Assembly (NCBI GenBank): GCA_021824145.1 | Contig: JAKALM010000006.1 | Coordinates: 1 to 64,000, forward strand | Length of the DNA stretch: 64,000 nt | Direction: 5' to 3' | DNA from: Bacteroidota bacterium | GTDB taxonomy: Bacteria > Bacteroidota > Ignavibacteria > Ignavibacteriales > Ignavibacteriaceae | In this document: piece by piece, positions 1 to 64,000 of the stretch | How positions within the stretch are numbered: position 1 is the first letter of the stretch | Layout of the letters: every line of letters begins with the position of its first letter | Position numbers and translations under genes: made by a program | Notes under the pieces: model-generated | Told to the model about the DNA's origin: nothing | What the model saw: the letters and a program-made list of their open reading frames with translations, nothing else | Databases searched by the model: none

Positions 1-424
1 GAGTTAAAGACAAATGTGAAAAGAATAAAACTTATTATTTCATCTTGATATGCTTTTATAAATTCTTTAGGTTTAAATCAAATTTTTGCAGCTATTTCTG
101 ATTTTCTTAAAAAAGTTTATTCGATTTATTTTTCAGTCAGGTGTTTAATCAATTGATATTATTAGATAAAATTTTTGAATGGGGTGCTAATCATACGACT
201 TACAATGAATTTTTTCCTGTTCTAATTTAAAGAGCGCTTATAGAAATATATTTATGTTGAATTTACCTATATATTTATTTGCAGGCAATTCGCAATGAAA
301 TCGTTACATTGTTTTTGCACATGATACTAAATCGCAAAGGAAGTATAACCTTAAAAGTGCACATGATTAGAAATTATAAAAAAAGTATGTCTTTGAAATT
401 TTACAGGGTAATATTTATTTAAAT
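1..424. other. AT-rich region, no convincing gene
   Basis: No reading frame of normal gene character is visible before the regulator at 497. The only item of note is a short open stretch at about 111-230 (+) that could start at GTG 141 and end at TAA 228-230; its last residues read like EWGANHTTYNEFF. It is about 30 codons, lacks an SD and has no recognised family, so it may be chance or the tail of a decayed gene. The rest looks like upstream regulatory DNA. Confidence 0.4.
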
Positions 425-457
425 ACTTTCGAGGTCTAAAGCAGTGACCTCGAAGGT
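425..457. repeat. Inverted repeat, copy 1 (12-bp arms)
   Basis: Arms at 425-436 (ACTTTCGAGGTC) and 446-457 (GACCTCGAAGGT) pair along their whole length with one G-U type mismatch, around a 9-nt loop (TAAAGCAGT). The same arms recur at 3131-3176, so this is a repeated element, not a one-off hairpin. It is followed by TATTCC, not a T-run, so it looks less like a terminator than copy 2. It lies 40 bases before the LuxR-type gene. Confidence 0.75.
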
Positions 458-496
458 TATTCCTAAATATATGTAAAATCAGTATGGGGATTTATA

Positions 497-1093
497 ATGA
501 AAAAAATTAGAGTATTATTTATTTCCGCACAGCCTTCTGTTATGGCTGCGCTGCTAAGCTTTTTTACAAGCGATCCGTTAATATTGCCAGACTTCGATGA
601 TTACGATAACTATGATAAGCACCGCAAAAAGCATGAAGTTGTTGTTTTTGACGATGGCTCATTAAAGAGCAATGAATTGGAATTAATAAATAATGCATTA
701 ACAATAAACGAACCATATAAAAAAATACTTTACACTTATAGTACGGATAAAGATTATCTGAGCTTGTTCGAGAATGAAGGTATCGATGGTATTGTAAGCA
801 AAAGGGCGGAAATTAAAATTTTAGAAGAAGCGATAATTAAAGTAAAGGAAGGTGAAAAATATTTTTGCAAACACATAAATGATTTTCTCTCAGGCAAAAA
901 TGGAATTGAAGAAAAAATAAAAGGACTGACTTATCGCGAACAAGAAATAATGAAATTAATAAAACAAGGTTACACCAATCAGCAAATAGCCGATAAACTT
1001 TGCTTAAGTGTGAAGACTATTGAGGCGCATAAAGAAAACCTAAAAAAGAAATTGGATTTGAAATCAATTAAGGAACTACACAGCTTCTTTTAA
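497..1093 (+). CDS. LuxR/NarL-type regulator with degenerate receiver
   Basis: DNA-binding transcription regulator, 198 aa. Residues 1-125 look like a response-regulator receiver fold, but the usual acidic pair near the N-terminus is replaced by ISAQPSV; a DD pair is kept at the end of strand 3 (VVVFDDG), and a lysine in VSKR is at the place of the conserved Lys. Residues about 137-198 are a LuxR-type helix-turn-helix (LTYREQEIMKLI, then NQQIADKL and SVKTIEAHK). The lost acidic pocket suggests control without classical phosphorylation (inference). The ATG follows GGGG seven bases upstream. No histidine kinase is adjacent. A palindrome just after the gene (1117-1134) is a candidate binding site, and the next two genes are on the same strand. 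Confidence 0.8.
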   Translation: MKKIRVLFISAQPSVMAALLSFFTSDPLILPDFDDYDNYDKHRKKHEVVVFDDGSLKSNELELINNALTINEPYKKILYTYSTDKDYLSLFENEGIDGIVSKRAEIKILEEAIIKVKEGEKYFCKHINDFLSGKNGIEEKIKGLTYREQEIMKLIKQGYTNQQIADKLCLSVKTIEAHKENLKKKLDLKSIKELHSFF

Positions 1094-1116
1094 ACCCCAA
1101 AATTTCATTTTTAAAA

Positions 1117-1134
1117 ATAGGGGGATTCCCCTAT
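1117..1134. promoter_or_regulatory. Palindrome ATAGGGG-GATT-CCCCTAT, candidate operator
   Basis: A perfect 7-bp inverted repeat with a 4-bp spacer in the gap between the LuxR-type gene and the secreted-protein gene, about 72 bases before the TTG at 1206. G/C runs of this kind stand out in such AT-rich DNA, and dimeric LuxR-type regulators usually bind short palindromes (family knowledge). It could instead be a weak transcription stop for the regulator gene, though no T-run follows. Confidence 0.4.
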
Positions 1135-1236
1135 GTTTTATAAAATATTTATTTCATAGCTTATTATTAGGGTAAAATATTTTATATCATATAGAGGGAA
1201 CTGCTTTGAAAAATATAAAACTTTTTTCTATTTTCT

Positions 1237-2406
1237 TTGTGTCGTTTTTGTTTAACAATAATTTTACAAAGCTGTAGTAATGAAAATCTTATTACAACAC
1301 CGACAGAAAACAAGGGAGAGATGAAGTCAATGGCAAAAACAATTACACTGCCTATGACTTATATAGATCATGCAAAGGATACAATTATAACTTTAGGTAA
1401 GGGTAAAAATACAATTGAAGTAAGAAAGGGACTTTCCACGGATAAAATTACTTTGCTCGATAAATATTTATCTTCTCATAAAATGTATGATAAATCTCAA
1501 ACTGTAATTCCGTTAACGCAAGGTGGATGTGATACCTATTATCAAACAGATTGTTGGGGATGGTTTGAAGATTATCAATCTATACCTGGTAAATATTTAG
1601 GGATTTCGATAAATAGTAATGTTGGTATGGCAAAAATTCATGATCAGTATGGCTTTACAAATATATTAGTCCCTTTTTATAATACAACAGACGCATTCAC
1701 TGCTCACTTTAACCATGACAGTATCATGATAAATTTGCCCCTTAATGTCAGTCAGTCTATGATTGATGACAATGGAAATCAAGCATATAAAAGTTATTAT
1801 ATAGATGAACCATTTAAAAACTTGATATCTAATCAATATTTCTTAAGTATTGCTTCATGGATTTATACAAAAAGCTCAACTGCAAAATTTGTATTTTCAG
1901 ATTATTATTGGCCTCCTTCCAACTTATTAAAAGATATATGTTGTCCCAATGGTCATTTATCAACAATTGAAACATATTGGTTTCCAGATCCTAACGTATA
2001 TATTATGTGTGATCAGTACGAAGGAAATTGTTGCGGTAATGTGCATGATTTCTGGAATGAATATAAAGCTGACTATGGGATTCCATCAAGAAATATATCA
2101 AATTGGATATCTATTAATCCCGGTTTCTCTCAGGATTGGGGCGACTTATTAAATTTGGCAACAGCTTGGGGATTTAATCCAATTTGGATTTATGCAGGTG
2201 ATCAAAGCATAGGCGAAAATGATGTACAATCATTCTGTGCAGATGCATGGGCCACTGGATGGTTATTGAGATCCGGGGCCCCATTTACTATCGTTTGGAA
2301 ATGTACAAATCCGAGTCCTTGTGAAAATTGTGAATTCCCTACTTACGGAAATTGGTACGTGTATGATGTTTATTATACGGCTTCAGCACAATTTTATCAT
2401 TATTAA
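1237..2406 (+). CDS. Secreted lipoprotein of unknown function, signal peptide frameshifted
   Basis: About 389 aa, rich in Trp, Tyr and Cys. As read from TTG 1237 the start is MCRFCLTIILQSCSNEN, which holds a lipobox (LQSC) but lacks the usual positively charged start. The missing piece is in another frame: TTG 1206, six bases after AGAGGGA, begins MKNIKLFSIFFVSF. Removing one T from the T5 run at 1245-1249 joins the two into a textbook lipoprotein signal peptide. So the gene is probably 1206-2406 with a one-base frameshift (sequencing error, decay or phase variation). The mature part alternates strand-like and helix-like stretches (for example WGDLLNLATAWGFNPIWIYAGD) and may be a TIM-type barrel, but I recognise no family. 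It ends 14 bases before the next lipoprotein gene. Confidence 0.6.
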   Translation: MCRFCLTIILQSCSNENLITTPTENKGEMKSMAKTITLPMTYIDHAKDTIITLGKGKNTIEVRKGLSTDKITLLDKYLSSHKMYDKSQTVIPLTQGGCDTYYQTDCWGWFEDYQSIPGKYLGISINSNVGMAKIHDQYGFTNILVPFYNTTDAFTAHFNHDSIMINLPLNVSQSMIDDNGNQAYKSYYIDEPFKNLISNQYFLSIASWIYTKSSTAKFVFSDYYWPPSNLLKDICCPNGHLSTIETYWFPDPNVYIMCDQYEGNCCGNVHDFWNEYKADYGIPSRNISNWISINPGFSQDWGDLLNLATAWGFNPIWIYAGDQSIGENDVQSFCADAWATGWLLRSGAPFTIVWKCTNPSPCENCEFPTYGNWYVYDVYYTASAQFYHY

Positions 2407-2420
2407 TTAAAGTAAAATAA

Positions 2421-3059
2421 ATGAAACGTAATTTCTTAATTATAATGATGTTTCTCTTTATTGGATGCTCATCTATATATAAAGTAAGCAACTTTCCCAG
2501 TAAAGAAAAGTTTTATGAAGATTTTAATAAATCCGTTAAAAATAAATTTGTTAAAGTGACTTTACGTAATGATAGTGCGTTTAATTTACAAACTGGAATA
2601 ATGGTATCGAATGATTCTCTTATATTAATTAAGCAGATTATCAGCGAGCAAAAAATAAAAAAAAATAATATAAAAAATATTAAATATTTTTACGACAATA
2701 TGGATATTTCGAATTATACTATTAAAATCTTTTTGAATGACGGTAGTATCGTCAATGCTAAAAACGGAGAAATATTTAATGATTCATTATACATTTTTAA
2801 TATAATAAAGGAACAAAAGGAATATTTAACTATACGTGAAGTGAAAGAAGTAAGTTATAAAAGTAATTGGCTTGGGGTTCCATTCGGATTTGGTACTGGT
2901 CTTGGACTAGGGATGGTAGCCACAAAAATTGAAAGCGGACTTTCTTATCAGGGAAGTATACCTTCATGGTTCATCGTTGTCCCGATAACTAGTATTATAG
3001 CTGGAAGTATACTTGGATGGTTTGAAGGATATAATTATACATATCAATTCAATCCTTGA
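2421..3059 (+). CDS. Small lipoprotein, unknown function
   Basis: 212 aa. The N-terminus MKRNFLIIMMFLFIGCSS is a lipoprotein signal with the lipid-attachment Cys at residue 16. The middle (about 45-150) is Lys/Asn/Ile-rich and probably beta-stranded, with repeated phrases of the form LRNDSAF and LNDGSIV. The C-terminal third has two glycine-rich hydrophobic stretches (GVPFGFGTGLGLGMVA and IVVPITSIIAGSILG) that could be a membrane hairpin or glycine-zipper. It follows the preceding secreted-protein gene by 14 bases, so the two are probably co-transcribed. No function is recognised. Confidence 0.7.
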   Translation: MKRNFLIIMMFLFIGCSSIYKVSNFPSKEKFYEDFNKSVKNKFVKVTLRNDSAFNLQTGIMVSNDSLILIKQIISEQKIKKNNIKNIKYFYDNMDISNYTIKIFLNDGSIVNAKNGEIFNDSLYIFNIIKEQKEYLTIREVKEVSYKSNWLGVPFGFGTGLGLGMVATKIESGLSYQGSIPSWFIVVPITSIIAGSILGWFEGYNYTYQFNP

Positions 3060-3130
3060 ACAAGATTTATTTATAAAAAACGAACCATAAAAAATATTAT
3101 ACTTGAGGCAATCTGCAGAAATATTAAAGC

Positions 3131-3176
3131 AACCTTCGAGGTCTAAATCCGCCGCGGCGGAGTGACCTCGAAGGTT
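3131..3176. terminator. Inverted repeat copy 2, probable bidirectional terminator
   Basis: Perfect 13-bp arms at 3131-3143 (AACCTTCGAGGTC) and 3164-3176. The loop contains a second perfect palindrome, TCCGCCGCGGCGGA, at 3148-3161, giving a nested structure. A T-rich tail (TTTTTATCTTTT) follows on the plus strand. It lies between convergent genes ending at 3059 (+) and 3185 (-), which suits a two-way terminator. It shares its arms and part of its loop (TAAA...GT) with copy 1 at 425-457. Confidence 0.75.
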
Positions 3177-3184
3177 TTTATCTT

Positions 3185-3958
3185 TTAATCTTTCTTCATC
3201 TTATCAATAAATGGTGCAAGCAGATCTATCGGTACGGGGAAGATTATTGTTGAGTTTTTATCTGAAGAAATTTCAGTTAATGTTTGTAAAAATCTTAGCT
3301 GAATTGCAACTGGAAATCTCTGAATTACTTCCGCCGCTTCGGAAAGTTTTTGGCTTGCCTGGAATTCACCTTCGGCATGAATAATCTTAGCGCGCCGTTC
3401 ACGTTCGGCTTGCGCTTGAATTGCAATTGCGCGCTGCATTTCAATTGGCAAATCTACCTGCTTAACTTCAACTGCTGTTACTTTTACGCCCCAAGGTTCA
3501 GTTTGTTCATCAATAATTTGCTGAAGCTCTCGATTTATTTTATCCCGCTCAGCAAGAATTTCGTCAAGCTGAGATTGACCGAGTATGCTTCTTAAAGTTG
3601 TCTGTGAAATTTGTGAAGTAGCGGCTAAGAAATCCGCAACTTCTACAATAGCTTTTTCAGCCTGGACAACGCGGAAGTAAACAACAGCGTTTACTTTTAA
3701 GCTTACATTATCTTTTGTAATAATATCTTGCGGCTGGACATCCATTACAATCGTTCGCAAACTAATCTTTACCATTTTATCTACAATTGGAATTAAGAAA
3801 ATAATTCCTGGTCCTTTAGCTCCAATCAATCTGCCAAGCCTGAATACAACGCCGCGCTCATATTCACGAAGAATTTTTATTGCGCTTGAAAGAATGAAAA
3901 GCGCAAACACAACTATTATAAAAATGAAAACCGAAAACTCCTGCATGAAATCCTCCAC
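3185..3958 (-). CDS. Slipin/stomatin-like SPFH (band 7) membrane protein
   Basis: 257 aa. One N-terminal membrane helix (about residues 8-28) is followed by an SPFH/band 7 domain (about 30-190; [28 protein letters not shown]-like motif and [15 protein letters not shown]) and an Ala/Glu/Arg-rich helix ([13 protein letters not shown]) typical of stomatins. The family forms membrane-bound oligomers and is usually paired with an NfeD protease-like protein. Here the NfeD gene lies just upstream on the same strand, with 11 bases between, so they form an operon. The start at 3958 could instead be the Met four codons later. The 3' end runs up to the two-way terminator at 3131-3176. Confidence 0.92.
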
Positions 3959-3969
3959 TTTCCTAATTG

Positions 3970-5256
3970 TTATTGATTTTTCTTTTTAACTTGTAACTTT
4001 AAATTTGAAACCCCATGAACTATAATTTTTTCACCTTTGGAAACATTTCCTTCAGTACTTTCTGCTTTCCAAATTTCACCGTGAACTTTTATGCTGCCGG
4101 ATGGATTTAATTCTGTAATCGCTTCACCGATTTCATTTATCAAACCTTCTGCGCCGGTTGTTGTTTTTCTCCTTTGTGCCTTTATACCAAGTCCAATTGC
4201 TACTGAGAAAAACAATAAAGTTAATATTACAACTAAAGCAATTACTTGCCAGGAAATTTGAAGTACATCAAAACCGGAATCTGTTTTGATAAGCATAAGA
4301 GAACCAAGAATTAATGAAATGACTCCTCCTACAGTGAGAATGCCGTGGCTGATAATTTTAATTTCCAAGATGAAAAGAATGATTGCAAAAATTATTAATC
4401 CTAATCCGGCATAATTAATTGGAAGAGTCTGCATCGAATAAAAAGATAAAATTAAACTTATAACACCAACAACTCCCGGGAAAATTAATCCTGGGCTATA
4501 AAGTTCAAAAAGCAAACCATAAACGCCAAGCATAAATAAAATGTAAGCAATATTCGGATCGCTTAAAATGCTTAGCAACTTTTGCTGAAAGCTCATATCA
4601 ACATAAATCAATTGAGCATTTTTTGTATGAAGAGTTTCGATACCGCTGGAAGTTTTAATTTCTTTTCCATCAATTTTATTTAGAAGATCATTCATGTTTG
4701 CAGCGATTAAATCAATTACACTGTCTTTCAAAGCTTCAGTTTCTGTTATGGAAATACTTTTTCTTACGGCTTCTTCAGCCCATTTGATATTTCGATTTCT
4801 TTTTTCACTAATTGTTCTGATAAACGCAGCGGCATCGTTGGTAACCTTCTCAGTCATTGTAGAATCCATTTGTCCTTGAAGCGAAACCGGATGAGCTGCG
4901 CCGATATTTGTTCCAGGAGCCATTGCAGCAATGTTAGCAGACAATGTAACAAATACACCTGCAGAAGCTGCACGCGAACCTGGCGGTGCAACATAAACTA
5001 CTACTGGAACCGGCGACTGAAGTATATCAGATACAATAGTTCTTGTAGATTCCAACAATCCGCCTGGTGTATTTAAGCGAATGACTAAACATTCAGAATT
5101 ATGTTTTATTGCCTGTTCGATTCCATAATGTATGTATTCTGATGCTGCAGGATTGATTGCGCCGTCTAATGTAATTACTAAAACATTGTTTGTTTGACTA
5201 TTCAATTGGAAAGTTAAAATCGAAAACACAAATAAAAGGAAAGAAAACCTATACAT
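3970..5256 (-). CDS. NfeD-family membrane-bound serine protease, long form
   Basis: 428 aa. A signal peptide (residues 1-20) is followed by a ClpP-like serine protease domain (about 24-200) with the motif NTPGG near 62-66 and the nucleophile Ser98 in RAASAG, as in the archaeal PH1510 protease that cleaves stomatin. Several membrane helices follow at about 235-350 ([16 protein letters not shown] onward) and then a small soluble OB-like NfeD domain (about 365-425, [19 protein letters not shown]). This is the long NfeD form. It is the first gene of the pair with the slipin gene; the product probably processes or partners the slipin in membrane quality control. Confidence 0.93.
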
Positions 5257-5477
5257 TTATTTCCCTGCAGAAGTTGTTACTTAGAAAATTATATAAAATT
5301 ATTAAGCCAAGCAATAAATAAATTTTGTTTGTTAAGAATTTATTTGTTGAGTCCGGCACAAATTGTTAATCAATATTTATGTTCTTATTGAACCTAAGAT
5401 AATATTGATATAATTTTTCCAGCAAAATCAGCGGATGGTTTATTCACAAATTGCGGATTTATAATTAAAAATAACAT

Positions 5478-7457
5478 ATGGACTTTAATAGAAAAAATTA
5501 TTCAAACGAATTATTAATTGAAATTTACAAACAACTTGTACTTCCAAGATTAATTGAAGAAAAAAAACTTAAGCTTTTACGGCAGGGGAAAATTACGAAG
5601 TGGTTTTCCGGGATGGGGCAAGAAGCCATTGCAGTAGGTTCAGCAATGGCAATGGAGGATGATGAATATATTCTTCCAATGCATAGAAATCTTGGAGTTT
5701 TTACGGTAAGAAAAATAATTCTTCATAAATTATTTGCTCAATTCCAAGGAAAGGCAAGCGGATTCACTAAAGGGCGTGATAGATCTTTTCACTTTGGAAC
5801 AAATGAACATCATATAGTTGGAATGATATCTCATCTTGGCCCGCAGCTTGCGGTTGCTGATGGAATTGCTCTTTGGCATTTAATCCATAAAGAAAAAAAA
5901 TGCTGTTTAGTTTTTACTGGGGAAGGCGGAACAAGCGAAGGGGATTTTCATGAGGCTTTAAATGTTGCTTCCGTTTGGAATTTACCAGTAATTTTTTTGA
6001 TAGAAAATAATGCATATGGTTTATCAACTCCAACAAAAGAACAATACAATTGTAAACAACTAATTGACCGTGGAATTGGCTACGGAATTGAGGCTGTTCA
6101 AATTGATGGTAATAATATTTTGGAAGTTTATTCAACTGTTAAAAATTATGCAGAGAAAATTAGAATTGAACCGCGGCCAATTTTAATAGAAGCAATTACT
6201 TTCAGGATGAGAGGACATGAAGAAGCATCTGGTACAAAATATATCCCTAAATCGTTATTAGAAGAATGGGAGAAGAAAGATCCAATTGCTTGTTATGAAA
6301 ATTATTTATTAGCTCAAAAAATAATTGACGAAAATTTCATTTATAAATTAAAAGAAGATTATAAAATATTAATTGATAAAGAATGGGAAATAACTCAAGC
6401 TGAAGCTGAAATTGTTCCAGATACCGAAAAAGAAATTAGAGATGTCTATTTTCCTTTCAAACAAAATGTTGTTAATCCAAAATCTGAAAACAAATCAACA
6501 AAAAGATTTATTAATGCTATAACAGATTCACTAAATGATAGCATGGAAAAATACTCACAGCTAATTTTAATGGGACAAGATATTGCTGAATACGGCGGAG
6601 TGTTCAAAGTAACTGAAGGTTTTGTTGAAAATTATGGAAAGGAAAGAGTTAGAAATACACCCATTTGTGAATCTGCAATTATCGGTGCTGCACTTGGATA
6701 TTCGCTAAAAGGAGGGAAGTCAGTTGTTGAAATGCAGTTTGCAGATTTTGTAAGCATGGGTTTCAACCAGATTGTAAATAACTTAGCAAAAATAAATTAT
6801 CGATGGGGGCAGAATGCCGATGTTGTAATTCGAATGCCGACTGGTGCTGGTGTCGGCGCCGGACCTTTTCATTCGCAGTCTAATGAAGCTTGGTTTGTTC
6901 ACACTCCGGGCTTAAAAGTTGTTTACCCTTCCACTCCTTTTGATGCTAAAGGTTTACTAAACGCTGCAATTGAAGATCCGAATCCAGTAATGTTTTTTGA
7001 ACATAAAGCTTTGTATCGTTCAGTTGCTGAAGAAATACCTGATGATTATTATACAATAGAAATTGGTAAAGCAAAATTTATAACTTATGGTGATGATGCA
7101 ACTATAATTACTTACGGAATGGGAGTTCATTGGGCAAAAGAAATAATTCAAAATTTTAGCAAATACAGTTTTGACCTTTTGGATCTTCGCACACTTTTAC
7201 CTTGGGATAAATTTTCAGTTAAGCAAAGTGTAAAGAAAACTGGAAAGGTAATTATTCTTCACGAAGATTGTTTAACTGGAGGAATAGGAGGAGAAATATC
7301 TGCATGGATAACTGAGAATTGTTTTGAATATCTTGATGCCCCGATTGTTCGTTCAGCAAGTCTGGATACTCCTGTTCCTTTTACAGCTTCGCTTGAGGAA
7401 AATTTTCTTGCAAAAAATAAATTCTCCGAACAATTAAATTTTCTCTTAGCTTATTAA
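5478..7457 (+). CDS. 2-oxoacid dehydrogenase E1, alpha-beta fusion
   Basis: 659 aa, thiamine-diphosphate enzyme that decarboxylates a 2-oxoacid and passes the acyl group to lipoyl-E2. Residues about 1-325 are the alpha part: GxGQEA-like motif, MHRNLG, and a TPP/Mg motif beginning GEGGTSEGD and ending in ENNAYG. Residues about 340-659 are the beta part: GQDIAEYGGVF, NTPICESAIIG, RMPTGAGVGAGPFHSQS, and the C-terminal DLRTLLPWD and SASLDTPVPF. In most bacteria these are two subunits; the fusion is common in Bacteroidota relatives. The exact substrate (branched-chain 2-oxoacid or pyruvate) cannot be told. No E2 or E3 gene is in the window, so partners must be elsewhere. The gene stands alone, with no clear SD before the ATG. 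Confidence 0.9.
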   Translation: MDFNRKNYSNELLIEIYKQLVLPRLIEEKKLKLLRQGKITKWFSGMGQEAIAVGSAMAMEDDEYILPMHRNLGVFTVRKIILHKLFAQFQGKASGFTKGRDRSFHFGTNEHHIVGMISHLGPQLAVADGIALWHLIHKEKKCCLVFTGEGGTSEGDFHEALNVASVWNLPVIFLIENNAYGLSTPTKEQYNCKQLIDRGIGYGIEAVQIDGNNILEVYSTVKNYAEKIRIEPRPILIEAITFRMRGHEEASGTKYIPKSLLEEWEKKDPIACYENYLLAQKIIDENFIYKLKEDYKILIDKEWEITQAEAEIVPDTEKEIRDVYFPFKQNVVNPKSENKSTKRFINAITDSLNDSMEKYSQLILMGQDIAEYGGVFKVTEGFVENYGKERVRNTPICESAIIGAALGYSLKGGKSVVEMQFADFVSMGFNQIVNNLAKINYRWGQNADVVIRMPTGAGVGAGPFHSQSNEAWFVHTPGLKVVYPSTPFDAKGLLNAAIEDPNPVMFFEHKALYRSVAEEIPDDYYTIEIGKAKFITYGDDATIITYGMGVHWAKEIIQNFSKYSFDLLDLRTLLPWDKFSVKQSVKKTGKVIILHEDCLTGGIGGEISAWITENCFEYLDAPIVRSASLDTPVPFTASLEENFLAKNKFSEQLNFLLAY

Positions 7458-7638
7458 GCTTAATAAATTTAAATTTCACTAACAGCAGAACAATTTTTTC
7501 TGTATAATCTTTTTGATCAAAAAATAGAATTTGTGAGGAAATTTATATTAATTAAATTATAATTATGGCTTATTTTATGATATGATATTGTAGTAATTGT
7601 AGTTGGTGATTTTCACAAGAAAAATATGAGGAGGTTAA

Positions 7639-8109
7639 ATGAAAACTGTTAATTATCTTTTGCCTTTCTTGCTTATTGTTCTCACGTCATGCTCATCGTT
7701 AGTTCTAAAACCTGCAGACTTTTCATGGCCAATTGAATCAGTTAATGAAGTTAGTAAAAATGGAAATGTTGAAATCAAACGTTACTCATTTAATTTTGAT
7801 GCGCGGCCTTTATTCATCAAAGAAACTGGAGATTCTACTTCTTATCAAAACCAACAGCTGAGAGTAATTAGAAATTCTAAAGGCTATTATTTTATGGTTT
7901 CTAATAACTTTAAAAACGTATACGTTTTTTATGTTAATGATGGCGAGTTCAAATTAGAAAAGAAAATAGAAATTTCAGAAAAAGAAGGGATCCAAAATCC
8001 TGCTTTCAATCAACGTCCACCGTATATTCAACTTGTTTATGGACCTAAAAGTGAAGAAAAATTAAATTTAAGCGAAGATGGTATAGTTAAAGAGGAGGAA
8101 AAGAAATGA
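7639..8109 (+). CDS. Lipoprotein of unknown function
   Basis: 156 aa. The start MKTVNYLLPFLLIVLTSCSS is a clear lipoprotein signal (Cys18). The mature part contains WPIESV, KRYSFNFDARPLF and a likely beta-rich domain, and ends in an acidic/lysine tail (KEEEKK). A strong SD (AGGAGG) lies just before the ATG, which fixes the start. The stop overlaps the start of the next gene by 4 bases (ATGA), so the two are translationally coupled and their products may work as a pair at the cell envelope. I recognise no family. Confidence 0.8.
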   Translation: MKTVNYLLPFLLIVLTSCSSLVLKPADFSWPIESVNEVSKNGNVEIKRYSFNFDARPLFIKETGDSTSYQNQQLRVIRNSKGYYFMVSNNFKNVYVFYVNDGEFKLEKKIEISEKEGIQNPAFNQRPPYIQLVYGPKSEEKLNLSEDGIVKEEEKK

Positions 8110-9347
8110 AAAGAATCAGAATAGTTTTTTATGTTTTATCTATTATCGTTTTATTCTGCACTTGTGTTTTTGCTCAGCAAGATTATCAACTCGTTCAGAA
8201 TTTTAAACAAAAACAAAAAGAGATATTGCAATCGATAAAGAGTGCAAATTCAATAGTTGAATTAAATCAAATCCAAAACCAGATTGAACAATTTAAAAAA
8301 GAATACGCTTCGCATAAAGATTTGTTAGATAAAAGTCTTTATCCTGATGATTTTAATAGTTTAATAACCCAATTAGAAAATGAACTTCAATCGCAAGAAG
8401 GCAGCATTGGTCAAATTTCAAATTTGCAAACGCAAGTTTCTCAATTAAAAAATCAAATTGATTCGCTAAATTCTAAAAATTCAGAATTGATTACCCAAAT
8501 TCAAATGCTGCAGGAACAAAATAAAAAAGATATTAATAAACTACAGCGAACTATTTCTGAATTAAGAAATTCAATATATCAAAGAGATAGACTTATAATG
8601 TCGATGTTGGGTGGATTATTTCCAGCCGCATATTCTGAAAATGAAAAGTTGTCATCAGAAGAAAAAGAACAAATTTATTCAAGCGTTAAAAAAAATGATA
8701 TTATTACCAATTTGAAAAAATCTATTTCAGATAATATAAAATTTCTTCAAGTAACTACTCTTAATCCTGAAGATTTAAGTGCTATTAAGAAGCAACAGAC
8801 TGACTTTGAAAAGATGTGGAAAAATGTTGGGCCTGAACTTATAAATATATATTCAGTTAAAAAGGAAAAAGTAAAAAACATTCAAGAAATAGATTCTGCA
8901 TTTGCATCTTGGCAAGATGCGATTGATCATGAAGCGTGGAATTCTATTCGGCAGAGATTTATAAATTATGATATTCAACTAGATAAATTTTCAAATGGTG
9001 AAGAATTTTCAAAAATTATTTCTTCATATATTGACAATCAAATTGCTAATGCAAAGGAAATAGGAGAGCAAGCTAAAATTAATTATTCAGTATTTGTAGA
9101 TTCTGTATGGTCGCGAAGCGTTAAGCCGCTTTGGATTCCTTTCCTTGTAGAGAATAATCTTTTTACAAATAGCCAGTTGAACATGTTAGATATAAAAATT
9201 GAGAAATGGAATAATATAGTCTCATCAACAAGTTATACCTGGTTATTTATAATAATTGGAATTGTAATTATTATTTTGATTGCTATTGTAGTTGTAAAAT
9301 CATCTTCATCAAAAATGAAAAAATCTAATACCGATGAAGTCGGATAG
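8106..9347 (+). CDS. Secreted coiled-coil protein with C-terminal membrane anchor
   Basis: 413 aa. A signal peptide (about 1-23, ending CTCVFAQ) precedes a long Gln/Leu/Lys-rich coiled coil (about 30-165, with heptads such as LQTQVSQLKNQIDSL). A mostly helical domain (about 180-360) follows, then one strong membrane helix near 378-397 (WLFIIIGIVIIILIAIVVV) and a short Lys/Ser tail. The layout puts the coiled coil in the periplasm and anchors the C-terminus in the inner membrane. It overlaps the preceding lipoprotein gene by 4 bases, suggesting an envelope-spanning pair (inference). No known family is recognised. Confidence 0.75.
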   Translation: MKRIRIVFYVLSIIVLFCTCVFAQQDYQLVQNFKQKQKEILQSIKSANSIVELNQIQNQIEQFKKEYASHKDLLDKSLYPDDFNSLITQLENELQSQEGSIGQISNLQTQVSQLKNQIDSLNSKNSELITQIQMLQEQNKKDINKLQRTISELRNSIYQRDRLIMSMLGGLFPAAYSENEKLSSEEKEQIYSSVKKNDIITNLKKSISDNIKFLQVTTLNPEDLSAIKKQQTDFEKMWKNVGPELINIYSVKKEKVKNIQEIDSAFASWQDAIDHEAWNSIRQRFINYDIQLDKFSNGEEFSKIISSYIDNQIANAKEIGEQAKINYSVFVDSVWSRSVKPLWIPFLVENNLFTNSQLNMLDIKIEKWNNIVSSTSYTWLFIIIGIVIIILIAIVVVKSSSSKMKKSNTDEVG

Positions 9348-9520
9348 TGTGTTTAATAAATGCATGATTATTAATTATGAGCTTTCTAAAATTAAATTAT
9401 CAGACAACTTAATTAAAATTGATTGGCACATTTCAATTTTAATTTGCATTGTAAGTGGAAGGGAAAAGTTCACAATAAGCATCTATAAATGTTTTGAATT
9501 TAATAAATTGAATACAAGTT

Positions 9521-9552
9521 TGAGATGACATCCAGTTTTAGATGTCATCTCA
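9521..9552. terminator. Terminator hairpin between convergent genes
   Basis: Perfect 12-bp arms TGAGATGACATC (9521-9532) and GATGTCATCTCA (9541-9552) around an 8-nt loop, followed by TTTTG on the plus strand. The right arm includes the stop codon of the minus-strand citF gene (9550-9552), so the hairpin serves as end signal for the long citrate operon and for the plus-strand envelope genes ending at 9347. Confidence 0.8.
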
Positions 9553-11106
9553 TTTTGTAATTTGAAATACTGAATCCATTACAGTTCCGTCAACCCATTT
9601 AACAACGGCAACAACTTTATTTTTATTAACTTTCGGCTTTGCTGGCGCACCGCCGCAAATTGAATAAACTTCATCTCTAATTTGTTTAATTGATTTAATT
9701 GGTAAAGAAGAATTTTTCATCGCTTGAATTAAATCTTTTCTCTTTGGGTTAATCGCAATTCCTCTTTCGGTAATTATAACGTCGATTAATTCTCCTGGCC
9801 CGCAAAGAGTAGTTACTTCGTCAATTATAACGGGAATTCGATCTCTGAATGAAGGCACTGCAAGAATTGTACATTTTGAATAAAGGCAATTCTGCCAGCC
9901 TCCAATGCCGTGAAGAAGATAGCCGTCTGAATGGCTTACAACATTTGCGTTGAAGTTTACATCAACTTCTGTTGCGCCTAAAACAGCAACATCAACAATT
10001 GAAGCAAAATTTCCTTTACCGTGAAAGTTGTAACTTGTAAACGGACTTGTGTTAACGTGATTCGGATTCTCTCTCATGCTTCGCACGCCTTCAAGATCGA
10101 ATGTTTGTCCGTCAAGAATATAATCGGTCAAACCTTCTTCCAAAAGCTGAACTAAATATTTTGTACTGCCGCCGCGAACAAATCTTGCTTTAACATTCTT
10201 TGCTTTCATTCTTTCTTTTAAGTAAAGAACGAATGCTAAGTTTGTTCCGCCAGAACCAGCTTGAAATGAAAATCCGTTTTTCATAATACCAGCTTCATCT
10301 ATAAATTGAGCAACATATTCTGCAATTAAAAGTCTATCGGGAGATTTTGTAACTTCAGTGGTTCCCGAAACAATTTTTGATGCATCGCCAAGCGATTCAA
10401 CTTGAACAACATAATCAACATTGTTGCCTTGAATTTGCCACGGTACGCAAGGGAATGGGACAAGATTATCTGTAACTACAATTACTTTATCTGCGTATTC
10501 AGAATCAGCAAGCGCAAAGCCGATTAATCCCGATGCTGATTTTCCGTTCACTCCATTTGCATTTCCAAAAGAATCTGAAGTTGGAGCAGCAATAACTGCA
10601 ATATTAATATGAACTTCACCATCTTGAACAGCTTGGTATCTTCCGCCGTGCGAACGCAAAACTCCAATGCCTTTCATTTTTCCTTCTGTGGTGAATCTTC
10701 CCAGCGGTCCATTCATACTTCCTTCAATATGGTGAATTGTACCGTCTTCTAAATATTTTATTAAATGTTCATGGATAGGGAATGAAGCACTTGGAAACCA
10801 ACGGATATTTTTTATTCCCATTGAATGAATTGTATCGAACAAGATATTAGTCAGCGCATCTCCGTTTCTAAGATGATGATGAGTTGAGATCGTCATACCA
10901 TCTTTTAGTCCGCATTTTTTCAGAGATTCTTTTAAATTCTTTACAACTTTATTTCCATCTTCAGGAAAATCAATGCATGAATTAATTTTTGGTTTTGCTT
11001 TATTACCTGAAGGTTTAAATTTATTTACACCTTGAAAAGGAATTTGTTCTTGTCCGTTTATCTCTGTTGGTACTAATCTTCCTGCTGCATTTTTTATCAA
11101 TTTCAT
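9550..11106 (-). CDS. citF: Citrate lyase alpha subunit (citrate CoA-transferase)
   Basis: 518 aa, the family's normal length. CitF swaps citrate onto the thiol of the acyl carrier (CitD), releasing acetate; the beta subunit then cleaves citryl-ACP to oxaloacetate and acetyl-ACP. Family features seen: N-terminal NAAGRLVPTEINGQ, the stretch TISTHHHLRNGD, GSMNGPLGRFTTEG, GIGVLRSHGGR, and C-terminal PVIIDEVTTLCGPGELIDVI and ERGIAINPKR. It is the last gene of the six-gene citrate operon and overlaps the CitD-CitE fusion by 4 bases (ATGA). The genes needed to make and attach the prosthetic group (citC, citG, citX) are not in the window. Confidence 0.95.
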   Translation of the reverse strand: MKLIKNAAGRLVPTEINGQEQIPFQGVNKFKPSGNKAKPKINSCIDFPEDGNKVVKNLKESLKKCGLKDGMTISTHHHLRNGDALTNILFDTIHSMGIKNIRWFPSASFPIHEHLIKYLEDGTIHHIEGSMNGPLGRFTTEGKMKGIGVLRSHGGRYQAVQDGEVHINIAVIAAPTSDSFGNANGVNGKSASGLIGFALADSEYADKVIVVTDNLVPFPCVPWQIQGNNVDYVVQVESLGDASKIVSGTTEVTKSPDRLLIAEYVAQFIDEAGIMKNGFSFQAGSGGTNLAFVLYLKERMKAKNVKARFVRGGSTKYLVQLLEEGLTDYILDGQTFDLEGVRSMRENPNHVNTSPFTSYNFHGKGNFASIVDVAVLGATEVDVNFNANVVSHSDGYLLHGIGGWQNCLYSKCTILAVPSFRDRIPVIIDEVTTLCGPGELIDVIITERGIAINPKRKDLIQAMKNSSLPIKSIKQIRDEVYSICGGAPAKPKVNKNKVVAVVKWVDGTVMDSVFQITK

Positions 11107-12323
11107 TTTAATTTCCAGCTTTCATTCATCAAATTATTTAGAATTGCAAGTTGAATTGTTTTTTGTGCACGTTTTACAACTGGCGCATCAATCATTTTGC
11201 TGCCGAGCGAAACCACTCCAATTCCTTTTTTCTCAGCTTCTTCAAATGCCAGGACAATTTTTTTAGCTTTCTCAATTTCTTCTGAAGTTGGTGCGAAACC
11301 ATTATGAACTACCGGAACTTGTCGGGGATGAATGCATCCTTTACCTTCGAATCCTAATGACTTTGCTTCAATAACACTTTGTTTCAAACCTTCCATATCA
11401 GCAACATCAGAAAATACTGTATCAATAGCTTGAATGCCGGCTGCTTTTGCTGCATTAACAATCATCGATCTTGCATAGAAACTTTCTTTCCCTTCAAGTG
11501 TTCTCTGTGTGCCGAGATCGGCGGTGTAATCTTCAAGTCCAATTGTAAGTGCACAGTTGTTTTTTGAAGCAGAAGCAATTTCATAAGCTTTGATAATTCC
11601 AAGCGCACTTTCGATTATCGGCATTAAATAAATTTCATTTTCAATACTATTTTCTTCTTTCAAACGATTGACTTCATTTTCAACATCAATTACTTGCTGA
11701 GCTGATTCGCATTTCGGAATTAAAATTACATGAACATTGTGCGGAACAATAAATTTCAAATCATCAAGTCCGCGCGGGAGCTGATTGATTCTCACCATTC
11801 TTTCTGCACCGTAAAAGTCCACACTTCGCAATGCGTTTCGGACAAGCAATTGGGCAGCTTCTTTTTCAGAATAAGCAACGCTGTCTTCTAAATCTAAAAT
11901 TATTCCATCCGGCTTGTGAAGTCCGGCGTTCATAAAAAATTTTGATTCATTACCCGGAAGGTATAAACGGCTTCTGCGAAGACGTTCTTTTGTTGTACCG
12001 GTTAAATTATTTTTGTTGATGGGCAAAAGAAATTCTTTGTTCAAATCCGGAAACAACTTTTTAACAGCTAATTCAAATCTTGCTGCAATTACAAATGGAA
12101 GAGCGCCGTTATCTTCAATTAGAATGTTTGCATTTTTTAATCCGAAGAATTTGCACATTTCATTTAGCTGATTCTTAATTGAATCACCATACATCGAAGC
12201 GACTTTGCTTTTAATGTCTAATTTTATTCCGCCGGAGTTTGTCAGTTCAATTTCGAAATAACAATCGGAGCGAACATTATCTCCTTTTTTGCCGGCACTG
12301 GTTTTAGTTAAAATATTTTTCAT
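11103..12323 (-). CDS. CitD-CitE fusion: citrate lyase acyl carrier plus beta subunit
   Basis: 406 aa. Residues about 1-95 match CitD, the acyl carrier: SAGKKGDNVRSDC near the N-terminus with Ser19 in the place of the serine that carries the phosphoribosyl-dephospho-CoA group, then GGIKLDIKSKV and the IEDNGALPFVIAAR stretch. Residues about 115-406 match CitE, the HpcH/HpaI-type lyase: RSRLYLPGN, DGIILDLEDSV, RINQL, LIPKCES, MPIIES, GLEDYTADLG and GKGCIHPRQV. Separately CitD is about 95 aa and CitE about 290 aa, so the length equals their sum. Fusing the carrier to its lyase would fix their 1:1 ratio. Preceded by the MmgE/PrpD gene (44-base gap) and overlapping citF by 4 bases. Confidence 0.9.
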   Translation of the reverse strand: MKNILTKTSAGKKGDNVRSDCYFEIELTNSGGIKLDIKSKVASMYGDSIKNQLNEMCKFFGLKNANILIEDNGALPFVIAARFELAVKKLFPDLNKEFLLPINKNNLTGTTKERLRRSRLYLPGNESKFFMNAGLHKPDGIILDLEDSVAYSEKEAAQLLVRNALRSVDFYGAERMVRINQLPRGLDDLKFIVPHNVHVILIPKCESAQQVIDVENEVNRLKEENSIENEIYLMPIIESALGIIKAYEIASASKNNCALTIGLEDYTADLGTQRTLEGKESFYARSMIVNAAKAAGIQAIDTVFSDVADMEGLKQSVIEAKSLGFEGKGCIHPRQVPVVHNGFAPTSEEIEKAKKIVLAFEEAEKKGIGVVSLGSKMIDAPVVKRAQKTIQLAILNNLMNESWKLK

Positions 12324-12367
12324 AATTCTTTCTTTTTAATTGCTAAAACAATTAAACGATTAAGCAA

Positions 12368-13801
12368 TTAAACAATTAATTTTTCCATAAAATCTTTTGC
12401 CTTTTTCTTTTCACAATTGAATATCATCTGCTTGATGCTTTTTTGTTTGGTTTTTGTCATTAGTGAATCAGACAACGAATTAAATTTATTGTCAAGATCT
12501 TCTTCAGTCATCGGTTCACGCGGATCGCCTTTGGGATATTCAAGATATTCAGAAAATTCTTTCCCGTCTTTAGTTTTAATTACAACCTTCGATGGCTGCT
12601 TTGCAGGAAACATCTTTTCAAATTCTGTTGATGCTTCGCCTTTTATTTTGTCGATCACTTCCCAGATTCTTGGGTCTTTCATTTTCTCTTCGGAAAAAGA
12701 TTGAGTCGTGATTTTATGATCAACTAACGCAGAGGCAATGCAATAGGGAAGTGAATGATCAGCAGTTTCTCTAGATTCAGGCCTGTATTTATGCGGGTCG
12801 AAAAGAATGTCGCAAGCGCGAGCAATTGTTGTAACAGTAACAGAATTAATTTGGTCGTACTGAATATTATTTTTTGTAACAACTTTTAAAGTAGCAGAAA
12901 TATGTGTATGCGTTAAAGCTTCGGTTGGGAATGCTTTCATTCCGCATTCTAAAATTTTGAAATCCTTTCCAAGATTGCCAACCAACTTTTCTAAATCCCA
13001 CTTCCATTCTCCAAGAGAATCTCTGCCTTGCATATTTACAGGATTTAGTTTTTCTTCTTTTGCGTCCCAGCCGAAGAAACAATCCATAAATCCTTCTTTA
13101 CCTTCGAAGACTTTTTCTGTTCCGGTGTAACCTTGTTTTGCCATCAATGCAGCGAACACTCCTGATTGGACTGCCATCGGATCAACAGTATTTTTCATCA
13201 TAGTTAATTTACCTGCAGTTGGACATCCGATTGTATGGTTATGACTTCCACTTATTCCAATTGCGTTTACCATTTGGTCGACAGTTAATCCTAAAAGTTT
13301 TCCTGCAACGATGGGAGAGACAAATTGAGTTAACGTTGCGTGGTGCCATTTCCTTTCACGAATTCCGGGAACAGCAAATTCGCAAAGCCGCTGTTCAAAT
13401 TCATAAGCAAGAACAATTGCGGTGATTACATCTTTCATCGATGCATCTACTAGCTCGCCGACAGCAAGCGCCGCAGGAATTAAATCAGACGGATGAGACG
13501 GATCTTCTTTCCAATAAATATCATTGAAATCGAGCGCGCGAATCATCAATGAATTTACAAGTGAAACATTAACTGCGGGCAATTTATCACCAAAGCCGAT
13601 TATTGTTGCTTCCTTAGTGCCTCGCATTTTTTTATAAATGTCTCGAAGAATATTTACGTCCTTTGTATGATAGCCGCCGAAAGCACATCCGATTGAATCA
13701 TACAAATATCTTTTTACTTCGTTTATAACTTCCGCAGGCAAATCTTTGTAATTAAGATTGACTGCAAATTCTGAGATTTGTCTTGAAATTGATTTTTCCA
13801 T
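12368..13801 (-). CDS. MmgE/PrpD family protein (citrate/2-methylcitrate dehydratase-like)
   Basis: 477 aa, full length for the family. Members dehydrate 2-methylcitrate or citrate, or decarboxylate cis-aconitate, without an iron-sulphur cluster. Seen here: the N-terminal helical half with YDSIGCAFGG and RALDFNDIYW (the DxND-type active-site region), DPSHPSD, KWHHATLTQFVSP-like stretch, GISGSHNHTIGCPTAGKLTMMK, and the C-terminal domain with FKILECGMKAFPTEALTH and ADHSLPYCIASALV. It lies 17 bases from the aconitase gene and 44 from the citDE fusion, so its substrate is probably citrate, aconitate or a close relative (inference from context). No prpB or prpC lies next to it, which argues against a plain 2-methylcitrate cycle. 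Confidence 0.9.
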   Translation of the reverse strand: MEKSISRQISEFAVNLNYKDLPAEVINEVKRYLYDSIGCAFGGYHTKDVNILRDIYKKMRGTKEATIIGFGDKLPAVNVSLVNSLMIRALDFNDIYWKEDPSHPSDLIPAALAVGELVDASMKDVITAIVLAYEFEQRLCEFAVPGIRERKWHHATLTQFVSPIVAGKLLGLTVDQMVNAIGISGSHNHTIGCPTAGKLTMMKNTVDPMAVQSGVFAALMAKQGYTGTEKVFEGKEGFMDCFFGWDAKEEKLNPVNMQGRDSLGEWKWDLEKLVGNLGKDFKILECGMKAFPTEALTHTHISATLKVVTKNNIQYDQINSVTVTTIARACDILFDPHKYRPESRETADHSLPYCIASALVDHKITTQSFSEEKMKDPRIWEVIDKIKGEASTEFEKMFPAKQPSKVVIKTKDGKEFSEYLEYPKGDPREPMTEEDLDNKFNSLSDSLMTKTKQKSIKQMIFNCEKKKAKDFMEKLIV

Positions 13802-13818
13802 AATTAATTTTCTAAATG

Positions 13819-15786
13819 TTAAAGATTATCGCGAACCCAATTTTCTAATCCGCCTTTCACAATTAATTCCTGAGCGGCTTTTCCAATTGGATCGATATTG
13901 TATTCTTTTTTGTCTAAAGTAATTTTTGAATTTACAAAATCTATTGAAACTTTTATTCCGGTTTTAACTGTTAATTTCTCTTTACCGTATTTCATTTTTA
14001 AGTCAGTAACTAATGCTGGACATTCAATTAACAGGAAACCGTTATTTAGTGCGTTTCTTTTATAAGTTTCGTTAAAGGAACCAGCGATAACAAGTTTGAT
14101 TCCTTTATACTTCAACGCAGTGGCAGCTTGCTCACGAGAACTACCGGTTCCAAAATTAAATCCGCCTACGAGGATGTCTCCATCATTTGCAATTTTTACA
14201 AATTCGGGATCGTAATTTTCCATAACAACTTTGGCTTGCTGTTCAGGAGAATAATCATCTATATAAGTATATTTGCCTGGATAAATTCCGTCAGTGTTAA
14301 GATTATCTTGATGGCAAAAAATTATCTCTCCTTCAATTGTTTTTGGAAATCCATTTATGATTTCAACTTTGGAAACTTTACCGTTAGTTTTTTTATTTGT
14401 TCGGATGTCAGCATAAATATTTCCCGGGCAGTATTCCCATGAGTAATCAATTTTGCCTGCAATTGCAGAAGCAGCAACAACAGCGGGAGAAGCCAAATAT
14501 GCTTGTGCATTCGGCGAGCCCATCCTACCTTTGAAATTTCTATTCGTTGCTGAAATTCCGACTTCACCATCTTCAAGTAATCCAGTTCCTAAACCAATAC
14601 AAGGCCCACAGCCTGGAGGAAGTGGAATTGCACCTGCATGAATTAATGCTTGCCAATCACCCCGTCGTTCACTCTCTGCTTGTACTTCGCTTGAAGCTGC
14701 TGCGATATAGAATTTTACTCCATCGGCTACTTTCTTTCCTCTAACAATAGATGCAGCTTCGGCTAAATCATTAACTCTGCTGTTAACACAGGAGACAAGA
14801 TATGCTTTATTAATTTTTATATCATTTGATTTAATTTCTGAAAGTGAAGAAATAGTTTTTACTGTATTTGGCCCAGAGACAAATGGCTGAACGGAAGAAA
14901 GATCAATTATTATTTCTTTTGCGTAGTAAGCTTCTTCATCAGCTTTGCATATCTTTTGTTCCAATTTATTTATTCGTTTCAAATTTAATCTTGGGTGAAT
15001 CCCTTTTCCGTCTTCATCTGATGGAACGCCAGCCAAACCACGTTTAGAAATTTTTTCTGCTCTTTCTTTAAGCCAATTTATTGTAACTTCATCAATTGGG
15101 AAAACGCCAGCGAGCGCGCCCCATTCTGTAGACATATTTGCAATCGTTAGTCTTTCATCAATTGAAAGATTTTTAATCCCTTCGCCGGTAAATTCGATTG
15201 CATGATTTAAAACTTCATCATGATTAAAATAACCGCACAAAGCAATAATTAAATCTTTTCCAGTAACGCCGAGACGAAGCTTTCCTTTTATTTCAACTTT
15301 TGCAATTGGCGGAACTTGCCACCAAGTTCTTCCGGTTGCCCAAATTGCAGCAGCATCAGTTCTAACTATTGGAGTTCCTAAGCATCCTAAACCGCCGTAC
15401 ATGTTTGAATGACTGTCGGAAGCAACAACCATAGTACCAGGAAAAGCATAACCTTCTTCGCACATTATTTGGTGCCCAATTCCACGACCTGCAGGATAAA
15501 AATCAGCGCCCATTGATTTTGCAAATTCTTCTATCTTTTTGTATTTCTCTAAATTTTTTTCGCTTTTATCTTGAACGTTATGATCGAGTGTATTAACAAC
15601 TTGTCTGGGGTTTGATAATTTATGAGCATCGATGCTTTTAAATTTTGGAATAACTGCGCCGGTATTATCGTGAGTCATTACATAAGCCGGTTTAATTGAT
15701 AAATAATCTCCACTGTGAACTTCATGGTTTTTTTCTAAATCGACTGAATATCGTTGTGCGATCTTTTCGATAAATGTTTGTGACAT
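13819..15786 (-). CDS. Aconitase-family hydratase of homoaconitase (Lys4) type
   Basis: 655 aa, 4Fe-4S hydro-lyase. The large domain has ASDSHSNMYGGLGCLGTP, RTDAAAIWATGRTWWQ, the first cluster cysteine in VSCVNSR and the other two in PPGCGPC. The swivel domain (about 470-655) has GGFNFGTGSSREQAATAL and AGSFNETYKRNALNNG. These phrases resemble fungal homoaconitase Lys4 and LeuC/LeuD fusions more than classical AcnA, AcnB or the shorter Aquifex-type aconitase. In this operon, with an isocitrate dehydrogenase-like gene and citrate lyase, aconitase activity is the simplest reading, but homoaconitate or another tricarboxylate is possible. It lies about 40 bases after the HD gene. Confidence 0.88.
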   Translation of the reverse strand: MSQTFIEKIAQRYSVDLEKNHEVHSGDYLSIKPAYVMTHDNTGAVIPKFKSIDAHKLSNPRQVVNTLDHNVQDKSEKNLEKYKKIEEFAKSMGADFYPAGRGIGHQIMCEEGYAFPGTMVVASDSHSNMYGGLGCLGTPIVRTDAAAIWATGRTWWQVPPIAKVEIKGKLRLGVTGKDLIIALCGYFNHDEVLNHAIEFTGEGIKNLSIDERLTIANMSTEWGALAGVFPIDEVTINWLKERAEKISKRGLAGVPSDEDGKGIHPRLNLKRINKLEQKICKADEEAYYAKEIIIDLSSVQPFVSGPNTVKTISSLSEIKSNDIKINKAYLVSCVNSRVNDLAEAASIVRGKKVADGVKFYIAAASSEVQAESERRGDWQALIHAGAIPLPPGCGPCIGLGTGLLEDGEVGISATNRNFKGRMGSPNAQAYLASPAVVAASAIAGKIDYSWEYCPGNIYADIRTNKKTNGKVSKVEIINGFPKTIEGEIIFCHQDNLNTDGIYPGKYTYIDDYSPEQQAKVVMENYDPEFVKIANDGDILVGGFNFGTGSSREQAATALKYKGIKLVIAGSFNETYKRNALNNGFLLIECPALVTDLKMKYGKEKLTVKTGIKVSIDFVNSKITLDKKEYNIDPIGKAAQELIVKGGLENWVRDNL

Positions 15787-15826
15787 TTTTATTCTCCTGT
15801 CATTGTCTTCCCAATTTTATAAATGT

Positions 15827-16360
15827 CTATCCTTTAAACGGATCGAAGCTTACAAAATCTGCATGATGAATAATTATTGATTCGACAGTTCGCTTTCCAA
15901 AATCTCCTTCCTTTGAATGGGTTGCAATTATATGTTGAACTTCCGGAGGTAATCCGAATCTGTCTGCAATTGCCATTCCGCTGAAAGGATGACGAACTAA
16001 TTTACCAGCATCACTAGTTGTAAGTTTGCCGTCTTTAATTTCATATTCTAAAAGTTTGCCGACATCAATTAAAATTGCGCCGGCAATTAAAGTATCCATA
16101 TCAATTTTAATTTCATCGCCGAAATTATTTTTCATAATTTTTGCCATCTCGACTGCTAGATGAACTGCCGTACGCTTGTGCGTCATAAATGTAATTTTGC
16201 AATCCTTAATCAACAAAGAGAAAGGAATTACTTTTAAATCATCAGCCGAAAGTACGCTGTTTTCGATTGCATAAATCCAGCAATTGAGAACCTTTTCTTT
16301 CAATTCTTCATTTTGGATCCAATTAATCTCCGGCCAAATTTCTAAAACTTTTTCTTTCAT
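15827..16360 (-). CDS. HD-domain protein with altered metal site
   Basis: 177 aa. An HD-fold hydrolase: THKRTAVHLAVEMA supplies the first histidine, VRHPFSG and IIATHSKEG the middle region, and HHADFVSFD the last aspartate. The central His-Asp doublet that names the family reads ILIDVGK, with Ile for His, so metal binding and activity may be altered. The gene overlaps the isocitrate dehydrogenase-like gene by 4 bases (ATGA), so it is firmly part of the citrate operon. Its role there is unknown; turnover of a nucleotide or CoA-like cofactor, or a regulatory role, are guesses. Confidence 0.82.
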   Translation of the reverse strand: MKEKVLEIWPEINWIQNEELKEKVLNCWIYAIENSVLSADDLKVIPFSLLIKDCKITFMTHKRTAVHLAVEMAKIMKNNFGDEIKIDMDTLIAGAILIDVGKLLEYEIKDGKLTTSDAGKLVRHPFSGMAIADRFGLPPEVQHIIATHSKEGDFGKRTVESIIIHHADFVSFDPFKG

Positions 16361-17535
16361 TTTAATTTCCTAATAATCTCATCAGTCATTTCTTGAGTTG
16401 TACAAGCGCCTTTTGAAAAAACATCTGGTCCGCCTTTTAGTTTAAGCATATCGTAAGTTTTTACTTTTCCTTCTTCAACAACTTGCGCAATTGCATTCCT
16501 AATTTTTTCGGCTTTTTCATTTTCGCCAAGATGGTCAAGCATCATGCAGGCGCTTAGAATCATTGCAATTGGATTTACGATAGACGGATTTAATTCTTGA
16601 TATTTTGGAGCAGACCCGTGAGTTGGTTCAAAAATTGCAACTTCGCTTCCGATGTTTGCACTACAGGCAAAACCAAGCCCGCCAACAAGCCCGGCAAATC
16701 CATCGCTGATAATATCTCCAAACATATTTTCAGCAACAATTACTCCATAAATTTCCGGATTCTTTGTAAGCCACATCATTTGTGCATCGATATTTGTATC
16801 CCAAAGCTGAATTCCCGGATATTCTTTCGCAATGATTTTTCCTTCGTTGAACATCATTCCGGAAGTCTCTCTAAGAACATTTGGCTTTTCACAAATTGTA
16901 ACATTTGTATAACCAAACTTCTTTGCATATTCAAAAGCTTCTCTAATAATTCTTCGACAGGCATTTCTTGAAACTATTCTTGATGAAATTGCTAAATCTT
17001 CACTTGGAACATTTTTGAATGCCTTCATTTTGGGGTGAGTTTCAAAAGCATCACGAACAGCTTTGGGAGGATTTGTCCATTCAACTCCCGCATATAATCC
17101 TTCAGTATTCTGACGGAAAATAACAGCATCAACAATTGGTTCTTCAAATCCATCATTACTTCTTCTGATAAAATTAAGCGGATTGCCTTTAAAAGATTTG
17201 CATGGACGAATACAAATATCCAAATTAAAATATTGTCTTAATCCAACAATTGGACTAAAATAAACAAAACCTTTTCCTTGAAGTGAAGGATCGAGTTCTT
17301 TGTTAGCAGCATCCTTTGGCTTGCTAGTTATTGCGCCAAATAATCCTATTTTATGTTTTTCTAAAAGATCAATTGTTCGCTGAGGCAAAGCATTTCCTTC
17401 TTTGCACCAAAAATCCCAGCCAATATCTGCGTGAATATAATCGGCTTCAAAGCCAACTGCATTAAGTACTTTAATTGATTCTGGTAAGACAGTTTTTCCA
17501 ATACCATCTCCAGGCATTGTTACAATGGTTTTCAT
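16357..17535 (-). CDS. Isocitrate/homoisocitrate/isopropylmalate dehydrogenase family enzyme
   Basis: 392 aa, beta-decarboxylating dehydrogenase. It starts TIVTMPGDGIGKTV and has LRQYFNLDICIRPCK and FRQNTEGLYAG (substrate and Mg binding), NVTICEKPNVLRETSG with the catalytic Lys, DAQMMWL, NMFGDIISD (the metal Asp pair) and EPTHGSAPKYQ. In this last motif Lys-Tyr follows HGSAP, as in NADP-linked E. coli isocitrate dehydrogenase, where NAD-linked isopropylmalate enzymes carry Asp-Ile; so NADP use is likely (inference). First gene of the citrate operon, it supports isocitrate conversion to or from 2-oxoglutarate, but homoisocitrate cannot be excluded. A GGGGATCCCC palindrome sits two bases before the ATG. 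Confidence 0.9.
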   Translation of the reverse strand: MKTIVTMPGDGIGKTVLPESIKVLNAVGFEADYIHADIGWDFWCKEGNALPQRTIDLLEKHKIGLFGAITSKPKDAANKELDPSLQGKGFVYFSPIVGLRQYFNLDICIRPCKSFKGNPLNFIRRSNDGFEEPIVDAVIFRQNTEGLYAGVEWTNPPKAVRDAFETHPKMKAFKNVPSEDLAISSRIVSRNACRRIIREAFEYAKKFGYTNVTICEKPNVLRETSGMMFNEGKIIAKEYPGIQLWDTNIDAQMMWLTKNPEIYGVIVAENMFGDIISDGFAGLVGGLGFACSANIGSEVAIFEPTHGSAPKYQELNPSIVNPIAMILSACMMLDHLGENEKAEKIRNAIAQVVEEGKVKTYDMLKLKGGPDVFSKGACTTQEMTDEIIRKLK

Positions 17536-17800
17536 GAGGGGATCCCCGACAAATAATTAAAAAAATAACTGGTGAAACTTAAATAATATAACCAATCTAC
17601 GCAAGGATAAGAAAACTTTAATTATAAACTATTTTATTACATGAAATTAAATAATCAAAAAATAAATTCGATAATTATATATACTAAAATGTTGTTTATG
17701 TAATATTATTTTTTTTTGAACAAGTTAATATTTTGATTGATTTATAAAATCATCATAACTATTTTGTCACTCAAATTTTAAATGCAAGCGTTTTAAAATA

Positions 17801-20800
17801 TTGAATTTCGAAAAAGCCCAAAATATTATTCTTCATATTAAATCTGAATTAAATAGATTTAAGAATTCATCTTTAAATTCAAACGAACAGTCTAACTCTT
17901 TCAACAATATTACTGCGGAAATTGAAACATTTGTAACCCAACTTGAAGAATCTTATAACGAATCCGCACTTATTTCAGAAGCTTCACTTGATGCAATTTT
18001 TAGAATTTCAATAACCGGAAAATTAATTTACATGAGTGCATCATGCAAAGATTTATTTGGTTATGAAATTGATGAGGTTATAGGGCAATCGATTGCTAAA
18101 TTTATTGTTCCATCTGAAATTAAAAAAGTATTTGAGACGTTATCTACATTATTTAAAGATAAAAAAGTTGTTAATTCATTTTTTCATATTCTACATAAAA
18201 ATGGCAGCATTGTTCCTGTTGAAATAAATGCAAGGATAATTAATATTGGGGATAAAACTATTGGACAAGGTACCCTGCATGATATCAGGTCTAGACTCAA
18301 AGCAGAAGAAAAGCTTCGCACTTCTGAAAATACTTTTAGAGCAATTTGGGAAGAATCTCTAGAAGGTATGCGGTTAACAGATGAGAATGGAACTGTTGTT
18401 ATGTGTAACCAAGCTTATGCGAAAATGGTTGAAAAACCAAAAAAGGAAATAGAAGGGAAATTATATTCTACAATTTACAAGGTTAAATTTGATATAAATT
18501 CTATTGAAAAATATAAAAAGAATTTTCTTAATAGAGCTTTTAAATCTCAAGAACAAAAGACTGCTACTCTTTGGAATGGTAAGAAAATTTATTTTGAAAT
18601 GACTAATTCATTCCTAAAGAATATTGAAGGTGAAACACTTCTTTTAAGTATTTTTAAAGATATTACAGAAAGAAAAAAAGTTGAGCTGCTCTTAACTAAA
18701 AAAGATAGATTATTACAAGGAATTGCTGAAGCTACAAAAACACTAATTTCCAATGATAATCCTGATAAAGGATTTCCTGCAGCGTTAAATATTCTTGGAA
18801 ATGCTGCAGATGTTGACCGCGTTTATATTTATAAACATATGCAAGATGCCGAAAGCAATGAAATGTATGTTACAATAATGTACGAATGGGCAAATGAAAT
18901 TACAGAAAAACAAATTCTAAATCCTTCACTTCGTAAGCTTTCATATTCAAGGTTTCACACATTAAATTTTTATGAAAATTTTTCGCAAGGAAAATCTTTA
19001 AAATTTTTAATTAAAGATTTACTCCCTCACGATCAGAAGGTTTTTGTTGACGAAAAAATTAAATCTATAATTTTAGTTCCAATTATGATTGATGGAAATT
19101 ATTGGGGCTTTATTGGGTTTGATGAATGCAAATCCGATAGGATTTGGAGCGATAATGAAGAATCTCTTTTAATTACAATGGCGTCTACACTTGGTGCTGT
19201 AATCAAAAGAGATAATATTCAAAAAGAATTAATAGAAAAAAATATCGAATTAGATAAAGCAGTAATTAAAGCAGAGGCAGGCGCAAAAGCTAAAAGTGAA
19301 TTCTTAGCTTTAATGAGCCATGAAATTAGAACTCCAATGAATGGTGTAATTGGAATGACAGGGCTTTTATTAGATACTAATTTGACGGATGAACAGAGAG
19401 AATTTGTTGACACAATTAGAATAAGCGGAGATCAGCTTTTAGTAATAATTAACGATATCTTAGATTTCTCAAAAATTGAATCTGAAAAACTTGAGCTTGA
19501 AATGCAGCCGTTCGACATTCGCGATTGTGTTGAAGACTCACTTGATCTGCTTGCCTCAAAAGCTGGGGAAAAAGGACTTGATCTTGCTTATTTAATCGAA
19601 AACAATACTCCTCAAGCAATTATTGGCGATGTAACTAGATTACGACAAATATTAACTAATCTTTTAAATAATTCTATTAAGTTTACTGAAACTGGAGAAG
19701 TGTTTATTTCCATTTCAGCTAAAAAATTAAATGATAGTAATTATGAAATTCAATTTGCTGTAAAAGATACAGGGATTGGAATTCCAGAAGATAGAATGGA
19801 TAGATTATTTAAAGCATTCAGTCAAGTTGACGCTTCGACTACAAGAACCCACGGAGGAACAGGTTTAGGATTGGTAATTAGTAAAAAATTAGCTGAGATG
19901 ATGGGTGGAAGAATGTGGTTTGAAAGTAAAGTTGGAGTTGGTTCCACATTTTATTTCACAATTATTTCTGATGCAGCTCCTTCTCAATCAAAAATATATA
20001 TGAAGGGGCAAGCAATGCAGCTTACTGGTAAGAAGGCATTGATTGTAGATGATAATAAAACAAATAGAAGAATTCTGAAAGTTCAAACAGATGCTTGGGG
20101 AATGAGTTCAAAAGTTACTGAGTCTCCGCTTGAAGCTTTAAATATAATTGCCAACGGAGAGGAATATGATGTTGCAATACTAGACTACCAAATGCCGATA
20201 ATGGATGGTGTAACTCTTGCATCTGAAATAAGAAAACTAGAAAAAGGAAAGGATCTTCCAATTGTTATATTAACATCAATTGGAAGAAGGGAAGGACTTG
20301 CCAATTACGAAAATTTGAGATTAGACGCATTCTTAACAAAACCTGTTAAGCAAATTCAATTTTACGAATGTTTATCATCAATACTTATCGGTAAGAATAA
20401 AACAGTTCTAAGTAGGCCAAAATCTAATCTAAAGATTGATGGTGAATTAGGCCATAAACGCCCATTAAAAATTTTATTAGCTGAAGATAATGCAGTAAAT
20501 CAGAAAGTTGCAATTAAAATTTTAAGCAAGCTTGGATACAGAGCAGACGTTGCAGCAAATGGCTATGAAGTTCTTAATTCACTAAGGAAAATTAACTATG
20601 AATTAATTTTAATGGATATATTCATGCCTGAGATGGATGGTTTTAAAGCGACTGAAATTATTTTGAAAAATTATGACAATAAAACCCGTCCGAAAATTAT
20701 TGCAATGACTGCAAATGCTATGCAAGGCGATAAAGAAAAGTGCATTGAAGCCGGTATGGATGATTATATAAGCAAACCAGTTAGAGTTGAAGAACTTCAA

Positions 20801-21256
20801 GAATCGTTGCAGAAATGGAGTGAAATTATTTATCAAGAAAGAAATTCTGAACTTGCCGAAAAGGAAAATCAACAAACTTCAATAAAATATATTGACGAAA
20901 GTAAAATTGATTTAATAACGGATATTCAATCTCCTGATGACATTGCTTTCTTTATTGAACTTCTTGATATATATATTAGAGATTTTCCGATTGGCGTTTC
21001 TAATATTAAAAGTTCTATTGAGCAAAAGAATTTTGATAAACTTAGATTTGCAGCTCATAAATTGAAAGGAAGCAGTCTTACACTTGGAATTGATGTAATT
21101 TCAGAAATATGCAATCAAATTGAAATGGCGGCTGATAAAAATATTGTTGATGAAAACTTAGACGAACTTTTAAATAGCTTAATAAATAAGATTGAAGTTG
21201 TTCTTAGGGAAATTGAGATTTTAAAAGAAAAATACAGTCATATAGCTTACAATTAG
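17801..21256 (+). CDS. Hybrid sensor histidine kinase, PAS-PAS-GAF-HK-REC-REC-HPt
   Basis: 1151 aa with no membrane helix, so probably cytoplasmic. PAS domains lie at about 60-165 and 173-293, GAF at about 305-470 and a short coiled coil before the kinase core. The H-box [11 protein letters not shown] has His507; the ATPase domain (about 605-725) has [13 protein letters not shown] and GTGLGL. Two receivers follow, with phospho-acceptors Asp795 (ILDYQMP) and Asp939 (LMDIFMP), then an HPt domain with His1086 (AAHKLKGSS). All phosphorelay modules are in one chain, but there is no DNA-binding output, so an unlinked regulator must be the end target. It starts at TTG 17801 with no obvious SD, so the start is uncertain. 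It is divergent from the citrate operon across a 265-base gap. Confidence 0.9.
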
Positions 21257-21346
21257 AAAACTTTTCTTAAATTCTTTTCAATAAAAATAAATAATTTTTA
21301 TACTTTCATTAACTAAATATTTCATTAATTCCAAAAGATAATTTTC

Positions 21347-22312
21347 ATGAAAATTGGAAACGGGAAAAAGCGAGCACCATTAAATAGAACAATTTCTTTA
21401 ACTAATTCTGAATTTAAAATATTTCAAAAGGGATTATTGCAATTAGGTGATAAAGTTGATGTTGCAGCTATTCAAAATAAAATTATAAATCAAAATATTT
21501 TTGAAGTATTAACTTATTTGCCTGACAATTTTATAGATCTTTTATTTATTGACCCTCCTTATAATCTTCATAAAAAATTTAATTCTACGGCGTTTAAAGA
21601 AATGGATCTTAAAGCTTATGAAAATTGGATCGATTCATGGCTTTCAAGTATGGTTAGAATGTTGAAACCAAATTCTTCAATTTATATTTGTGGAGATTGG
21701 AAATCATCGCCTGCAATTTATTCATCAGCTTCAAAATATTTTAAAGTTCAAAATAGAATTACTTGGGAAAGGGAGAAGGGAAGAGGTTCAAAAAATAATT
21801 GGAAAAATTGTTCCGAAGATATCTGGTTTTTTACGATGAGTGATAATTTTACTTTTAATGTTGACGAAGTAAAAATCAAAAGAAAGGTGCTAGCTCCATA
21901 CAAAACCAAGGATGGCAAACCAAAAGATTGGGAAATTTTTGGAGATGAAAACTTTCGCATTACACATCCATCAAATATTTGGACTGACATAACAATTCCA
22001 TTTTGGTCAATGCCTGAAAATACAGATCATCCTACGCAAAAACCGGAAAAGCTTCTTGCAAAAATTATTTTAGCAAGTTCAAATTCCGGCGATTTTATTT
22101 TTGATCCATTTCTTGGTTCAGGAACAACCGCTGTTGTTGCTAAAAAGCTTGGTAGAAATTATTCCGGTATTGAATTAGATACTGAATATTGTTGTTTAGC
22201 TGAAAAAAGGATAGAACTATCAAATACAGATAATTCAATTCAAGGTTATGATGGCGAAGTATTTTGGGAGAGGAATACATTAGCAGAGAGAAAAAAGAAA
22301 AAAAAATTATGA
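21347..22312 (+). CDS. Orphan DNA methyltransferase, beta class (N6-adenine or N4-cytosine)
   Basis: 321 aa, S-adenosylmethionine-dependent amino-methyltransferase. The catalytic motif DPPY is at residues 69-72 and the AdoMet-binding motif FLGSGTT at 255-261, near the C-terminus. That order is the beta class, which includes CcrM- and HinfI-like enzymes. TDHPTQKPEKL (motif X region) and YSGIELD are also present. No restriction endonuclease gene is adjacent, so it is a solitary enzyme that may act in regulation or be a remnant of a restriction system. The C-terminus ends in a lysine run. The ATG at 21347 gives a full-length protein. Confidence 0.9.
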   Translation: MKIGNGKKRAPLNRTISLTNSEFKIFQKGLLQLGDKVDVAAIQNKIINQNIFEVLTYLPDNFIDLLFIDPPYNLHKKFNSTAFKEMDLKAYENWIDSWLSSMVRMLKPNSSIYICGDWKSSPAIYSSASKYFKVQNRITWEREKGRGSKNNWKNCSEDIWFFTMSDNFTFNVDEVKIKRKVLAPYKTKDGKPKDWEIFGDENFRITHPSNIWTDITIPFWSMPENTDHPTQKPEKLLAKIILASSNSGDFIFDPFLGSGTTAVVAKKLGRNYSGIELDTEYCCLAEKRIELSNTDNSIQGYDGEVFWERNTLAERKKKKKL

Positions 22313-22391
22313 TAAATTTTATTTCTTCCTTGTAATAGAGTAAAAATTTTTCAATCTTTGCATCCCTCAATTAAGAAGAGAGGTACATTTT

Positions 22392-22477
22392 GGGCACCGG
22401 TTAACAAGATAGTGCCGAACCCCGTCAGATCCGGAAGGAAGCAGCGGTAAGCATGATTCTTGTGTAGCCGTCTGCCC
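22392..22477 (+). ncRNA. ffs: Signal recognition particle RNA, small bacterial (4.5S) type
   Basis: The conserved core GATCCGGAAGGAAGCAGC is at 22428-22445, with the GGAA tetraloop and the Ffh-binding internal loop. The ends pair (GGGCA at 22392-22396 with TGCCC at 22473-22477), and a T-rich tail (TTTTATTTTA) follows as terminator. About 86 nt, the usual length of the small form. It guides the Ffh protein to signal peptides during translation. It stands between the methyltransferase gene and the minus-strand phosphatase gene. Confidence 0.93.
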
Positions 22478-22484
22478 TTTTATT

Positions 22485-22976
22485 TTATGGATTTGTTTTT
22501 GTAAAAACATTTGCCGGAATTAAAAATTCTAAAGTACCTTTTGCCTGATGAACTCTATTGTGAAATGAGATTTTTGCAATTGCGCCTTTTTTAAAATCCA
22601 CAAATGTTCCTTTGTTGGAAATTAAATCTGATAAAATATCAGACAAATCTGGTTGATGGCCGACAAATGCAAAATCTTCTCCACTTAATGAATTTGTAAC
22701 TTCAATTATAGAATTGGTAGTGCATCCGGGGGATAATTTTCTATCTGGAATAATTTTATTTTCTATACCAAAAATCTCAGCTATTATTTGTGCAGTCTGA
22801 ATTGTCCTTACCAAAGGTGAAGTAATTATATAATCAAATTCATCAACCAAATTTTTCCAGCTTTCAGCAGCAACTTTCATTTTAATTTTGCCTGATTGCG
22901 TTAATTCTCTATCAAAATCTTTTTTACTTATAGAAGCTTTTTCAGCATCACCGTGGCGTATTAAATAAATATTCAT
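22485..22976 (-). CDS. SixA-like phosphohistidine phosphatase
   Basis: 163 aa, histidine phosphatase superfamily. The RHG motif is at the start (LIRHGDAEK), and ITSPLVRTIQTAQI and VGHQPDLSDIL give the second arginine and second active-site histidine. Length and layout fit SixA, which removes phosphate from HPt histidines. The large hybrid kinase at 17801 carries such an HPt, so a link is possible but unproven. It is the last gene of a minus-strand run, 33 bases after the small EthD-like gene. Confidence 0.88.
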   Translation of the reverse strand: MNIYLIRHGDAEKASISKKDFDRELTQSGKIKMKVAAESWKNLVDEFDYIITSPLVRTIQTAQIIAEIFGIENKIIPDRKLSPGCTTNSIIEVTNSLSGEDFAFVGHQPDLSDILSDLISNKGTFVDFKKGAIAKISFHNRVHQAKGTLEFLIPANVFTKTNP

Positions 22977-23009
22977 AAATCAATTTTCCAAATATTATTA
23001 AAGTAATAA

Positions 23010-23303
23010 TCAATTTTTATAATCGACAAAAATTATACTAACATATTGATGAAAATCTATGAGGTCTTTATTCAATTCTCTTCCATGAACTGAATTCATT
23101 TTTTTATCCCAATCCTCTTTTGATGCACATGTTACTTCGCAAAATTTAATGTACTTCTGATCAAGCAGTAAACTGCTTTCAACATCAGCCGTTTTTATTT
23201 CTTCTCCAACAATTTGCGAAAGAATTTTAACTGTGTATTCATAAAAATGAGTAATAACTTGTTCGTCGTTTGTCTTTTTCAAAAATAAAAGGAGTTTATA
23301 CAT
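23010..23303 (-). CDS. Small protein, possible dimeric alpha-beta barrel (EthD-like)
   Basis: 97 aa from the ATG at 23303, which overlaps the stop of the preceding lipoprotein gene by one base (TGATG), so the two are coupled. A TTG two codons upstream is less likely. The pattern MYKLLLFLKKTNDEQVITHF, then a helix, a strand with DQKYIKFCEVTC and a final YVSIIFVDY strand resembles the ferredoxin-like EthD/ABM fold, but key residues cannot be named. Function unknown. Confidence 0.6.
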   Translation of the reverse strand: MYKLLLFLKKTNDEQVITHFYEYTVKILSQIVGEEIKTADVESSLLLDQKYIKFCEVTCASKEDWDKKMNSVHGRELNKDLIDFHQYVSIIFVDYKN

Positions 23304-24493
23304 CAGCAATCTATTGTAAATGAGTTTATTATGCTTTGGAAAATTTGTTTATATTCATCATAAGTATATTTTGATGCTGTAAGAATTAAAATATATTTGC
23401 TGCTGCCGCAAGAAAATTCGAAGAATTGAACAAAATCTTTTCTCATCGGGATCTTATCTGAAAATCGTACTTTGTACTTTCCATTTGTTTGATTGTTTAA
23501 TTTATAATTAATATACATTTCTGCAGAGTCTTCAGGTGGGATCATAATTACAGATATGCTAGATCCAATTTGATCATTCATATATTTTGTTCCAGCAGTA
23601 GCATCTTTTAAGTAATCTGTAATGGAAAGATTTCTTATTGTTCTCCAATTATCAGGCAATGTTAAAGTATAGCCAAGCCTGTCTTTAGTATTTGATGTTG
23701 TTTTTAAAGTATCGACGTTTATATCAATTCCGACAGAAGCATAAAATGATTTTAAATCGGTAATTTCAGGCTTTTCAGGTTTTAAATTAAAATTTCGAAT
23801 TTGATTGGTTACAAAATTATCAAAAATATTATTTGTACTGATGTATTTTGATTTATCATAATCAAATAAAAATACATCCGCCTTATTAGATATCTCAGAT
23901 TCTTTAGTACTTTCCATTTCAGTTCTGATTCTATCCGAATTAAATTCAGTAACAGTTTGTGTGAATTTATTTTTAGGTTCAACCAATTTTGTAAATGTTC
24001 TGAATACTAATTTGGCAGTTGAATCGCTTATTAAGAAAAGCGAAAGTCGGTTAACTTTTAATGTGTCTTTTGAAATAAAACTTTCTGAAACTCTAACGAT
24101 TTTCCGTTTATTTAAGTTTAAGATTGAATCAATTAAATATCCGTTTAATGATTTATCAAGTAAATATAATCTTAAAGTAGAATCATAAACAGCAAACCTG
24201 TTATATATTGGGTTTGGAAAGCCGATCAATGCTAAATAATATTTTTTGCCAGAATTTATTATTACACTATCAACAGAAAAAGAATTGAAATCTGTATTTG
24301 CCGGTATATTGAGATCAGTAAAATTGCCAAGTTTTTTGTTTGCAGCAGTATCTCCGCTGATTGCGTTGTGAATCAAATTTTTAATATCCGAAGTATAATA
24401 ATTTTTAGAGGACTCTTTATATTTATTAAATAATGAGCATCCCGGAATTAAAAATAAAAAAGTGAAAAAAATAATTTTATATTTTAGCAGCAT
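23303..24493 (-). CDS. Lipoprotein of unknown function
   Basis: 396 aa. Signal MLLKYKIIFFTFLFLIPGCSLF with the lipid-attachment Cys at 19. The mature part begins with a helical stretch that includes NLIHNAISGDTAANKKLG, then a beta-rich segment (about 60-190). The C-terminal third (about 285-396) resembles the small domain found in PsbP-like or DUF1795-type lipoproteins: LTLPDNWRTIRN, SISVIMIPP and a closing helix EYKQIFQSIINSF. That similarity is pattern-based and weak. It is coupled to the small EthD-like gene that follows. Confidence 0.7.
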   Translation of the reverse strand: MLLKYKIIFFTFLFLIPGCSLFNKYKESSKNYYTSDIKNLIHNAISGDTAANKKLGNFTDLNIPANTDFNSFSVDSVIINSGKKYYLALIGFPNPIYNRFAVYDSTLRLYLLDKSLNGYLIDSILNLNKRKIVRVSESFISKDTLKVNRLSLFLISDSTAKLVFRTFTKLVEPKNKFTQTVTEFNSDRIRTEMESTKESEISNKADVFLFDYDKSKYISTNNIFDNFVTNQIRNFNLKPEKPEITDLKSFYASVGIDINVDTLKTTSNTKDRLGYTLTLPDNWRTIRNLSITDYLKDATAGTKYMNDQIGSSISVIMIPPEDSAEMYINYKLNNQTNGKYKVRFSDKIPMRKDFVQFFEFSCGSSKYILILTASKYTYDEYKQIFQSIINSFTIDC

Positions 24494-24581
24494 AAAAAAA
24501 GTGGAAAAAATTTATCAAAAGTTACTAAATATTTTTTATAATTCTTAATTGGACAAGCTTTTATTCATCTTTTTAAAATGA

Positions 24582-25382
24582 TTATTCACGAACAATCATC
24601 ATTTTTTTTACCTCAGGAATTACAGCTTCTATAAATTCGTAAGTTGATTTTATAATCTGGCGCTTCAATATTTTTCTAGAATCTCCAATTGGAAGTCCAA
24701 CATGATGAACATTGAACTTATCAATAACTAATAGTCGTTTGTCGCCAATAAAATAATTTCCTCGATACATTTGTTTAATTCTAAAATTTATCATCTTAAG
24801 AAGTTCACTAAAACTGTATTCGGTAAAATTATTTGTTGAATCTATAAATGAAATTGTGATTGCATTATTGCCGCTATGTACAAGAACCGGTGTCCCAATA
24901 TCAATTTTGCTATATAATTCTTTTGCCACAGCTCTGGAGATTCTTAGACAGCCATGTGAACTTTTCCTTTTTCCTAAATAGCTATAATATCCTGAAGTTT
25001 CTAACGCATGAAACCCAATTCCGAAATTAAATCCCATCCAATTCAGCATTAATGTGCTGTCAAACTGCCGCGAATACCATTTGGGAAGCTTAGCTTGTAA
25101 AACAAATAAACCTTCTTTTGTATTCATTCCATCTTGTAATTTATCAGTCCCGCTAGAAACACCGAATTCTTTTACCGTTCCATCTTTTGAATGTAAAAAT
25201 GCTTTCTGAGTTGATAAGTTCACTTCGATATAAAAATTGTGCAACGTATAAATTGTATCGCGGAGAAAAGAAAAATCCATAGTTCTCGATGAATCTGAAT
25301 ATTGTCTGGCTTCACATTTTATATCGATAATAAAAGCAATGTTTATAGAGAAAAATAAAACGAAAAGTAATTTATTTCTCAT
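24582..25382 (-). CDS. L,D-transpeptidase (YkuD domain)
   Basis: 266 aa, cross-links peptidoglycan or attaches proteins to it in the periplasm. A signal peptide (about 1-25) is followed by the YkuD domain (about 50-170), with IEVNLSTQKAFLHSKDG at its start, GIGFHAL and the active-site motif SHGCLRIS, whose nucleophile is Cys145. The remaining 90 residues (about 175-266) are an extension with no recognised domain. It starts 6 bases after the uvrC stop (both on the minus strand), so it may be co-transcribed with uvrC. Confidence 0.9.
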   Translation of the reverse strand: MRNKLLFVLFFSINIAFIIDIKCEARQYSDSSRTMDFSFLRDTIYTLHNFYIEVNLSTQKAFLHSKDGTVKEFGVSSGTDKLQDGMNTKEGLFVLQAKLPKWYSRQFDSTLMLNWMGFNFGIGFHALETSGYYSYLGKRKSSHGCLRISRAVAKELYSKIDIGTPVLVHSGNNAITISFIDSTNNFTEYSFSELLKMINFRIKQMYRGNYFIGDKRLLVIDKFNVHHVGLPIGDSRKILKRQIIKSTYEFIEAVIPEVKKMMIVRE

Positions 25383-25387
25383 GACTT

Positions 25388-27211
25388 TTAATTTTTATTC
25401 TCGAAAAAATAATTGAAAATGATTTGCGCTTTTTGTTTCCCAATTATTTTGCTTAGTTGATCTAAGTTTGATTCTTTCACAGATGAAATACTGCCCAATT
25501 CTTTCAACAACAATTTTGCAGTTGTTGGCCCAATACCTTTAATGCTCGTTAATTCAGTTTGAATTGTTCTTTTACTTCTTCTATTTCTATGAAATGTAAT
25601 TGCAAAACGATGTGCTTCGTCTCTTACTTGCTGAAGAAGTTTTAAGCCTGACGAAGTTTTGGGAATTGACGCCGGCTCACTTTGTTCAGGGAAAAATACT
25701 TCCTCAAGTCTTTTTGCCAAACCTATGATGTTATATTTTTTAAATCCTAAATTATTCAAAATCTCTACCGCACTCGAAAGCTGCCCTTTCCCGCCATCAA
25801 CCATTATTAATTCGGGAAGATTTTCATTCTCTTCAATTAATTTTGAATATCTTCTTTTTATCACTTCGCGCATTGAAGAAAAATCATCAGGCCCTTCAAC
25901 TTCTTTTATTATAAATTTTCTGTACAAGCTTTTTTTCGGTTTGCCATCTTCAAAAACAACCATGCTGGCAACAGAATCAGTTCCTTGAAGATTTGAAATA
26001 TCAAAGCATTCAATTTTTCTTGGAAGAACATTTAACCTCAAATCACGCTGCAAAGCTGCCAGAGCATATGGAACGTGCCCTTCTTTTTTCATTTTCTGGA
26101 TTTGAATTTCTTTTAATTGAAATATTGCATTTTCTTTGCACATTTTTACAAGTGAATTTAAGCTCCCTTTTTTGGGAATTACCAGTCTTACTTTTTTATT
26201 TGCTCTCTGCGAAAGCCATTCAATTAAAGTTTCAGAATCTGCTGGCTCAGCCTCTAAAACAATTTCATTGGGAATGTCAACAAATTCACCATAATAAAAT
26301 TCAATTGCAGCAGAATAAATTTCTGAAATGTCTTCCCATTCTTCTATGCTAAGCTTTAATTGTTTTTTTGCAATTAATTTTCCACTGCGGATATTAAATA
26401 CTGAACAAGCAGAATCCTTTCCTTCATATGCAATTGAAATAATATCACGGTCTTCAAAATCATCGCTAACAATTTTTTGCTTTGCAGCAATTGCTTGGAG
26501 CTGATTTATTTTATCGCGAATGAACGCTGCTTTTTCAAATTCCAGGGCTTCTCCCGCATTACTCATCTCATTTTGAAGCTCTTTTATGATGTCGTCAGTC
26601 TTTCCTTTTAAAACTTTAATAACACCTGAAACTCTTTCATTATAAGTTTCTGGCGAAATTAGATCTTCACAAGGCCCTTCGCATTTTTTTATATGATAAT
26701 CCAAACAGACCTTAAATTTCTTTTTTTCAATTGCTTCTTTATCAATTTTTAATTTGCAGCTTCTTATCATAAAAATTTGATTAAGAAGCCTTAATGATGA
26801 TTTCATGTTTTTTACATCGGTGTAAGGTCCAAAATATCTAGAGCCATCTCTTATTATTTGGCGTGTCGGAAAAATCCTTGGAAAAAGTTCGCTTGTAACT
26901 CTAATGAAAGGATAGGATTTATCATCTTTTAAATTAACATTGTAACGAGGTTTGTATTCTTTTATCAAATTATTTTCAAGAACAAGTGCTTCAACTTCGT
27001 TGTCCGTTACAATAAGTTCAAGATCATTTATCTTGCTAACTAATGCTAAAGTTTTTGGGGAAGTTACACTATTATGGAAGTAGCTTCGCACTCTATTCTT
27101 CAAGTTGATAGCTTTGCCAACATAAATGATTTTACCTTTATCATTTTTAAATTGATAAACTCCAGGTTTATCTGGCAAATTTTGTAATTTAGTTTCGATT
27201 ACTGAGTTCAT
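25388..27211 (-). CDS. uvrC: Excinuclease ABC subunit C
   Basis: 607 aa, the normal length. UvrC makes both cuts beside a DNA lesion after UvrAB loading. The GIY-YIG nuclease is at residues about 12-90 (PGVYQFKNDKGKIIYVGKA), a UVR motif near 200-240 (EFEKAAFIRDKI), the RNase H-like second nuclease at about 375-530 (IECFDISNLQG and PELIMVDGGKGQL) and tandem helix-hairpin-helix motifs at the end (LTSIKGIGPTTAK). It is followed closely by the L,D-transpeptidase gene and preceded by glgC (38 bases). Confidence 0.97.
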   Translation of the reverse strand: MNSVIETKLQNLPDKPGVYQFKNDKGKIIYVGKAINLKNRVRSYFHNSVTSPKTLALVSKINDLELIVTDNEVEALVLENNLIKEYKPRYNVNLKDDKSYPFIRVTSELFPRIFPTRQIIRDGSRYFGPYTDVKNMKSSLRLLNQIFMIRSCKLKIDKEAIEKKKFKVCLDYHIKKCEGPCEDLISPETYNERVSGVIKVLKGKTDDIIKELQNEMSNAGEALEFEKAAFIRDKINQLQAIAAKQKIVSDDFEDRDIISIAYEGKDSACSVFNIRSGKLIAKKQLKLSIEEWEDISEIYSAAIEFYYGEFVDIPNEIVLEAEPADSETLIEWLSQRANKKVRLVIPKKGSLNSLVKMCKENAIFQLKEIQIQKMKKEGHVPYALAALQRDLRLNVLPRKIECFDISNLQGTDSVASMVVFEDGKPKKSLYRKFIIKEVEGPDDFSSMREVIKRRYSKLIEENENLPELIMVDGGKGQLSSAVEILNNLGFKKYNIIGLAKRLEEVFFPEQSEPASIPKTSSGLKLLQQVRDEAHRFAITFHRNRRSKRTIQTELTSIKGIGPTTAKLLLKELGSISSVKESNLDQLSKIIGKQKAQIIFNYFFENKN

Positions 27212-27249
27212 ATTTCAACAATTAAGAATCTAAATAATTTGCCTAAACA

Positions 27250-28494
27250 TTACGTTGGTAAAACTTGATTTTTTGCAATTACAACTATTCCGCTTTCAGT
27301 TACAGTAAATTTTTTCCTATCGCTTTCAAGATCAAAACCAATTTCGTATCCTTCCGGTACATTTACATTTTTGTCGATTATCGTTCTTCGAATTCGAGCG
27401 TGCCTTCCTATGTTGCAGTTGTTCATTATGATTGAATCGGTAACATAAGAAAAACTGTTTACTCTAACATTTGGTCCAAGCAGTGAACGTTCAACCAAAC
27501 CTCCAGATACAATTGAACCATCACAGATAAGAGAATTTAAAGTTCTGCCAACTCTTTCACCTTCATGTGAAACAGTTTTTGCCGGCGGAAATTGATATTG
27601 GTAAGTTCTCATTGGCCAGTTTTGGTCATAAAAATTAAATTCCGGAGTTACAGAAATTAAGTCCATGCTAGCTTCAAAATAACTTTCAATTGTTCCAATA
27701 TCTTTCCAATAAGGTTTTGTCTTTTTATTTTCATCGAAAAATTTATACGCCATAACTTTTCGATTCGATTTAACCATATAAGGAATTACATCGCTCCCAA
27801 AATCATGAGCTTTTAATTTTTGTGAATTCATTTCTTTAAAAACTTCTCTTAAAGTAGAAGAATTAAAAACATAAATTCCCATATTTACAAAACTATAGCC
27901 TGGTTTGTCGGGAATTTCTGGCGGCGTTGATGGTTTTTCAATAAATGAAGTAATAGAATATTTATCGTCAACACCAACAATTCCAAAACGGTTTGCTTCT
28001 TCTTTTGGAATTTCAATACACGCCATAGAAAGATCAGCATTCATATCAACATGATATTGAAGCATTTTTAAATAATCCATTTTATAAATATGGTCGCCGC
28101 TTAAAAGAAGCACCCAGTTAACCTTTTTATCTTGCGAAAAAAGATTTACATTTTGATAAATTGCATTGGCTGTTCCAAGATACCAATCGTTGTTAAATTT
28201 GCGCTGCGGCGGAACTGAATAAATATATTCGCCAAGTTCTGGATTAAAAATACTCCAAGCTTCAAACAAGTGCTGATTAAGTGAATCCGATTTATATTGA
28301 ACAAGAACATAAATTCTTCTTAAGCCAGAATTTAGGCAATTTGAAAGTGTAAAATCAATAATTCTGTATTTTCCGCCGAAAGGTACGGAAGGTTTGCTTC
28401 GGTAAGTAGTAAGCGGTGAAAGTCTTTCTCCTTGTCCGCCAGCCAAAACCATTGTTACAGTTTCTCTAAGAATTGAAGAGCCAGGAAAAGTCAT
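27250..28494 (-). CDS. glgC: Glucose-1-phosphate adenylyltransferase
   Basis: 414 aa. It makes ADP-glucose for glycogen synthesis. The nucleotide-binding N-terminus reads VLAGGQGERLSPLT, then KPSVPFGGKYRIIDF; GTANAIYQN, SGDHIYKMDY (Asp for Mg) and FIEKP follow. The C-terminal left-handed beta-helix is at about 300-400 (SLICDGSIVSGG, NCNIGRHARIRRTIID), where allosteric control lies. No other glycogen gene is near. It is the first gene of a minus-strand run with uvrC. Confidence 0.95.
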   Translation of the reverse strand: MTFPGSSILRETVTMVLAGGQGERLSPLTTYRSKPSVPFGGKYRIIDFTLSNCLNSGLRRIYVLVQYKSDSLNQHLFEAWSIFNPELGEYIYSVPPQRKFNNDWYLGTANAIYQNVNLFSQDKKVNWVLLLSGDHIYKMDYLKMLQYHVDMNADLSMACIEIPKEEANRFGIVGVDDKYSITSFIEKPSTPPEIPDKPGYSFVNMGIYVFNSSTLREVFKEMNSQKLKAHDFGSDVIPYMVKSNRKVMAYKFFDENKKTKPYWKDIGTIESYFEASMDLISVTPEFNFYDQNWPMRTYQYQFPPAKTVSHEGERVGRTLNSLICDGSIVSGGLVERSLLGPNVRVNSFSYVTDSIIMNNCNIGRHARIRRTIIDKNVNVPEGYEIGFDLESDRKKFTVTESGIVVIAKNQVLPT

Positions 28495-28708
28495 AGTTCC
28501 TCCGAAAATATTAATTTCAATATATAGAAATATGATTTGTTTGGCAATTCAAGAAATTGTTAATTTTATATTATAATTTTAAACTAACTTTAGTTTCAAT
28601 TTGAAGAATAAATGTTAAACTTCTGATGCGGATAGAAATTCTTGAGAAATTTATTAAAAATTGAAAATGTAATGAACTTATAACCTTCCAAAATTTAATT
28701 CGATCTGA

Positions 28709-30424
28709 ATGAAAAAAAATCTTAAAATAATTTTGCTAATTATATCTTCAATTATCTTTTTGATTGGAGGCAAGTTTGAAGATAATCATTTAAGTATTAG
28801 TTCTAAAAAATCCGAACACAGCAATAAATCATCCGAAAAGTTTGCATTGACTAACTTTTACTCGGAAATTCCTGATGATTACATTTCAGCAAATCAATAT
28901 AAGATTAACATACTGCATTATTATTTGAACATAAATCTTTTTCCAGATAAAAAGTTGCTTCAAGGCGACGTGACGATTAAAGGAGTTTTACTGGATAAAA
29001 ACTTGAAGCAAATTGATTTAAATTTTTATGATAACATGAAAATTACACAGCTTCAATTAAACGGTGCGAATTCTTCCTACGACGAAAAAGGTACTCGATT
29101 GTCTATTCCATTTTCAAATATTTCTTCAGATACTTTTTATGTTCACGTTATTTATGAAGGAACTCCAAAACGTGCCGGTTTTTCTTCTTTTGTATTTGGA
29201 GAAATTAATGGAAAGTCGTGTGTTTATAATTTAAATGAACCGATATATGCTTCCACATGGTTTCCATGCAATGATATTCCTTCAGACAAAGCTCTATTGG
29301 ATATAAAAATAACAAATGATTCTTCCGAAGTTTCTGCATCAAACGGAAAACTAATTAGTGTTACTACTATTGGAACAAGAAGAACTTATTATTGGAAATC
29401 AACCTATCCAATTTCAACTTATTTAATTTGTCTTTATTCTTCGGATTATGTGAACTTTAGCGATAAATATATCTCCCAAAATAAACAGGATACGATGGCA
29501 ATAGAATATTATGTTTTTCCAAATCAATTGGAAAATGCTAAAATAGATTTTAAGCCTTATCCTGATATGATAGATTTTTTTGCAAAAACTTTTGGTGAAT
29601 ATCCATTCATAAAAGAAAAATATGGTGTAGCGGAATTTTTGTGGCAGCTTGGAGCGATGGAAACTCAAACTTTGACCGGAGTTGGTTTTAATTTTATTGG
29701 AGGAAAACAATTCTTTACAAGCATTTTCGCTCATGAGCTTTCTCATCATTGGTTTGGTGATGCAGTTGGACCGGAAACATGGAAAGATATTTGGCTTAAT
29801 GAAGGATTTGCAACTTATTGTGAAGCTTTATATTCAGAGCATTTAGGCGGCCCCGGCGCTCTTCAATCAAGTATGATGAGCAAATTTCAAGATGATTTTG
29901 ACGGTACTGTTTATAATCCAAATGATTTATTCAGTACAACGGTTTATCAAAAAGGAGCGTGGGTTTTACACATGCTTCGCCATGAAATAGGTGATTCAGT
30001 ATTTTTCAATATACTTAGAAATTATTTTGAAAAGTATAAATATAAAAATGCTTCGACTAAAGATTTTGAAGAAGTTTGTGAAAATATTTCTCACAAAAAT
30101 CTTCAACAATTTTTTGATCAATGGGTATTTAAAGGAACAGGAATTCTTGAATTAAATTACAACTGGAAAGCCGAAAGAATAGATAGTTTAATAAAAGTAG
30201 ATTTAACAATTAATCAAAAACAAACCGGGTATCAAGTTTATCAATTTCCGCTTGATGTAAAGATTCGTCTGAAAGATCAGTCAATAATTTATAAGACGTT
30301 TTATGTCGATGCCCGCCAAAAAATAATTGAATTTAATTTATCAAAAGAGCCGCTTGAAATTATTCTCGATCCGAATAACTGGCTTTTAGCAAAAATTAAT
30401 GGCGAAAAAAATAGTAGTGAATAA
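28709..30424 (+). CDS. M1-family zinc aminopeptidase, secreted
   Basis: 571 aa. An N-terminal hydrophobic segment (about 5-21) acts as signal or anchor. The zinc site is HELSHH at 342-347 (His342, Glu343 and His346) with the third ligand Glu365 in NEGFATY, an HExxH-x18-E arrangement. The gating motif reads GAMETQTLTG, a variant of the GxMEN exopeptidase motif with Gln-like change after Glu. The N-terminal beta domain (about 65-250) and part of the catalytic domain are typical. It is shorter than classical PepN. The gene is single, on the plus strand. Confidence 0.9.
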   Translation: MKKNLKIILLIISSIIFLIGGKFEDNHLSISSKKSEHSNKSSEKFALTNFYSEIPDDYISANQYKINILHYYLNINLFPDKKLLQGDVTIKGVLLDKNLKQIDLNFYDNMKITQLQLNGANSSYDEKGTRLSIPFSNISSDTFYVHVIYEGTPKRAGFSSFVFGEINGKSCVYNLNEPIYASTWFPCNDIPSDKALLDIKITNDSSEVSASNGKLISVTTIGTRRTYYWKSTYPISTYLICLYSSDYVNFSDKYISQNKQDTMAIEYYVFPNQLENAKIDFKPYPDMIDFFAKTFGEYPFIKEKYGVAEFLWQLGAMETQTLTGVGFNFIGGKQFFTSIFAHELSHHWFGDAVGPETWKDIWLNEGFATYCEALYSEHLGGPGALQSSMMSKFQDDFDGTVYNPNDLFSTTVYQKGAWVLHMLRHEIGDSVFFNILRNYFEKYKYKNASTKDFEEVCENISHKNLQQFFDQWVFKGTGILELNYNWKAERIDSLIKVDLTINQKQTGYQVYQFPLDVKIRLKDQSIIYKTFYVDARQKIIEFNLSKEPLEIILDPNNWLLAKINGEKNSSE

Positions 30425-30480
30425 AAATTTATGCTTATATTTTAAACCATCTTAAGTAAATTTTAGCAACGAAAAATTTA

Positions 30481-31206
30481 GTGAAAGAAACATATCTTTT
30501 TATTTCGGATATTCATCTCGGTCTTCAATCTTATTCGGTTGAAAGAGAAAAAGAAAGACTTCTTGTAAAGTTTTTGAAGTTTGCAGAGGATAATTGTAGT
30601 GAACTATTTATTGTAGGTGATCTTTTTGATTATTGGTTTGAATACAAGCGAGTTTATCAGAAAGGATTTTTTAGAACTCTAACTGCTTTGCAAGACTTAA
30701 CCGAAAAAGGAATTAAGGTTCATTATTTTATTGGAAATCATGACTTCATGCATGGAAACTTTTTTAAAGATGAGATTGGCGCTGCAATGTATGAAAATCC
30801 TATTGATACAATTTTGAATGGGAAACGATTTTTTATTGGTCATGGCGATGGTTTAGTTAAAAATGATATTGGTTACAATATTTTAAAAAAGATTTTGCGC
30901 AACAAAGTTCTTCAAAAATTTTATTCTTGGGTTCATCCAGATATTGGCGTTGCAATTGCAAGTCATACCAGCAAGACGAGCAGAGATTATACAACTAAAA
31001 AAGATTACGGCGAAGAAGATGGCTTATTTGAAGCAGCAAAATCTAAAATTGATGAAGGTTTTGATTTTGTTCTGTTCGGGCACCTTCATAAAAGATGTTA
31101 TCTAAAATATAAAAATGGATTCTATGTTAATTTGGGGTCGTGGCTTGATGCACCATGCTACGGAATTTATAAAGATGATAAATTTGAAATTGTAGATTGG
31201 AAATAA
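30481..31206 (+). CDS. UDP-2,3-diacylglucosamine diphosphatase-like phosphoesterase (LpxH type)
   Basis: 241 aa calcineurin-type metallophosphoesterase. Metal motifs in order: ISDIHLG, GDLFDYWFEYK, GNHDF, GHGDG and FGHLHKR. The phrase GDLFDYWFE and the gap to GNHDF fit LpxH, which removes UMP from UDP-diacylglucosamine in lipid A synthesis. Start is GTG at 30481. It is followed after 1 base by the PBP1A gene, so lipid A and peptidoglycan synthesis genes may be co-transcribed. Confidence 0.87.
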   Translation: MKETYLFISDIHLGLQSYSVEREKERLLVKFLKFAEDNCSELFIVGDLFDYWFEYKRVYQKGFFRTLTALQDLTEKGIKVHYFIGNHDFMHGNFFKDEIGAAMYENPIDTILNGKRFFIGHGDGLVKNDIGYNILKKILRNKVLQKFYSWVHPDIGVAIASHTSKTSRDYTTKKDYGEEDGLFEAAKSKIDEGFDFVLFGHLHKRCYLKYKNGFYVNLGSWLDAPCYGIYKDDKFEIVDWK

Positions 31207-31207
31207 G

Positions 31208-33490
31208 ATGGCAAAAAATAGAAATCAAAATTTTGAATATGGAAAATATTTTGATGATGCATTAAAGAGAAATAAGAAAAAAAAATCAAATGGCGGAAAT
31301 AGAAAAAGAACATTAATTATCAGCGGAATAATTTTCATTTTCTTCGCAGCTTTTATGGTTTACATAGTAAGTGGATTGCCATCTCTTGAAGAACTTGAAA
31401 ATCCTAAACCTCAATTAGCAAGCAAAGTATACGGCATTAACGGCGAGCTTATCGGAACAATTTCAATTCAAAATAGAATTGAAACAAACATTGACAGCCT
31501 TCCATCTTATATGGCTAACGCTTTAATTTCAACAGAAGACAGAAAATTTTATTCACATTGGGGAGTTGATCTAAATCGTTTTATTAAAGCGATGATAAAA
31601 AATATTTTTCTTTTCCGGCATGAAGGCGCTAGTACAATTACTCAGCAGCTTGCAAATAATCTTTATCATTTGAAATCGAGAGATGAAAATCTTTTTCAAA
31701 CCGGCGTTAGAAAAATTAGAGAATGGATAAGCGCAGTCCAGATTGAAAAAACATTTACGAAGAAAGAAATTCTTCAACTATATCTTAATGTATCATATTT
31801 CGGAAGAAGCGCTTATGGTGTTGAATCAGCGGCACGAGTTTATTTCAACAAAAAGGGAAAAGACCTTACGCTTCCCGAATGTGCTTTATTTGTTGCCTTA
31901 TTAAAATCGCCAGAATATTATGATCCTGTTCGTCATCCCGATCATGCGTTAAGAAGAAGAAATCAGGTGATGTATAATATGGTTGATAACGGCATGCTCT
32001 CTGAAGCAGAATATGAAAAATTAAAAAATGAACCGATTGATATTTCCTCGGACAGAATAATTGGGAATAAATCCGAGGCTCCATACTTTATGGAATATGT
32101 AAGACAGCAAATGGTTACTTTAGCTGAAAAATATGGATATGATTTATACCGCGATGGGCTTAATATTTACACGACTTTAGATTTAAAGATGCAGAAAATT
32201 GCTAACAAAGCTGCTGCCGATCATCTCAAACAATTTCAAGAAATGTTTAACAAATATTGGAATTGGAATAAACATCAAGAATTATTAGCAAGCATTCTTG
32301 ATAGAGCAATTAAAGATAGTCATCAATATAATCTAGCAAAAACTCCTCAAGAAAAAGCGCAAGTTTATAATAGCTTAAAATATGATCCGAATTTTATTGA
32401 TTCTGTCAAAAAAGCAGCAACAACAATTCAAGTTGGCTTTGTTGCGCTTGATCCGACAAACGGACAAATAAGAGCAATGGTTGGCGGTGAGAATCAAAAC
32501 TTTGGAAGAGGATTAAATCATGTAACTGGAATTAGAAGACAGCCTGGGTCTTCATTTAAACCTTTTACTTATGCTGTTGCAATTGATAATGGCTATTTTC
32601 CTGCATACACTTTGCTTAATCAAAAATTTAATTATAATGGCTGGTCTCCGGATAATTTTGAAAATGATTACGGCGGATATATGACTTTGCGCCAAGCATT
32701 GGCATATTCAATTAACGTAATTGCTGGAAGATTAACAATAAGTAATATGGCTCCTCCTTGGCAAGTTGTAAAATATGCTCATCGAATGGGAATACAATCA
32801 CCTCTTGATGCAGTGCCTTCAATTGCACTTGGAACTTCTGACGTTACTCCACTTGAAATGACTTCAGCTTATGGTACGTTTGCAGACAATGGAATTCATG
32901 TTGACCCAATTTCTATTTTAAAAATAGAAGATAGGAATGGAATTTTAATTGACAAGTTTGTTCCAGAATATCAGGAAGCTATTTCTCCACAAACTGCTTC
33001 AATTATTACAAACATGCTTCAAGATGTAGTAAACTACGGAACTGGAGCCGGAGTAAGAAGATATTTTCAATATCCATGTGCTGGTAAAACAGGAACTACT
33101 CAAAATTTTTCTGATGCATGGTTTGTCGGATTCACTCCTCAGCTTGCTGCTGGCGTTTGGGTTGGTTTTGATGACCACCGAATCAAATTTACTAGTTCAT
33201 ATGGTCAAGGTGCTAGAGCTGCGATGCCAATTTGGGCAATGTTTATGGAAGGTGCGTATAAAGAGTTAAATCTTCCAGTAAAATATTTTCAAATGGCGCC
33301 AGGAATTGATACCGTTTCATTCTGTAAAGCTACAATGGATCTTGGTGATACAAGATTAGCCACAAGTAATTGCCCCGTAGTTGTTAGAGATATTATTAAT
33401 GCAAAAAATCTTCCAGCAAAATGTGAAATCCATAATGGAAGCGGAAATAAAATTAAAAAAGAAAATAATACTGGTGAATCGGGATGGTAA
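31208..33490 (+). CDS. Class A penicillin-binding protein (PBP1A type)
   Basis: 760 aa, inner-membrane glycosyltransferase and transpeptidase for peptidoglycan. A short cytoplasmic Lys/Arg-rich part, a membrane helix (about 37-57), then the GT51 domain with STEDRKFYSHWG and GASTITQQLANN (glutamate of EDRKF catalytic), and the transpeptidase domain with GSSFKPFTYA (active Ser), SIN and KTGTT. The C-terminus is Asn/Lys-rich. Placement directly after the LpxH-like gene fits an envelope-synthesis operon. Confidence 0.95.
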   Translation: MAKNRNQNFEYGKYFDDALKRNKKKKSNGGNRKRTLIISGIIFIFFAAFMVYIVSGLPSLEELENPKPQLASKVYGINGELIGTISIQNRIETNIDSLPSYMANALISTEDRKFYSHWGVDLNRFIKAMIKNIFLFRHEGASTITQQLANNLYHLKSRDENLFQTGVRKIREWISAVQIEKTFTKKEILQLYLNVSYFGRSAYGVESAARVYFNKKGKDLTLPECALFVALLKSPEYYDPVRHPDHALRRRNQVMYNMVDNGMLSEAEYEKLKNEPIDISSDRIIGNKSEAPYFMEYVRQQMVTLAEKYGYDLYRDGLNIYTTLDLKMQKIANKAAADHLKQFQEMFNKYWNWNKHQELLASILDRAIKDSHQYNLAKTPQEKAQVYNSLKYDPNFIDSVKKAATTIQVGFVALDPTNGQIRAMVGGENQNFGRGLNHVTGIRRQPGSSFKPFTYAVAIDNGYFPAYTLLNQKFNYNGWSPDNFENDYGGYMTLRQALAYSINVIAGRLTISNMAPPWQVVKYAHRMGIQSPLDAVPSIALGTSDVTPLEMTSAYGTFADNGIHVDPISILKIEDRNGILIDKFVPEYQEAISPQTASIITNMLQDVVNYGTGAGVRRYFQYPCAGKTGTTQNFSDAWFVGFTPQLAAGVWVGFDDHRIKFTSSYGQGARAAMPIWAMFMEGAYKELNLPVKYFQMAPGIDTVSFCKATMDLGDTRLATSNCPVVVRDIINAKNLPAKCEIHNGSGNKIKKENNTGESGW

Positions 33491-33515
33491 TTAATTTGTA
33501 AGACTTGATTTTTTG

Positions 33516-33599
33516 TGCCCGAAGGGGGATTCGAACCCCCACCCGATTACTCGGACTAGACCCTGAACCTAGCGTGTCTACCAATTTCACCATCCGGGC
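33516..33599 (-). tRNA. tRNA-Leu (anticodon CAG)
   Basis: 84 nt on the minus strand. Acceptor GCCCGGA (from 33599) pairs with TTCGGGC at the other end, with T8, the D-arm GGTGAAATTGGTAGACAC, an anticodon arm with loop TTCAGGG (CAG), a long variable arm TCCGAGTAATCGGGT as in class II tRNAs, and the T-arm GGGGGTTCGAATCCCCC. The discriminator is A, as expected for leucine; CCA is not encoded. The flanking 3' gap to 33856 holds no gene. Confidence 0.95.
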
Positions 33600-33856
33600 A
33601 TTTCATAGAATGAAAATTGCGTTTCAAATTTACAATTAAATCACTAACTAATCTATAAGTTAAAAATAAAATTTCTCACCGTTAATAATAATTTTCTTGT
33701 GTTTAATTGTTCTCAAAATTAACTTACCGCTAAATTTTTCTAATTATCATTTGAAAAAATATAATTAATTGTTTGATTGGCATTTGCATTTCATAAAAGT
33801 AATTTGCAAATGATCATCATTTAAATATTTCAAAATTATTCAAAGGAGAGTTCTAG

Positions 33857-35530
33857 ATGAAAAGGGCCTTTATCGTTTTGTTTTTTGCTTCATTGTTTCT
33901 AGTCTCAAATATTTTTGCACAAGTTCAAAGATCAGTTCCAGATACAACCGCTGAACTTATAAAAAATGAAGAAATGAAAAATTCTGAAGTAATGGAAATT
34001 GCAAGTTATCTGACTGATGTGTACGGACCTCGATTAACTTATTCGCCAGAATATAAACAGGCTGCTGATTGGGCGGCTTCAAAGTTAAAAGAATTTGGAG
34101 CTGAAAATATTCATTATGAAAATTGGGCTCCGATCGGCAAAGGATGGAGTTTAAAAAGTTTCTATGCCGAAGTTATTGAGCCGCGAACTATTCCATTAAT
34201 TGCTTTTCCTCAAGCTTGGTCACCATCATTGAAGGGAACTGTTAAAGGTGAAGTAGTATATCTTAATGTAAAAGGCGAAAAAGATTTTGAGAATTTCAAA
34301 GGCAAGCTTAAAGGAAAATTTGTACTATTAAGCGAGCCGAGAAATATTACGCCTCATTTCAAAGCGGATGCGGAAAGATTGACTGATTCTGAATTGCTTA
34401 AATTGGCTAATGCTTCTAAAGAATCGGGAAGAGGAAGATTCAGATTTCCGCGTCAAATGAACATGGCAAATTTTGATTCCGTGTTTGCTATGTTTAAACA
34501 ATTTCGTCCGGATATTGATTCAGCAACAGTTGCAAATTTTATTATTGAAAGAGCTCTTGGCCCAAAGAAACTTCAGTTCTGCAAAGATGAAGGCGCAGCA
34601 GCAGTGCTTACAATTTCAAATGGAGATGATGGAACTATTTTCGTTCAGCAAGCGGCAGTTCCTCAATCGTCGAATCCCCACGAAAGAGCACTTCCAGTTT
34701 ATGATCCAAAATCACCAGAAGTAATTCCGCAAATTGTTGTAGCCGCAGAAAATTATAATAGAATGATTAGAATGATAACCAAAGGTGAAAAGCTAACAAT
34801 TCAAATGGAATTGAAAGCAGATTTTACTAAAGCTGATTCAGCGTTTAATATTATTGGAGAAATCCCTGGAACAGATAAGAGAGATGAAATTGTATTGATT
34901 GGCGGACACTTTGATTCATGGCATGCAGGAACAGGCGCTGCAGATAATTCTTCTGGAGCTGCAGTCTGTATGGAAGCTTTACGATTATTGAAAAAATTAA
35001 ATCTTCAAACGCGTCGTACTATCAGAATTGGTTTATGGGCTGGTGAAGAAGAGGGATTGATTGGTTCGCGAGAATATGTTGCTAAGCATTTTGGTAAACA
35101 ATCGATAAATATGTTCGAATCAGTGCCAGCATCGAATGAAATTACACCAGAAGAAAAGTCCGAGTTCGAAAATTTTTGTGTTTATTTGAATGATGATAAT
35201 GGGACAGGAAAATTCAGAGGTATTTATCTTCAAGGAAATGAAAATGCACGACCAGTCTTTAATGAATGGCTGCATGAGTTTAATGATCCGGATGCACAAA
35301 CAATTACAATTTCCAACACTAGCGGTACTGATCACCTTTCATTTGATAATGCCGGATTACCAGCTTTTCAATTTATTCAAGATCCTCTTGATTACAGTGT
35401 AAGAATTCATCATACAAATATGGATGTTTATGAAAGATTGCAAGCGAAGGATCTAGAACAATCTGCTGCAATGATGGCTTTCTTTGCTTACAAAGCTGCG
35501 ATGATGGATAATAAGTTCCCAAGAAAGTAA
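33857..35530 (+). CDS. M28-family zinc peptidase with PA domain, secreted
   Basis: 557 aa. Signal peptide 1-21 (ending NIFAQ). An inserted PA-type domain occupies about 135-300. Catalytic motifs: GGHFDSWHAGTGAADNSSG (zinc His and bridging Asp), LWAGEEEGLIGS (catalytic Glu pair) and, further on, YLNDDNGTG and a late His in YSVRIHHTNMD. A strong SD (AAAGGAGAG) precedes the ATG. It is followed by the molybdenum hydroxylase genes after 35 bases, possibly the same transcript. A second M28 enzyme is at 46674-48074. Confidence 0.92.
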   Translation: MKRAFIVLFFASLFLVSNIFAQVQRSVPDTTAELIKNEEMKNSEVMEIASYLTDVYGPRLTYSPEYKQAADWAASKLKEFGAENIHYENWAPIGKGWSLKSFYAEVIEPRTIPLIAFPQAWSPSLKGTVKGEVVYLNVKGEKDFENFKGKLKGKFVLLSEPRNITPHFKADAERLTDSELLKLANASKESGRGRFRFPRQMNMANFDSVFAMFKQFRPDIDSATVANFIIERALGPKKLQFCKDEGAAAVLTISNGDDGTIFVQQAAVPQSSNPHERALPVYDPKSPEVIPQIVVAAENYNRMIRMITKGEKLTIQMELKADFTKADSAFNIIGEIPGTDKRDEIVLIGGHFDSWHAGTGAADNSSGAAVCMEALRLLKKLNLQTRRTIRIGLWAGEEEGLIGSREYVAKHFGKQSINMFESVPASNEITPEEKSEFENFCVYLNDDNGTGKFRGIYLQGNENARPVFNEWLHEFNDPDAQTITISNTSGTDHLSFDNAGLPAFQFIQDPLDYSVRIHHTNMDVYERLQAKDLEQSAAMMAFFAYKAAMMDNKFPRK

Positions 35531-35565
35531 AAAAATAAAAATTATTTTTTGCAAAGGGAGGTTTT

Positions 35566-36042
35566 ATGGTTGAGAGAATTAATTTTACATTGAATGGTAA
35601 AGCTGTGAATTTAACAGTTGACAGCGATAGACTTCTTTTATGGGTATTACGAACTGATCTTGGATTGACCGGAACTAAATATGGCTGCGGTGAAAGTTTT
35701 TGCGGCGCTTGTACAGTTCTGGTAAACGACGAAGCAGTCCGTTCATGTCAAACTCAAGTAAAGGAAGTAAAAGGAAAGTCCGTAGTTACAATTGAAGGAT
35801 TAATGAAAAATGAAAAACTTCATCCTTTGCAAAAAGCTTTTATGGATCACGATGCATTACAATGCGGCTACTGCACGCCCGGAATGATTTTGACAGCATA
35901 TTCATTATTGAAAAAAAATCCGAAACCTTCTCGTACCGAAATAATTGAAGGAATGAATGATAACTTGTGCCGATGCGGAGCGCATAACAGAATAATACAG
36001 GCTATAGAAACAGCTTCAAAAAAGATGGAAGGAGGTTTCTAA
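35566..36042 (+). CDS. [2Fe-2S] subunit of molybdenum hydroxylase
   Basis: 158 aa, the electron-carrying small subunit of a xanthine oxidase-family enzyme. The plant-type [2Fe-2S] cluster motif is CGCGESFCGACTVL-like (Cys at TKYGCGESFCGAC), the second four-cysteine cluster motif is CGYCTPGM and CRCGAHNRI. SD GGGAGG precedes the ATG. It is 1 base before the large subunit. No FAD-binding middle subunit is present, matching the two-subunit isoquinoline 1-oxidoreductase/aldehyde dehydrogenase type. Confidence 0.93.
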   Translation: MVERINFTLNGKAVNLTVDSDRLLLWVLRTDLGLTGTKYGCGESFCGACTVLVNDEAVRSCQTQVKEVKGKSVVTIEGLMKNEKLHPLQKAFMDHDALQCGYCTPGMILTAYSLLKKNPKPSRTEIIEGMNDNLCRCGAHNRIIQAIETASKKMEGGF

Positions 36043-36043
36043 A

Positions 36044-38203
36044 ATGGAAGAGAATAAAATTTTAGAAATGGATTTTAAAGACACTCCAACCGAATCATTA
36101 ATTGGTAGACGAAATTTTATAAAAGTTGTCGGCGGCGGAATTTTTATTCTTTTTAATTATTGGGATGTTTCTGTCTTTGCTCAGGAAAGACGAAACAGAA
36201 GCGGACAACAAGATTTGCCTTCAGACTTCAATGCATTTTTAAGAATTAGCGAAGATGGTAGAGTTACATGTTACACAGGTAAAATTGAAATGGGACAAGG
36301 TATTATTACATCTTTATCCCAAGAGATTGCTGATGAGCTTGATGTTTCTATTGATATGGTGGATATGGTAATGGGTGATACAGATCTTTGTCCATATGAT
36401 ATGGGAACTTTTGGTTCATTAACAACAAGATTTTTTGGTCCGGCACTTCGAGCAGCAGCGGCTGAGGGTAGGCAAATTCTTCTTGAATTAGCTTTTGAAA
36501 AACTTAATATACCGTTTAAGAATTTAGAAACTGAAAATGGCTTTGTAATTGACAAGAATAATAAAAAGAATAAACTTTCTTATGCACAGCTTGCAGAAGG
36601 CAAAAAGATTGAGCGCCATTTAAAAGAAAAAGCTGAATTGAAAAAACCTTCTGAATTTAAGATTATTGGAAAATCTTTTAACCGGCGTGATGCTTTTGAA
36701 AAAGTTACAGGAAAAGCGAAATATTCCGGTGATATTCAGCTTCCGGAAATGTTGTATGCAAAAATACTACGTCCACCAGCCCATGGCGCAAAGTTGGTTA
36801 GTGTAGATCTTTCTGAAGCAGCAAAGATTAAAAATGTTGTCGTAGTTCATGAAGGAGATTTTGTCGCAGTTCTTCACAAATATCCCGATGTTGCCGAAGA
36901 AGCTTTCTCAAAGATCAAATCAAAATTTGATAGAACAAATTCCGGAATAGATGACAAAAATATTTTTGATCATTTGTTAAAGTCAGCTTCTAAAGGGCAA
37001 GTTATTGCTAAGGAAGGTGACTTAAAAAAAGGAGAAAGCGATTCGAAAGAAATTATATCAGAAACTTATTTAGATGGTTATAAGGCTCATGCACCAATTG
37101 AACCGCATACTGCTGTTGTAAATATTGAAGGCGGGAAAGTTACAGTTTGGGCATCAACTCAAACTCCTTTTGGTGCGAAAGAAGAAGTTGCAAATGAACT
37201 CGGCATTTCTTCAAAAAATGTGAGAGTAATTCCGCCGTTTGTTGGCGGCGGCTTTGGAGGCAAGACAAGAAATATTCAAATTGTTGAAGCTGCACGGCTT
37301 GCAAAGTTAACTGGAAAACCTGTACAGGTTGCATGGACAAGAAAAGAAGAATTTTTTAATGATTCTTTTAGACCAGCAGCAATTGTCAAAATAAATTCTG
37401 GAATTAACAAAAAAGGGAAAATTAGTTTCTGGGATTATCATGTTTACTATGCTGGTGAAAGAGGCGCACAGCATTTTTATAATATTCAAAATTCAAGCAC
37501 AACAGTTTATGGCTCAGGCTGGGGAGGAACTTCTGCTCATCCGTTTGCAACTGGCGCGTGGCGCGCACCAGGAAATAATACAAACACTTTTGCAAGAGAA
37601 TCACAGATTGATATAATGGCTGCGAAAGCCGGAATTGATCCATTAGAATTTAGATTACAAAATTTGACTGATAAGAAAATGCGTCGAGTTTTAGAAACAG
37701 CTGCTGAAAAATTCGGATGGAAGAAATCAAAGTTTCCAAGCGGAAGAGGATTTGGTATTGCGCTGGGAATTGATGCCGGTACTTATGTTGCAGCAATTGC
37801 TGAAGTTGATGTAAATAAAAACTCCGGTGAAGTGAAAGTAAAAAAAGTGGTTTGTGCACAAGACATGGGGCTTGCAATAAATCCAGAAGGTGCTGCCATT
37901 CAAATGGAAGGATGCATTACGATGGGACTTGGCTATGCGTTGAAGGAAGATATACATTTTAAAGACGGAGAAATTTTTGATTTAAATTTTGATACTTATG
38001 AAATTCCAAGATTTTCCTGGCTGCCGAAGATTGAAACTATTATTTTAGATAATAAAGATTCAGCGCCTCAAGGTGGAGGAGAGCCAGCAATAATTTTAAT
38101 GGGAGCGGTTGTTGCCAATGCAATTTTTGATGCAACTGGAAAAAGGATTTATCAGCTTCCAATGAATCCTGAACGAGTAAAAGAAGCATTGAAAAATAGT
38201 TAA
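36044..38203 (+). CDS. Molybdopterin-binding large subunit, Tat-exported molybdenum hydroxylase
   Basis: 719 aa, xanthine oxidase family (IorB-like). A twin-arginine signal (Arg22-Arg23 in GRRNFIKV) with a hydrophobic stretch marks Tat export, so the enzyme acts in the periplasm with its small subunit as passenger. Mo-cofactor motifs: GKIEMGQGI, GTFGSLTTRFFGPALRAAAA, PFVGGGFGGKT, AWRAPGNNTN and near the end a conserved Glu in QGGGEPAIILMG. The substrate, a purine-, pyridine- or aldehyde-like compound, cannot be told. No XdhC-like maturation gene is near. Confidence 0.92.
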   Translation: MEENKILEMDFKDTPTESLIGRRNFIKVVGGGIFILFNYWDVSVFAQERRNRSGQQDLPSDFNAFLRISEDGRVTCYTGKIEMGQGIITSLSQEIADELDVSIDMVDMVMGDTDLCPYDMGTFGSLTTRFFGPALRAAAAEGRQILLELAFEKLNIPFKNLETENGFVIDKNNKKNKLSYAQLAEGKKIERHLKEKAELKKPSEFKIIGKSFNRRDAFEKVTGKAKYSGDIQLPEMLYAKILRPPAHGAKLVSVDLSEAAKIKNVVVVHEGDFVAVLHKYPDVAEEAFSKIKSKFDRTNSGIDDKNIFDHLLKSASKGQVIAKEGDLKKGESDSKEIISETYLDGYKAHAPIEPHTAVVNIEGGKVTVWASTQTPFGAKEEVANELGISSKNVRVIPPFVGGGFGGKTRNIQIVEAARLAKLTGKPVQVAWTRKEEFFNDSFRPAAIVKINSGINKKGKISFWDYHVYYAGERGAQHFYNIQNSSTTVYGSGWGGTSAHPFATGAWRAPGNNTNTFARESQIDIMAAKAGIDPLEFRLQNLTDKKMRRVLETAAEKFGWKKSKFPSGRGFGIALGIDAGTYVAAIAEVDVNKNSGEVKVKKVVCAQDMGLAINPEGAAIQMEGCITMGLGYALKEDIHFKDGEIFDLNFDTYEIPRFSWLPKIETIILDNKDSAPQGGGEPAIILMGAVVANAIFDATGKRIYQLPMNPERVKEALKNS

Positions 38204-38256
38204 CTCAAAAAAATAAATTTTTTTGAAAAAAAATCTTATAAGATTGAAAAAAATAT

Positions 38257-41200
38257 TTACGACATTATTTTTATAACTATTACTGTCATGTCATCTTGAG
38301 TTACCATTTTGCCAGAAAATTTTTCAACTTCATTTAAGATTCTCTGCTTGATTTCTGATGATGACATCCCATTTGTTCCTAATTTTAAAAGGAAATCTTT
38401 AAGCCTTTCTTCACTATAAAGTTCTTTCAAATTATTTTGTGCTTCAGTAATTCCATCAGTCATGAAGATAATCAAATCATCTTTTTGCAGTTGGAATTTT
38501 TTTTCTAAATAATCTACATCTTTCATCATTCCAAGCGGGAATCTCGGTCCATCGGATTTAATAAGTTCAATTTTATTTCCGGATTTTATGATTGGACCAG
38601 GAAGTCCAGCGTTAGTAAAAGTCAGTTCTTTCGAATTAATATTTATTACTGCCAAGCAAACAGCGGTAAACATTTCTCTATTCGTTTTGAAGTAGAGTGG
38701 CGTGTTTACTTTTTTCAAAATTGAATTGATAGAATCAGCTTCATTTATTTCTGAAATCAGCATTCCATTAGTCATAACCGCAGTCATCGCAGCTTTCATT
38801 CCTTTGCCGGAAACATCACCGACGATAATTCCAAATTTTGATTTGTCATTCTTCAACCAAAAATAATCGAAGAAATCGCCACCAACTTCGTTAGCAGGAA
38901 TGCAAATACTTGAAATATCAAAACCTTCAATAGTTGGATCAGAATTTGGCATGATGGACATTTGTGCATCATGCGCTGTTTTCAATTCAACTTTCATTCG
39001 AATATTTTTCAGTCGACTTTTATAAGTTACAAATCCAACAGCGACAACTAAAATTGATATCAAAGCAGTGAACCACCACGTTTGCCAATATGGCGGATTT
39101 ATAAAAATATCTAACGAAGCACCTTTCTCATTCCATATACCATCGCTATTCGTTGCCTTTACTCTGAAACGATAATGACCGGGTTTTAAAGTTGTATAGC
39201 TTGCAAATCTTTTTTCCGAATTAGTAAAGAACCAATCTTTATCAAGTCCTTCCATTTTATAAGCATATTTATTCTTTTGCGGAGCGGCAAAATCGAGTGA
39301 AGCGAACTCAAATGAAAACACATAGTCTTCGTAAGAAAGATTTAATGATTGAATTTCAGAAAGCGGTTTATCAAACTGAACATCTTTATTAAATTTTTGA
39401 AACGATGTAATAACAATCGGAGGCAAATAATTATTGTCTTTTATTTCATTCGGGAAAAAAGAATTAAATCCATTAATACCTCCAAAAAACATTTCACCGC
39501 TTGAGCTTTTGAAATAAGAACCGCCGTTAAACTCATTATCTTGCAGCCCGTCATTTACAGTATAATTTTTAAATATTTTATTGGCGGGATTAAATTTTGA
39601 TAATCCTTTGTTTGTGCTCAGCCAAAGATTTCCATTTTCATCAGGCAATATTGCATATATTGCATCACTTGAAAGCCCATCTTTTAAAGAATAAGAATCA
39701 AATGATTCTGTTTTAGGATTAAATTTGTTCAACCCGCCGCCCCACGTTCCGATCCAAAGATTTCCATCTTTATCTTCATAAATTGAAAATATATAATCGT
39801 TATTAATTTTATTTTTCGCTTCAGAATCTGTTCGATAAGAAATGAAAGTTTCTTTGTTGCGATCAAATTTATTTAAACCGCCGCCTTCTGTTCCAATCCA
39901 CAGATTTCCAGATTTATCTTCAAAAATTTCTCTTACAAAATTATTACTAAGACTTTTAGGATTATTCGGATCATTTTTATAATGTATAAATTTTTCGGCT
40001 GCCTTGTTAAACTTTTCTAATCCTCTGCCGTATGTGCCAATCCAAATTGTTCCGGATTTATCTTTATATAATTTTCTAATTTCATTATATACCAAACTTG
40101 AAGGATTTTTCGGATCGTTAATAAATCTCTTAAACTTTCCCGTCTTTCTATCAAATTTATTTACCCCTCCACCGTTTGTGCCGATCCATAAATATCCTTC
40201 ATCATCTTCAATAATATTTCTTACTACATCATTACTTAAACTATTAACGTCATTCGGATTGTGCCTATAATGTTTGTAAAGGTTTGTTTTTCTGTCTAAT
40301 CTATCTAATCCGCCGCCGTGAGTGCCAATCCATATAATTCCATCTTTGTCTTCATAAATTGACCACACAATTGGATGACTTAAGCTGTTTGTTTCGTTTG
40401 GTCGATGCATATAATAATAAAATTGCTTTGCACCTCTTGTTACTTTATCGATGCCGCCGCCATAAGTTCCTATCCACATAATTCCAGATCTATCTTTGAA
40501 GATGCTTCTTATTTCATTATAACTTAAAGTATGAATATTGAGCGGATCATTTAGATATCTAATAAATTTATTATTGATCCGATCATAAATATTTATTCCT
40601 CCGCCATTAGTGCCGACCCATAAATTTCCATTGTTATCCTCGTTTAAAGCATAGATTTGGTTATTACTTATGCTTGAAAAATTTTGAAGGTCATTCTTAT
40701 ATTGAATGAAACTGCCTGCGTTATCTCCGTTTGGAATGAATTTATTCAAACCATTATCAGTACCTATCCATAACACTCCGTAGCTGTCCTGGAAAATTGC
40801 TCTGACAATATTGTTCGAAATGCTTTTCTTGTTTTTCTGGTCGGATTTATATTTAATAAAAGCTGGTGAGAGACTATTAATTTCTTCATGAATAATTTTA
40901 TTTAATCCATCGTTGGTTCCAATCCAAATATTTCCAGACTTATCTTGGCAAATGGACAAAATACAATCTCCGCTAATGCTATTCGGATTTTTTGCATCGA
41001 ATAAAAAATGTTTAAAGGAATAAATTTGTTTTAAAGAATCTTCAACAATCAATTTATTCAGACCATTTTCAGTACCAATCCACAAGTTTCCCAAATTGTC
41101 TTCCAAAATTGCGTTAATATTATTATGGCTAAGAGAATTAATATTTCTAATTTCATTATGGAAACGAGTAAAAATTTTTTTTGTTTGGTCATATCTGTTT

Positions 41201-41571
41201 AAGCCTGCATTAAAAGTTCCAATCCAAACAATTCCATTTCTGTCAACGCAAAGTGCCGAGATATCGTTATAGCTTAAACTATTTGGGTCTTCTGGTTTGT
41301 GTCGAATAATTTTGAACTTGTAGCCGTCATATTGATTTAAACCATCTTCAGTTCCAAAATACATGAAACCGTATTTATCCTGACAGATAGATTTGACAAT
41401 GCTTTGAGATAATCCTTGATCAAGAAATATTTGTTCAAAATTTATATCAGTGCTTTGCGGGAAAATTAATGTTGGTGATAAAAGTAAGAATAATGTTATT
41501 ATCAAAAGATTGTAAATAAATCGAAAATCTTTTCCTTTTGAAAGATATAAACAGCCAATTATTGATTCCAT
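38257..41571 (-). CDS. Sensor: two seven-bladed beta-propellers, Y_Y_Y domain and SpoIIE phosphatase
   Basis: 1104 aa. After an N-terminal hydrophobic signal/anchor (about 20-37) come 14 blade repeats with the signature WIGT followed by Gly-rich and LNKFD-type residues (residues about 45-720), matching two seven-bladed 'two-component regulator propeller' units. A Y_Y_Y domain (about 745-815) and one membrane helix (about 820-842) lead to a cytoplasmic SpoIIE/RsbU-like PP2C phosphatase (about 870-1104; ICIPANEVGGDFFDY, GDVSGKGMKAAMTA and DDLIIFMTDGI). The propeller regulators of Bacteroidota usually end in a histidine kinase and AraC-type HTH; here the output is a phosphatase that probably controls an anti-sigma/anti-anti-sigma switch (inference). 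No such partner is near. Confidence 0.93.
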   Translation of the reverse strand: MESIIGCLYLSKGKDFRFIYNLLIITLFLLLSPTLIFPQSTDINFEQIFLDQGLSQSIVKSICQDKYGFMYFGTEDGLNQYDGYKFKIIRHKPEDPNSLSYNDISALCVDRNGIVWIGTFNAGLNRYDQTKKIFTRFHNEIRNINSLSHNNINAILEDNLGNLWIGTENGLNKLIVEDSLKQIYSFKHFLFDAKNPNSISGDCILSICQDKSGNIWIGTNDGLNKIIHEEINSLSPAFIKYKSDQKNKKSISNNIVRAIFQDSYGVLWIGTDNGLNKFIPNGDNAGSFIQYKNDLQNFSSISNNQIYALNEDNNGNLWVGTNGGGINIYDRINNKFIRYLNDPLNIHTLSYNEIRSIFKDRSGIMWIGTYGGGIDKVTRGAKQFYYYMHRPNETNSLSHPIVWSIYEDKDGIIWIGTHGGGLDRLDRKTNLYKHYRHNPNDVNSLSNDVVRNIIEDDEGYLWIGTNGGGVNKFDRKTGKFKRFINDPKNPSSLVYNEIRKLYKDKSGTIWIGTYGRGLEKFNKAAEKFIHYKNDPNNPKSLSNNFVREIFEDKSGNLWIGTEGGGLNKFDRNKETFISYRTDSEAKNKINNDYIFSIYEDKDGNLWIGTWGGGLNKFNPKTESFDSYSLKDGLSSDAIYAILPDENGNLWLSTNKGLSKFNPANKIFKNYTVNDGLQDNEFNGGSYFKSSSGEMFFGGINGFNSFFPNEIKDNNYLPPIVITSFQKFNKDVQFDKPLSEIQSLNLSYEDYVFSFEFASLDFAAPQKNKYAYKMEGLDKDWFFTNSEKRFASYTTLKPGHYRFRVKATNSDGIWNEKGASLDIFINPPYWQTWWFTALISILVVAVGFVTYKSRLKNIRMKVELKTAHDAQMSIMPNSDPTIEGFDISSICIPANEVGGDFFDYFWLKNDKSKFGIIVGDVSGKGMKAAMTAVMTNGMLISEINEADSINSILKKVNTPLYFKTNREMFTAVCLAVININSKELTFTNAGLPGPIIKSGNKIELIKSDGPRFPLGMMKDVDYLEKKFQLQKDDLIIFMTDGITEAQNNLKELYSEERLKDFLLKLGTNGMSSSEIKQRILNEVEKFSGKMVTQDDMTVIVIKIMS

Positions 41572-41727
41572 TTCATTAATTCCCTTTTGTTGAAAAAAAA
41601 TTAGAAAGAATTTTATAATACTTGGCTAGATAAGAAATTTATTGAATAGAAACTTATGATAAATTAGAGATTTCAGTTTCAAATCTCAACTGAAATATTT
41701 TTCTTACATCAAAAGCTGGAAGCAGAT

Positions 41728-43341
41728 TTATTTCAACATATCAATTGTATCAATTTCAAATGGAATGTCAGACAATTCGATCTTTGGATATTTTTCGATA
41801 AAATAATTTAGTGACCATTCACTTGTAAGAAGAATAACTGTCCGTTCAGAAGAATCAATTGCAATTGCAGCGCCCGCCGGCATAACAACATTTTCTAATT
41901 GATCATTACTGACTGACGGAGAAATCCATCTTAAAACCTTCCAATTAGTTTGTTCCAATCTTGATTCGGCACCGTATTCGCTTTCAAGTCTATACTGAAC
42001 TACTTCAAATTGAAGAGGTCCTACAGCGCCAAGCAGAGGAACTTTATGAGCAGAGTTTTTTAAGTAATATGCTTGAATTACACCTTCCTGTAAAAGCTGA
42101 TCTAAACCATCTCTAAATTTTTTGTAATTGGAAGGATTGGGATTGTGCATGTATACAAAATGTTCTGGAGCGAATTTAGGAATTTCTTTATAAACGATTG
42201 ATGGATTTTCCGTAATTGTATCTCCAATTCCAAAATTTGAGTTGCCGACAAATCCAATAATATCGCCAGCAAAAGCCTCATCAACAGTTTCGCGTTCTTG
42301 TCCGAAGAGTTTTTGAGAATTTGACAAGCGAATTTTTTTCCCGCTGGCTGTATGTGTTGCCTGCATATCGCGAGTAAATTTTCCAGAACAAACTCTTAAG
42401 AATGCAATTCTGTCTCGATGTTTTGGATCCATGTTTGCCTGAATTTTAAAAATGAATCCTGAAAAATTTTCGTCTTCTGGTTTTACAATTCCAATAGAAC
42501 TATTTCTTGGAGCTGGGGGGATCGCGTAATTTAAAAATCCATCAAGCAAAAGCTGAACTCCAAAATTATTCATTGCACTGCCGAAGAATAATGGAGTTAA
42601 TTTTCCTTCAACAACTGCTGCCGGATCAAATTGTTCGCCTGCGGTGTCAAGCATTTCAATTTCTTCAATTAGCTTTGCATAATTTTCTTCACTTAATTTT
42701 TCTTTAACCAATGGGTCGGATAAATCATGAACCGAAACTGGAGCGATAAATTGTCCGCCAGTTGTTTTTTCAAATAGATGAATTTCTTTGGAAACTCGAT
42801 CGAACACTCCTTTAAAGTCAATTCCAGTTCCAAGCGGATAATTCATAGCAAATGCGCCTATTCCAAGTACACTTTCAATTTCATCAATTAAAGCAAACGG
42901 TTCAAGAGTTGGCCGGTCCAATTTATTAATAAATGTAAAAATTGGAATTGATCTTTTACGGCAGACTTCAAATAATTTTTTTGTTTGTGCTTCAATTCCT
43001 TTTGCGGCATCAATAACCATCACAACAGCATCAACTGCGGTTAAAACGCGATAAGTATCTTCAGAGAAATCTTCGTGCCCAGGTGTATCCAATAAATTAA
43101 TTTTGTAACCTTTATAATCAAACTGAAGAACAGTTGAAGTGATTGAAATTCCTCTTTTCTTTTCAAGTTCCATCCAATCGGAAGTTGAAGACCGCTGATT
43201 TTTTCTTGCAGTTACAGAACCGGCAAGCTGTACAGCTCCGCCATAAAGCAAAAACTTTTCGGTTAAAGTTGTTTTTCCAGCATCAGGATGTGAAATGATT
43301 GCAAATGTTCTTCTTCTATTAATTTCTTTTAAATTACTCAT
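41728..43341 (-). CDS. prfC: Peptide chain release factor 3
   Basis: 537 aa, a GTPase that recycles RF1/RF2 from the ribosome after termination. G-domain motifs: SHPDAGKTT (P-loop), DTPGHEDF and NKLD. The features ARKNQRSSTSDWMELEKKRGIS and the long C-terminus without an EF-G domain IV fit RF3. It stands alone on the minus strand, 157 bases from the propeller sensor. Confidence 0.96.
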   Translation of the reverse strand: MSNLKEINRRRTFAIISHPDAGKTTLTEKFLLYGGAVQLAGSVTARKNQRSSTSDWMELEKKRGISITSTVLQFDYKGYKINLLDTPGHEDFSEDTYRVLTAVDAVVMVIDAAKGIEAQTKKLFEVCRKRSIPIFTFINKLDRPTLEPFALIDEIESVLGIGAFAMNYPLGTGIDFKGVFDRVSKEIHLFEKTTGGQFIAPVSVHDLSDPLVKEKLSEENYAKLIEEIEMLDTAGEQFDPAAVVEGKLTPLFFGSAMNNFGVQLLLDGFLNYAIPPAPRNSSIGIVKPEDENFSGFIFKIQANMDPKHRDRIAFLRVCSGKFTRDMQATHTASGKKIRLSNSQKLFGQERETVDEAFAGDIIGFVGNSNFGIGDTITENPSIVYKEIPKFAPEHFVYMHNPNPSNYKKFRDGLDQLLQEGVIQAYYLKNSAHKVPLLGAVGPLQFEVVQYRLESEYGAESRLEQTNWKVLRWISPSVSNDQLENVVMPAGAAIAIDSSERTVILLTSEWSLNYFIEKYPKIELSDIPFEIDTIDMLK

Positions 43342-43603
43342 TGTATTAAATAACTTTCTTTAATTCTTTTTAAATTTTTATAAATGAATTGTAAGTTGGA
43401 GAAAGAGGATGGTGCTAATGGAAATACTCAGAAACCAATGAAAAGAGTTTAGTTGAATATGCGCAAAGATTTATTCTAAATTCAAACATTAAAATTTATC
43501 GTTATTTTTATTTATACAAAATTAAGTATTTTTATTTTTATTGACAAAGACAAAAAATTTATAGTTTATTCAAAACACAAAATTTATTTTCAGAAAATAG
43601 TTC

Positions 43604-44443
43604 ATGAATATTGATTCAGCATACGAAGAAGCGTTAGAATTTGCAAAAAATCATTATGAAAATTTCCCTGTTGCTTCTTTTCTAATTCCCAAGAGTTTAA
43701 GAAAACATGTAGCAATAATTTATTGGTTTGCCAGAACTGCGGATGATATTGCAGACGAAGGTGAAATGAAACCTGAGGAAAGACTTAAAAAACTTGAGAA
43801 TTTTGAAAATCGATTAACAGAATTATTAAATGGAAATTTTTCCAATCCTTTTGAACTAGCTCTTCACTCAACAATTGAAGCAAAAAATCTTTCGCAAGAA
43901 AATTTTTATAATCTGTTAAAAGCTTTTAAACAGGATGTAATTAAAAAAAGTTACAAAGATTTTCCTGATCTTTTAAATTATTGCAAATATTCAGCAAATC
44001 CTGTTGGCAGATTAATACTTGAATTAAATAATATCAGAAATGAGGATGCTTTTAATTATTCTGATAAAATTTGTACTGCACTTCAGCTTACAAATTTTTG
44101 GCAAGACACACTGATTGATTTTCTAAAAGGCAGGATATATTATCCTATTGACGAAATGGAAAATTTTGGAGTCATGGAAAAAGTATTTGAGTTAAAAGAA
44201 AATAATCTTAATTTACAAGCACTTGTTAAGCATAATGTTGAAAGAACTAGTCAACTCTTCGAAGAAGGGAAGAATTTGATCAAGTTCTTGCATGGAAGAT
44301 TAAAATTTGAAATCAAGTGGACGATTTTTGGTGGAGAAGCGATCCTAAAAAAAATTGAAAGTAATGATTTCAATGTACTAAATTTAAGACCAACGCTGTC
44401 TAAAAGAGATTTTTTATTGTTACTTTTAAAATCAATCTTTTAA
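43604..44443 (+). CDS. hpnC: Squalene synthase-like protein HpnC
   Basis: 279 aa, all-alpha prenyl synthase. The first aspartate-rich motif is ARTADDIADE; the second is NFWQDTLIDFLKGRIYYP. HpnC turns presqualene diphosphate into hydroxysqualene. The ATG at 43604 is followed by a typical N-terminus and the gene is 2 bases before hpnD. Carotenoid phytoene synthase (CrtB) shares the fold, but the C-D-E order with an HpnE-type oxidoreductase favours the squalene route. No squalene-hopene cyclase is in the window. Confidence 0.88.
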   Translation: MNIDSAYEEALEFAKNHYENFPVASFLIPKSLRKHVAIIYWFARTADDIADEGEMKPEERLKKLENFENRLTELLNGNFSNPFELALHSTIEAKNLSQENFYNLLKAFKQDVIKKSYKDFPDLLNYCKYSANPVGRLILELNNIRNEDAFNYSDKICTALQLTNFWQDTLIDFLKGRIYYPIDEMENFGVMEKVFELKENNLNLQALVKHNVERTSQLFEEGKNLIKFLHGRLKFEIKWTIFGGEAILKKIESNDFNVLNLRPTLSKRDFLLLLLKSIF

Positions 44444-44445
44444 CT

Positions 44446-45288
44446 ATGAACGATACTGCAAAAGAAATAGCAAAAACAAGCAAGAGTAGTTTTTATTATG
44501 CGTTTAATTTATTGCCTAATGAAAAACGTGATGCAATGAATACTGTTTACGCTTTCTGCAGGCAAACTGATGATATAGTTGATCAAGAAAATTTGTCGGT
44601 CGATATAAAATATGAAAAGCTTCACAAGTGGACTTACGAACTTGAAAAAGCAATTAACGGGCATTCAGAATATATATTGCTCAATAAACTTGGGAAAACA
44701 ATTTCACAATTTAACATTCCATTGGAACCATTCTTTGAGTTGTTAAAAGGAATGGAAATGGACCTTCAAAAAAACCGGTATCTTACTTTTGATGATTTAA
44801 AACTATATTGCTATCGTGTAGCTTCAACAGTTGGGTTGATGTGCATTGAGATTTTTGGATATAAACATAAATCAGCAAAAGACTTTGCTATTGATTTAGG
44901 AATAGCGCTTCAATTAACTAACATTCTTCGCGACATAAAAAAAGATTCTGAAAACGGCAGAATTTATTTACCTCAAGAAGAATTGAAAAGATTTAATTAT
45001 TCGGAAAAAGATATTTTGTCCCAAAACTTTAACGAAAATTTTAAGGAATTGATGAAATATCAGGTTCAGCGAGTTGAGAATTATTTTCAAATTGCAACTC
45101 ATGATTTAAATCTTGATGATAAATATTCTATGTTTGCCGCAAGAGCGATGCAGCATATTTATCATAAAATTCTTGAAAAAATTATTGCTGCCGACTACGA
45201 TGTTTATCATAATAATGTAAAAGTTTCTAAGTTGGAAAAAGTTGGAATATCGATTGGTGTTTGGGCTAAGTACAGCTTAGTTTATTGA
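44446..45288 (+). CDS. hpnD: Presqualene diphosphate synthase HpnD
   Basis: 280 aa, joins two farnesyl diphosphates into presqualene diphosphate. The aspartate-rich motifs FCRQTDDIVDQ and ALQLTNILRDIKKDSENGRIYLP are both intact, and CYRVASTVGLMCIEIFGY is the HpnD/CrtB-type substrate stretch. It follows hpnC by 2 bases and its stop overlaps the hpnE ATG by 1 base (TGATG). The three genes form one operon. Confidence 0.9.
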   Translation: MNDTAKEIAKTSKSSFYYAFNLLPNEKRDAMNTVYAFCRQTDDIVDQENLSVDIKYEKLHKWTYELEKAINGHSEYILLNKLGKTISQFNIPLEPFFELLKGMEMDLQKNRYLTFDDLKLYCYRVASTVGLMCIEIFGYKHKSAKDFAIDLGIALQLTNILRDIKKDSENGRIYLPQEELKRFNYSEKDILSQNFNENFKELMKYQVQRVENYFQIATHDLNLDDKYSMFAARAMQHIYHKILEKIIAADYDVYHNNVKVSKLEKVGISIGVWAKYSLVY

Positions 45289-46574
45289 TGAAGAAATGTA
45301 TTGTAATTGGCGGAGGATTTGCCGGACTTACAGCCGCAGCTTACCTTTCAAATTCTGGATTTAAAGTAGAATTATTAGAAGCTTCTCCAAAACTTGGAGG
45401 AAGAGCTTATTCATTTAAAGATAGCTCAACTGGGTCGACTATTGATAACGGCCAACATATTATGATGGGATGCTATTATGACACTTTAAAATTTATTAAG
45501 CTGATAGGTGCAGAGGATAATTTTTTATTTCAAAAAAGATTAGAAATTAATTTTCTAACATCAGATTCAAAATTAATTGAGCTAAAATCATTTCCACTTC
45601 CATATCCATTTAACCTTCTATTTGGATTAATGAACTTCAAAGCTATCTCAATTTCTAATCGAATTAGATTTTTAAAATTATTTCTTAAACTACCTTTTAT
45701 TAATATTGAAAAGTTAAAAGAACTTACAGTTTATGATTGGCTGATAAAAGAAAATCAAAATGAAAAAATTAGAGAAGCTTTTTGGGAAATATTATCTGTC
45801 GGTGCGTTGAATACTAGTATTAAAAAAGCTTCTGCTTTAACCTTTGCAATTATACTTAAAGAAATTTTTTTGAAAGGCAATAAGTCGGCAACAATTATTC
45901 TTCCCAAATATGGACTTAGTGAATCCTACTGTGAAAGTGCAGCAAGTTTTATCCGTAAAAAAAATGGTATTATAAATTTAACTGAAGCTGTAGAACGAAT
46001 GGCAATAAGCGATGGGAAAATTGTTGAGATAGAAACTTCAAAAAGAAAAATTGATGATTTTGATTTTGTAATTTCTTCGGTTCCATTTCATGCAATTAAA
46101 AAAATTATTCCTCAATTAAAATATCAGAAAAATTTTGAATTGAGTTATTCCGCAATTTTAACTGTGCATATTTGGCTTAAAGAAAATATGTTAAAAGAAA
46201 AATTTTACGGTTTAATTAATTCGCCTGTTCATTGGTTATTTAATCATGATGATCATTTTACAATAGTTGTAAGTGATGCAAATGATTTAATTGAAAAAAC
46301 TAAAGAAGAAATTTTTGAAGTTATCTATTCTGAGTTAGAACAATTTATCAAAATAAAAAAAAGTGATATCCTCTCTTATAAAATTATCAAAGAAAAAAGA
46401 GCAACATTTATCCCTTCTAAAGAAATTTTATTTAACCGTCCAAAATCAATAACTGAATTTAATAATTTATTTATTGCAGGAGATTGGACAGATACAAAGT
46501 TACCTTCAACTATTGAAAGCGCCGTTAAAAGTGGTAGAGTAGCGGCTGCTCAAATAATTAACTCTCTTCAATGA
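45288..46574 (+). CDS. hpnE: Hydroxysqualene dehydroxylase HpnE
   Basis: 428 aa FAD-dependent amine-oxidase-fold enzyme that reduces hydroxysqualene to squalene. The FAD motif IVIGGGFAGLTAAAYLS and EASPKLGGRAYSF are at the N-terminus; FIAGDWTDTKLPSTIESAV closes the FAD site at the C-terminus. I use the ATG at 45288, which overlaps the hpnD stop, over a TTG one codon earlier. A phytoene desaturase-like function is the alternative, but the operon fits squalene. Confidence 0.9.
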   Translation: MKKCIVIGGGFAGLTAAAYLSNSGFKVELLEASPKLGGRAYSFKDSSTGSTIDNGQHIMMGCYYDTLKFIKLIGAEDNFLFQKRLEINFLTSDSKLIELKSFPLPYPFNLLFGLMNFKAISISNRIRFLKLFLKLPFINIEKLKELTVYDWLIKENQNEKIREAFWEILSVGALNTSIKKASALTFAIILKEIFLKGNKSATIILPKYGLSESYCESAASFIRKKNGIINLTEAVERMAISDGKIVEIETSKRKIDDFDFVISSVPFHAIKKIIPQLKYQKNFELSYSAILTVHIWLKENMLKEKFYGLINSPVHWLFNHDDHFTIVVSDANDLIEKTKEEIFEVIYSELEQFIKIKKSDILSYKIIKEKRATFIPSKEILFNRPKSITEFNNLFIAGDWTDTKLPSTIESAVKSGRVAAAQIINSLQ

Positions 46575-46602
46575 TGAAAATATTCTAAATGCAAAATTAT
46601 TG

Positions 46603-46651
46603 GAGTAATGAAATCTCAAAATTATTTCACTCATACAAAATTTCATTACTC
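46603..46651. terminator. Inverted repeat between convergent genes, possible terminator
   Basis: Perfect 12-bp arms GAGTAATGAAAT (46603-46614) and ATTTCATTACTC (46640-46651) with a 25-nt loop, between hpnE (+) ending at 46574 and the minus-strand peptidase ending at 46674. The arms are AT-rich and no clean T-run follows, so this is only a probable two-way transcription end. Confidence 0.4.
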
Positions 46652-46673
46652 TATAATTTCATTATACCAATAT

Positions 46674-48074
46674 TTACAAGCCTTCTCGATCAATTAAATA
46701 AACAAGCGTAGCAATAGCTGCCGATCCAAGTTCAAATTCTCTTGGATGAATAATGTTAAATTGATCATTGTCCGAATGGTGATAATCGAAATATCTTTGT
46801 TCATCTGGGACATAACCAATTAAGGCTTTTGCATTTTTAATTTGTCCAACATCTTCACCACTGCCGCCTTTTCTAATCCAGTCGATTCCGGTTCTTTTTA
46901 AAATAGGTAGCCAAACTTTTACTTTTGAAATTATTGTAGAATCTGAAGTAAACGAAAATCCTCTTGGGGATCCACTGCCGGCATCGGCTTCAATTGCTGC
47001 AAGTTGAATTTCTTTTGCAGTGTCGGCATATTTCTCATAAGCAATTCCACCACGAGTTCCATTTTCTTCGTTAATATAAAAAATACATCTTATAGTTTTT
47101 TGGGGTTTTATAGCAAAGCGTTTAAATAAATCTAAAACTTCCAATGATTGCATAATTCCAGTTCCATCATCGTTTGCTCCAACACCTTTATCCCAACTGT
47201 CAAGATGCCCGCCTATTGCAATAATTTCGTTTGGATTTTTTGATCCAGTAAGCTCACCAATTACGTTAAATGATTTTGCATCTGGCAATGTTTTACAATT
47301 CATTTTTAGATTTACTTTTAATGATGGATCTTCTTTCAATGCATTGCTAAGAAAATCTGCATCTTTATAACCAAGTGATGCTGCGGGAATTTTTTTAATT
47401 GAGTCAGCATAAATTGTTACACCAGTATGGGGAACATCATCAAATTTTGTAGTAATTGATCTTATTAAAACAGCCACTGCGCCATATCGAGCTGCACGCG
47501 CTGGCCCGAAAAGTCTTTGATCAACAGCTCCACCGTAGCCGGCAAAAGTATTTAATAATCCGGCATCTAGTGGTCGACTGAAAAAAACTATTTTACCTTT
47601 TACTTTATCTTTTAATGAGTCAAGTTCATTGAAATTTTTTAATTCAATAACTTCTGCAGTGATACCAAATTTGGGAGTACCAACACTTCCGCCTAAATCT
47701 GCAATATTTAATCTTTTATCAAATCTTTTTGAATTAACAATTTTAGCTTCTTCAATATTTCCTCTTACCCAATGTGGAACCATAACTGGCTGCAGCCAAA
47801 CTTTATCAAAGCCTAGGCTTTCCATTTTTTCTTTTGCCCAATTAATTGCCTTCAAAGAATTTTCGAAGCCGCTTAACCTAGGACCGATTTTACAAAGTTC
47901 TTTTAATAAATTATAACCTTTTCTTTCCACCAAAGCACTTCTTACAAATTGGTCTGCAGTCTTTTCATAATTATTAAAGTTTGAAACAGTCTGCGCTGTC
48001 AGAATATTGAATAAAGTAATTATTTGAAATACAGATAAAAAAATATAGTTAAACCTTTTCAATTTAAGCTCCAC
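46674..48074 (-). CDS. M28-family zinc peptidase (carboxypeptidase Q-like), secreted
   Basis: 466 aa. Signal peptide about 1-27. A PA-type insert (about 115-245) precedes the catalytic part with GGHLDSWDKGVGANDDGTG (zinc His/bridging Asp), FYINEENGTRGG (catalytic Glu pair), AIEADAGSGSPRGF and the final zinc His in DYHHSDND. The layout matches mammalian carboxypeptidase Q and related bacterial enzymes. Distant paralogue of the peptidase at 33857. Confidence 0.92.
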   Translation of the reverse strand: MELKLKRFNYIFLSVFQIITLFNILTAQTVSNFNNYEKTADQFVRSALVERKGYNLLKELCKIGPRLSGFENSLKAINWAKEKMESLGFDKVWLQPVMVPHWVRGNIEEAKIVNSKRFDKRLNIADLGGSVGTPKFGITAEVIELKNFNELDSLKDKVKGKIVFFSRPLDAGLLNTFAGYGGAVDQRLFGPARAARYGAVAVLIRSITTKFDDVPHTGVTIYADSIKKIPAASLGYKDADFLSNALKEDPSLKVNLKMNCKTLPDAKSFNVIGELTGSKNPNEIIAIGGHLDSWDKGVGANDDGTGIMQSLEVLDLFKRFAIKPQKTIRCIFYINEENGTRGGIAYEKYADTAKEIQLAAIEADAGSGSPRGFSFTSDSTIISKVKVWLPILKRTGIDWIRKGGSGEDVGQIKNAKALIGYVPDEQRYFDYHHSDNDQFNIIHPREFELGSAAIATLVYLIDREGL

Positions 48075-48503
48075 AAATTGTTAAAAATATAAGCCATTTC
48101 TTTTAAATATTTCTTAAAATTAGAAAAATATAATTTGTATGATTAAAAATTTTACAAAGAATAAAATGAATATAAAATATTTATAATGAATTTAATTATG
48201 TTTTAATAAATATTTTTGTTTTTATATGCATGATTGGCATATCTATATAATTGCCTTTTATAAATTTAATCAAAAAAGCATTGATTGTTATAAAGGATGT
48301 AACTAAATTCTACATGTATATATTAAAATATATTACCAATTAAGAATATTTATGAATTTTATAAGGAGGAAATACATAAGGGGCTCAAATCTTTTTTAAT
48401 ACTTAAAATTAGTTACTAACATTTAAATTTAGTTTCTGTTTTTAAGAAATATAATAAACAATTTAATTAATTTTTTTTAATAACATATATAGAGGGGATC
48501 ATA
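48075..48503 (+). promoter_or_regulatory. Long AT-rich leader upstream of citrate synthase
   Basis: A 429-base gap between the divergent peptidase gene and gltA, with no gene. It is unusually AT-rich with several A/T runs. An SD-like AAGGAGGA at 48363-48370 has no ATG, GTG or TTG behind it; the nearest AT-type codon (ATA 48376) would open only a seven-codon frame ending at TAA 48397. The true gltA start is at 48504 behind AGAGGGGATC. The orphan SD may mark a leader peptide or a ribosome-standby site; evidence is thin. Confidence 0.4.
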
Positions 48504-49805
48504 ATGAGTAATGATCATATGACACTCACCGAAACTTCGAAACTGCTACTCCATGATAAGGAGTATGAATTACCTACCATTACTGGATCTGAAGGTGAAG
48601 TAGGAATAGATATAACACAACTAAGAAATAAAAGTGGCGCTATTACTTTTGACAGTGGTTATGGAAATACTGGTTCATGCGAAAGTGCAATAACCTTTAT
48701 TGATGGTGAAAAAGGAATTCTGCGCTACCGTGGTTATCCGATAGAAGAACTTGCAGAAAAATCTAATTTTGTTGAAGTAAGCTTTCTTTTAATTTTCGGA
48801 CATTTGCCAAATAAAGCAGAATTGGAAAAATTTCATTTCGATCTAACACATCATAGCTTAATTCATGAAGATATGAAAAAATTCTTTGAAGGATTTCCTC
48901 CAACGGCTCATCCAATGGGAATTTTATCAGCTATGGTCAGTTCTTTATCTGCATTTTATCCTGAAGCGGGCTATAATGCTGATATAAAATTGAATATTGT
49001 TAGATTACTTGCGAAGTTAAAAACAATTGCTGCTTTTTCTTATAAGAAATCAATCGGACAGCCTTATGTTTATCCAAGAAATGATTTAAATTATGCTGCC
49101 GATATGCTTCATATGATGTTTGCTGTACCTTCCGAATCATACGAAGTTCCTAATGTTGTTGCAGAAGCTTTAGATCTGCTGTTAATACTTCATGCAGATC
49201 ATGAACAAAATTGCAGCACTTCAACTGTAAGAATGGTTGGAAGCAGTGAAGCAAATTTATTTGCTTCAATATCTGCTGGTATTTGCGCTTTATGGGGACC
49301 GCTTCATGGCGGTGCAAATCAGCAAGTAATTGAAATGCTTGAAAAAATTAAGAACGACGGAAGCGATTATAAAAAGTATATTAATATGGCTAAGGATAAG
49401 GAATCTAAATTCAAATTAATGGGATTTGGACATAGAGTTTATAAAAACTTTGATCCTCGAGCTCAAATACTAAAAAAATCTGCCGATAAAGTTCTTAATC
49501 AATTAGGTGTTAATGACCCATTGTTGGATATTGCGAAAAATCTTGAAGAAGTTGCTCTTAAAGATCCATTCTTTATTGAAAGAAAATTATATCCTAATGT
49601 AGATTTTTACAGCGGAATAATTTATCGCGCAATGGGAATTCCAACTAATATGTTTACAGTAATGTTTGCTCTTGGAAGATTGCCGGGATGGATTGCTCAA
49701 TGGAAAGAAATGAGAGAAACTCCTGGAGCGAGAATTTATCGCCCAAGACAAATTTATGTTGGCGAAACAAAACGTCCTTATGTTTCAATAGATAAAAGAA
49801 AATAA
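48504..49805 (+). CDS. gltA: Citrate synthase
   Basis: 433 aa. It condenses oxaloacetate and acetyl-CoA to citrate. Active-site regions: LHADHEQNCSTSTVRMVGSS, ALWGPLHGGANQQV (catalytic His) and FGHRVYKNFDPRA (His and the substrate arginine), plus the late aspartate in NVDFYSGI. An SD (GAGGGG) precedes the ATG. A clean terminator follows at 49825-49868. It is single and apart from the citrate operon, and works in the opposite direction to citrate lyase at 9550-12323. Confidence 0.96.
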   Translation: MSNDHMTLTETSKLLLHDKEYELPTITGSEGEVGIDITQLRNKSGAITFDSGYGNTGSCESAITFIDGEKGILRYRGYPIEELAEKSNFVEVSFLLIFGHLPNKAELEKFHFDLTHHSLIHEDMKKFFEGFPPTAHPMGILSAMVSSLSAFYPEAGYNADIKLNIVRLLAKLKTIAAFSYKKSIGQPYVYPRNDLNYAADMLHMMFAVPSESYEVPNVVAEALDLLLILHADHEQNCSTSTVRMVGSSEANLFASISAGICALWGPLHGGANQQVIEMLEKIKNDGSDYKKYINMAKDKESKFKLMGFGHRVYKNFDPRAQILKKSADKVLNQLGVNDPLLDIAKNLEEVALKDPFFIERKLYPNVDFYSGIIYRAMGIPTNMFTVMFALGRLPGWIAQWKEMRETPGARIYRPRQIYVGETKRPYVSIDKRK

Positions 49806-49824
49806 TATTAAAAAAAATTTTCTT

Positions 49825-49868
49825 AACGTGCAGTTAATTTTCAATTAAATGAAATATGACTGCACGTT
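49825..49868 (+). terminator. Rho-independent terminator after gltA
   Basis: 10-bp perfect arms AACGTGCAGT (49825-49834) and ACTGCACGTT (49859-49868) around a 24-nt AT-rich loop, followed directly by TTTTTT. It lies 20 bases after the citrate synthase stop. Confidence 0.85.
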
Positions 49869-49892
49869 TTTTTTATCTATTAAATACATTTT

Positions 49893-50420
49893 ATGAAAAT
49901 TTTTATTATGCACGAAAAATCAAAATTTTATATTTCTAACCTTCAATTGAAACCTCACCCGGAAGGTGGATATTATAGAGAAGTTTATCGCTCTGAAGAA
50001 TTTATTAATTCTGAATATCTTCCCCAAAGATTCAATTCAAACAGAAATTTTTCAACATCAATTTATTTTTTATTAGACGGCGAACAGCGATCTAATTTTC
50101 ATAGATTAAAATCAGACGAAATTTGGCATTTTTATGACGGTAGCTCAATTATAATTTTTGTAATTAATGAAAACGGTAATTTATTTAAATATTTTCTTGG
50201 AGAAAATTTATCAAAAGGAGAAACATTCCAAGTAGTAGTTAAACAAAATTGTTGGTTTGCTGCGGAACTCAAAGAAAAAAATTCTTTTGGTTTAGTTGGA
50301 TGTACGGTTTCACCAGGTTTTGATTATAAAGACTTTGAATTAGCCGATCGCAATTTTTTAATAAAACAATTTCCACAGCATGAAGAAATAATTAAAAAGT
50401 TCACTAAATTTGTTCCGTAA
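49893..50420 (+). CDS. DUF985 cupin protein
   Basis: 175 aa (170 if it starts at the Met at 49908, which fits the family better). Motifs PHPEGGYYREVYRS, STSIYFLLDGEQRSNFHRLKSDEIWHFY-type and VGCTVSPGFDYKDFELADR are the DUF985 signature of a single-domain cupin with likely sugar- or metal-binding pocket. Function is unknown in the family. It is separated from gltA by a terminator, so it has its own promoter. Confidence 0.88.
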   Translation: MKIFIMHEKSKFYISNLQLKPHPEGGYYREVYRSEEFINSEYLPQRFNSNRNFSTSIYFLLDGEQRSNFHRLKSDEIWHFYDGSSIIIFVINENGNLFKYFLGENLSKGETFQVVVKQNCWFAAELKEKNSFGLVGCTVSPGFDYKDFELADRNFLIKQFPQHEEIIKKFTKFVP

Positions 50421-50598
50421 TTTTTAGCTCTTACTCTATAAAATATTTTGAGTGTTTAATTTAATAATCAAATAAATTAGTGAAAAAAAATTACCTTATA
50501 ACGAATAATCAATAATTATAAATTAGATTTATCGATTAAGACCTTTATAATTATTGAATTTAGTTATGAAATTATATAATTTTTTCATCAAAATTTTT

Positions 50599-50605
50599 AG
50601 GAGGA
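50599..50605 (+). promoter_or_regulatory. SD-like AGGAGGA with no canonical start behind it
   Basis: AGGAGGA lies 60 bases before the likely start of sprA. Five bases later comes ATA (50611), in the sprA frame, but TAA at 50641-50643 stops it after ten codons. No ATG, GTG or TTG lies in any frame at a proper distance. See the sprA entry. Confidence 0.4.
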
Positions 50606-50664
50606 AGAATATAGATACTTTTTACAATAATTATTGTTTGTAATATTTCCATCAGAGAAGCCAT

Positions 50665-53600
50665 ATTAATCGTAAAATATTAAAATTAAGTTGGGAGATT
50701 GCCCGAATAATTATTTTTGCCGTAATTTTATTTTACGCTGCAATAAATGTTGGTTTCCTTCCACCAGTTGACCCACAAATTAATCAAAGCATTTGGGTAA
50801 ATGCTTTTTTCCAATATTATCATCATTTAGACGAATTACATGAAAAGTCTCAGCTTTATTCTGGTAATAAATCAAATTCATTCTCTAATGGGAAAAATGG
50901 AATTCCATTTATGGCTCCAGAAGCAATTCAGGCTGATTCACTGAAAGAAAACAAAAATTTAACAAATAATTTATCACTGGCTTCAGATACATTAAAAAAA
51001 GATTCATTATCGGCTTTAAGAGATACAACTAAATTGGATTCGATGTCGATTGACTCAACAGCAAGATTAAAATATTTTAAATATGAAAGAAAAGATGTTC
51101 CTTATGTTCAGTTAAATCTTCAAAATGAATCTAGTTTCTTCGCACAGCCATCGGCTAATGTAGTTACGAGAAATATTTCGATTGATTCAACTGGTAAATT
51201 TGTAGAGATAAAAGAATTAGTTGGCGGAAGACAAACTAAAATACTTTTACGAATGCCAATTGATGAGTATATAAAATTAAAACTTGCACTTAACGAAGAA
51301 CAGCTTTGGGATCAATTAACTGGTGGGTATGAACTAAAAAGTTCAAAAAAAGAACTAGGCCAGCTAATTAAAGATATTACTAATTTAGAGATTCCGCTTC
51401 CTAGTGTTGGTGTATTAAGTATTTTTGGAAAGCCAAAAATCAGTTTACGAATTGGCGGAGCTGTTGATATACATGGTGCATGGAGAAATGAAACAACGCA
51501 AGGTGTAACAGCTTCGCTCCTTGGAAACACGAGAAATGAACCCGATTTCAAACAACAAGTTCAAATAAATGTTAATGGAACAATTGGTGATAAATTAAAT
51601 ATTGCCGCTGATTGGAATACCGAACGAACATTCGAATATCAAAATCAACTTCATATTAAATATACCGGCTATGAAGATGAAATTGTTCAAAGTGTAGAAG
51701 CTGGTAACGTTTCTTTGCAAGCTTCACCGCTTGTAGGCGGAAGCGAAGCTTTATTTGGAATTAAAGCAGAGCTCAAACTTGGCCCATTATCTCTTACAAC
51801 ACTTGCCAGCCAGAAAAAAGGAGAGGTAAAAGAAGTTTCTGTAAACAGTGGTGCAACTTCTCAAACTTTTTCAATTCGTGCTTATAATTATGCTACAAAC
51901 AATTTCTTTATAGATACATTATATGCAAGTACGGATCCAAATCTAAATTTATTTTATAATTATTATGGCAGTTCGTTTCCAACAGCAAATCCAAATTATA
52001 ACGTAAACTATATTGAAGTATGGAAATCAGTTAACACTCAGACAATTGATAAATCTAGAGAAAGACAGGTAAATGCTTATTTAAATTTACCTCCTATGGC
52101 TAAATCATCAGATCCTAATTTAATTTATTCAGGCAATTGGAGCAGTGATACTGTAAATCCAATTCCAGGACAAATTGAAACTGGAAGATTTATTCTGCTT
52201 CAACCAGATGTAGATTACACAGTTCATCCGGAAACTGGTTATATTACGTTTAATACTCAAATTCAAGATCAGGATGCGATTGCAGTATCTTATGTTATGC
52301 AAGGTTCGTCGGAAAGAATATATTATGGCGAATCATTAGCAGCTGCCGGTGCTGTAACAAGTTCAGATTCAACAAGAAGATTAGTGCTAAAACTAATTAA
52401 ACCTGCTTATCTAAAACCTCAATTTACACAAGCATGGAAACTTTTGTTGAAAAATATTTATCCCGTTGGAGGAACAAATATTAAGCAAGATGGATTTGAT
52501 CTTCAAGTAAAATATGAAGTACCAGGAGCCGATCCTGTAACCGTATATCCAAATGGCAGTCAACAGGTTCAGTTGCTTAATGCATTTGGATTAGATAAAT
52601 TTGATGCAAGCGGGAATGCAAATCCAGATGGAATTTTTGATTGGAAACCTCAAATTACAGTTTTACCAACTGCTGGCGAAATTATTTTCCCAACACTTGA
52701 ACCATTTGGTAAAAATCTTCCTAAAACTTTACCGGATTCAATATCTTATCAAACGGTTTATGATACTACTCAAAATTATGCTCAGCAAGATAAAGCACAT
52801 GATAAATGGGAAATTACAGGTAAATATTCTGGTGAAGCGACATCAGTCTATCAACTTGGATTTAATGTTGTAGAAAACTCAGTAAGAGTAACTTTGAACG
52901 GAAAAGAACTTGCTGTAAACACCGATTATACAGTTGATTATAATATTGGTCAGTTAACAATTTTGAATCGTGATGCTTTGGTTCCGGGTGCAGATTTAAA
53001 AATAACATATGAACAAAATGACCTTTTCACACTTGCATCTAAAACTCTTCTTGGTTTACGAGGTATTGTTAATATTTCGGATAAGACAAAATTAGGTTTT
53101 TCTTTACTGAATCTTAATCAACAAACTTTAAGCGACAAGGTAAGAATTGGTGAAGAACCGTTGAGTAATACGATAATGGGAGTTGATTTCAGCACTGGCG
53201 GAGATCTTCCATTTTTAACAACAGCATTAGATCATGTAATTTCTACAAAGCAAATGTCTAGTTTTTCTCTTGCCGGTGAATTTGCTTATATGAAACCAAA
53301 CCCAAATACTAAAACAAGCACCATACCTGATGACAACGGGCAGAGCATAGCTTATATTGATGACTTTGAAGGAGCGAAAAAATTAATTCCAATTGGTGTT
53401 TCATATACTTCTTGGAAAGATTTAAGTGCACCAGATTCTCTTGCTGCTTTTGCAGATTCCAATTATAGCTCAGGTGAATATTATAAAAATCTTATGAGTT
53501 ATAAAGGTAAAGCTTGGTGGTATTCCATAACTCCTTCTAATGTTTTGGTTCCACAAATATGGGGAACTAGAAAAAAAGTTGCTACGCAAGATCAACAAGT

Positions 53601-56600
53601 TCCTGTAATGGATTTTGTATTTGATCCCGATACGCCAGGGACTTACAATTTAAATCCAAAATTGAAAGCAAATCCCAAAGCAAATTGGGGTGGAATGATG
53701 AAAGTTCTTTCAGGAACTGCGAATGATTTACAAGCACAAAATATTCAATACATTGAGTTTTGGCTGAATGAACAGCAAGTTCCGAGCAATGGGAAAATTT
53801 ATATCGATCTTGGTAGAATTAGTGAAGATGTTATTCCAAACAGAATTTTAGACACTGAAGATAAGAATAATAATGGTGTAATTGATCCTGGTGAAGATGT
53901 TGGTATTGACGGTATGAATGATGAACAAGAAAGAGCTTATGCAAAATCTATGGGATATTATACTTGGACTAAAAGTGATCCGGCAGGCGATGATTTTTCT
54001 CTTGGCTCGCTAACATCTGGAGATATTTGGAATTATTTTAATATTAATGGTACCGAAGGTAATGCTGTTAATTATGATCTTGGGAGAATACCAGATACTG
54101 AAGATTTAAACTACAATGGAAATCTTGATCTTATCAATAGTTATTTTAGATATGAAGTTCCTTTAGATACAAATGAAATTAAGCAGAGAAATTTACTTGC
54201 TGGTGGTGGCGATCAATCCTCACAGCTGCAAAATAAATGGTATTTAATAAGAATTCCTTTGCAAGATACTGCTTTAACTGTTGGCAATCCTTCTTTATCA
54301 GACGTTGAATATATAAGAATTTTTACAACTGGTGTTGATTCAATTATGCACTTGAGGCTTGCAGAGTTTAATCTTGTTGGAAATCAATGGCAGCAAGCTT
54401 TGCCTTATGATACCGTAATGTCAGTTTCGGTAATAAATATTGAAGACAATCCAAATTATTCCATGCCTCCTGGAATAAGCCAAGAAAGAGATCACAGTCA
54501 ACCGGATCAGAATGTTTATTTAAATGAACAATCAATGGATTTAATTCTTAAAGGATTAGAGCCTGGCGATAAACGTGAAGCAGTAAAATATTTGTACAGG
54601 CCAGTTGATGTTTTCAATTACAGTGCAATGAAGTTTTTTATTCATGGTGATGATACTCCAGGTGCATCAATAACAGATACAACCGGAGGCCAATATCCTG
54701 CTCAAGTTTATTTTAGATTTGGTTCCGACACAAATAACTTTTATGAATATCGCCAACCGGTTCAAAAAGGTTGGAATGATGTAAATATAGTTTTTAATAA
54801 ACTGACAGCGATAAAACAGAGTTTAGATTCAGCACAGCAAAAATCTGTTTATTATGTCCCAGTTGAAGGAGAACCAGGCCACTTTTATGGTGTTAAAGGT
54901 AATCCAACTTTAACTTCTGTTAAATTTTTAACTGTAGGAATTGTGAATGTAACAGATCAGGCAAAATTCCCCAAACCAATTTCTGGTGAAGTTTGGGTTG
55001 ATGAATTAAGAGTTGTAGGTGCCGATAATCATCCAGGCTGGGCGTATAGTATTGCAACGTCTTTAAAGCTAGCTGATCTAATGAATATTAATTTTAATAT
55101 GAGTCAAACCGATCCATATTTTCACAGATTGTCAGATCAATTCGGCTCCAGAATAGACACAAAAAATTGGAACTTATCTGCCGATATGGATATAATGAAA
55201 TTAATTCCTCTTAATTTACCGGGAAGCACTTTAAGAATAAGTTACTCACATACAGAATCGATTGGTAAACCACTTTATCTTCCTGGCACCGACGTGCTTG
55301 TTACCGAAGCTGCAGCAAGGGCTGATAAGGACACAATACCAGGACACATGACGGGTAATCAAATAATTTCCAATTCTCAGACAATAAATATTTCAGATTC
55401 TTGGTCAGCTTCAAATATTGCTTTGCGAATTCCAACATCATCTTGGATTTTGCAAAATACAATCAATGCACTTTCACTTGGGTTTAATTACAATAAAACT
55501 TTTAGCCGAAATCCAACTACATTATCAAATAAAATGTGGGTTTGGAATGCCAATTTGAATTATGGTATTAACTTTAGTCCGGATGATTATTTTTATCCTG
55601 CTAATATTCCAATTATAGGTACTTTATTAGGTTTTCTAAAAGATTATAGAAACTTAAAAATTTATTACGCACCGCAAAATTTTTCATTCCAAATATCTGC
55701 AAGAAGAAATCGATCCATAATGGTGTACAGGCAAGTTGGCAGTTCACCTGTACAGGCAATTCCTTCTCACGATTTTTCTACAACAAGAGGTTTTAATTTC
55801 GGATGGAAACTTACAGATGGAGGTTTTCTAAATTTAACTACTAATTATAATGTACAGGTTAATTCTTCCTTAGCTTACTTGGAAGCAGATGACAATAATA
55901 ATTTTATTCCGGAGAGCCAAATCTGGAGAGAAATTTTTGCAGGCAATTTCTTCGGAAGAGATTTTCAGTATCAGCAAAACATTGATTTCCGAACCAATCC
56001 AAAACTTCCTAGCATTTGGAATATCGAAAGATTTTTTAGCTTATCTGCTAGTTATTCAGTAGGCTATCAATGGAATAATCAATTCAGCCAAAAAGTAAAT
56101 GGATTAGATGCCGGAAGAAGTGCTGGCTTTACAAATAAATCTCAAATTGGATTTAGGTTAGCATTAAAATCAATTATGGATCCTATATTTGCCGAGAATG
56201 ATAACCAATCCAAAGAAAATCAAAACCAAAATAATTTTGAAAATAACCGCGAAAGAAATTTTAACCAAAGCTTTGAAAAAAATAAGCAGAATGAAAACAA
56301 CAATATTAAAACAGAGAAAGATACAACTTCAAAACATGATTCATTAGCAACAACACTTACAGCGAAAAAATTTCAATTTAAAAATGCATTGTTATTTTTA
56401 AAATCTTTTGCCAAGATTATTTTATTTGATTACGAAAATATTAGCATAAACTTTTCTAACGATAACAACGTTTCAAAATCAGCTTTGAAAGCAGGAGGTA
56501 CTGGTTTTGGAAATTTCTGGGGGTTAACATATAAAGAAAATAATGGGCCTTCAAGATTATTTATGCTTGGGCTAAGTTCCGATGTTGGCTTAAGAACTCC

Positions 56601-57633
56601 AAACCTTGGAAGTTTGACTGATGTATTTTCACAAAGAAATAATTTGGATATGCAAACTTCTAGGCCGCTTTGGGAAGGCGCCAAAATTGATCTATCATGG
56701 AAACTTGGCTGGACAATAAATAAAAGCTCAACTTTCCAATCAGATGCTATAGGAAATATTGTGTCAACTATTCAGCCTAATGAAACTGGTTCCATTTCCA
56801 GATCATTTTTCACTTTACCTCCAATTTTTATTTTTAGCATTTTCAAGAGCGGAATTAAAAGAGTAAGCGAACTTTACGATCCAAATTCACCAGATCCTCA
56901 GGGAAGCTTATCGCAAGCTTTTGTTCAAGGATTTGAATCGCTGCCTTTGCTATCTAGATTTAGTTTCTTAAAAGATTTTGCTAATTATATTCCCAGGCCA
57001 AACTGGACGATTTCGTGGGATGGTTTAGAAAAATATTATCCGTTTAAATCTATTGCCGAAAGAGTGTCTCTTGATCATTCTTATTCTTCAACTTATACTG
57101 AAGGCTGGCAGATAAGCACCGATGGAAAGAGAATGGTTCAAACGCAAAGAATAGATTACGGATTTCAACCTTTGGTCGGTTTGAATATGACATTTGCAAA
57201 ACTTTGGGAAGGAAATTTAAGTGGAAGTATAAAATATTCTGTAAGAGAAAGTTATGATTTAGGTTTGAGTACTCAAAATATTTCAGAGTCTTTTTCCAAA
57301 GACATCGGAATTTCTGCTTCTTATTCTAAAACAGGATTTGAAATACCAATCTTTGGACTTGCATTAAAAAATGATATAGAGTTTACATTCTCTTATACTA
57401 ACAGTCAGTCTACAACTGTTACTTATGATATGAATCATTATGTTGATGGTGGAACTCCTACAGATGGTACAAGCAGAGTAACTATTGAGCCGCGGGTAAA
57501 ATATACAATTAGTTCAAAAGTTACATTAGCTGTATTCTATACGCGTTCAACTGTCGAGCCGGTTGGTGCTTCAAGAATTCCGCCTACAACCACAAACGAA
57601 GCCGGTTTGGATGTTCATATTGCTATTCAATAG
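50665..57633 (+). CDS. sprA: Type IX secretion outer-membrane translocon SprA/Sov, non-canonical start
   Basis: About 2320 aa, the giant beta-barrel through which type IX cargo crosses the outer membrane. Typical passages: FGKPKISLRIGGAVDIHG near the N-terminus, NIAADWNTERTFEYQNQ, GGSEALFGIKAELKLGPL, AYIDDFEGAK and VWVDELRVVG, with many barrel strands to the C-terminus. The first ATG in frame is 50911, but the frame is open upstream to a TAA at 50641 and encodes a membrane/signal segment (IARIIIFAVILFYAA) with the expected early SprA residues PPVDPQINQSIWVNAF. Starting at 50911 would remove the signal. No ATG, GTG or TTG occurs in this 5' stretch; ATT 50665 (giving MNRKILKLSWE) and ATA 50677 are candidates. 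porX follows. Confidence 0.9.
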   Translation: MNRKILKLSWEIARIIIFAVILFYAAINVGFLPPVDPQINQSIWVNAFFQYYHHLDELHEKSQLYSGNKSNSFSNGKNGIPFMAPEAIQADSLKENKNLTNNLSLASDTLKKDSLSALRDTTKLDSMSIDSTARLKYFKYERKDVPYVQLNLQNESSFFAQPSANVVTRNISIDSTGKFVEIKELVGGRQTKILLRMPIDEYIKLKLALNEEQLWDQLTGGYELKSSKKELGQLIKDITNLEIPLPSVGVLSIFGKPKISLRIGGAVDIHGAWRNETTQGVTASLLGNTRNEPDFKQQVQINVNGTIGDKLNIAADWNTERTFEYQNQLHIKYTGYEDEIVQSVEAGNVSLQASPLVGGSEALFGIKAELKLGPLSLTTLASQKKGEVKEVSVNSGATSQTFSIRAYNYATNNFFIDTLYASTDPNLNLFYNYYGSSFPTANPNYNVNYIEVWKSVNTQTIDKSRERQVNAYLNLPPMAKSSDPNLIYSGNWSSDTVNPIPGQIETGRFILLQPDVDYTVHPETGYITFNTQIQDQDAIAVSYVMQGSSERIYYGESLAAAGAVTSSDSTRRLVLKLIKPAYLKPQFTQAWKLLLKNIYPVGGTNIKQDGFDLQVKYEVPGADPVTVYPNGSQQVQLLNAFGLDKFDASGNANPDGIFDWKPQITVLPTAGEIIFPTLEPFGKNLPKTLPDSISYQTVYDTTQNYAQQDKAHDKWEITGKYSGEATSVYQLGFNVVENSVRVTLNGKELAVNTDYTVDYNIGQLTILNRDALVPGADLKITYEQNDLFTLASKTLLGLRGIVNISDKTKLGFSLLNLNQQTLSDKVRIGEEPLSNTIMGVDFSTGGDLPFLTTALDHVISTKQMSSFSLAGEFAYMKPNPNTKTSTIPDDNGQSIAYIDDFEGAKKLIPIGVSYTSWKDLSAPDSLAAFADSNYSSGEYYKNLMSYKGKAWWYSITPSNVLVPQIWGTRKKVATQDQQVPVMDFVFDPDTPGTYNLNPKLKANPKANWGGMMKVLSGTANDLQAQNIQYIEFWLNEQQVPSNGKIYIDLGRISEDVIPNRILDTEDKNNNGVIDPGEDVGIDGMNDEQERAYAKSMGYYTWTKSDPAGDDFSLGSLTSGDIWNYFNINGTEGNAVNYDLGRIPDTEDLNYNGNLDLINSYFRYEVPLDTNEIKQRNLLAGGGDQSSQLQNKWYLIRIPLQDTALTVGNPSLSDVEYIRIFTTGVDSIMHLRLAEFNLVGNQWQQALPYDTVMSVSVINIEDNPNYSMPPGISQERDHSQPDQNVYLNEQSMDLILKGLEPGDKREAVKYLYRPVDVFNYSAMKFFIHGDDTPGASITDTTGGQYPAQVYFRFGSDTNNFYEYRQPVQKGWNDVNIVFNKLTAIKQSLDSAQQKSVYYVPVEGEPGHFYGVKGNPTLTSVKFLTVGIVNVTDQAKFPKPISGEVWVDELRVVGADNHPGWAYSIATSLKLADLMNINFNMSQTDPYFHRLSDQFGSRIDTKNWNLSADMDIMKLIPLNLPGSTLRISYSHTESIGKPLYLPGTDVLVTEAAARADKDTIPGHMTGNQIISNSQTINISDSWSASNIALRIPTSSWILQNTINALSLGFNYNKTFSRNPTTLSNKMWVWNANLNYGINFSPDDYFYPANIPIIGTLLGFLKDYRNLKIYYAPQNFSFQISARRNRSIMVYRQVGSSPVQAIPSHDFSTTRGFNFGWKLTDGGFLNLTTNYNVQVNSSLAYLEADDNNNFIPESQIWREIFAGNFFGRDFQYQQNIDFRTNPKLPSIWNIERFFSLSASYSVGYQWNNQFSQKVNGLDAGRSAGFTNKSQIGFRLALKSIMDPIFAENDNQSKENQNQNNFENNRERNFNQSFEKNKQNENNNIKTEKDTTSKHDSLATTLTAKKFQFKNALLFLKSFAKIILFDYENISINFSNDNNVSKSALKAGGTGFGNFWGLTYKENNGPSRLFMLGLSSDVGLRTPNLGSLTDVFSQRNNLDMQTSRPLWEGAKIDLSWKLGWTINKSSTFQSDAIGNIVSTIQPNETGSISRSFFTLPPIFIFSIFKSGIKRVSELYDPNSPDPQGSLSQAFVQGFESLPLLSRFSFLKDFANYIPRPNWTISWDGLEKYYPFKSIAERVSLDHSYSSTYTEGWQISTDGKRMVQTQRIDYGFQPLVGLNMTFAKLWEGNLSGSIKYSVRESYDLGLSTQNISESFSKDIGISASYSKTGFEIPIFGLALKNDIEFTFSYTNSQSTTVTYDMNHYVDGGTPTDGTSRVTIEPRVKYTISSKVTLAVFYTRSTVEPVGASRIPPTTTNEAGLDVHIAIQ

Positions 57634-57765
57634 TTCATCTGTTTTTATTTTCAATCACAAATTATTATTTGTTAATGAAACTGCTAATTGAACAATTTAT
57701 ATTTAGAAGTAGGATTTAAAATGATTAATAAAGAAAACATTCAAAGGGCAAAAGGAAATGAAACC

Positions 57766-59334
57766 ATGAAAGGGAAAAAAATACTTTGGGTTGATGATGA
57801 AATTGAATTGTTTAGATCGCATATAATTTTTTTATCTGAAAAAGGCTATGAAGTAGACACAGTAATGAACGGGGAAGACGCAGTTTCATCTGTTCAAGAA
57901 AATGATTATGATTTAATCTTCTTAGATGAAATGATGGCTGGCATTGGAGGCCTTGAAACGCTTGGAAGAATTAAAGATATCAATGCAAACATTCCTGTAG
58001 TAATGATAACTAAAAGCGAAGAAGAAACTTTAATGGATGAAGCAATTGGCGGTAAAATTGCTGACTATTTAACAAAACCAGTAAATCCTAGCCAAGTTCT
58101 TTTAGTATGTAAAAAAATTCTAGAAGGTAAAAAAATTTCTGGTCAATATGCTGCAAAAGATTATTTACAGGACTTCAATGAAATCTCAAGAGCATTTTTA
58201 AATGAAATGGATTTTGCAGAGTGGATTGAAATTTATCTAAAGCTTGTAAATTGGGATGTTGAACTTGATTCTCATCCAGGGATTGATCTTCGCCAAACTT
58301 TGTACGACCAAAAAAGAGAAGGGAATAAAGAATTCTCAAAATTTGTTGAAAAGAATTACCGGCAGTGGATTACATCTATTGGCGATGAATATACACCAAC
58401 ACTTACAACTGAGATTGTTCCTAAATATGTTTTACCGCATTTAGAAGATCCAAAATCATCTGTGTTTTTCTTTGTAATTGATTGTTTACGTCTCGATCAA
58501 TGGCTGATGATGGAAAAGCATTTGCTTGATTTATTCAAGATAGAAAAAGATTATTATTATGCTATTTTGCCAACTGCAACACCATACGCTAGAAACGCGT
58601 TGTTCAGTGGATTGTTTCCATCTGAAATTGAAAAACATTATCCTCAACTCTGGAGTTCAGGTGATGATGATGAGAATAGCATGAATAAATATGAAAAAGA
58701 ATTACTTCAGTTTTTATTGGATAGAAAAAAAATAAAATTAAGAAATGAATTGAAGTATATAAAAATTATAGACCCTGAAGTGGGCAGAAATTTTGAACAA
58801 AATATTTTGTCATATCAGAATACTCAACTGACTGCTGTGGTTGTTAATTTCTTGGATATGATAGCTCACGGTAGATCTGATTCTGATTTGTTAAAAGAAA
58901 TTGCACCGGATGAAGCGGCGTACAGATCGTTAACAAACACTTGGTATACTCATTCATCGTTATTGGCAACATTTAAGGCGCTTTCACAAATAAAAAATGC
59001 TAAAATTATTATTACCACAGATCATGGAAGTATCCGTGCATTAAGAGGCGCAAAAGTTTTAGGCGATCGCGAAGCATCTTCAAATTTGCGATTTAAGTTT
59101 GGAAGAAATCTTAAGGTTGATGAAAAACATGCAGTATATATTAAGAATCCAGAAGACTTTAAACTTCCAAAACGCGGAGTAACAATTAATTATATTATTG
59201 CTAAAGAAGATTATTATTTTGTATATCCTACAGATTATCATAAATATTTAACTTATTATAAAGATACCTTTCAGCATGGCGGAATATCAATGGAAGAAAT
59301 GATATTGCCGGTAATTACAATGGAGCCTAAATAA
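57766..59334 (+). CDS. porX: PorX-type response regulator with PglZ/alkaline phosphatase-like effector
   Basis: 522 aa from ATG 57766 (AAGGA upstream); longer starts at TTG 57688 or ATG 57721 add an unconserved extension. The receiver (about 1-120) begins KKILWVDDE, with phospho-acceptor Asp54 (IFLDEMM) and Lys in LTKPVNP. The C-terminal PglZ-type domain (about 190-515) has VIDCLRLDQW and TTDHGS metal ligands. PorX controls type IX secretion in Porphyromonas gingivalis and its relatives; here it lies 132 bases after sprA and just before tsaE. There is no porY kinase in the window. Confidence 0.93.
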   Translation: MKGKKILWVDDEIELFRSHIIFLSEKGYEVDTVMNGEDAVSSVQENDYDLIFLDEMMAGIGGLETLGRIKDINANIPVVMITKSEEETLMDEAIGGKIADYLTKPVNPSQVLLVCKKILEGKKISGQYAAKDYLQDFNEISRAFLNEMDFAEWIEIYLKLVNWDVELDSHPGIDLRQTLYDQKREGNKEFSKFVEKNYRQWITSIGDEYTPTLTTEIVPKYVLPHLEDPKSSVFFFVIDCLRLDQWLMMEKHLLDLFKIEKDYYYAILPTATPYARNALFSGLFPSEIEKHYPQLWSSGDDDENSMNKYEKELLQFLLDRKKIKLRNELKYIKIIDPEVGRNFEQNILSYQNTQLTAVVVNFLDMIAHGRSDSDLLKEIAPDEAAYRSLTNTWYTHSSLLATFKALSQIKNAKIIITTDHGSIRALRGAKVLGDREASSNLRFKFGRNLKVDEKHAVYIKNPEDFKLPKRGVTINYIIAKEDYYFVYPTDYHKYLTYYKDTFQHGGISMEEMILPVITMEPK

Positions 59335-59336
59335 CT

Positions 59337-59765
59337 TTGAAATATCCGTTGATTGAAATAGTTAATTCAGAAGAAGAGACAATTAAACTTGCTTTGAATT
59401 TTGCTGAAGAATTGAAATCTGGTGATGTTGTTGTACTAAATGGAAATCTTGGTGCTGGAAAAACATTTTTTGTTAAAAATGTTGTTAAAAGATTTGGTAT
59501 TGATAATGTTTCGTCTCCAACTTTTGCAATTGTTAACGAATATTCAAACAGTTTTAAATTTTACCATTTCGATTTTTACAGAATAAACAATGCATCTGAA
59601 CTTTTTGATATTGGTTATTATGATTATTTAAATAATCTAGATGCTGTTACATTTATAGAATGGGGAAGTTTAATTCCGGAAGTTCTTCCGCAAAAACGAA
59701 TTGAAATAGAAATAAAAATAAAAAGTGATTTTTCAAGAGAATTTAATTTTAAGAAATATGAATGA
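59337..59765 (+). CDS. tsaE: tRNA t6A biosynthesis ATPase TsaE
   Basis: 142 aa, helps TsaB/TsaD make threonylcarbamoyladenosine at tRNA position 37. Walker A motif GNLGAGKTFF, then FGIDNVSSPTFAIVNEY and FYHFDFYRI, the usual TsaE signature, and FIEWGS. It starts at TTG 59337, 2 bases after porX, and its 3' end overlaps the start of tsaB by 8 bases, so the pair are coupled. Confidence 0.92.
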   Translation: MKYPLIEIVNSEEETIKLALNFAEELKSGDVVVLNGNLGAGKTFFVKNVVKRFGIDNVSSPTFAIVNEYSNSFKFYHFDFYRINNASELFDIGYYDYLNNLDAVTFIEWGSLIPEVLPQKRIEIEIKIKSDFSREFNFKKYE

Positions 59766-60435
59766 ATCTGGACCAATATTATCCATTGAAACATCCGAAA
59801 GTATTTGTGGTGCTTGCATATATTTTGACGACAAAAAATATTTTGAAGCAATTACTCATCTAAAAAACTCACACGCAGAAAAGTTATTTGAAACGATAGA
59901 TTATGTAATTAAAACTTCTCAAATTGAAATAAATGAATTAAAAGCAATAGCAGTTTCTGCCGGTCCTGGTTCTTTTACGGGTTTACGAATTGGAATGTCT
60001 GCTGCGAAGGGAATTGCTTTTGGTTCTTCTTTGCCAATTATTCCTGTTCCAACATTTGAAGCATTAGCTTTACAGCTTTCAAACATTTTTGAAGATGATT
60101 CAGAATTTATAATTGCTAATAGAGTTAATTTGGAAGAGATATATTTTGCTAAGTTTCAAATTAAGGCTAATAATTATATATTTGCAGATAAATTAAGGAT
60201 AGTGGATTACCCTGAATTTCGAAAATTAAGCAAGAATGGAATTGTATTTGGAAATGTCAATCTGGAAAATAAAATTGAAATGAAGGAACTAAAGAAAAAT
60301 ATCGCTTCTCCATCTCCAGTATTTGTGGCAAAATGGGGGAAAATTTATGGCGATGATTTGATGACTTATAATTATGATTTTCTTGAGCCAAACTATTTGA
60401 AAAATTTTATTATTAAGGAAAGAAAAAATGATTAA
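59758..60435 (+). CDS. tsaB: tRNA t6A biosynthesis protein TsaB
   Basis: 225 aa. ASKHA-fold, non-catalytic partner of TsaD. ILSIETSESICG at the start, SHAEKLFETIDYVI and VSAGPGSFTGLRIGMSAAKGIA are classical. I choose ATG 59758 (MNESGPILSIET) over a longer TTG/ATG start inside tsaE. It overlaps the DUF1573 gene by 8 bases at its end. Confidence 0.93.
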   Translation: MNESGPILSIETSESICGACIYFDDKKYFEAITHLKNSHAEKLFETIDYVIKTSQIEINELKAIAVSAGPGSFTGLRIGMSAAKGIAFGSSLPIIPVPTFEALALQLSNIFEDDSEFIIANRVNLEEIYFAKFQIKANNYIFADKLRIVDYPEFRKLSKNGIVFGNVNLENKIEMKELKKNIASPSPVFVAKWGKIYGDDLMTYNYDFLEPNYLKNFIIKERKND

Positions 60436-61174
60436 TAAAATTTTTTTAATTATTGCTTTCTTTTCATGCCTAATCATAGGACAATCAGTTGGACCGATAG
60501 TTACCATACCTCAAATAAATTATAACTTTGATTATGTACCCATTGATTCAAGTTTAGGCCATACATACATGATTTATAATGGCGGAGGTGGTGTTCTAAA
60601 ATTATGGGACGTTTCAACAACTTGTAAATGTATAACTGCTACATTAGATAAAAGTACACTTACCCCTACAGATTCAGCTAGGCTTGATGTTAGCTATACC
60701 AACGTTAAAAATTCTCAAGGTTTAGATAAATATATTTCAATCAAGACAAATGATCCGAATAATCCAAATGTAAGAATTTATATTACTCGCGTAATAAATA
60801 ATTCACCTACATTAGCATCTATGCCGAAAGATTCAATTGGAGAAAATTCATCTGCTGTACCGGTAATTTATTTTCCCGTTGATGAACATAATTTTGGTAA
60901 GATAAAACAAGGGACTATTGTTAGCTATACGTTTAAGTTTATGAACAAAGGTAAATCAACTTTGAAAATAAAAGATATAACAACATCATGCGGATGCACA
61001 GCAGCGCTGGTAAAAGATAAAGAAATAGCTCCAGGCAAAGAAGGTGAACTTGCAGTTCAGTTCGATTCTAATGGTAAAATTGGAAAACTATCAAGAAAAA
61101 TTACAATTCTGTCGAATGATCCCAAACAATCTTATAAAGTTTTAACTATTTATGCCGATGTAGAGAATAATTAG
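60428..61174 (+). CDS. DUF1573 protein, two tandem domains, secreted
   Basis: 248 aa. Signal peptide about 1-18. Two immunoglobulin-like DUF1573 units (about 22-120 and 145-245), each with the pair-of-cysteines turn CKC or CGC (STTCKCITA and TTSCGCTAA) and a closing TNDPNNP or LSNDPKQ loop. The family is common in Bacteroidota and is probably periplasmic or cell-surface; function is unknown. It overlaps tsaB and is followed 73 bases later by accD. Confidence 0.9.
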   Translation: MINKIFLIIAFFSCLIIGQSVGPIVTIPQINYNFDYVPIDSSLGHTYMIYNGGGGVLKLWDVSTTCKCITATLDKSTLTPTDSARLDVSYTNVKNSQGLDKYISIKTNDPNNPNVRIYITRVINNSPTLASMPKDSIGENSSAVPVIYFPVDEHNFGKIKQGTIVSYTFKFMNKGKSTLKIKDITTSCGCTAALVKDKEIAPGKEGELAVQFDSNGKIGKLSRKITILSNDPKQSYKVLTIYADVENN

Positions 61175-61247
61175 GCTTAACCAATTTTTAAATTAAATCA
61201 TTTAATTGTTTTATTTAAAATCAGAAAATTGAAAGAAAAAAAATATA

Positions 61248-62087
61248 ATGGCTTGGTTTAAAAGATCTAAAGAAAATATTTCTCCGGAATCACAAAAAAA
61301 AGATTTACCGGATGGTTTGTGGGAAAAGTGTCCAAGCTGTGGTGAAATAATTCATAAAAAACAACTTGAAACTAATCTCTGGACTTGTTTGAAATGCAAT
61401 TATCATTTTAGAATAGGTAGCCAAGAATATATTGAAATAATTTTGGATAAAGGAACATTTAAAGAAACTGATAAAAAAATGAGATCTGCTGATCCTTTGG
61501 AATTTGAAGACACAAAAAAATACAGTGATAGAATTCAAGAGACTATTAAAAAATTAGGAATGTATGATGCAATTCGAACTGGAACTGGTAAATTAAATGG
61601 TATGGATATAGCTTTTGGCTGTATGGATTTTAAATTTATCGGCGGAAGCATGGGGTCAGTTGTAGGAGAAAAAATTGCACGGTTAATTGATCGAGCTTAT
61701 AAAAATAAAATTCCACTTATTATTGTTTCAGCAAGCGGCGGCGCAAGAATGATGGAAGGTGCATTTTCATTAATGCAAATGGCAAAAACTAGTGCAAGAT
61801 TAGCACGGCTTTCCGAAGCTAAAATTCCTTATATATCAGTTATGACAGATCCAACGACTGGAGGAACTACTGCTAGTTATGCAATGCTTGGAGATATCCA
61901 TATTGCAGAACCACAAGCGTTAATTGGCTTTGCAGGCCCTCGGGTAATTAAGCAAACTATTGGTAAGGATTTACCAAAAGGATTTCAAAAATCTGAGTTT
62001 CTTTTGGAACAAGGATTTGTTGATATTATTTCTCCTCGGAAAGATCTTAAAAATAATTTATATAATGTCCTTTCCTTAATGAGTTGA
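61248..62087 (+). CDS. accD: Acetyl-CoA carboxylase carboxyltransferase beta subunit
   Basis: 279 aa, makes malonyl-CoA for fatty acid synthesis with AccA and biotinylated AccB. The N-terminal zinc ribbon has two Cys pairs (CPSCG and CLKC, 18 residues apart); the crotonase-like core has [26 protein letters not shown] and IGFAGPRVI. Full length. AccA is not in the window. It is followed by panC 7 bases downstream, in one operon. Confidence 0.96.
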
Positions 62088-62094
62088 GGATCCA

Positions 62095-62946
62095 ATCAAA
62101 ACTATATACAGTATTAAAGAGGTTCATAAACTTTCTTCCAAGCTAAAGTCGAAAGGGATATCTATAGGACTTGTGCCCACAATGGGTTTTCTGCACGAAG
62201 GCCATCTCTCTCTAATAAAAAAATCAAAGAGACAAAATGATGTAACAATTATTTCCATTTTTGTAAATCCGACACAATTTGGTCCAAATGAAGATTTTGC
62301 AAAGTATCCAAGGGATATTGAAAAAGATGTAAAGCTCTTAAAAAAATATAAAGTTGATTATTTATTCATTCCAAGTGCAAACAAAATTTACTCAGAAAAT
62401 TTTCAGACTTATGTAGAAGTAAATAAAATTACTAAAAAGCTTGAAGGCGAATTTAGGCCGACACATTTTAAAGGCGTAACAACAATCGTTTCGATATTAT
62501 TTAATATTGTTAAACCAGATATTGCCTACTTTGGTCAGAAGGATGCTCAACAAGCTGCCGTAATTTTACAAATGGTTAAAGATTTAAAATTCGATATTAA
62601 GATAAAAATTTGTCCAATTGTTAGAGAAAAAGATGGATTAGCTTTAAGTTCGCGTAATGTTTATCTTTCTGAAAAGGAAAGAAAAGACGCATTAGTTTTA
62701 AATAAATCCTTAAAGCTTGCAGAAAAATTAATTAAAGATGGTGAAAAAAAATCTGCAATTATAATAAATAAAATGAAAGAAATAATTGCATCGGTTGGAA
62801 GTTCGAAATTAGATTATATTGAAATTGTAAATGCAGAAACTTTTGAAACTTTAGGTGACGTTTCAGCGGCGGATAAAATTTATATTTTAGTTGCTTGCAA
62901 AATTGGGGGTACAAGACTTATCGATAATTGTCTTATCAAAAATTAA
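62095..62946 (+). CDS. panC: Pantothenate synthetase, start codon apparently ATC
   Basis: 283 aa, joins pantoate and beta-alanine with ATP. Motifs: VPTMGFLHEGHLSLI (HxGH), FVNPTQFGPNEDFAKYPR, PTHFKGVTTIV, FGQKDAQQA and SSRNVYLS (the KMSKS-like loop). The usual PanC N-terminus is present in the DNA upstream of the first ATG at 62173: frame reads TIYSIKEVHKLSSKLKSKG. Its natural start is ATC at 62095 (would be M-K-T-I-Y), five bases after GAGGA. No ATG, GTG or TTG exists between the in-frame TGA at 62080-62082 and 62173. Starting at 62173 would delete the first strand of the Rossmann fold. Confidence 0.92.
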   Translation: MKTIYSIKEVHKLSSKLKSKGISIGLVPTMGFLHEGHLSLIKKSKRQNDVTIISIFVNPTQFGPNEDFAKYPRDIEKDVKLLKKYKVDYLFIPSANKIYSENFQTYVEVNKITKKLEGEFRPTHFKGVTTIVSILFNIVKPDIAYFGQKDAQQAAVILQMVKDLKFDIKIKICPIVREKDGLALSSRNVYLSEKERKDALVLNKSLKLAEKLIKDGEKKSAIIINKMKEIIASVGSSKLDYIEIVNAETFETLGDVSAADKIYILVACKIGGTRLIDNCLIKN

Positions 62947-63707
62947 TCTTTATTATTTTTATCATAAATAGATTTAATACCAATTAAAACTAGTTCTTTA
63001 ACTAAACTAACTTTAAAATTAAGATGTGGAGCAATCTTTTCTGCGTTTCCTCCTGTTATAAAAATCTTAAACTCACTGCCATTCATTTCATTCTTCAAAT
63101 AATTGATTGTTCTCTCGATAAATCCTATTGTAGAGTTTATAACTCCGCTTACAATTGATGATGAAGTATCTTTCCCAATTATACTTTTATAATTTGATTC
63201 AAGAACATTTGGGAGTTGAGCTGTTTTAGTATTTAAGGAATCAAACATCAATTGAATTCCAGGTGCAATTGATCCGCCGATAAAAACGCCAGGAAAACTA
63301 ATTATATTTATCGTGGTTGCAGTTCCCAAATCAATTGAAAGAATAAAAGTCCTATGATTATAATTCCCCGATTCATTAGATTTTTTATAAAGATAAAATG
63401 CACCTTCAGCAGAACAAATTCTGTCAATGCCTAAAGTCTCTATCGTGTCATATTCAATTTTAAGATTTAGTTTTACATTTCTATCGATAACAAATGGAGT
63501 TGCTTCAGAATAATCTTTCAATTTTAGAATTAATTTTTTTGTTAGATTCGGAACGACAGAGGAAATAGCTATTTGATCAAAATTTTTATTTAAAAAAAAT
63601 TTGTCAAATAATTCAATATTTTCAAATGAATAAAATTCAACTAAATTATCATCAGAAAAAACACCTACTTTGATTCTACTGTTTCCAATGTCGCAAGCTA
63701 AAAGCAT
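62943..63707 (-). CDS. coaX: Type III pantothenate kinase
   Basis: 254 aa, ASKHA-fold first enzyme of coenzyme A synthesis after pantothenate. LLACDIGNSRIKVGVF (phosphate-binding), LGIDRICSAEGA, ILSIDLGTATTINI, GGSIAPGIQLMFDSL and FITGGNAEKIAPHL match CoaX; types I and II are unrelated. It is convergent with panC (4-base overlap of the ends) and sits directly downstream of birA in transcription order (1-base overlap). Confidence 0.95.
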   Translation of the reverse strand: MLLACDIGNSRIKVGVFSDDNLVEFYSFENIELFDKFFLNKNFDQIAISSVVPNLTKKLILKLKDYSEATPFVIDRNVKLNLKIEYDTIETLGIDRICSAEGAFYLYKKSNESGNYNHRTFILSIDLGTATTINIISFPGVFIGGSIAPGIQLMFDSLNTKTAQLPNVLESNYKSIIGKDTSSSIVSGVINSTIGFIERTINYLKNEMNGSEFKIFITGGNAEKIAPHLNFKVSLVKELVLIGIKSIYDKNNKD

Positions 63708-64000
63708 TATGCTAAACTCACATCTCCAAAATGAATTTTTTCTATTTTGCCTTTATTTTTCAGCAACAGATAACCGTCATCATCCAAATCGTCAAAAATT
63801 CCATATTTTGTTTTATCGTCTTCAACAACTGAAATTTTTTCACCGATTAGTCTACAACGGGATTTCCAATCTTTCATTAAATCACTAGGATATTTCTCAA
63901 CTTTTTCAAGAAGTTCCTCAAACGTATTTAACAGTTCTGCTAATAATCTTTCTCGATCAACATTTTCGTTCAGCTCAGTTTTAATTGAAGTTGGTGGTAT
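63707..64000 (-). CDS. birA: Biotin-protein ligase, partial (C-terminal part)
   Basis: 97 codons before the stop, running off the right edge. Read on the minus strand the fragment opens with IPPTSI (after the GxGxN-like catalytic core outside the window), then NTFEELLEK, PSDLMKDWKSRC and ends YGIFDDLDDDGYLLLK and KIHFGDVSLA before TAA. This is the end of the catalytic domain plus the C-terminal SH3-like domain of BirA/BPL, which attaches biotin to AccB. It ends where coaX begins, a common birA-coaX pairing, and fits with accD nearby. Confidence 0.88.
   Translation of the reverse strand: MPPTSIKTELNENVDRERLLAELLNTFEELLEKVEKYPSDLMKDWKSRCRLIGEKISVVEDDKTKYGIFDDLDDDGYLLLKNKGKIEKIHFGDVSLA

What the first reader, a model, noticed from the sequence alone, without database searches (positions are those of the whole stretch)
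50599..50911. sprA lacks any ATG, GTG or TTG start
The in-frame open region from 50644 to the first ATG (50911) encodes the needed signal segment and conserved SprA residues but has no standard start codon. ATT 50665 would give an MNRK... start. An SD at 50599 leads only to an ATA frame that stops after ten codons. An essential secretion pore with a rare AUU/AUA start would be translated at low rate and may be regulated like infC.
Basis: partly seen in the sequence, partly recalled or inferred. Interest (0 to 1): 0.65.

Follow-up and report, generated by a model that had tools for sequence, protein, structure and literature searches.

The report
Secretion gene with conserved AUU start
Across a whole order of bacteria (Ignavibacteriales), the gene for the giant type IX secretion pore SprA has kept an isoleucine codon (AUU/AUC, rarely AUA) where its start codon should be, the trait known from the initiation factor 3 gene infC, and it carries an undescribed conserved leader just upstream.

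Summary
From the in-frame TAA (50641) to ATG 50911 the sprA frame holds no ATG, GTG or TTG. In 60 Ignavibacteriaceae genomes the sprA start is best assigned to ATT (41), ATC (18) or ATA (1), usually behind an AGG/AAGGG Shine-Dalgarno (SD) sequence; no ATG is assigned. Single-contig genomes agree. In two further families of the order, 38 of 41 assignments are ATT/ATC/ATA, some doubtful. A parsimony count gives at least 23 changes among these three codons. Controls: the neighbouring porX has ATG in 28 of 28 genomes; infC, the textbook AUU/AUC gene under IF3 autocontrol, starts ATC/ATT/ATA in 23 of 23 readable genomes, including this one. Substitutions downstream of the codon favour third positions (39:17:83), so the frame is coding from there. 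I found no conserved RNA fold. Best reading: AUU/AUC initiation limited by IF3, plus a leader of unproven function (ribosome site, protein site or promoter).

The parts
50577..50584 (+). TAnnTTT-type -7 promoter box (TAATTTTT), putative main promoter; transcript start inferred near 50590
   Evidence: TAnnTTT lies within 60 nt upstream of SD1 in 90/96 loci, mostly at -18 to -32, against 20/96 in a control stretch; promoter type from general knowledge of Bacteroidota
50599..50604 (+). SD1, AGGAGG
   Evidence: GGAG core 83-99% per position over 101 loci; duplex with anti-SD -10.2 kcal/mol
50610..50615 (+). A-block TATAGA, containing ATA 50611-50613 (AUH1)
   Evidence: consensus TAT[A/C]GA; codon ATA 63, ATC 24, ATT 3, ATG 0 of 101
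50611..50643 (+). possible 10-codon upstream reading frame (ATA ... TAA); translation unproven
   Evidence: median 8 codons, length and phase vary between species
50619..50625 (+). T-block TTTTTAC (consensus UUU[C/U]UAC)
   Evidence: final TAC 98-99% over 101 loci
50654..50657 (+). SD2, weak AGAG in this genome; AGG/AAGGG in most relatives
   Evidence: duplex -2.9 kcal/mol here
50665..50667 (+). proposed sprA start codon ATT
   Evidence: homologous codon assigned ATT 41, ATC 18, ATA 1 of 60 in the family
50665..57633 (+). sprA coding sequence, 2322 residues
   Evidence: TIGR04189 1066.6 bits; PF14349; third-position bias of substitutions from the ATT on
57766..59334 (+). porX, T9SS response regulator with PglZ domain; ordinary ATG start, used as negative control
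   Evidence: NF052313 718 bits; ATG in 28/28 relatives

Best explanation
sprA is translated from a near-cognate AUU codon at 50665 (AUU/AUC, rarely AUA in relatives), selected by a downstream SD (SD2). Selection keeps it out of the AUG class. Because IF3 destabilises 30S complexes on AUU/AUC/AUA, translation of this very large outer-membrane pore should be held low and tied to IF3 level, as for infC. Shown here: conservation of the codon class, coding downstream, strong conservation of the leader. Inferred: actual initiation there, IF3 sensitivity, low output. The leader (SD1, AU[A/C]GA, UUU[C/U]UAC) is my best guess for a second 30S binding site (standby, decoy or minimal leader frame) that tunes access to the AUU; that step is weakly supported.
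For: 60/60 Ignavibacteriaceae and 38/41 other loci of the order are best assigned to ATT/ATC/ATA; at least 23 changes among the three codons on the tree; homologous ATT/ATC in single-contig genomes (L020, L023, L043, L050, L084); first canonical codon lies more than 40 codons downstream in 17/60; substitutions by codon position 39:17:83; porX 28/28 ATG; infC ATC 20, ATT 2, ATA 1; leader identity 0.79-1.00 against 0.32-0.98 further upstream, higher or equal in every pair; leader block in 101/106. IF3 repression of non-canonical starts: PMC5472188.
Against: No protein or ribosome data. The start picker gave ATT/ATC a small bonus. SD2 is weak in the window itself. 13/60 family members have a GTG, TTG or ATG upstream in frame and 12/60 a canonical codon within 7 codons downstream, in the cases read by eye without an SD; L067, L077, L085, L088 and L100 are ambiguous or look like ATG. 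AUH1 prefers A/C whereas the sprA start prefers T, so AUH1 may not be an initiation codon.
Confidence: 0.72

Rival explanations
1. Sequencing or assembly error, or a decaying gene, removed an ATG.
For: The window comes from a fragmented genome of 37 contigs.
Against: An 87% identical relative and the rest of the family show the same lack, including single-contig genomes; the frame is open for 2322 codons.
Confidence: 0.01
2. Translation starts at a downstream canonical codon (ATG 50911 here).
For: It is the first ATG, and gene finders would choose it.
Against: It would remove the basic and hydrophobic export segment and conserved residues; in L003 the first canonical codon is at codon 124; third-position bias shows coding upstream.
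Confidence: 0.03
3. The SprA ribosome starts at an upstream site and reaches the frame by read-through or shifting.
For: In the window the ATA frame, and ATG 50571, are in phase with sprA across one TAA.
Against: Phase between leader and sprA is 0, 1 or 2 in relatives and stops intervene; no slippery site was noted.
Confidence: 0.02
4. The SD1 / TATMGA / TTTCTAC block is a DNA element (second promoter of an ECF-type sigma factor, or an operator), and only the AUU start acts in translation.
For: Distance from GGAGG to TTTCTAC is fairly constant (12-14 nt in 84/96) while the middle block floats; no RNA fold or co-varying pairing.
Against: A main-promoter box lies just upstream, so the block is probably transcribed; the block varies like SD sequences (GAGG, GGAG); no regulon-like set of copies found in the own genome.
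Confidence: 0.3
5. The block is a binding site for an RNA-binding protein or small RNA that controls sprA.
For: UAC and AU.G positions are nearly invariant irrespective of reading phase.
Against: No partner identified; an SD role is sufficient to explain part of it.
Confidence: 0.3

Closest known systems
infC (IF3) with AUU/AUC start and IF3 autocontrol
   Same: AUU/AUC/AUA class kept, AUG absent; SD close upstream; the same genomes show it for infC
   Different: sprA does not encode the regulator, so no feedback loop; sprA carries an additional conserved leader
Streptomyces sigR, GTC start repressed by IF3 (PMC5472188)
   Same: a non-infC gene with a non-canonical start used for control
   Different: different codon, gene and phylum; IF3 control demonstrated there, not here
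E. coli pcnB, AUU start (from general knowledge)
   Same: AUU start of a low-abundance protein
   Different: unrelated gene; depth of conservation not compared here
Leader reading frames with translational coupling
   Same: SD plus short frame ahead of the main gene
   Different: no canonical start; peptide, length and phase not conserved

Membership tests
Gene with a conserved non-canonical (AUH) start, infC-like | no ATG/GTG/TTG at the conserved start in the gene and its relatives | tested here: met
   a few doubtful loci, mostly in the second family
Gene with a conserved non-canonical (AUH) start, infC-like | SD at working distance before the AUH codon | tested here: met
   AGG/AAGGG in most relatives; weak in the window itself
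Gene with a conserved non-canonical (AUH) start, infC-like | coding from the AUH codon on | tested here: met
   39:17:83 substitutions by codon position
Gene with a conserved non-canonical (AUH) start, infC-like | expression rises when the codon is made AUG or IF3 is weakened | not testable with these tools
   needs an experiment
SprA/Sov T9SS translocon | match to the curated SprA model over most of its length | tested here: met
   TIGR04189 1066.6 bits, best stretch residues 512-2319
Structured regulatory RNA (riboswitch-like) | conserved fold with compensatory changes | tested here: not met
   mean z about 0; no native excess of pairing after 24 tests; no Rfam match
Conserved leader peptide | conserved start, phase, length and peptide | tested here: not met
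   phase and length vary, some frames are 1-3 codons
ECF-type promoter regulon | same motif before several genes of the genome | tested here: not met
   other pattern hits look like coding or unrelated stretches; sprA is the best model hit, the next far weaker

The most novel reading that the evidence does not exclude
sprA of Ignavibacteriales is controlled by a previously undescribed tandem initiation element: a strong SD with a near-cognate AUA/AUC codon that captures 30S subunits and gates a second near-cognate AUU/AUC start, making secretion-pore synthesis respond to IF3 or free 30S levels.
Probability: 0.25. Interest if true: 0.75.

Novelty: new variant of a known kind. Interest (0 to 1): 0.62.

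Why it matters
Few bacterial genes besides infC are known to keep a non-canonical start as a trait. An order-wide case in the central gene of a secretion system suggests that start-codon identity is used to limit or regulate a giant outer-membrane pore. It also implies that automatic annotation, which allows only ATG/GTG/TTG, would truncate the export signal of SprA throughout this group, and it offers an unexplained, sharply conserved leader for direct testing.

Tried and rejected
Sequencing error (rejected by relatives). Read-through or frameshift from the ATA frame or ATG 50571 (phase not conserved). RNA fold in the leader and long-range pairing between SD1 and the start region: no signal beyond what 24 tests would give by chance. 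Leader as Rfam family: none. Leader as multi-gene motif: other pattern hits in the genome look coding or unrelated. Literature searches for a described AUU start or leader of sprA found none in the held library; one query was malformed.

Full report
What is there. The sprA frame is open from 50644 to the stop at 57631-57633, with its first canonical start codon at ATG 50911. The residues encoded from ATT 50665 form a basic start followed by a hydrophobic stretch (NRKILKLSWEIARIIIFAVILFYAAINVGFLPP), what an exported outer-membrane protein needs. The protein is SprA/Sov, the T9SS translocon (TIGR04189 1066.6 bits; PF14349), followed by porX and preceded by a cupin gene and citrate synthase.

Relatives. 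The window belongs to Ignavibacteriaceae (relatives named). sprA was found in 57 of 59 relatives, 71 of 80 genomes of the family and 136 of 146 of the order. I took the 5' region of 110 loci (106 after removing repeats). In all 60 Ignavibacteriaceae loci where leader and start could both be placed, the assigned start is ATT (41), ATC (18) or ATA (1); in 41 loci of two other families it is ATT 24, ATC 6, ATA 8, TTG 2, ATG 1. The picker favoured ATT/ATC by a small bonus, and several second-family calls (L077, L085, L088, L100) and L067 are ambiguous; L088 and L077 may truly use ATG. The family result does not hang on this: the usual picture is stop, AGG/AAGGG, 4-8 nt, ATY, AAA/AAT, with canonical codons further downstream (median codon 20; more than 40 codons in 17 of 60). 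Genomes in one contig (L020, L023, L043, L050, L084) agree, which excludes assembly error. On a quick tree at least 23 changes among ATT, ATC and ATA are needed, so the codon drifts within this class.

Controls. porX, the next gene, has ATG at the homologous place in 28 of 28 relatives. infC, the known IF3-controlled gene, starts with ATC (20), ATT (2) or ATA (1) in the 23 relatives where it could be read, including the window's genome (ATC, L246); seven loci were not readable by the script. Substitutions between sister species over the first 34 codons after the AUH are 39, 17 and 83 at codon positions 1, 2 and 3: coding from the AUH on.

The leader. The SD noted by the reader heads a conserved block: AGGAGG, 2-5 nt, TAT[A/C]GA, 3-5 nt, TTT[C/T]TAC, present in 101 of 106 loci. 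It lies 18-32 nt downstream of a TAnnTTT box in most species and ends a median 36 nt before the sprA start. The codon at SD distance is ATA 63, ATC 24, ATT 3 and never ATG; the remainder are not start-like (AGC, AAA, TTA and others). The strong preference for A/C and the invariant UAC irrespective of reading phase argue for a nucleotide signal rather than a peptide. No stable fold (mean z about 0) and no co-varying pairing were found. In the own genome sprA is the best match to the block (E 0.036, next 0.44), and the other pattern hits look coding or unrelated. Related blocks occur in several other families of the class (p about 0.016, the floor of the test, in 13 loci), not in the ten Bacteroidia loci tried.

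A sister family (f13). There the leader is present but several sprA genes start with ATG (L211, L222, L229), and the SD1 part (GAGTATCTTATC) is the exact reverse complement of the bases just before the ATG (GATAAGATACTC). This was read by eye and not tested statistically. It suggests that the element and the start region interact differently there.

Mechanism. Shown: conservation and coding. [quoted passage not shown] Inferred: sprA translation starts at AUU/AUC, is weak, and depends on IF3. The leader is best guessed to bind 30S subunits, but a second promoter or a protein site remain open.

Limits. No expression data; start positions are computational; the tree is a quick one on short stretches; literature was searched only in an open-access library.

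Noticed in passing
L211, L222, L229 (sister family f13 of the class): sprA starts with ATG there, and the leader GAGTATCTTATC is an exact reverse complement of GATAAGATACTC directly before the start; L200, L230, L231 show variants.
   Followed up: partly
L246 (own genome infC) and L237-L264: infC of Ignavibacteriales starts with ATC, rarely ATT or ATA, never ATG in 23 readable loci.
   Followed up: yes
L195 (class family f7), L198 (f10): Possible ATT starts of sprA behind AAGGG or AGGTGG outside the order; not tested.
   Followed up: no
G013:C1:1872267-1872290: A strong match to the sprA leader block away from sprA in a one-contig relative (E 0.027).
   Followed up: no
window 57688-57766: The listed porX frame begins at a TTG, but the conserved start is ATG 57766.
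   Followed up: yes
window 60428-61174: Protein matching the OS_HP2 family of (seleno)proteins.
   Followed up: no
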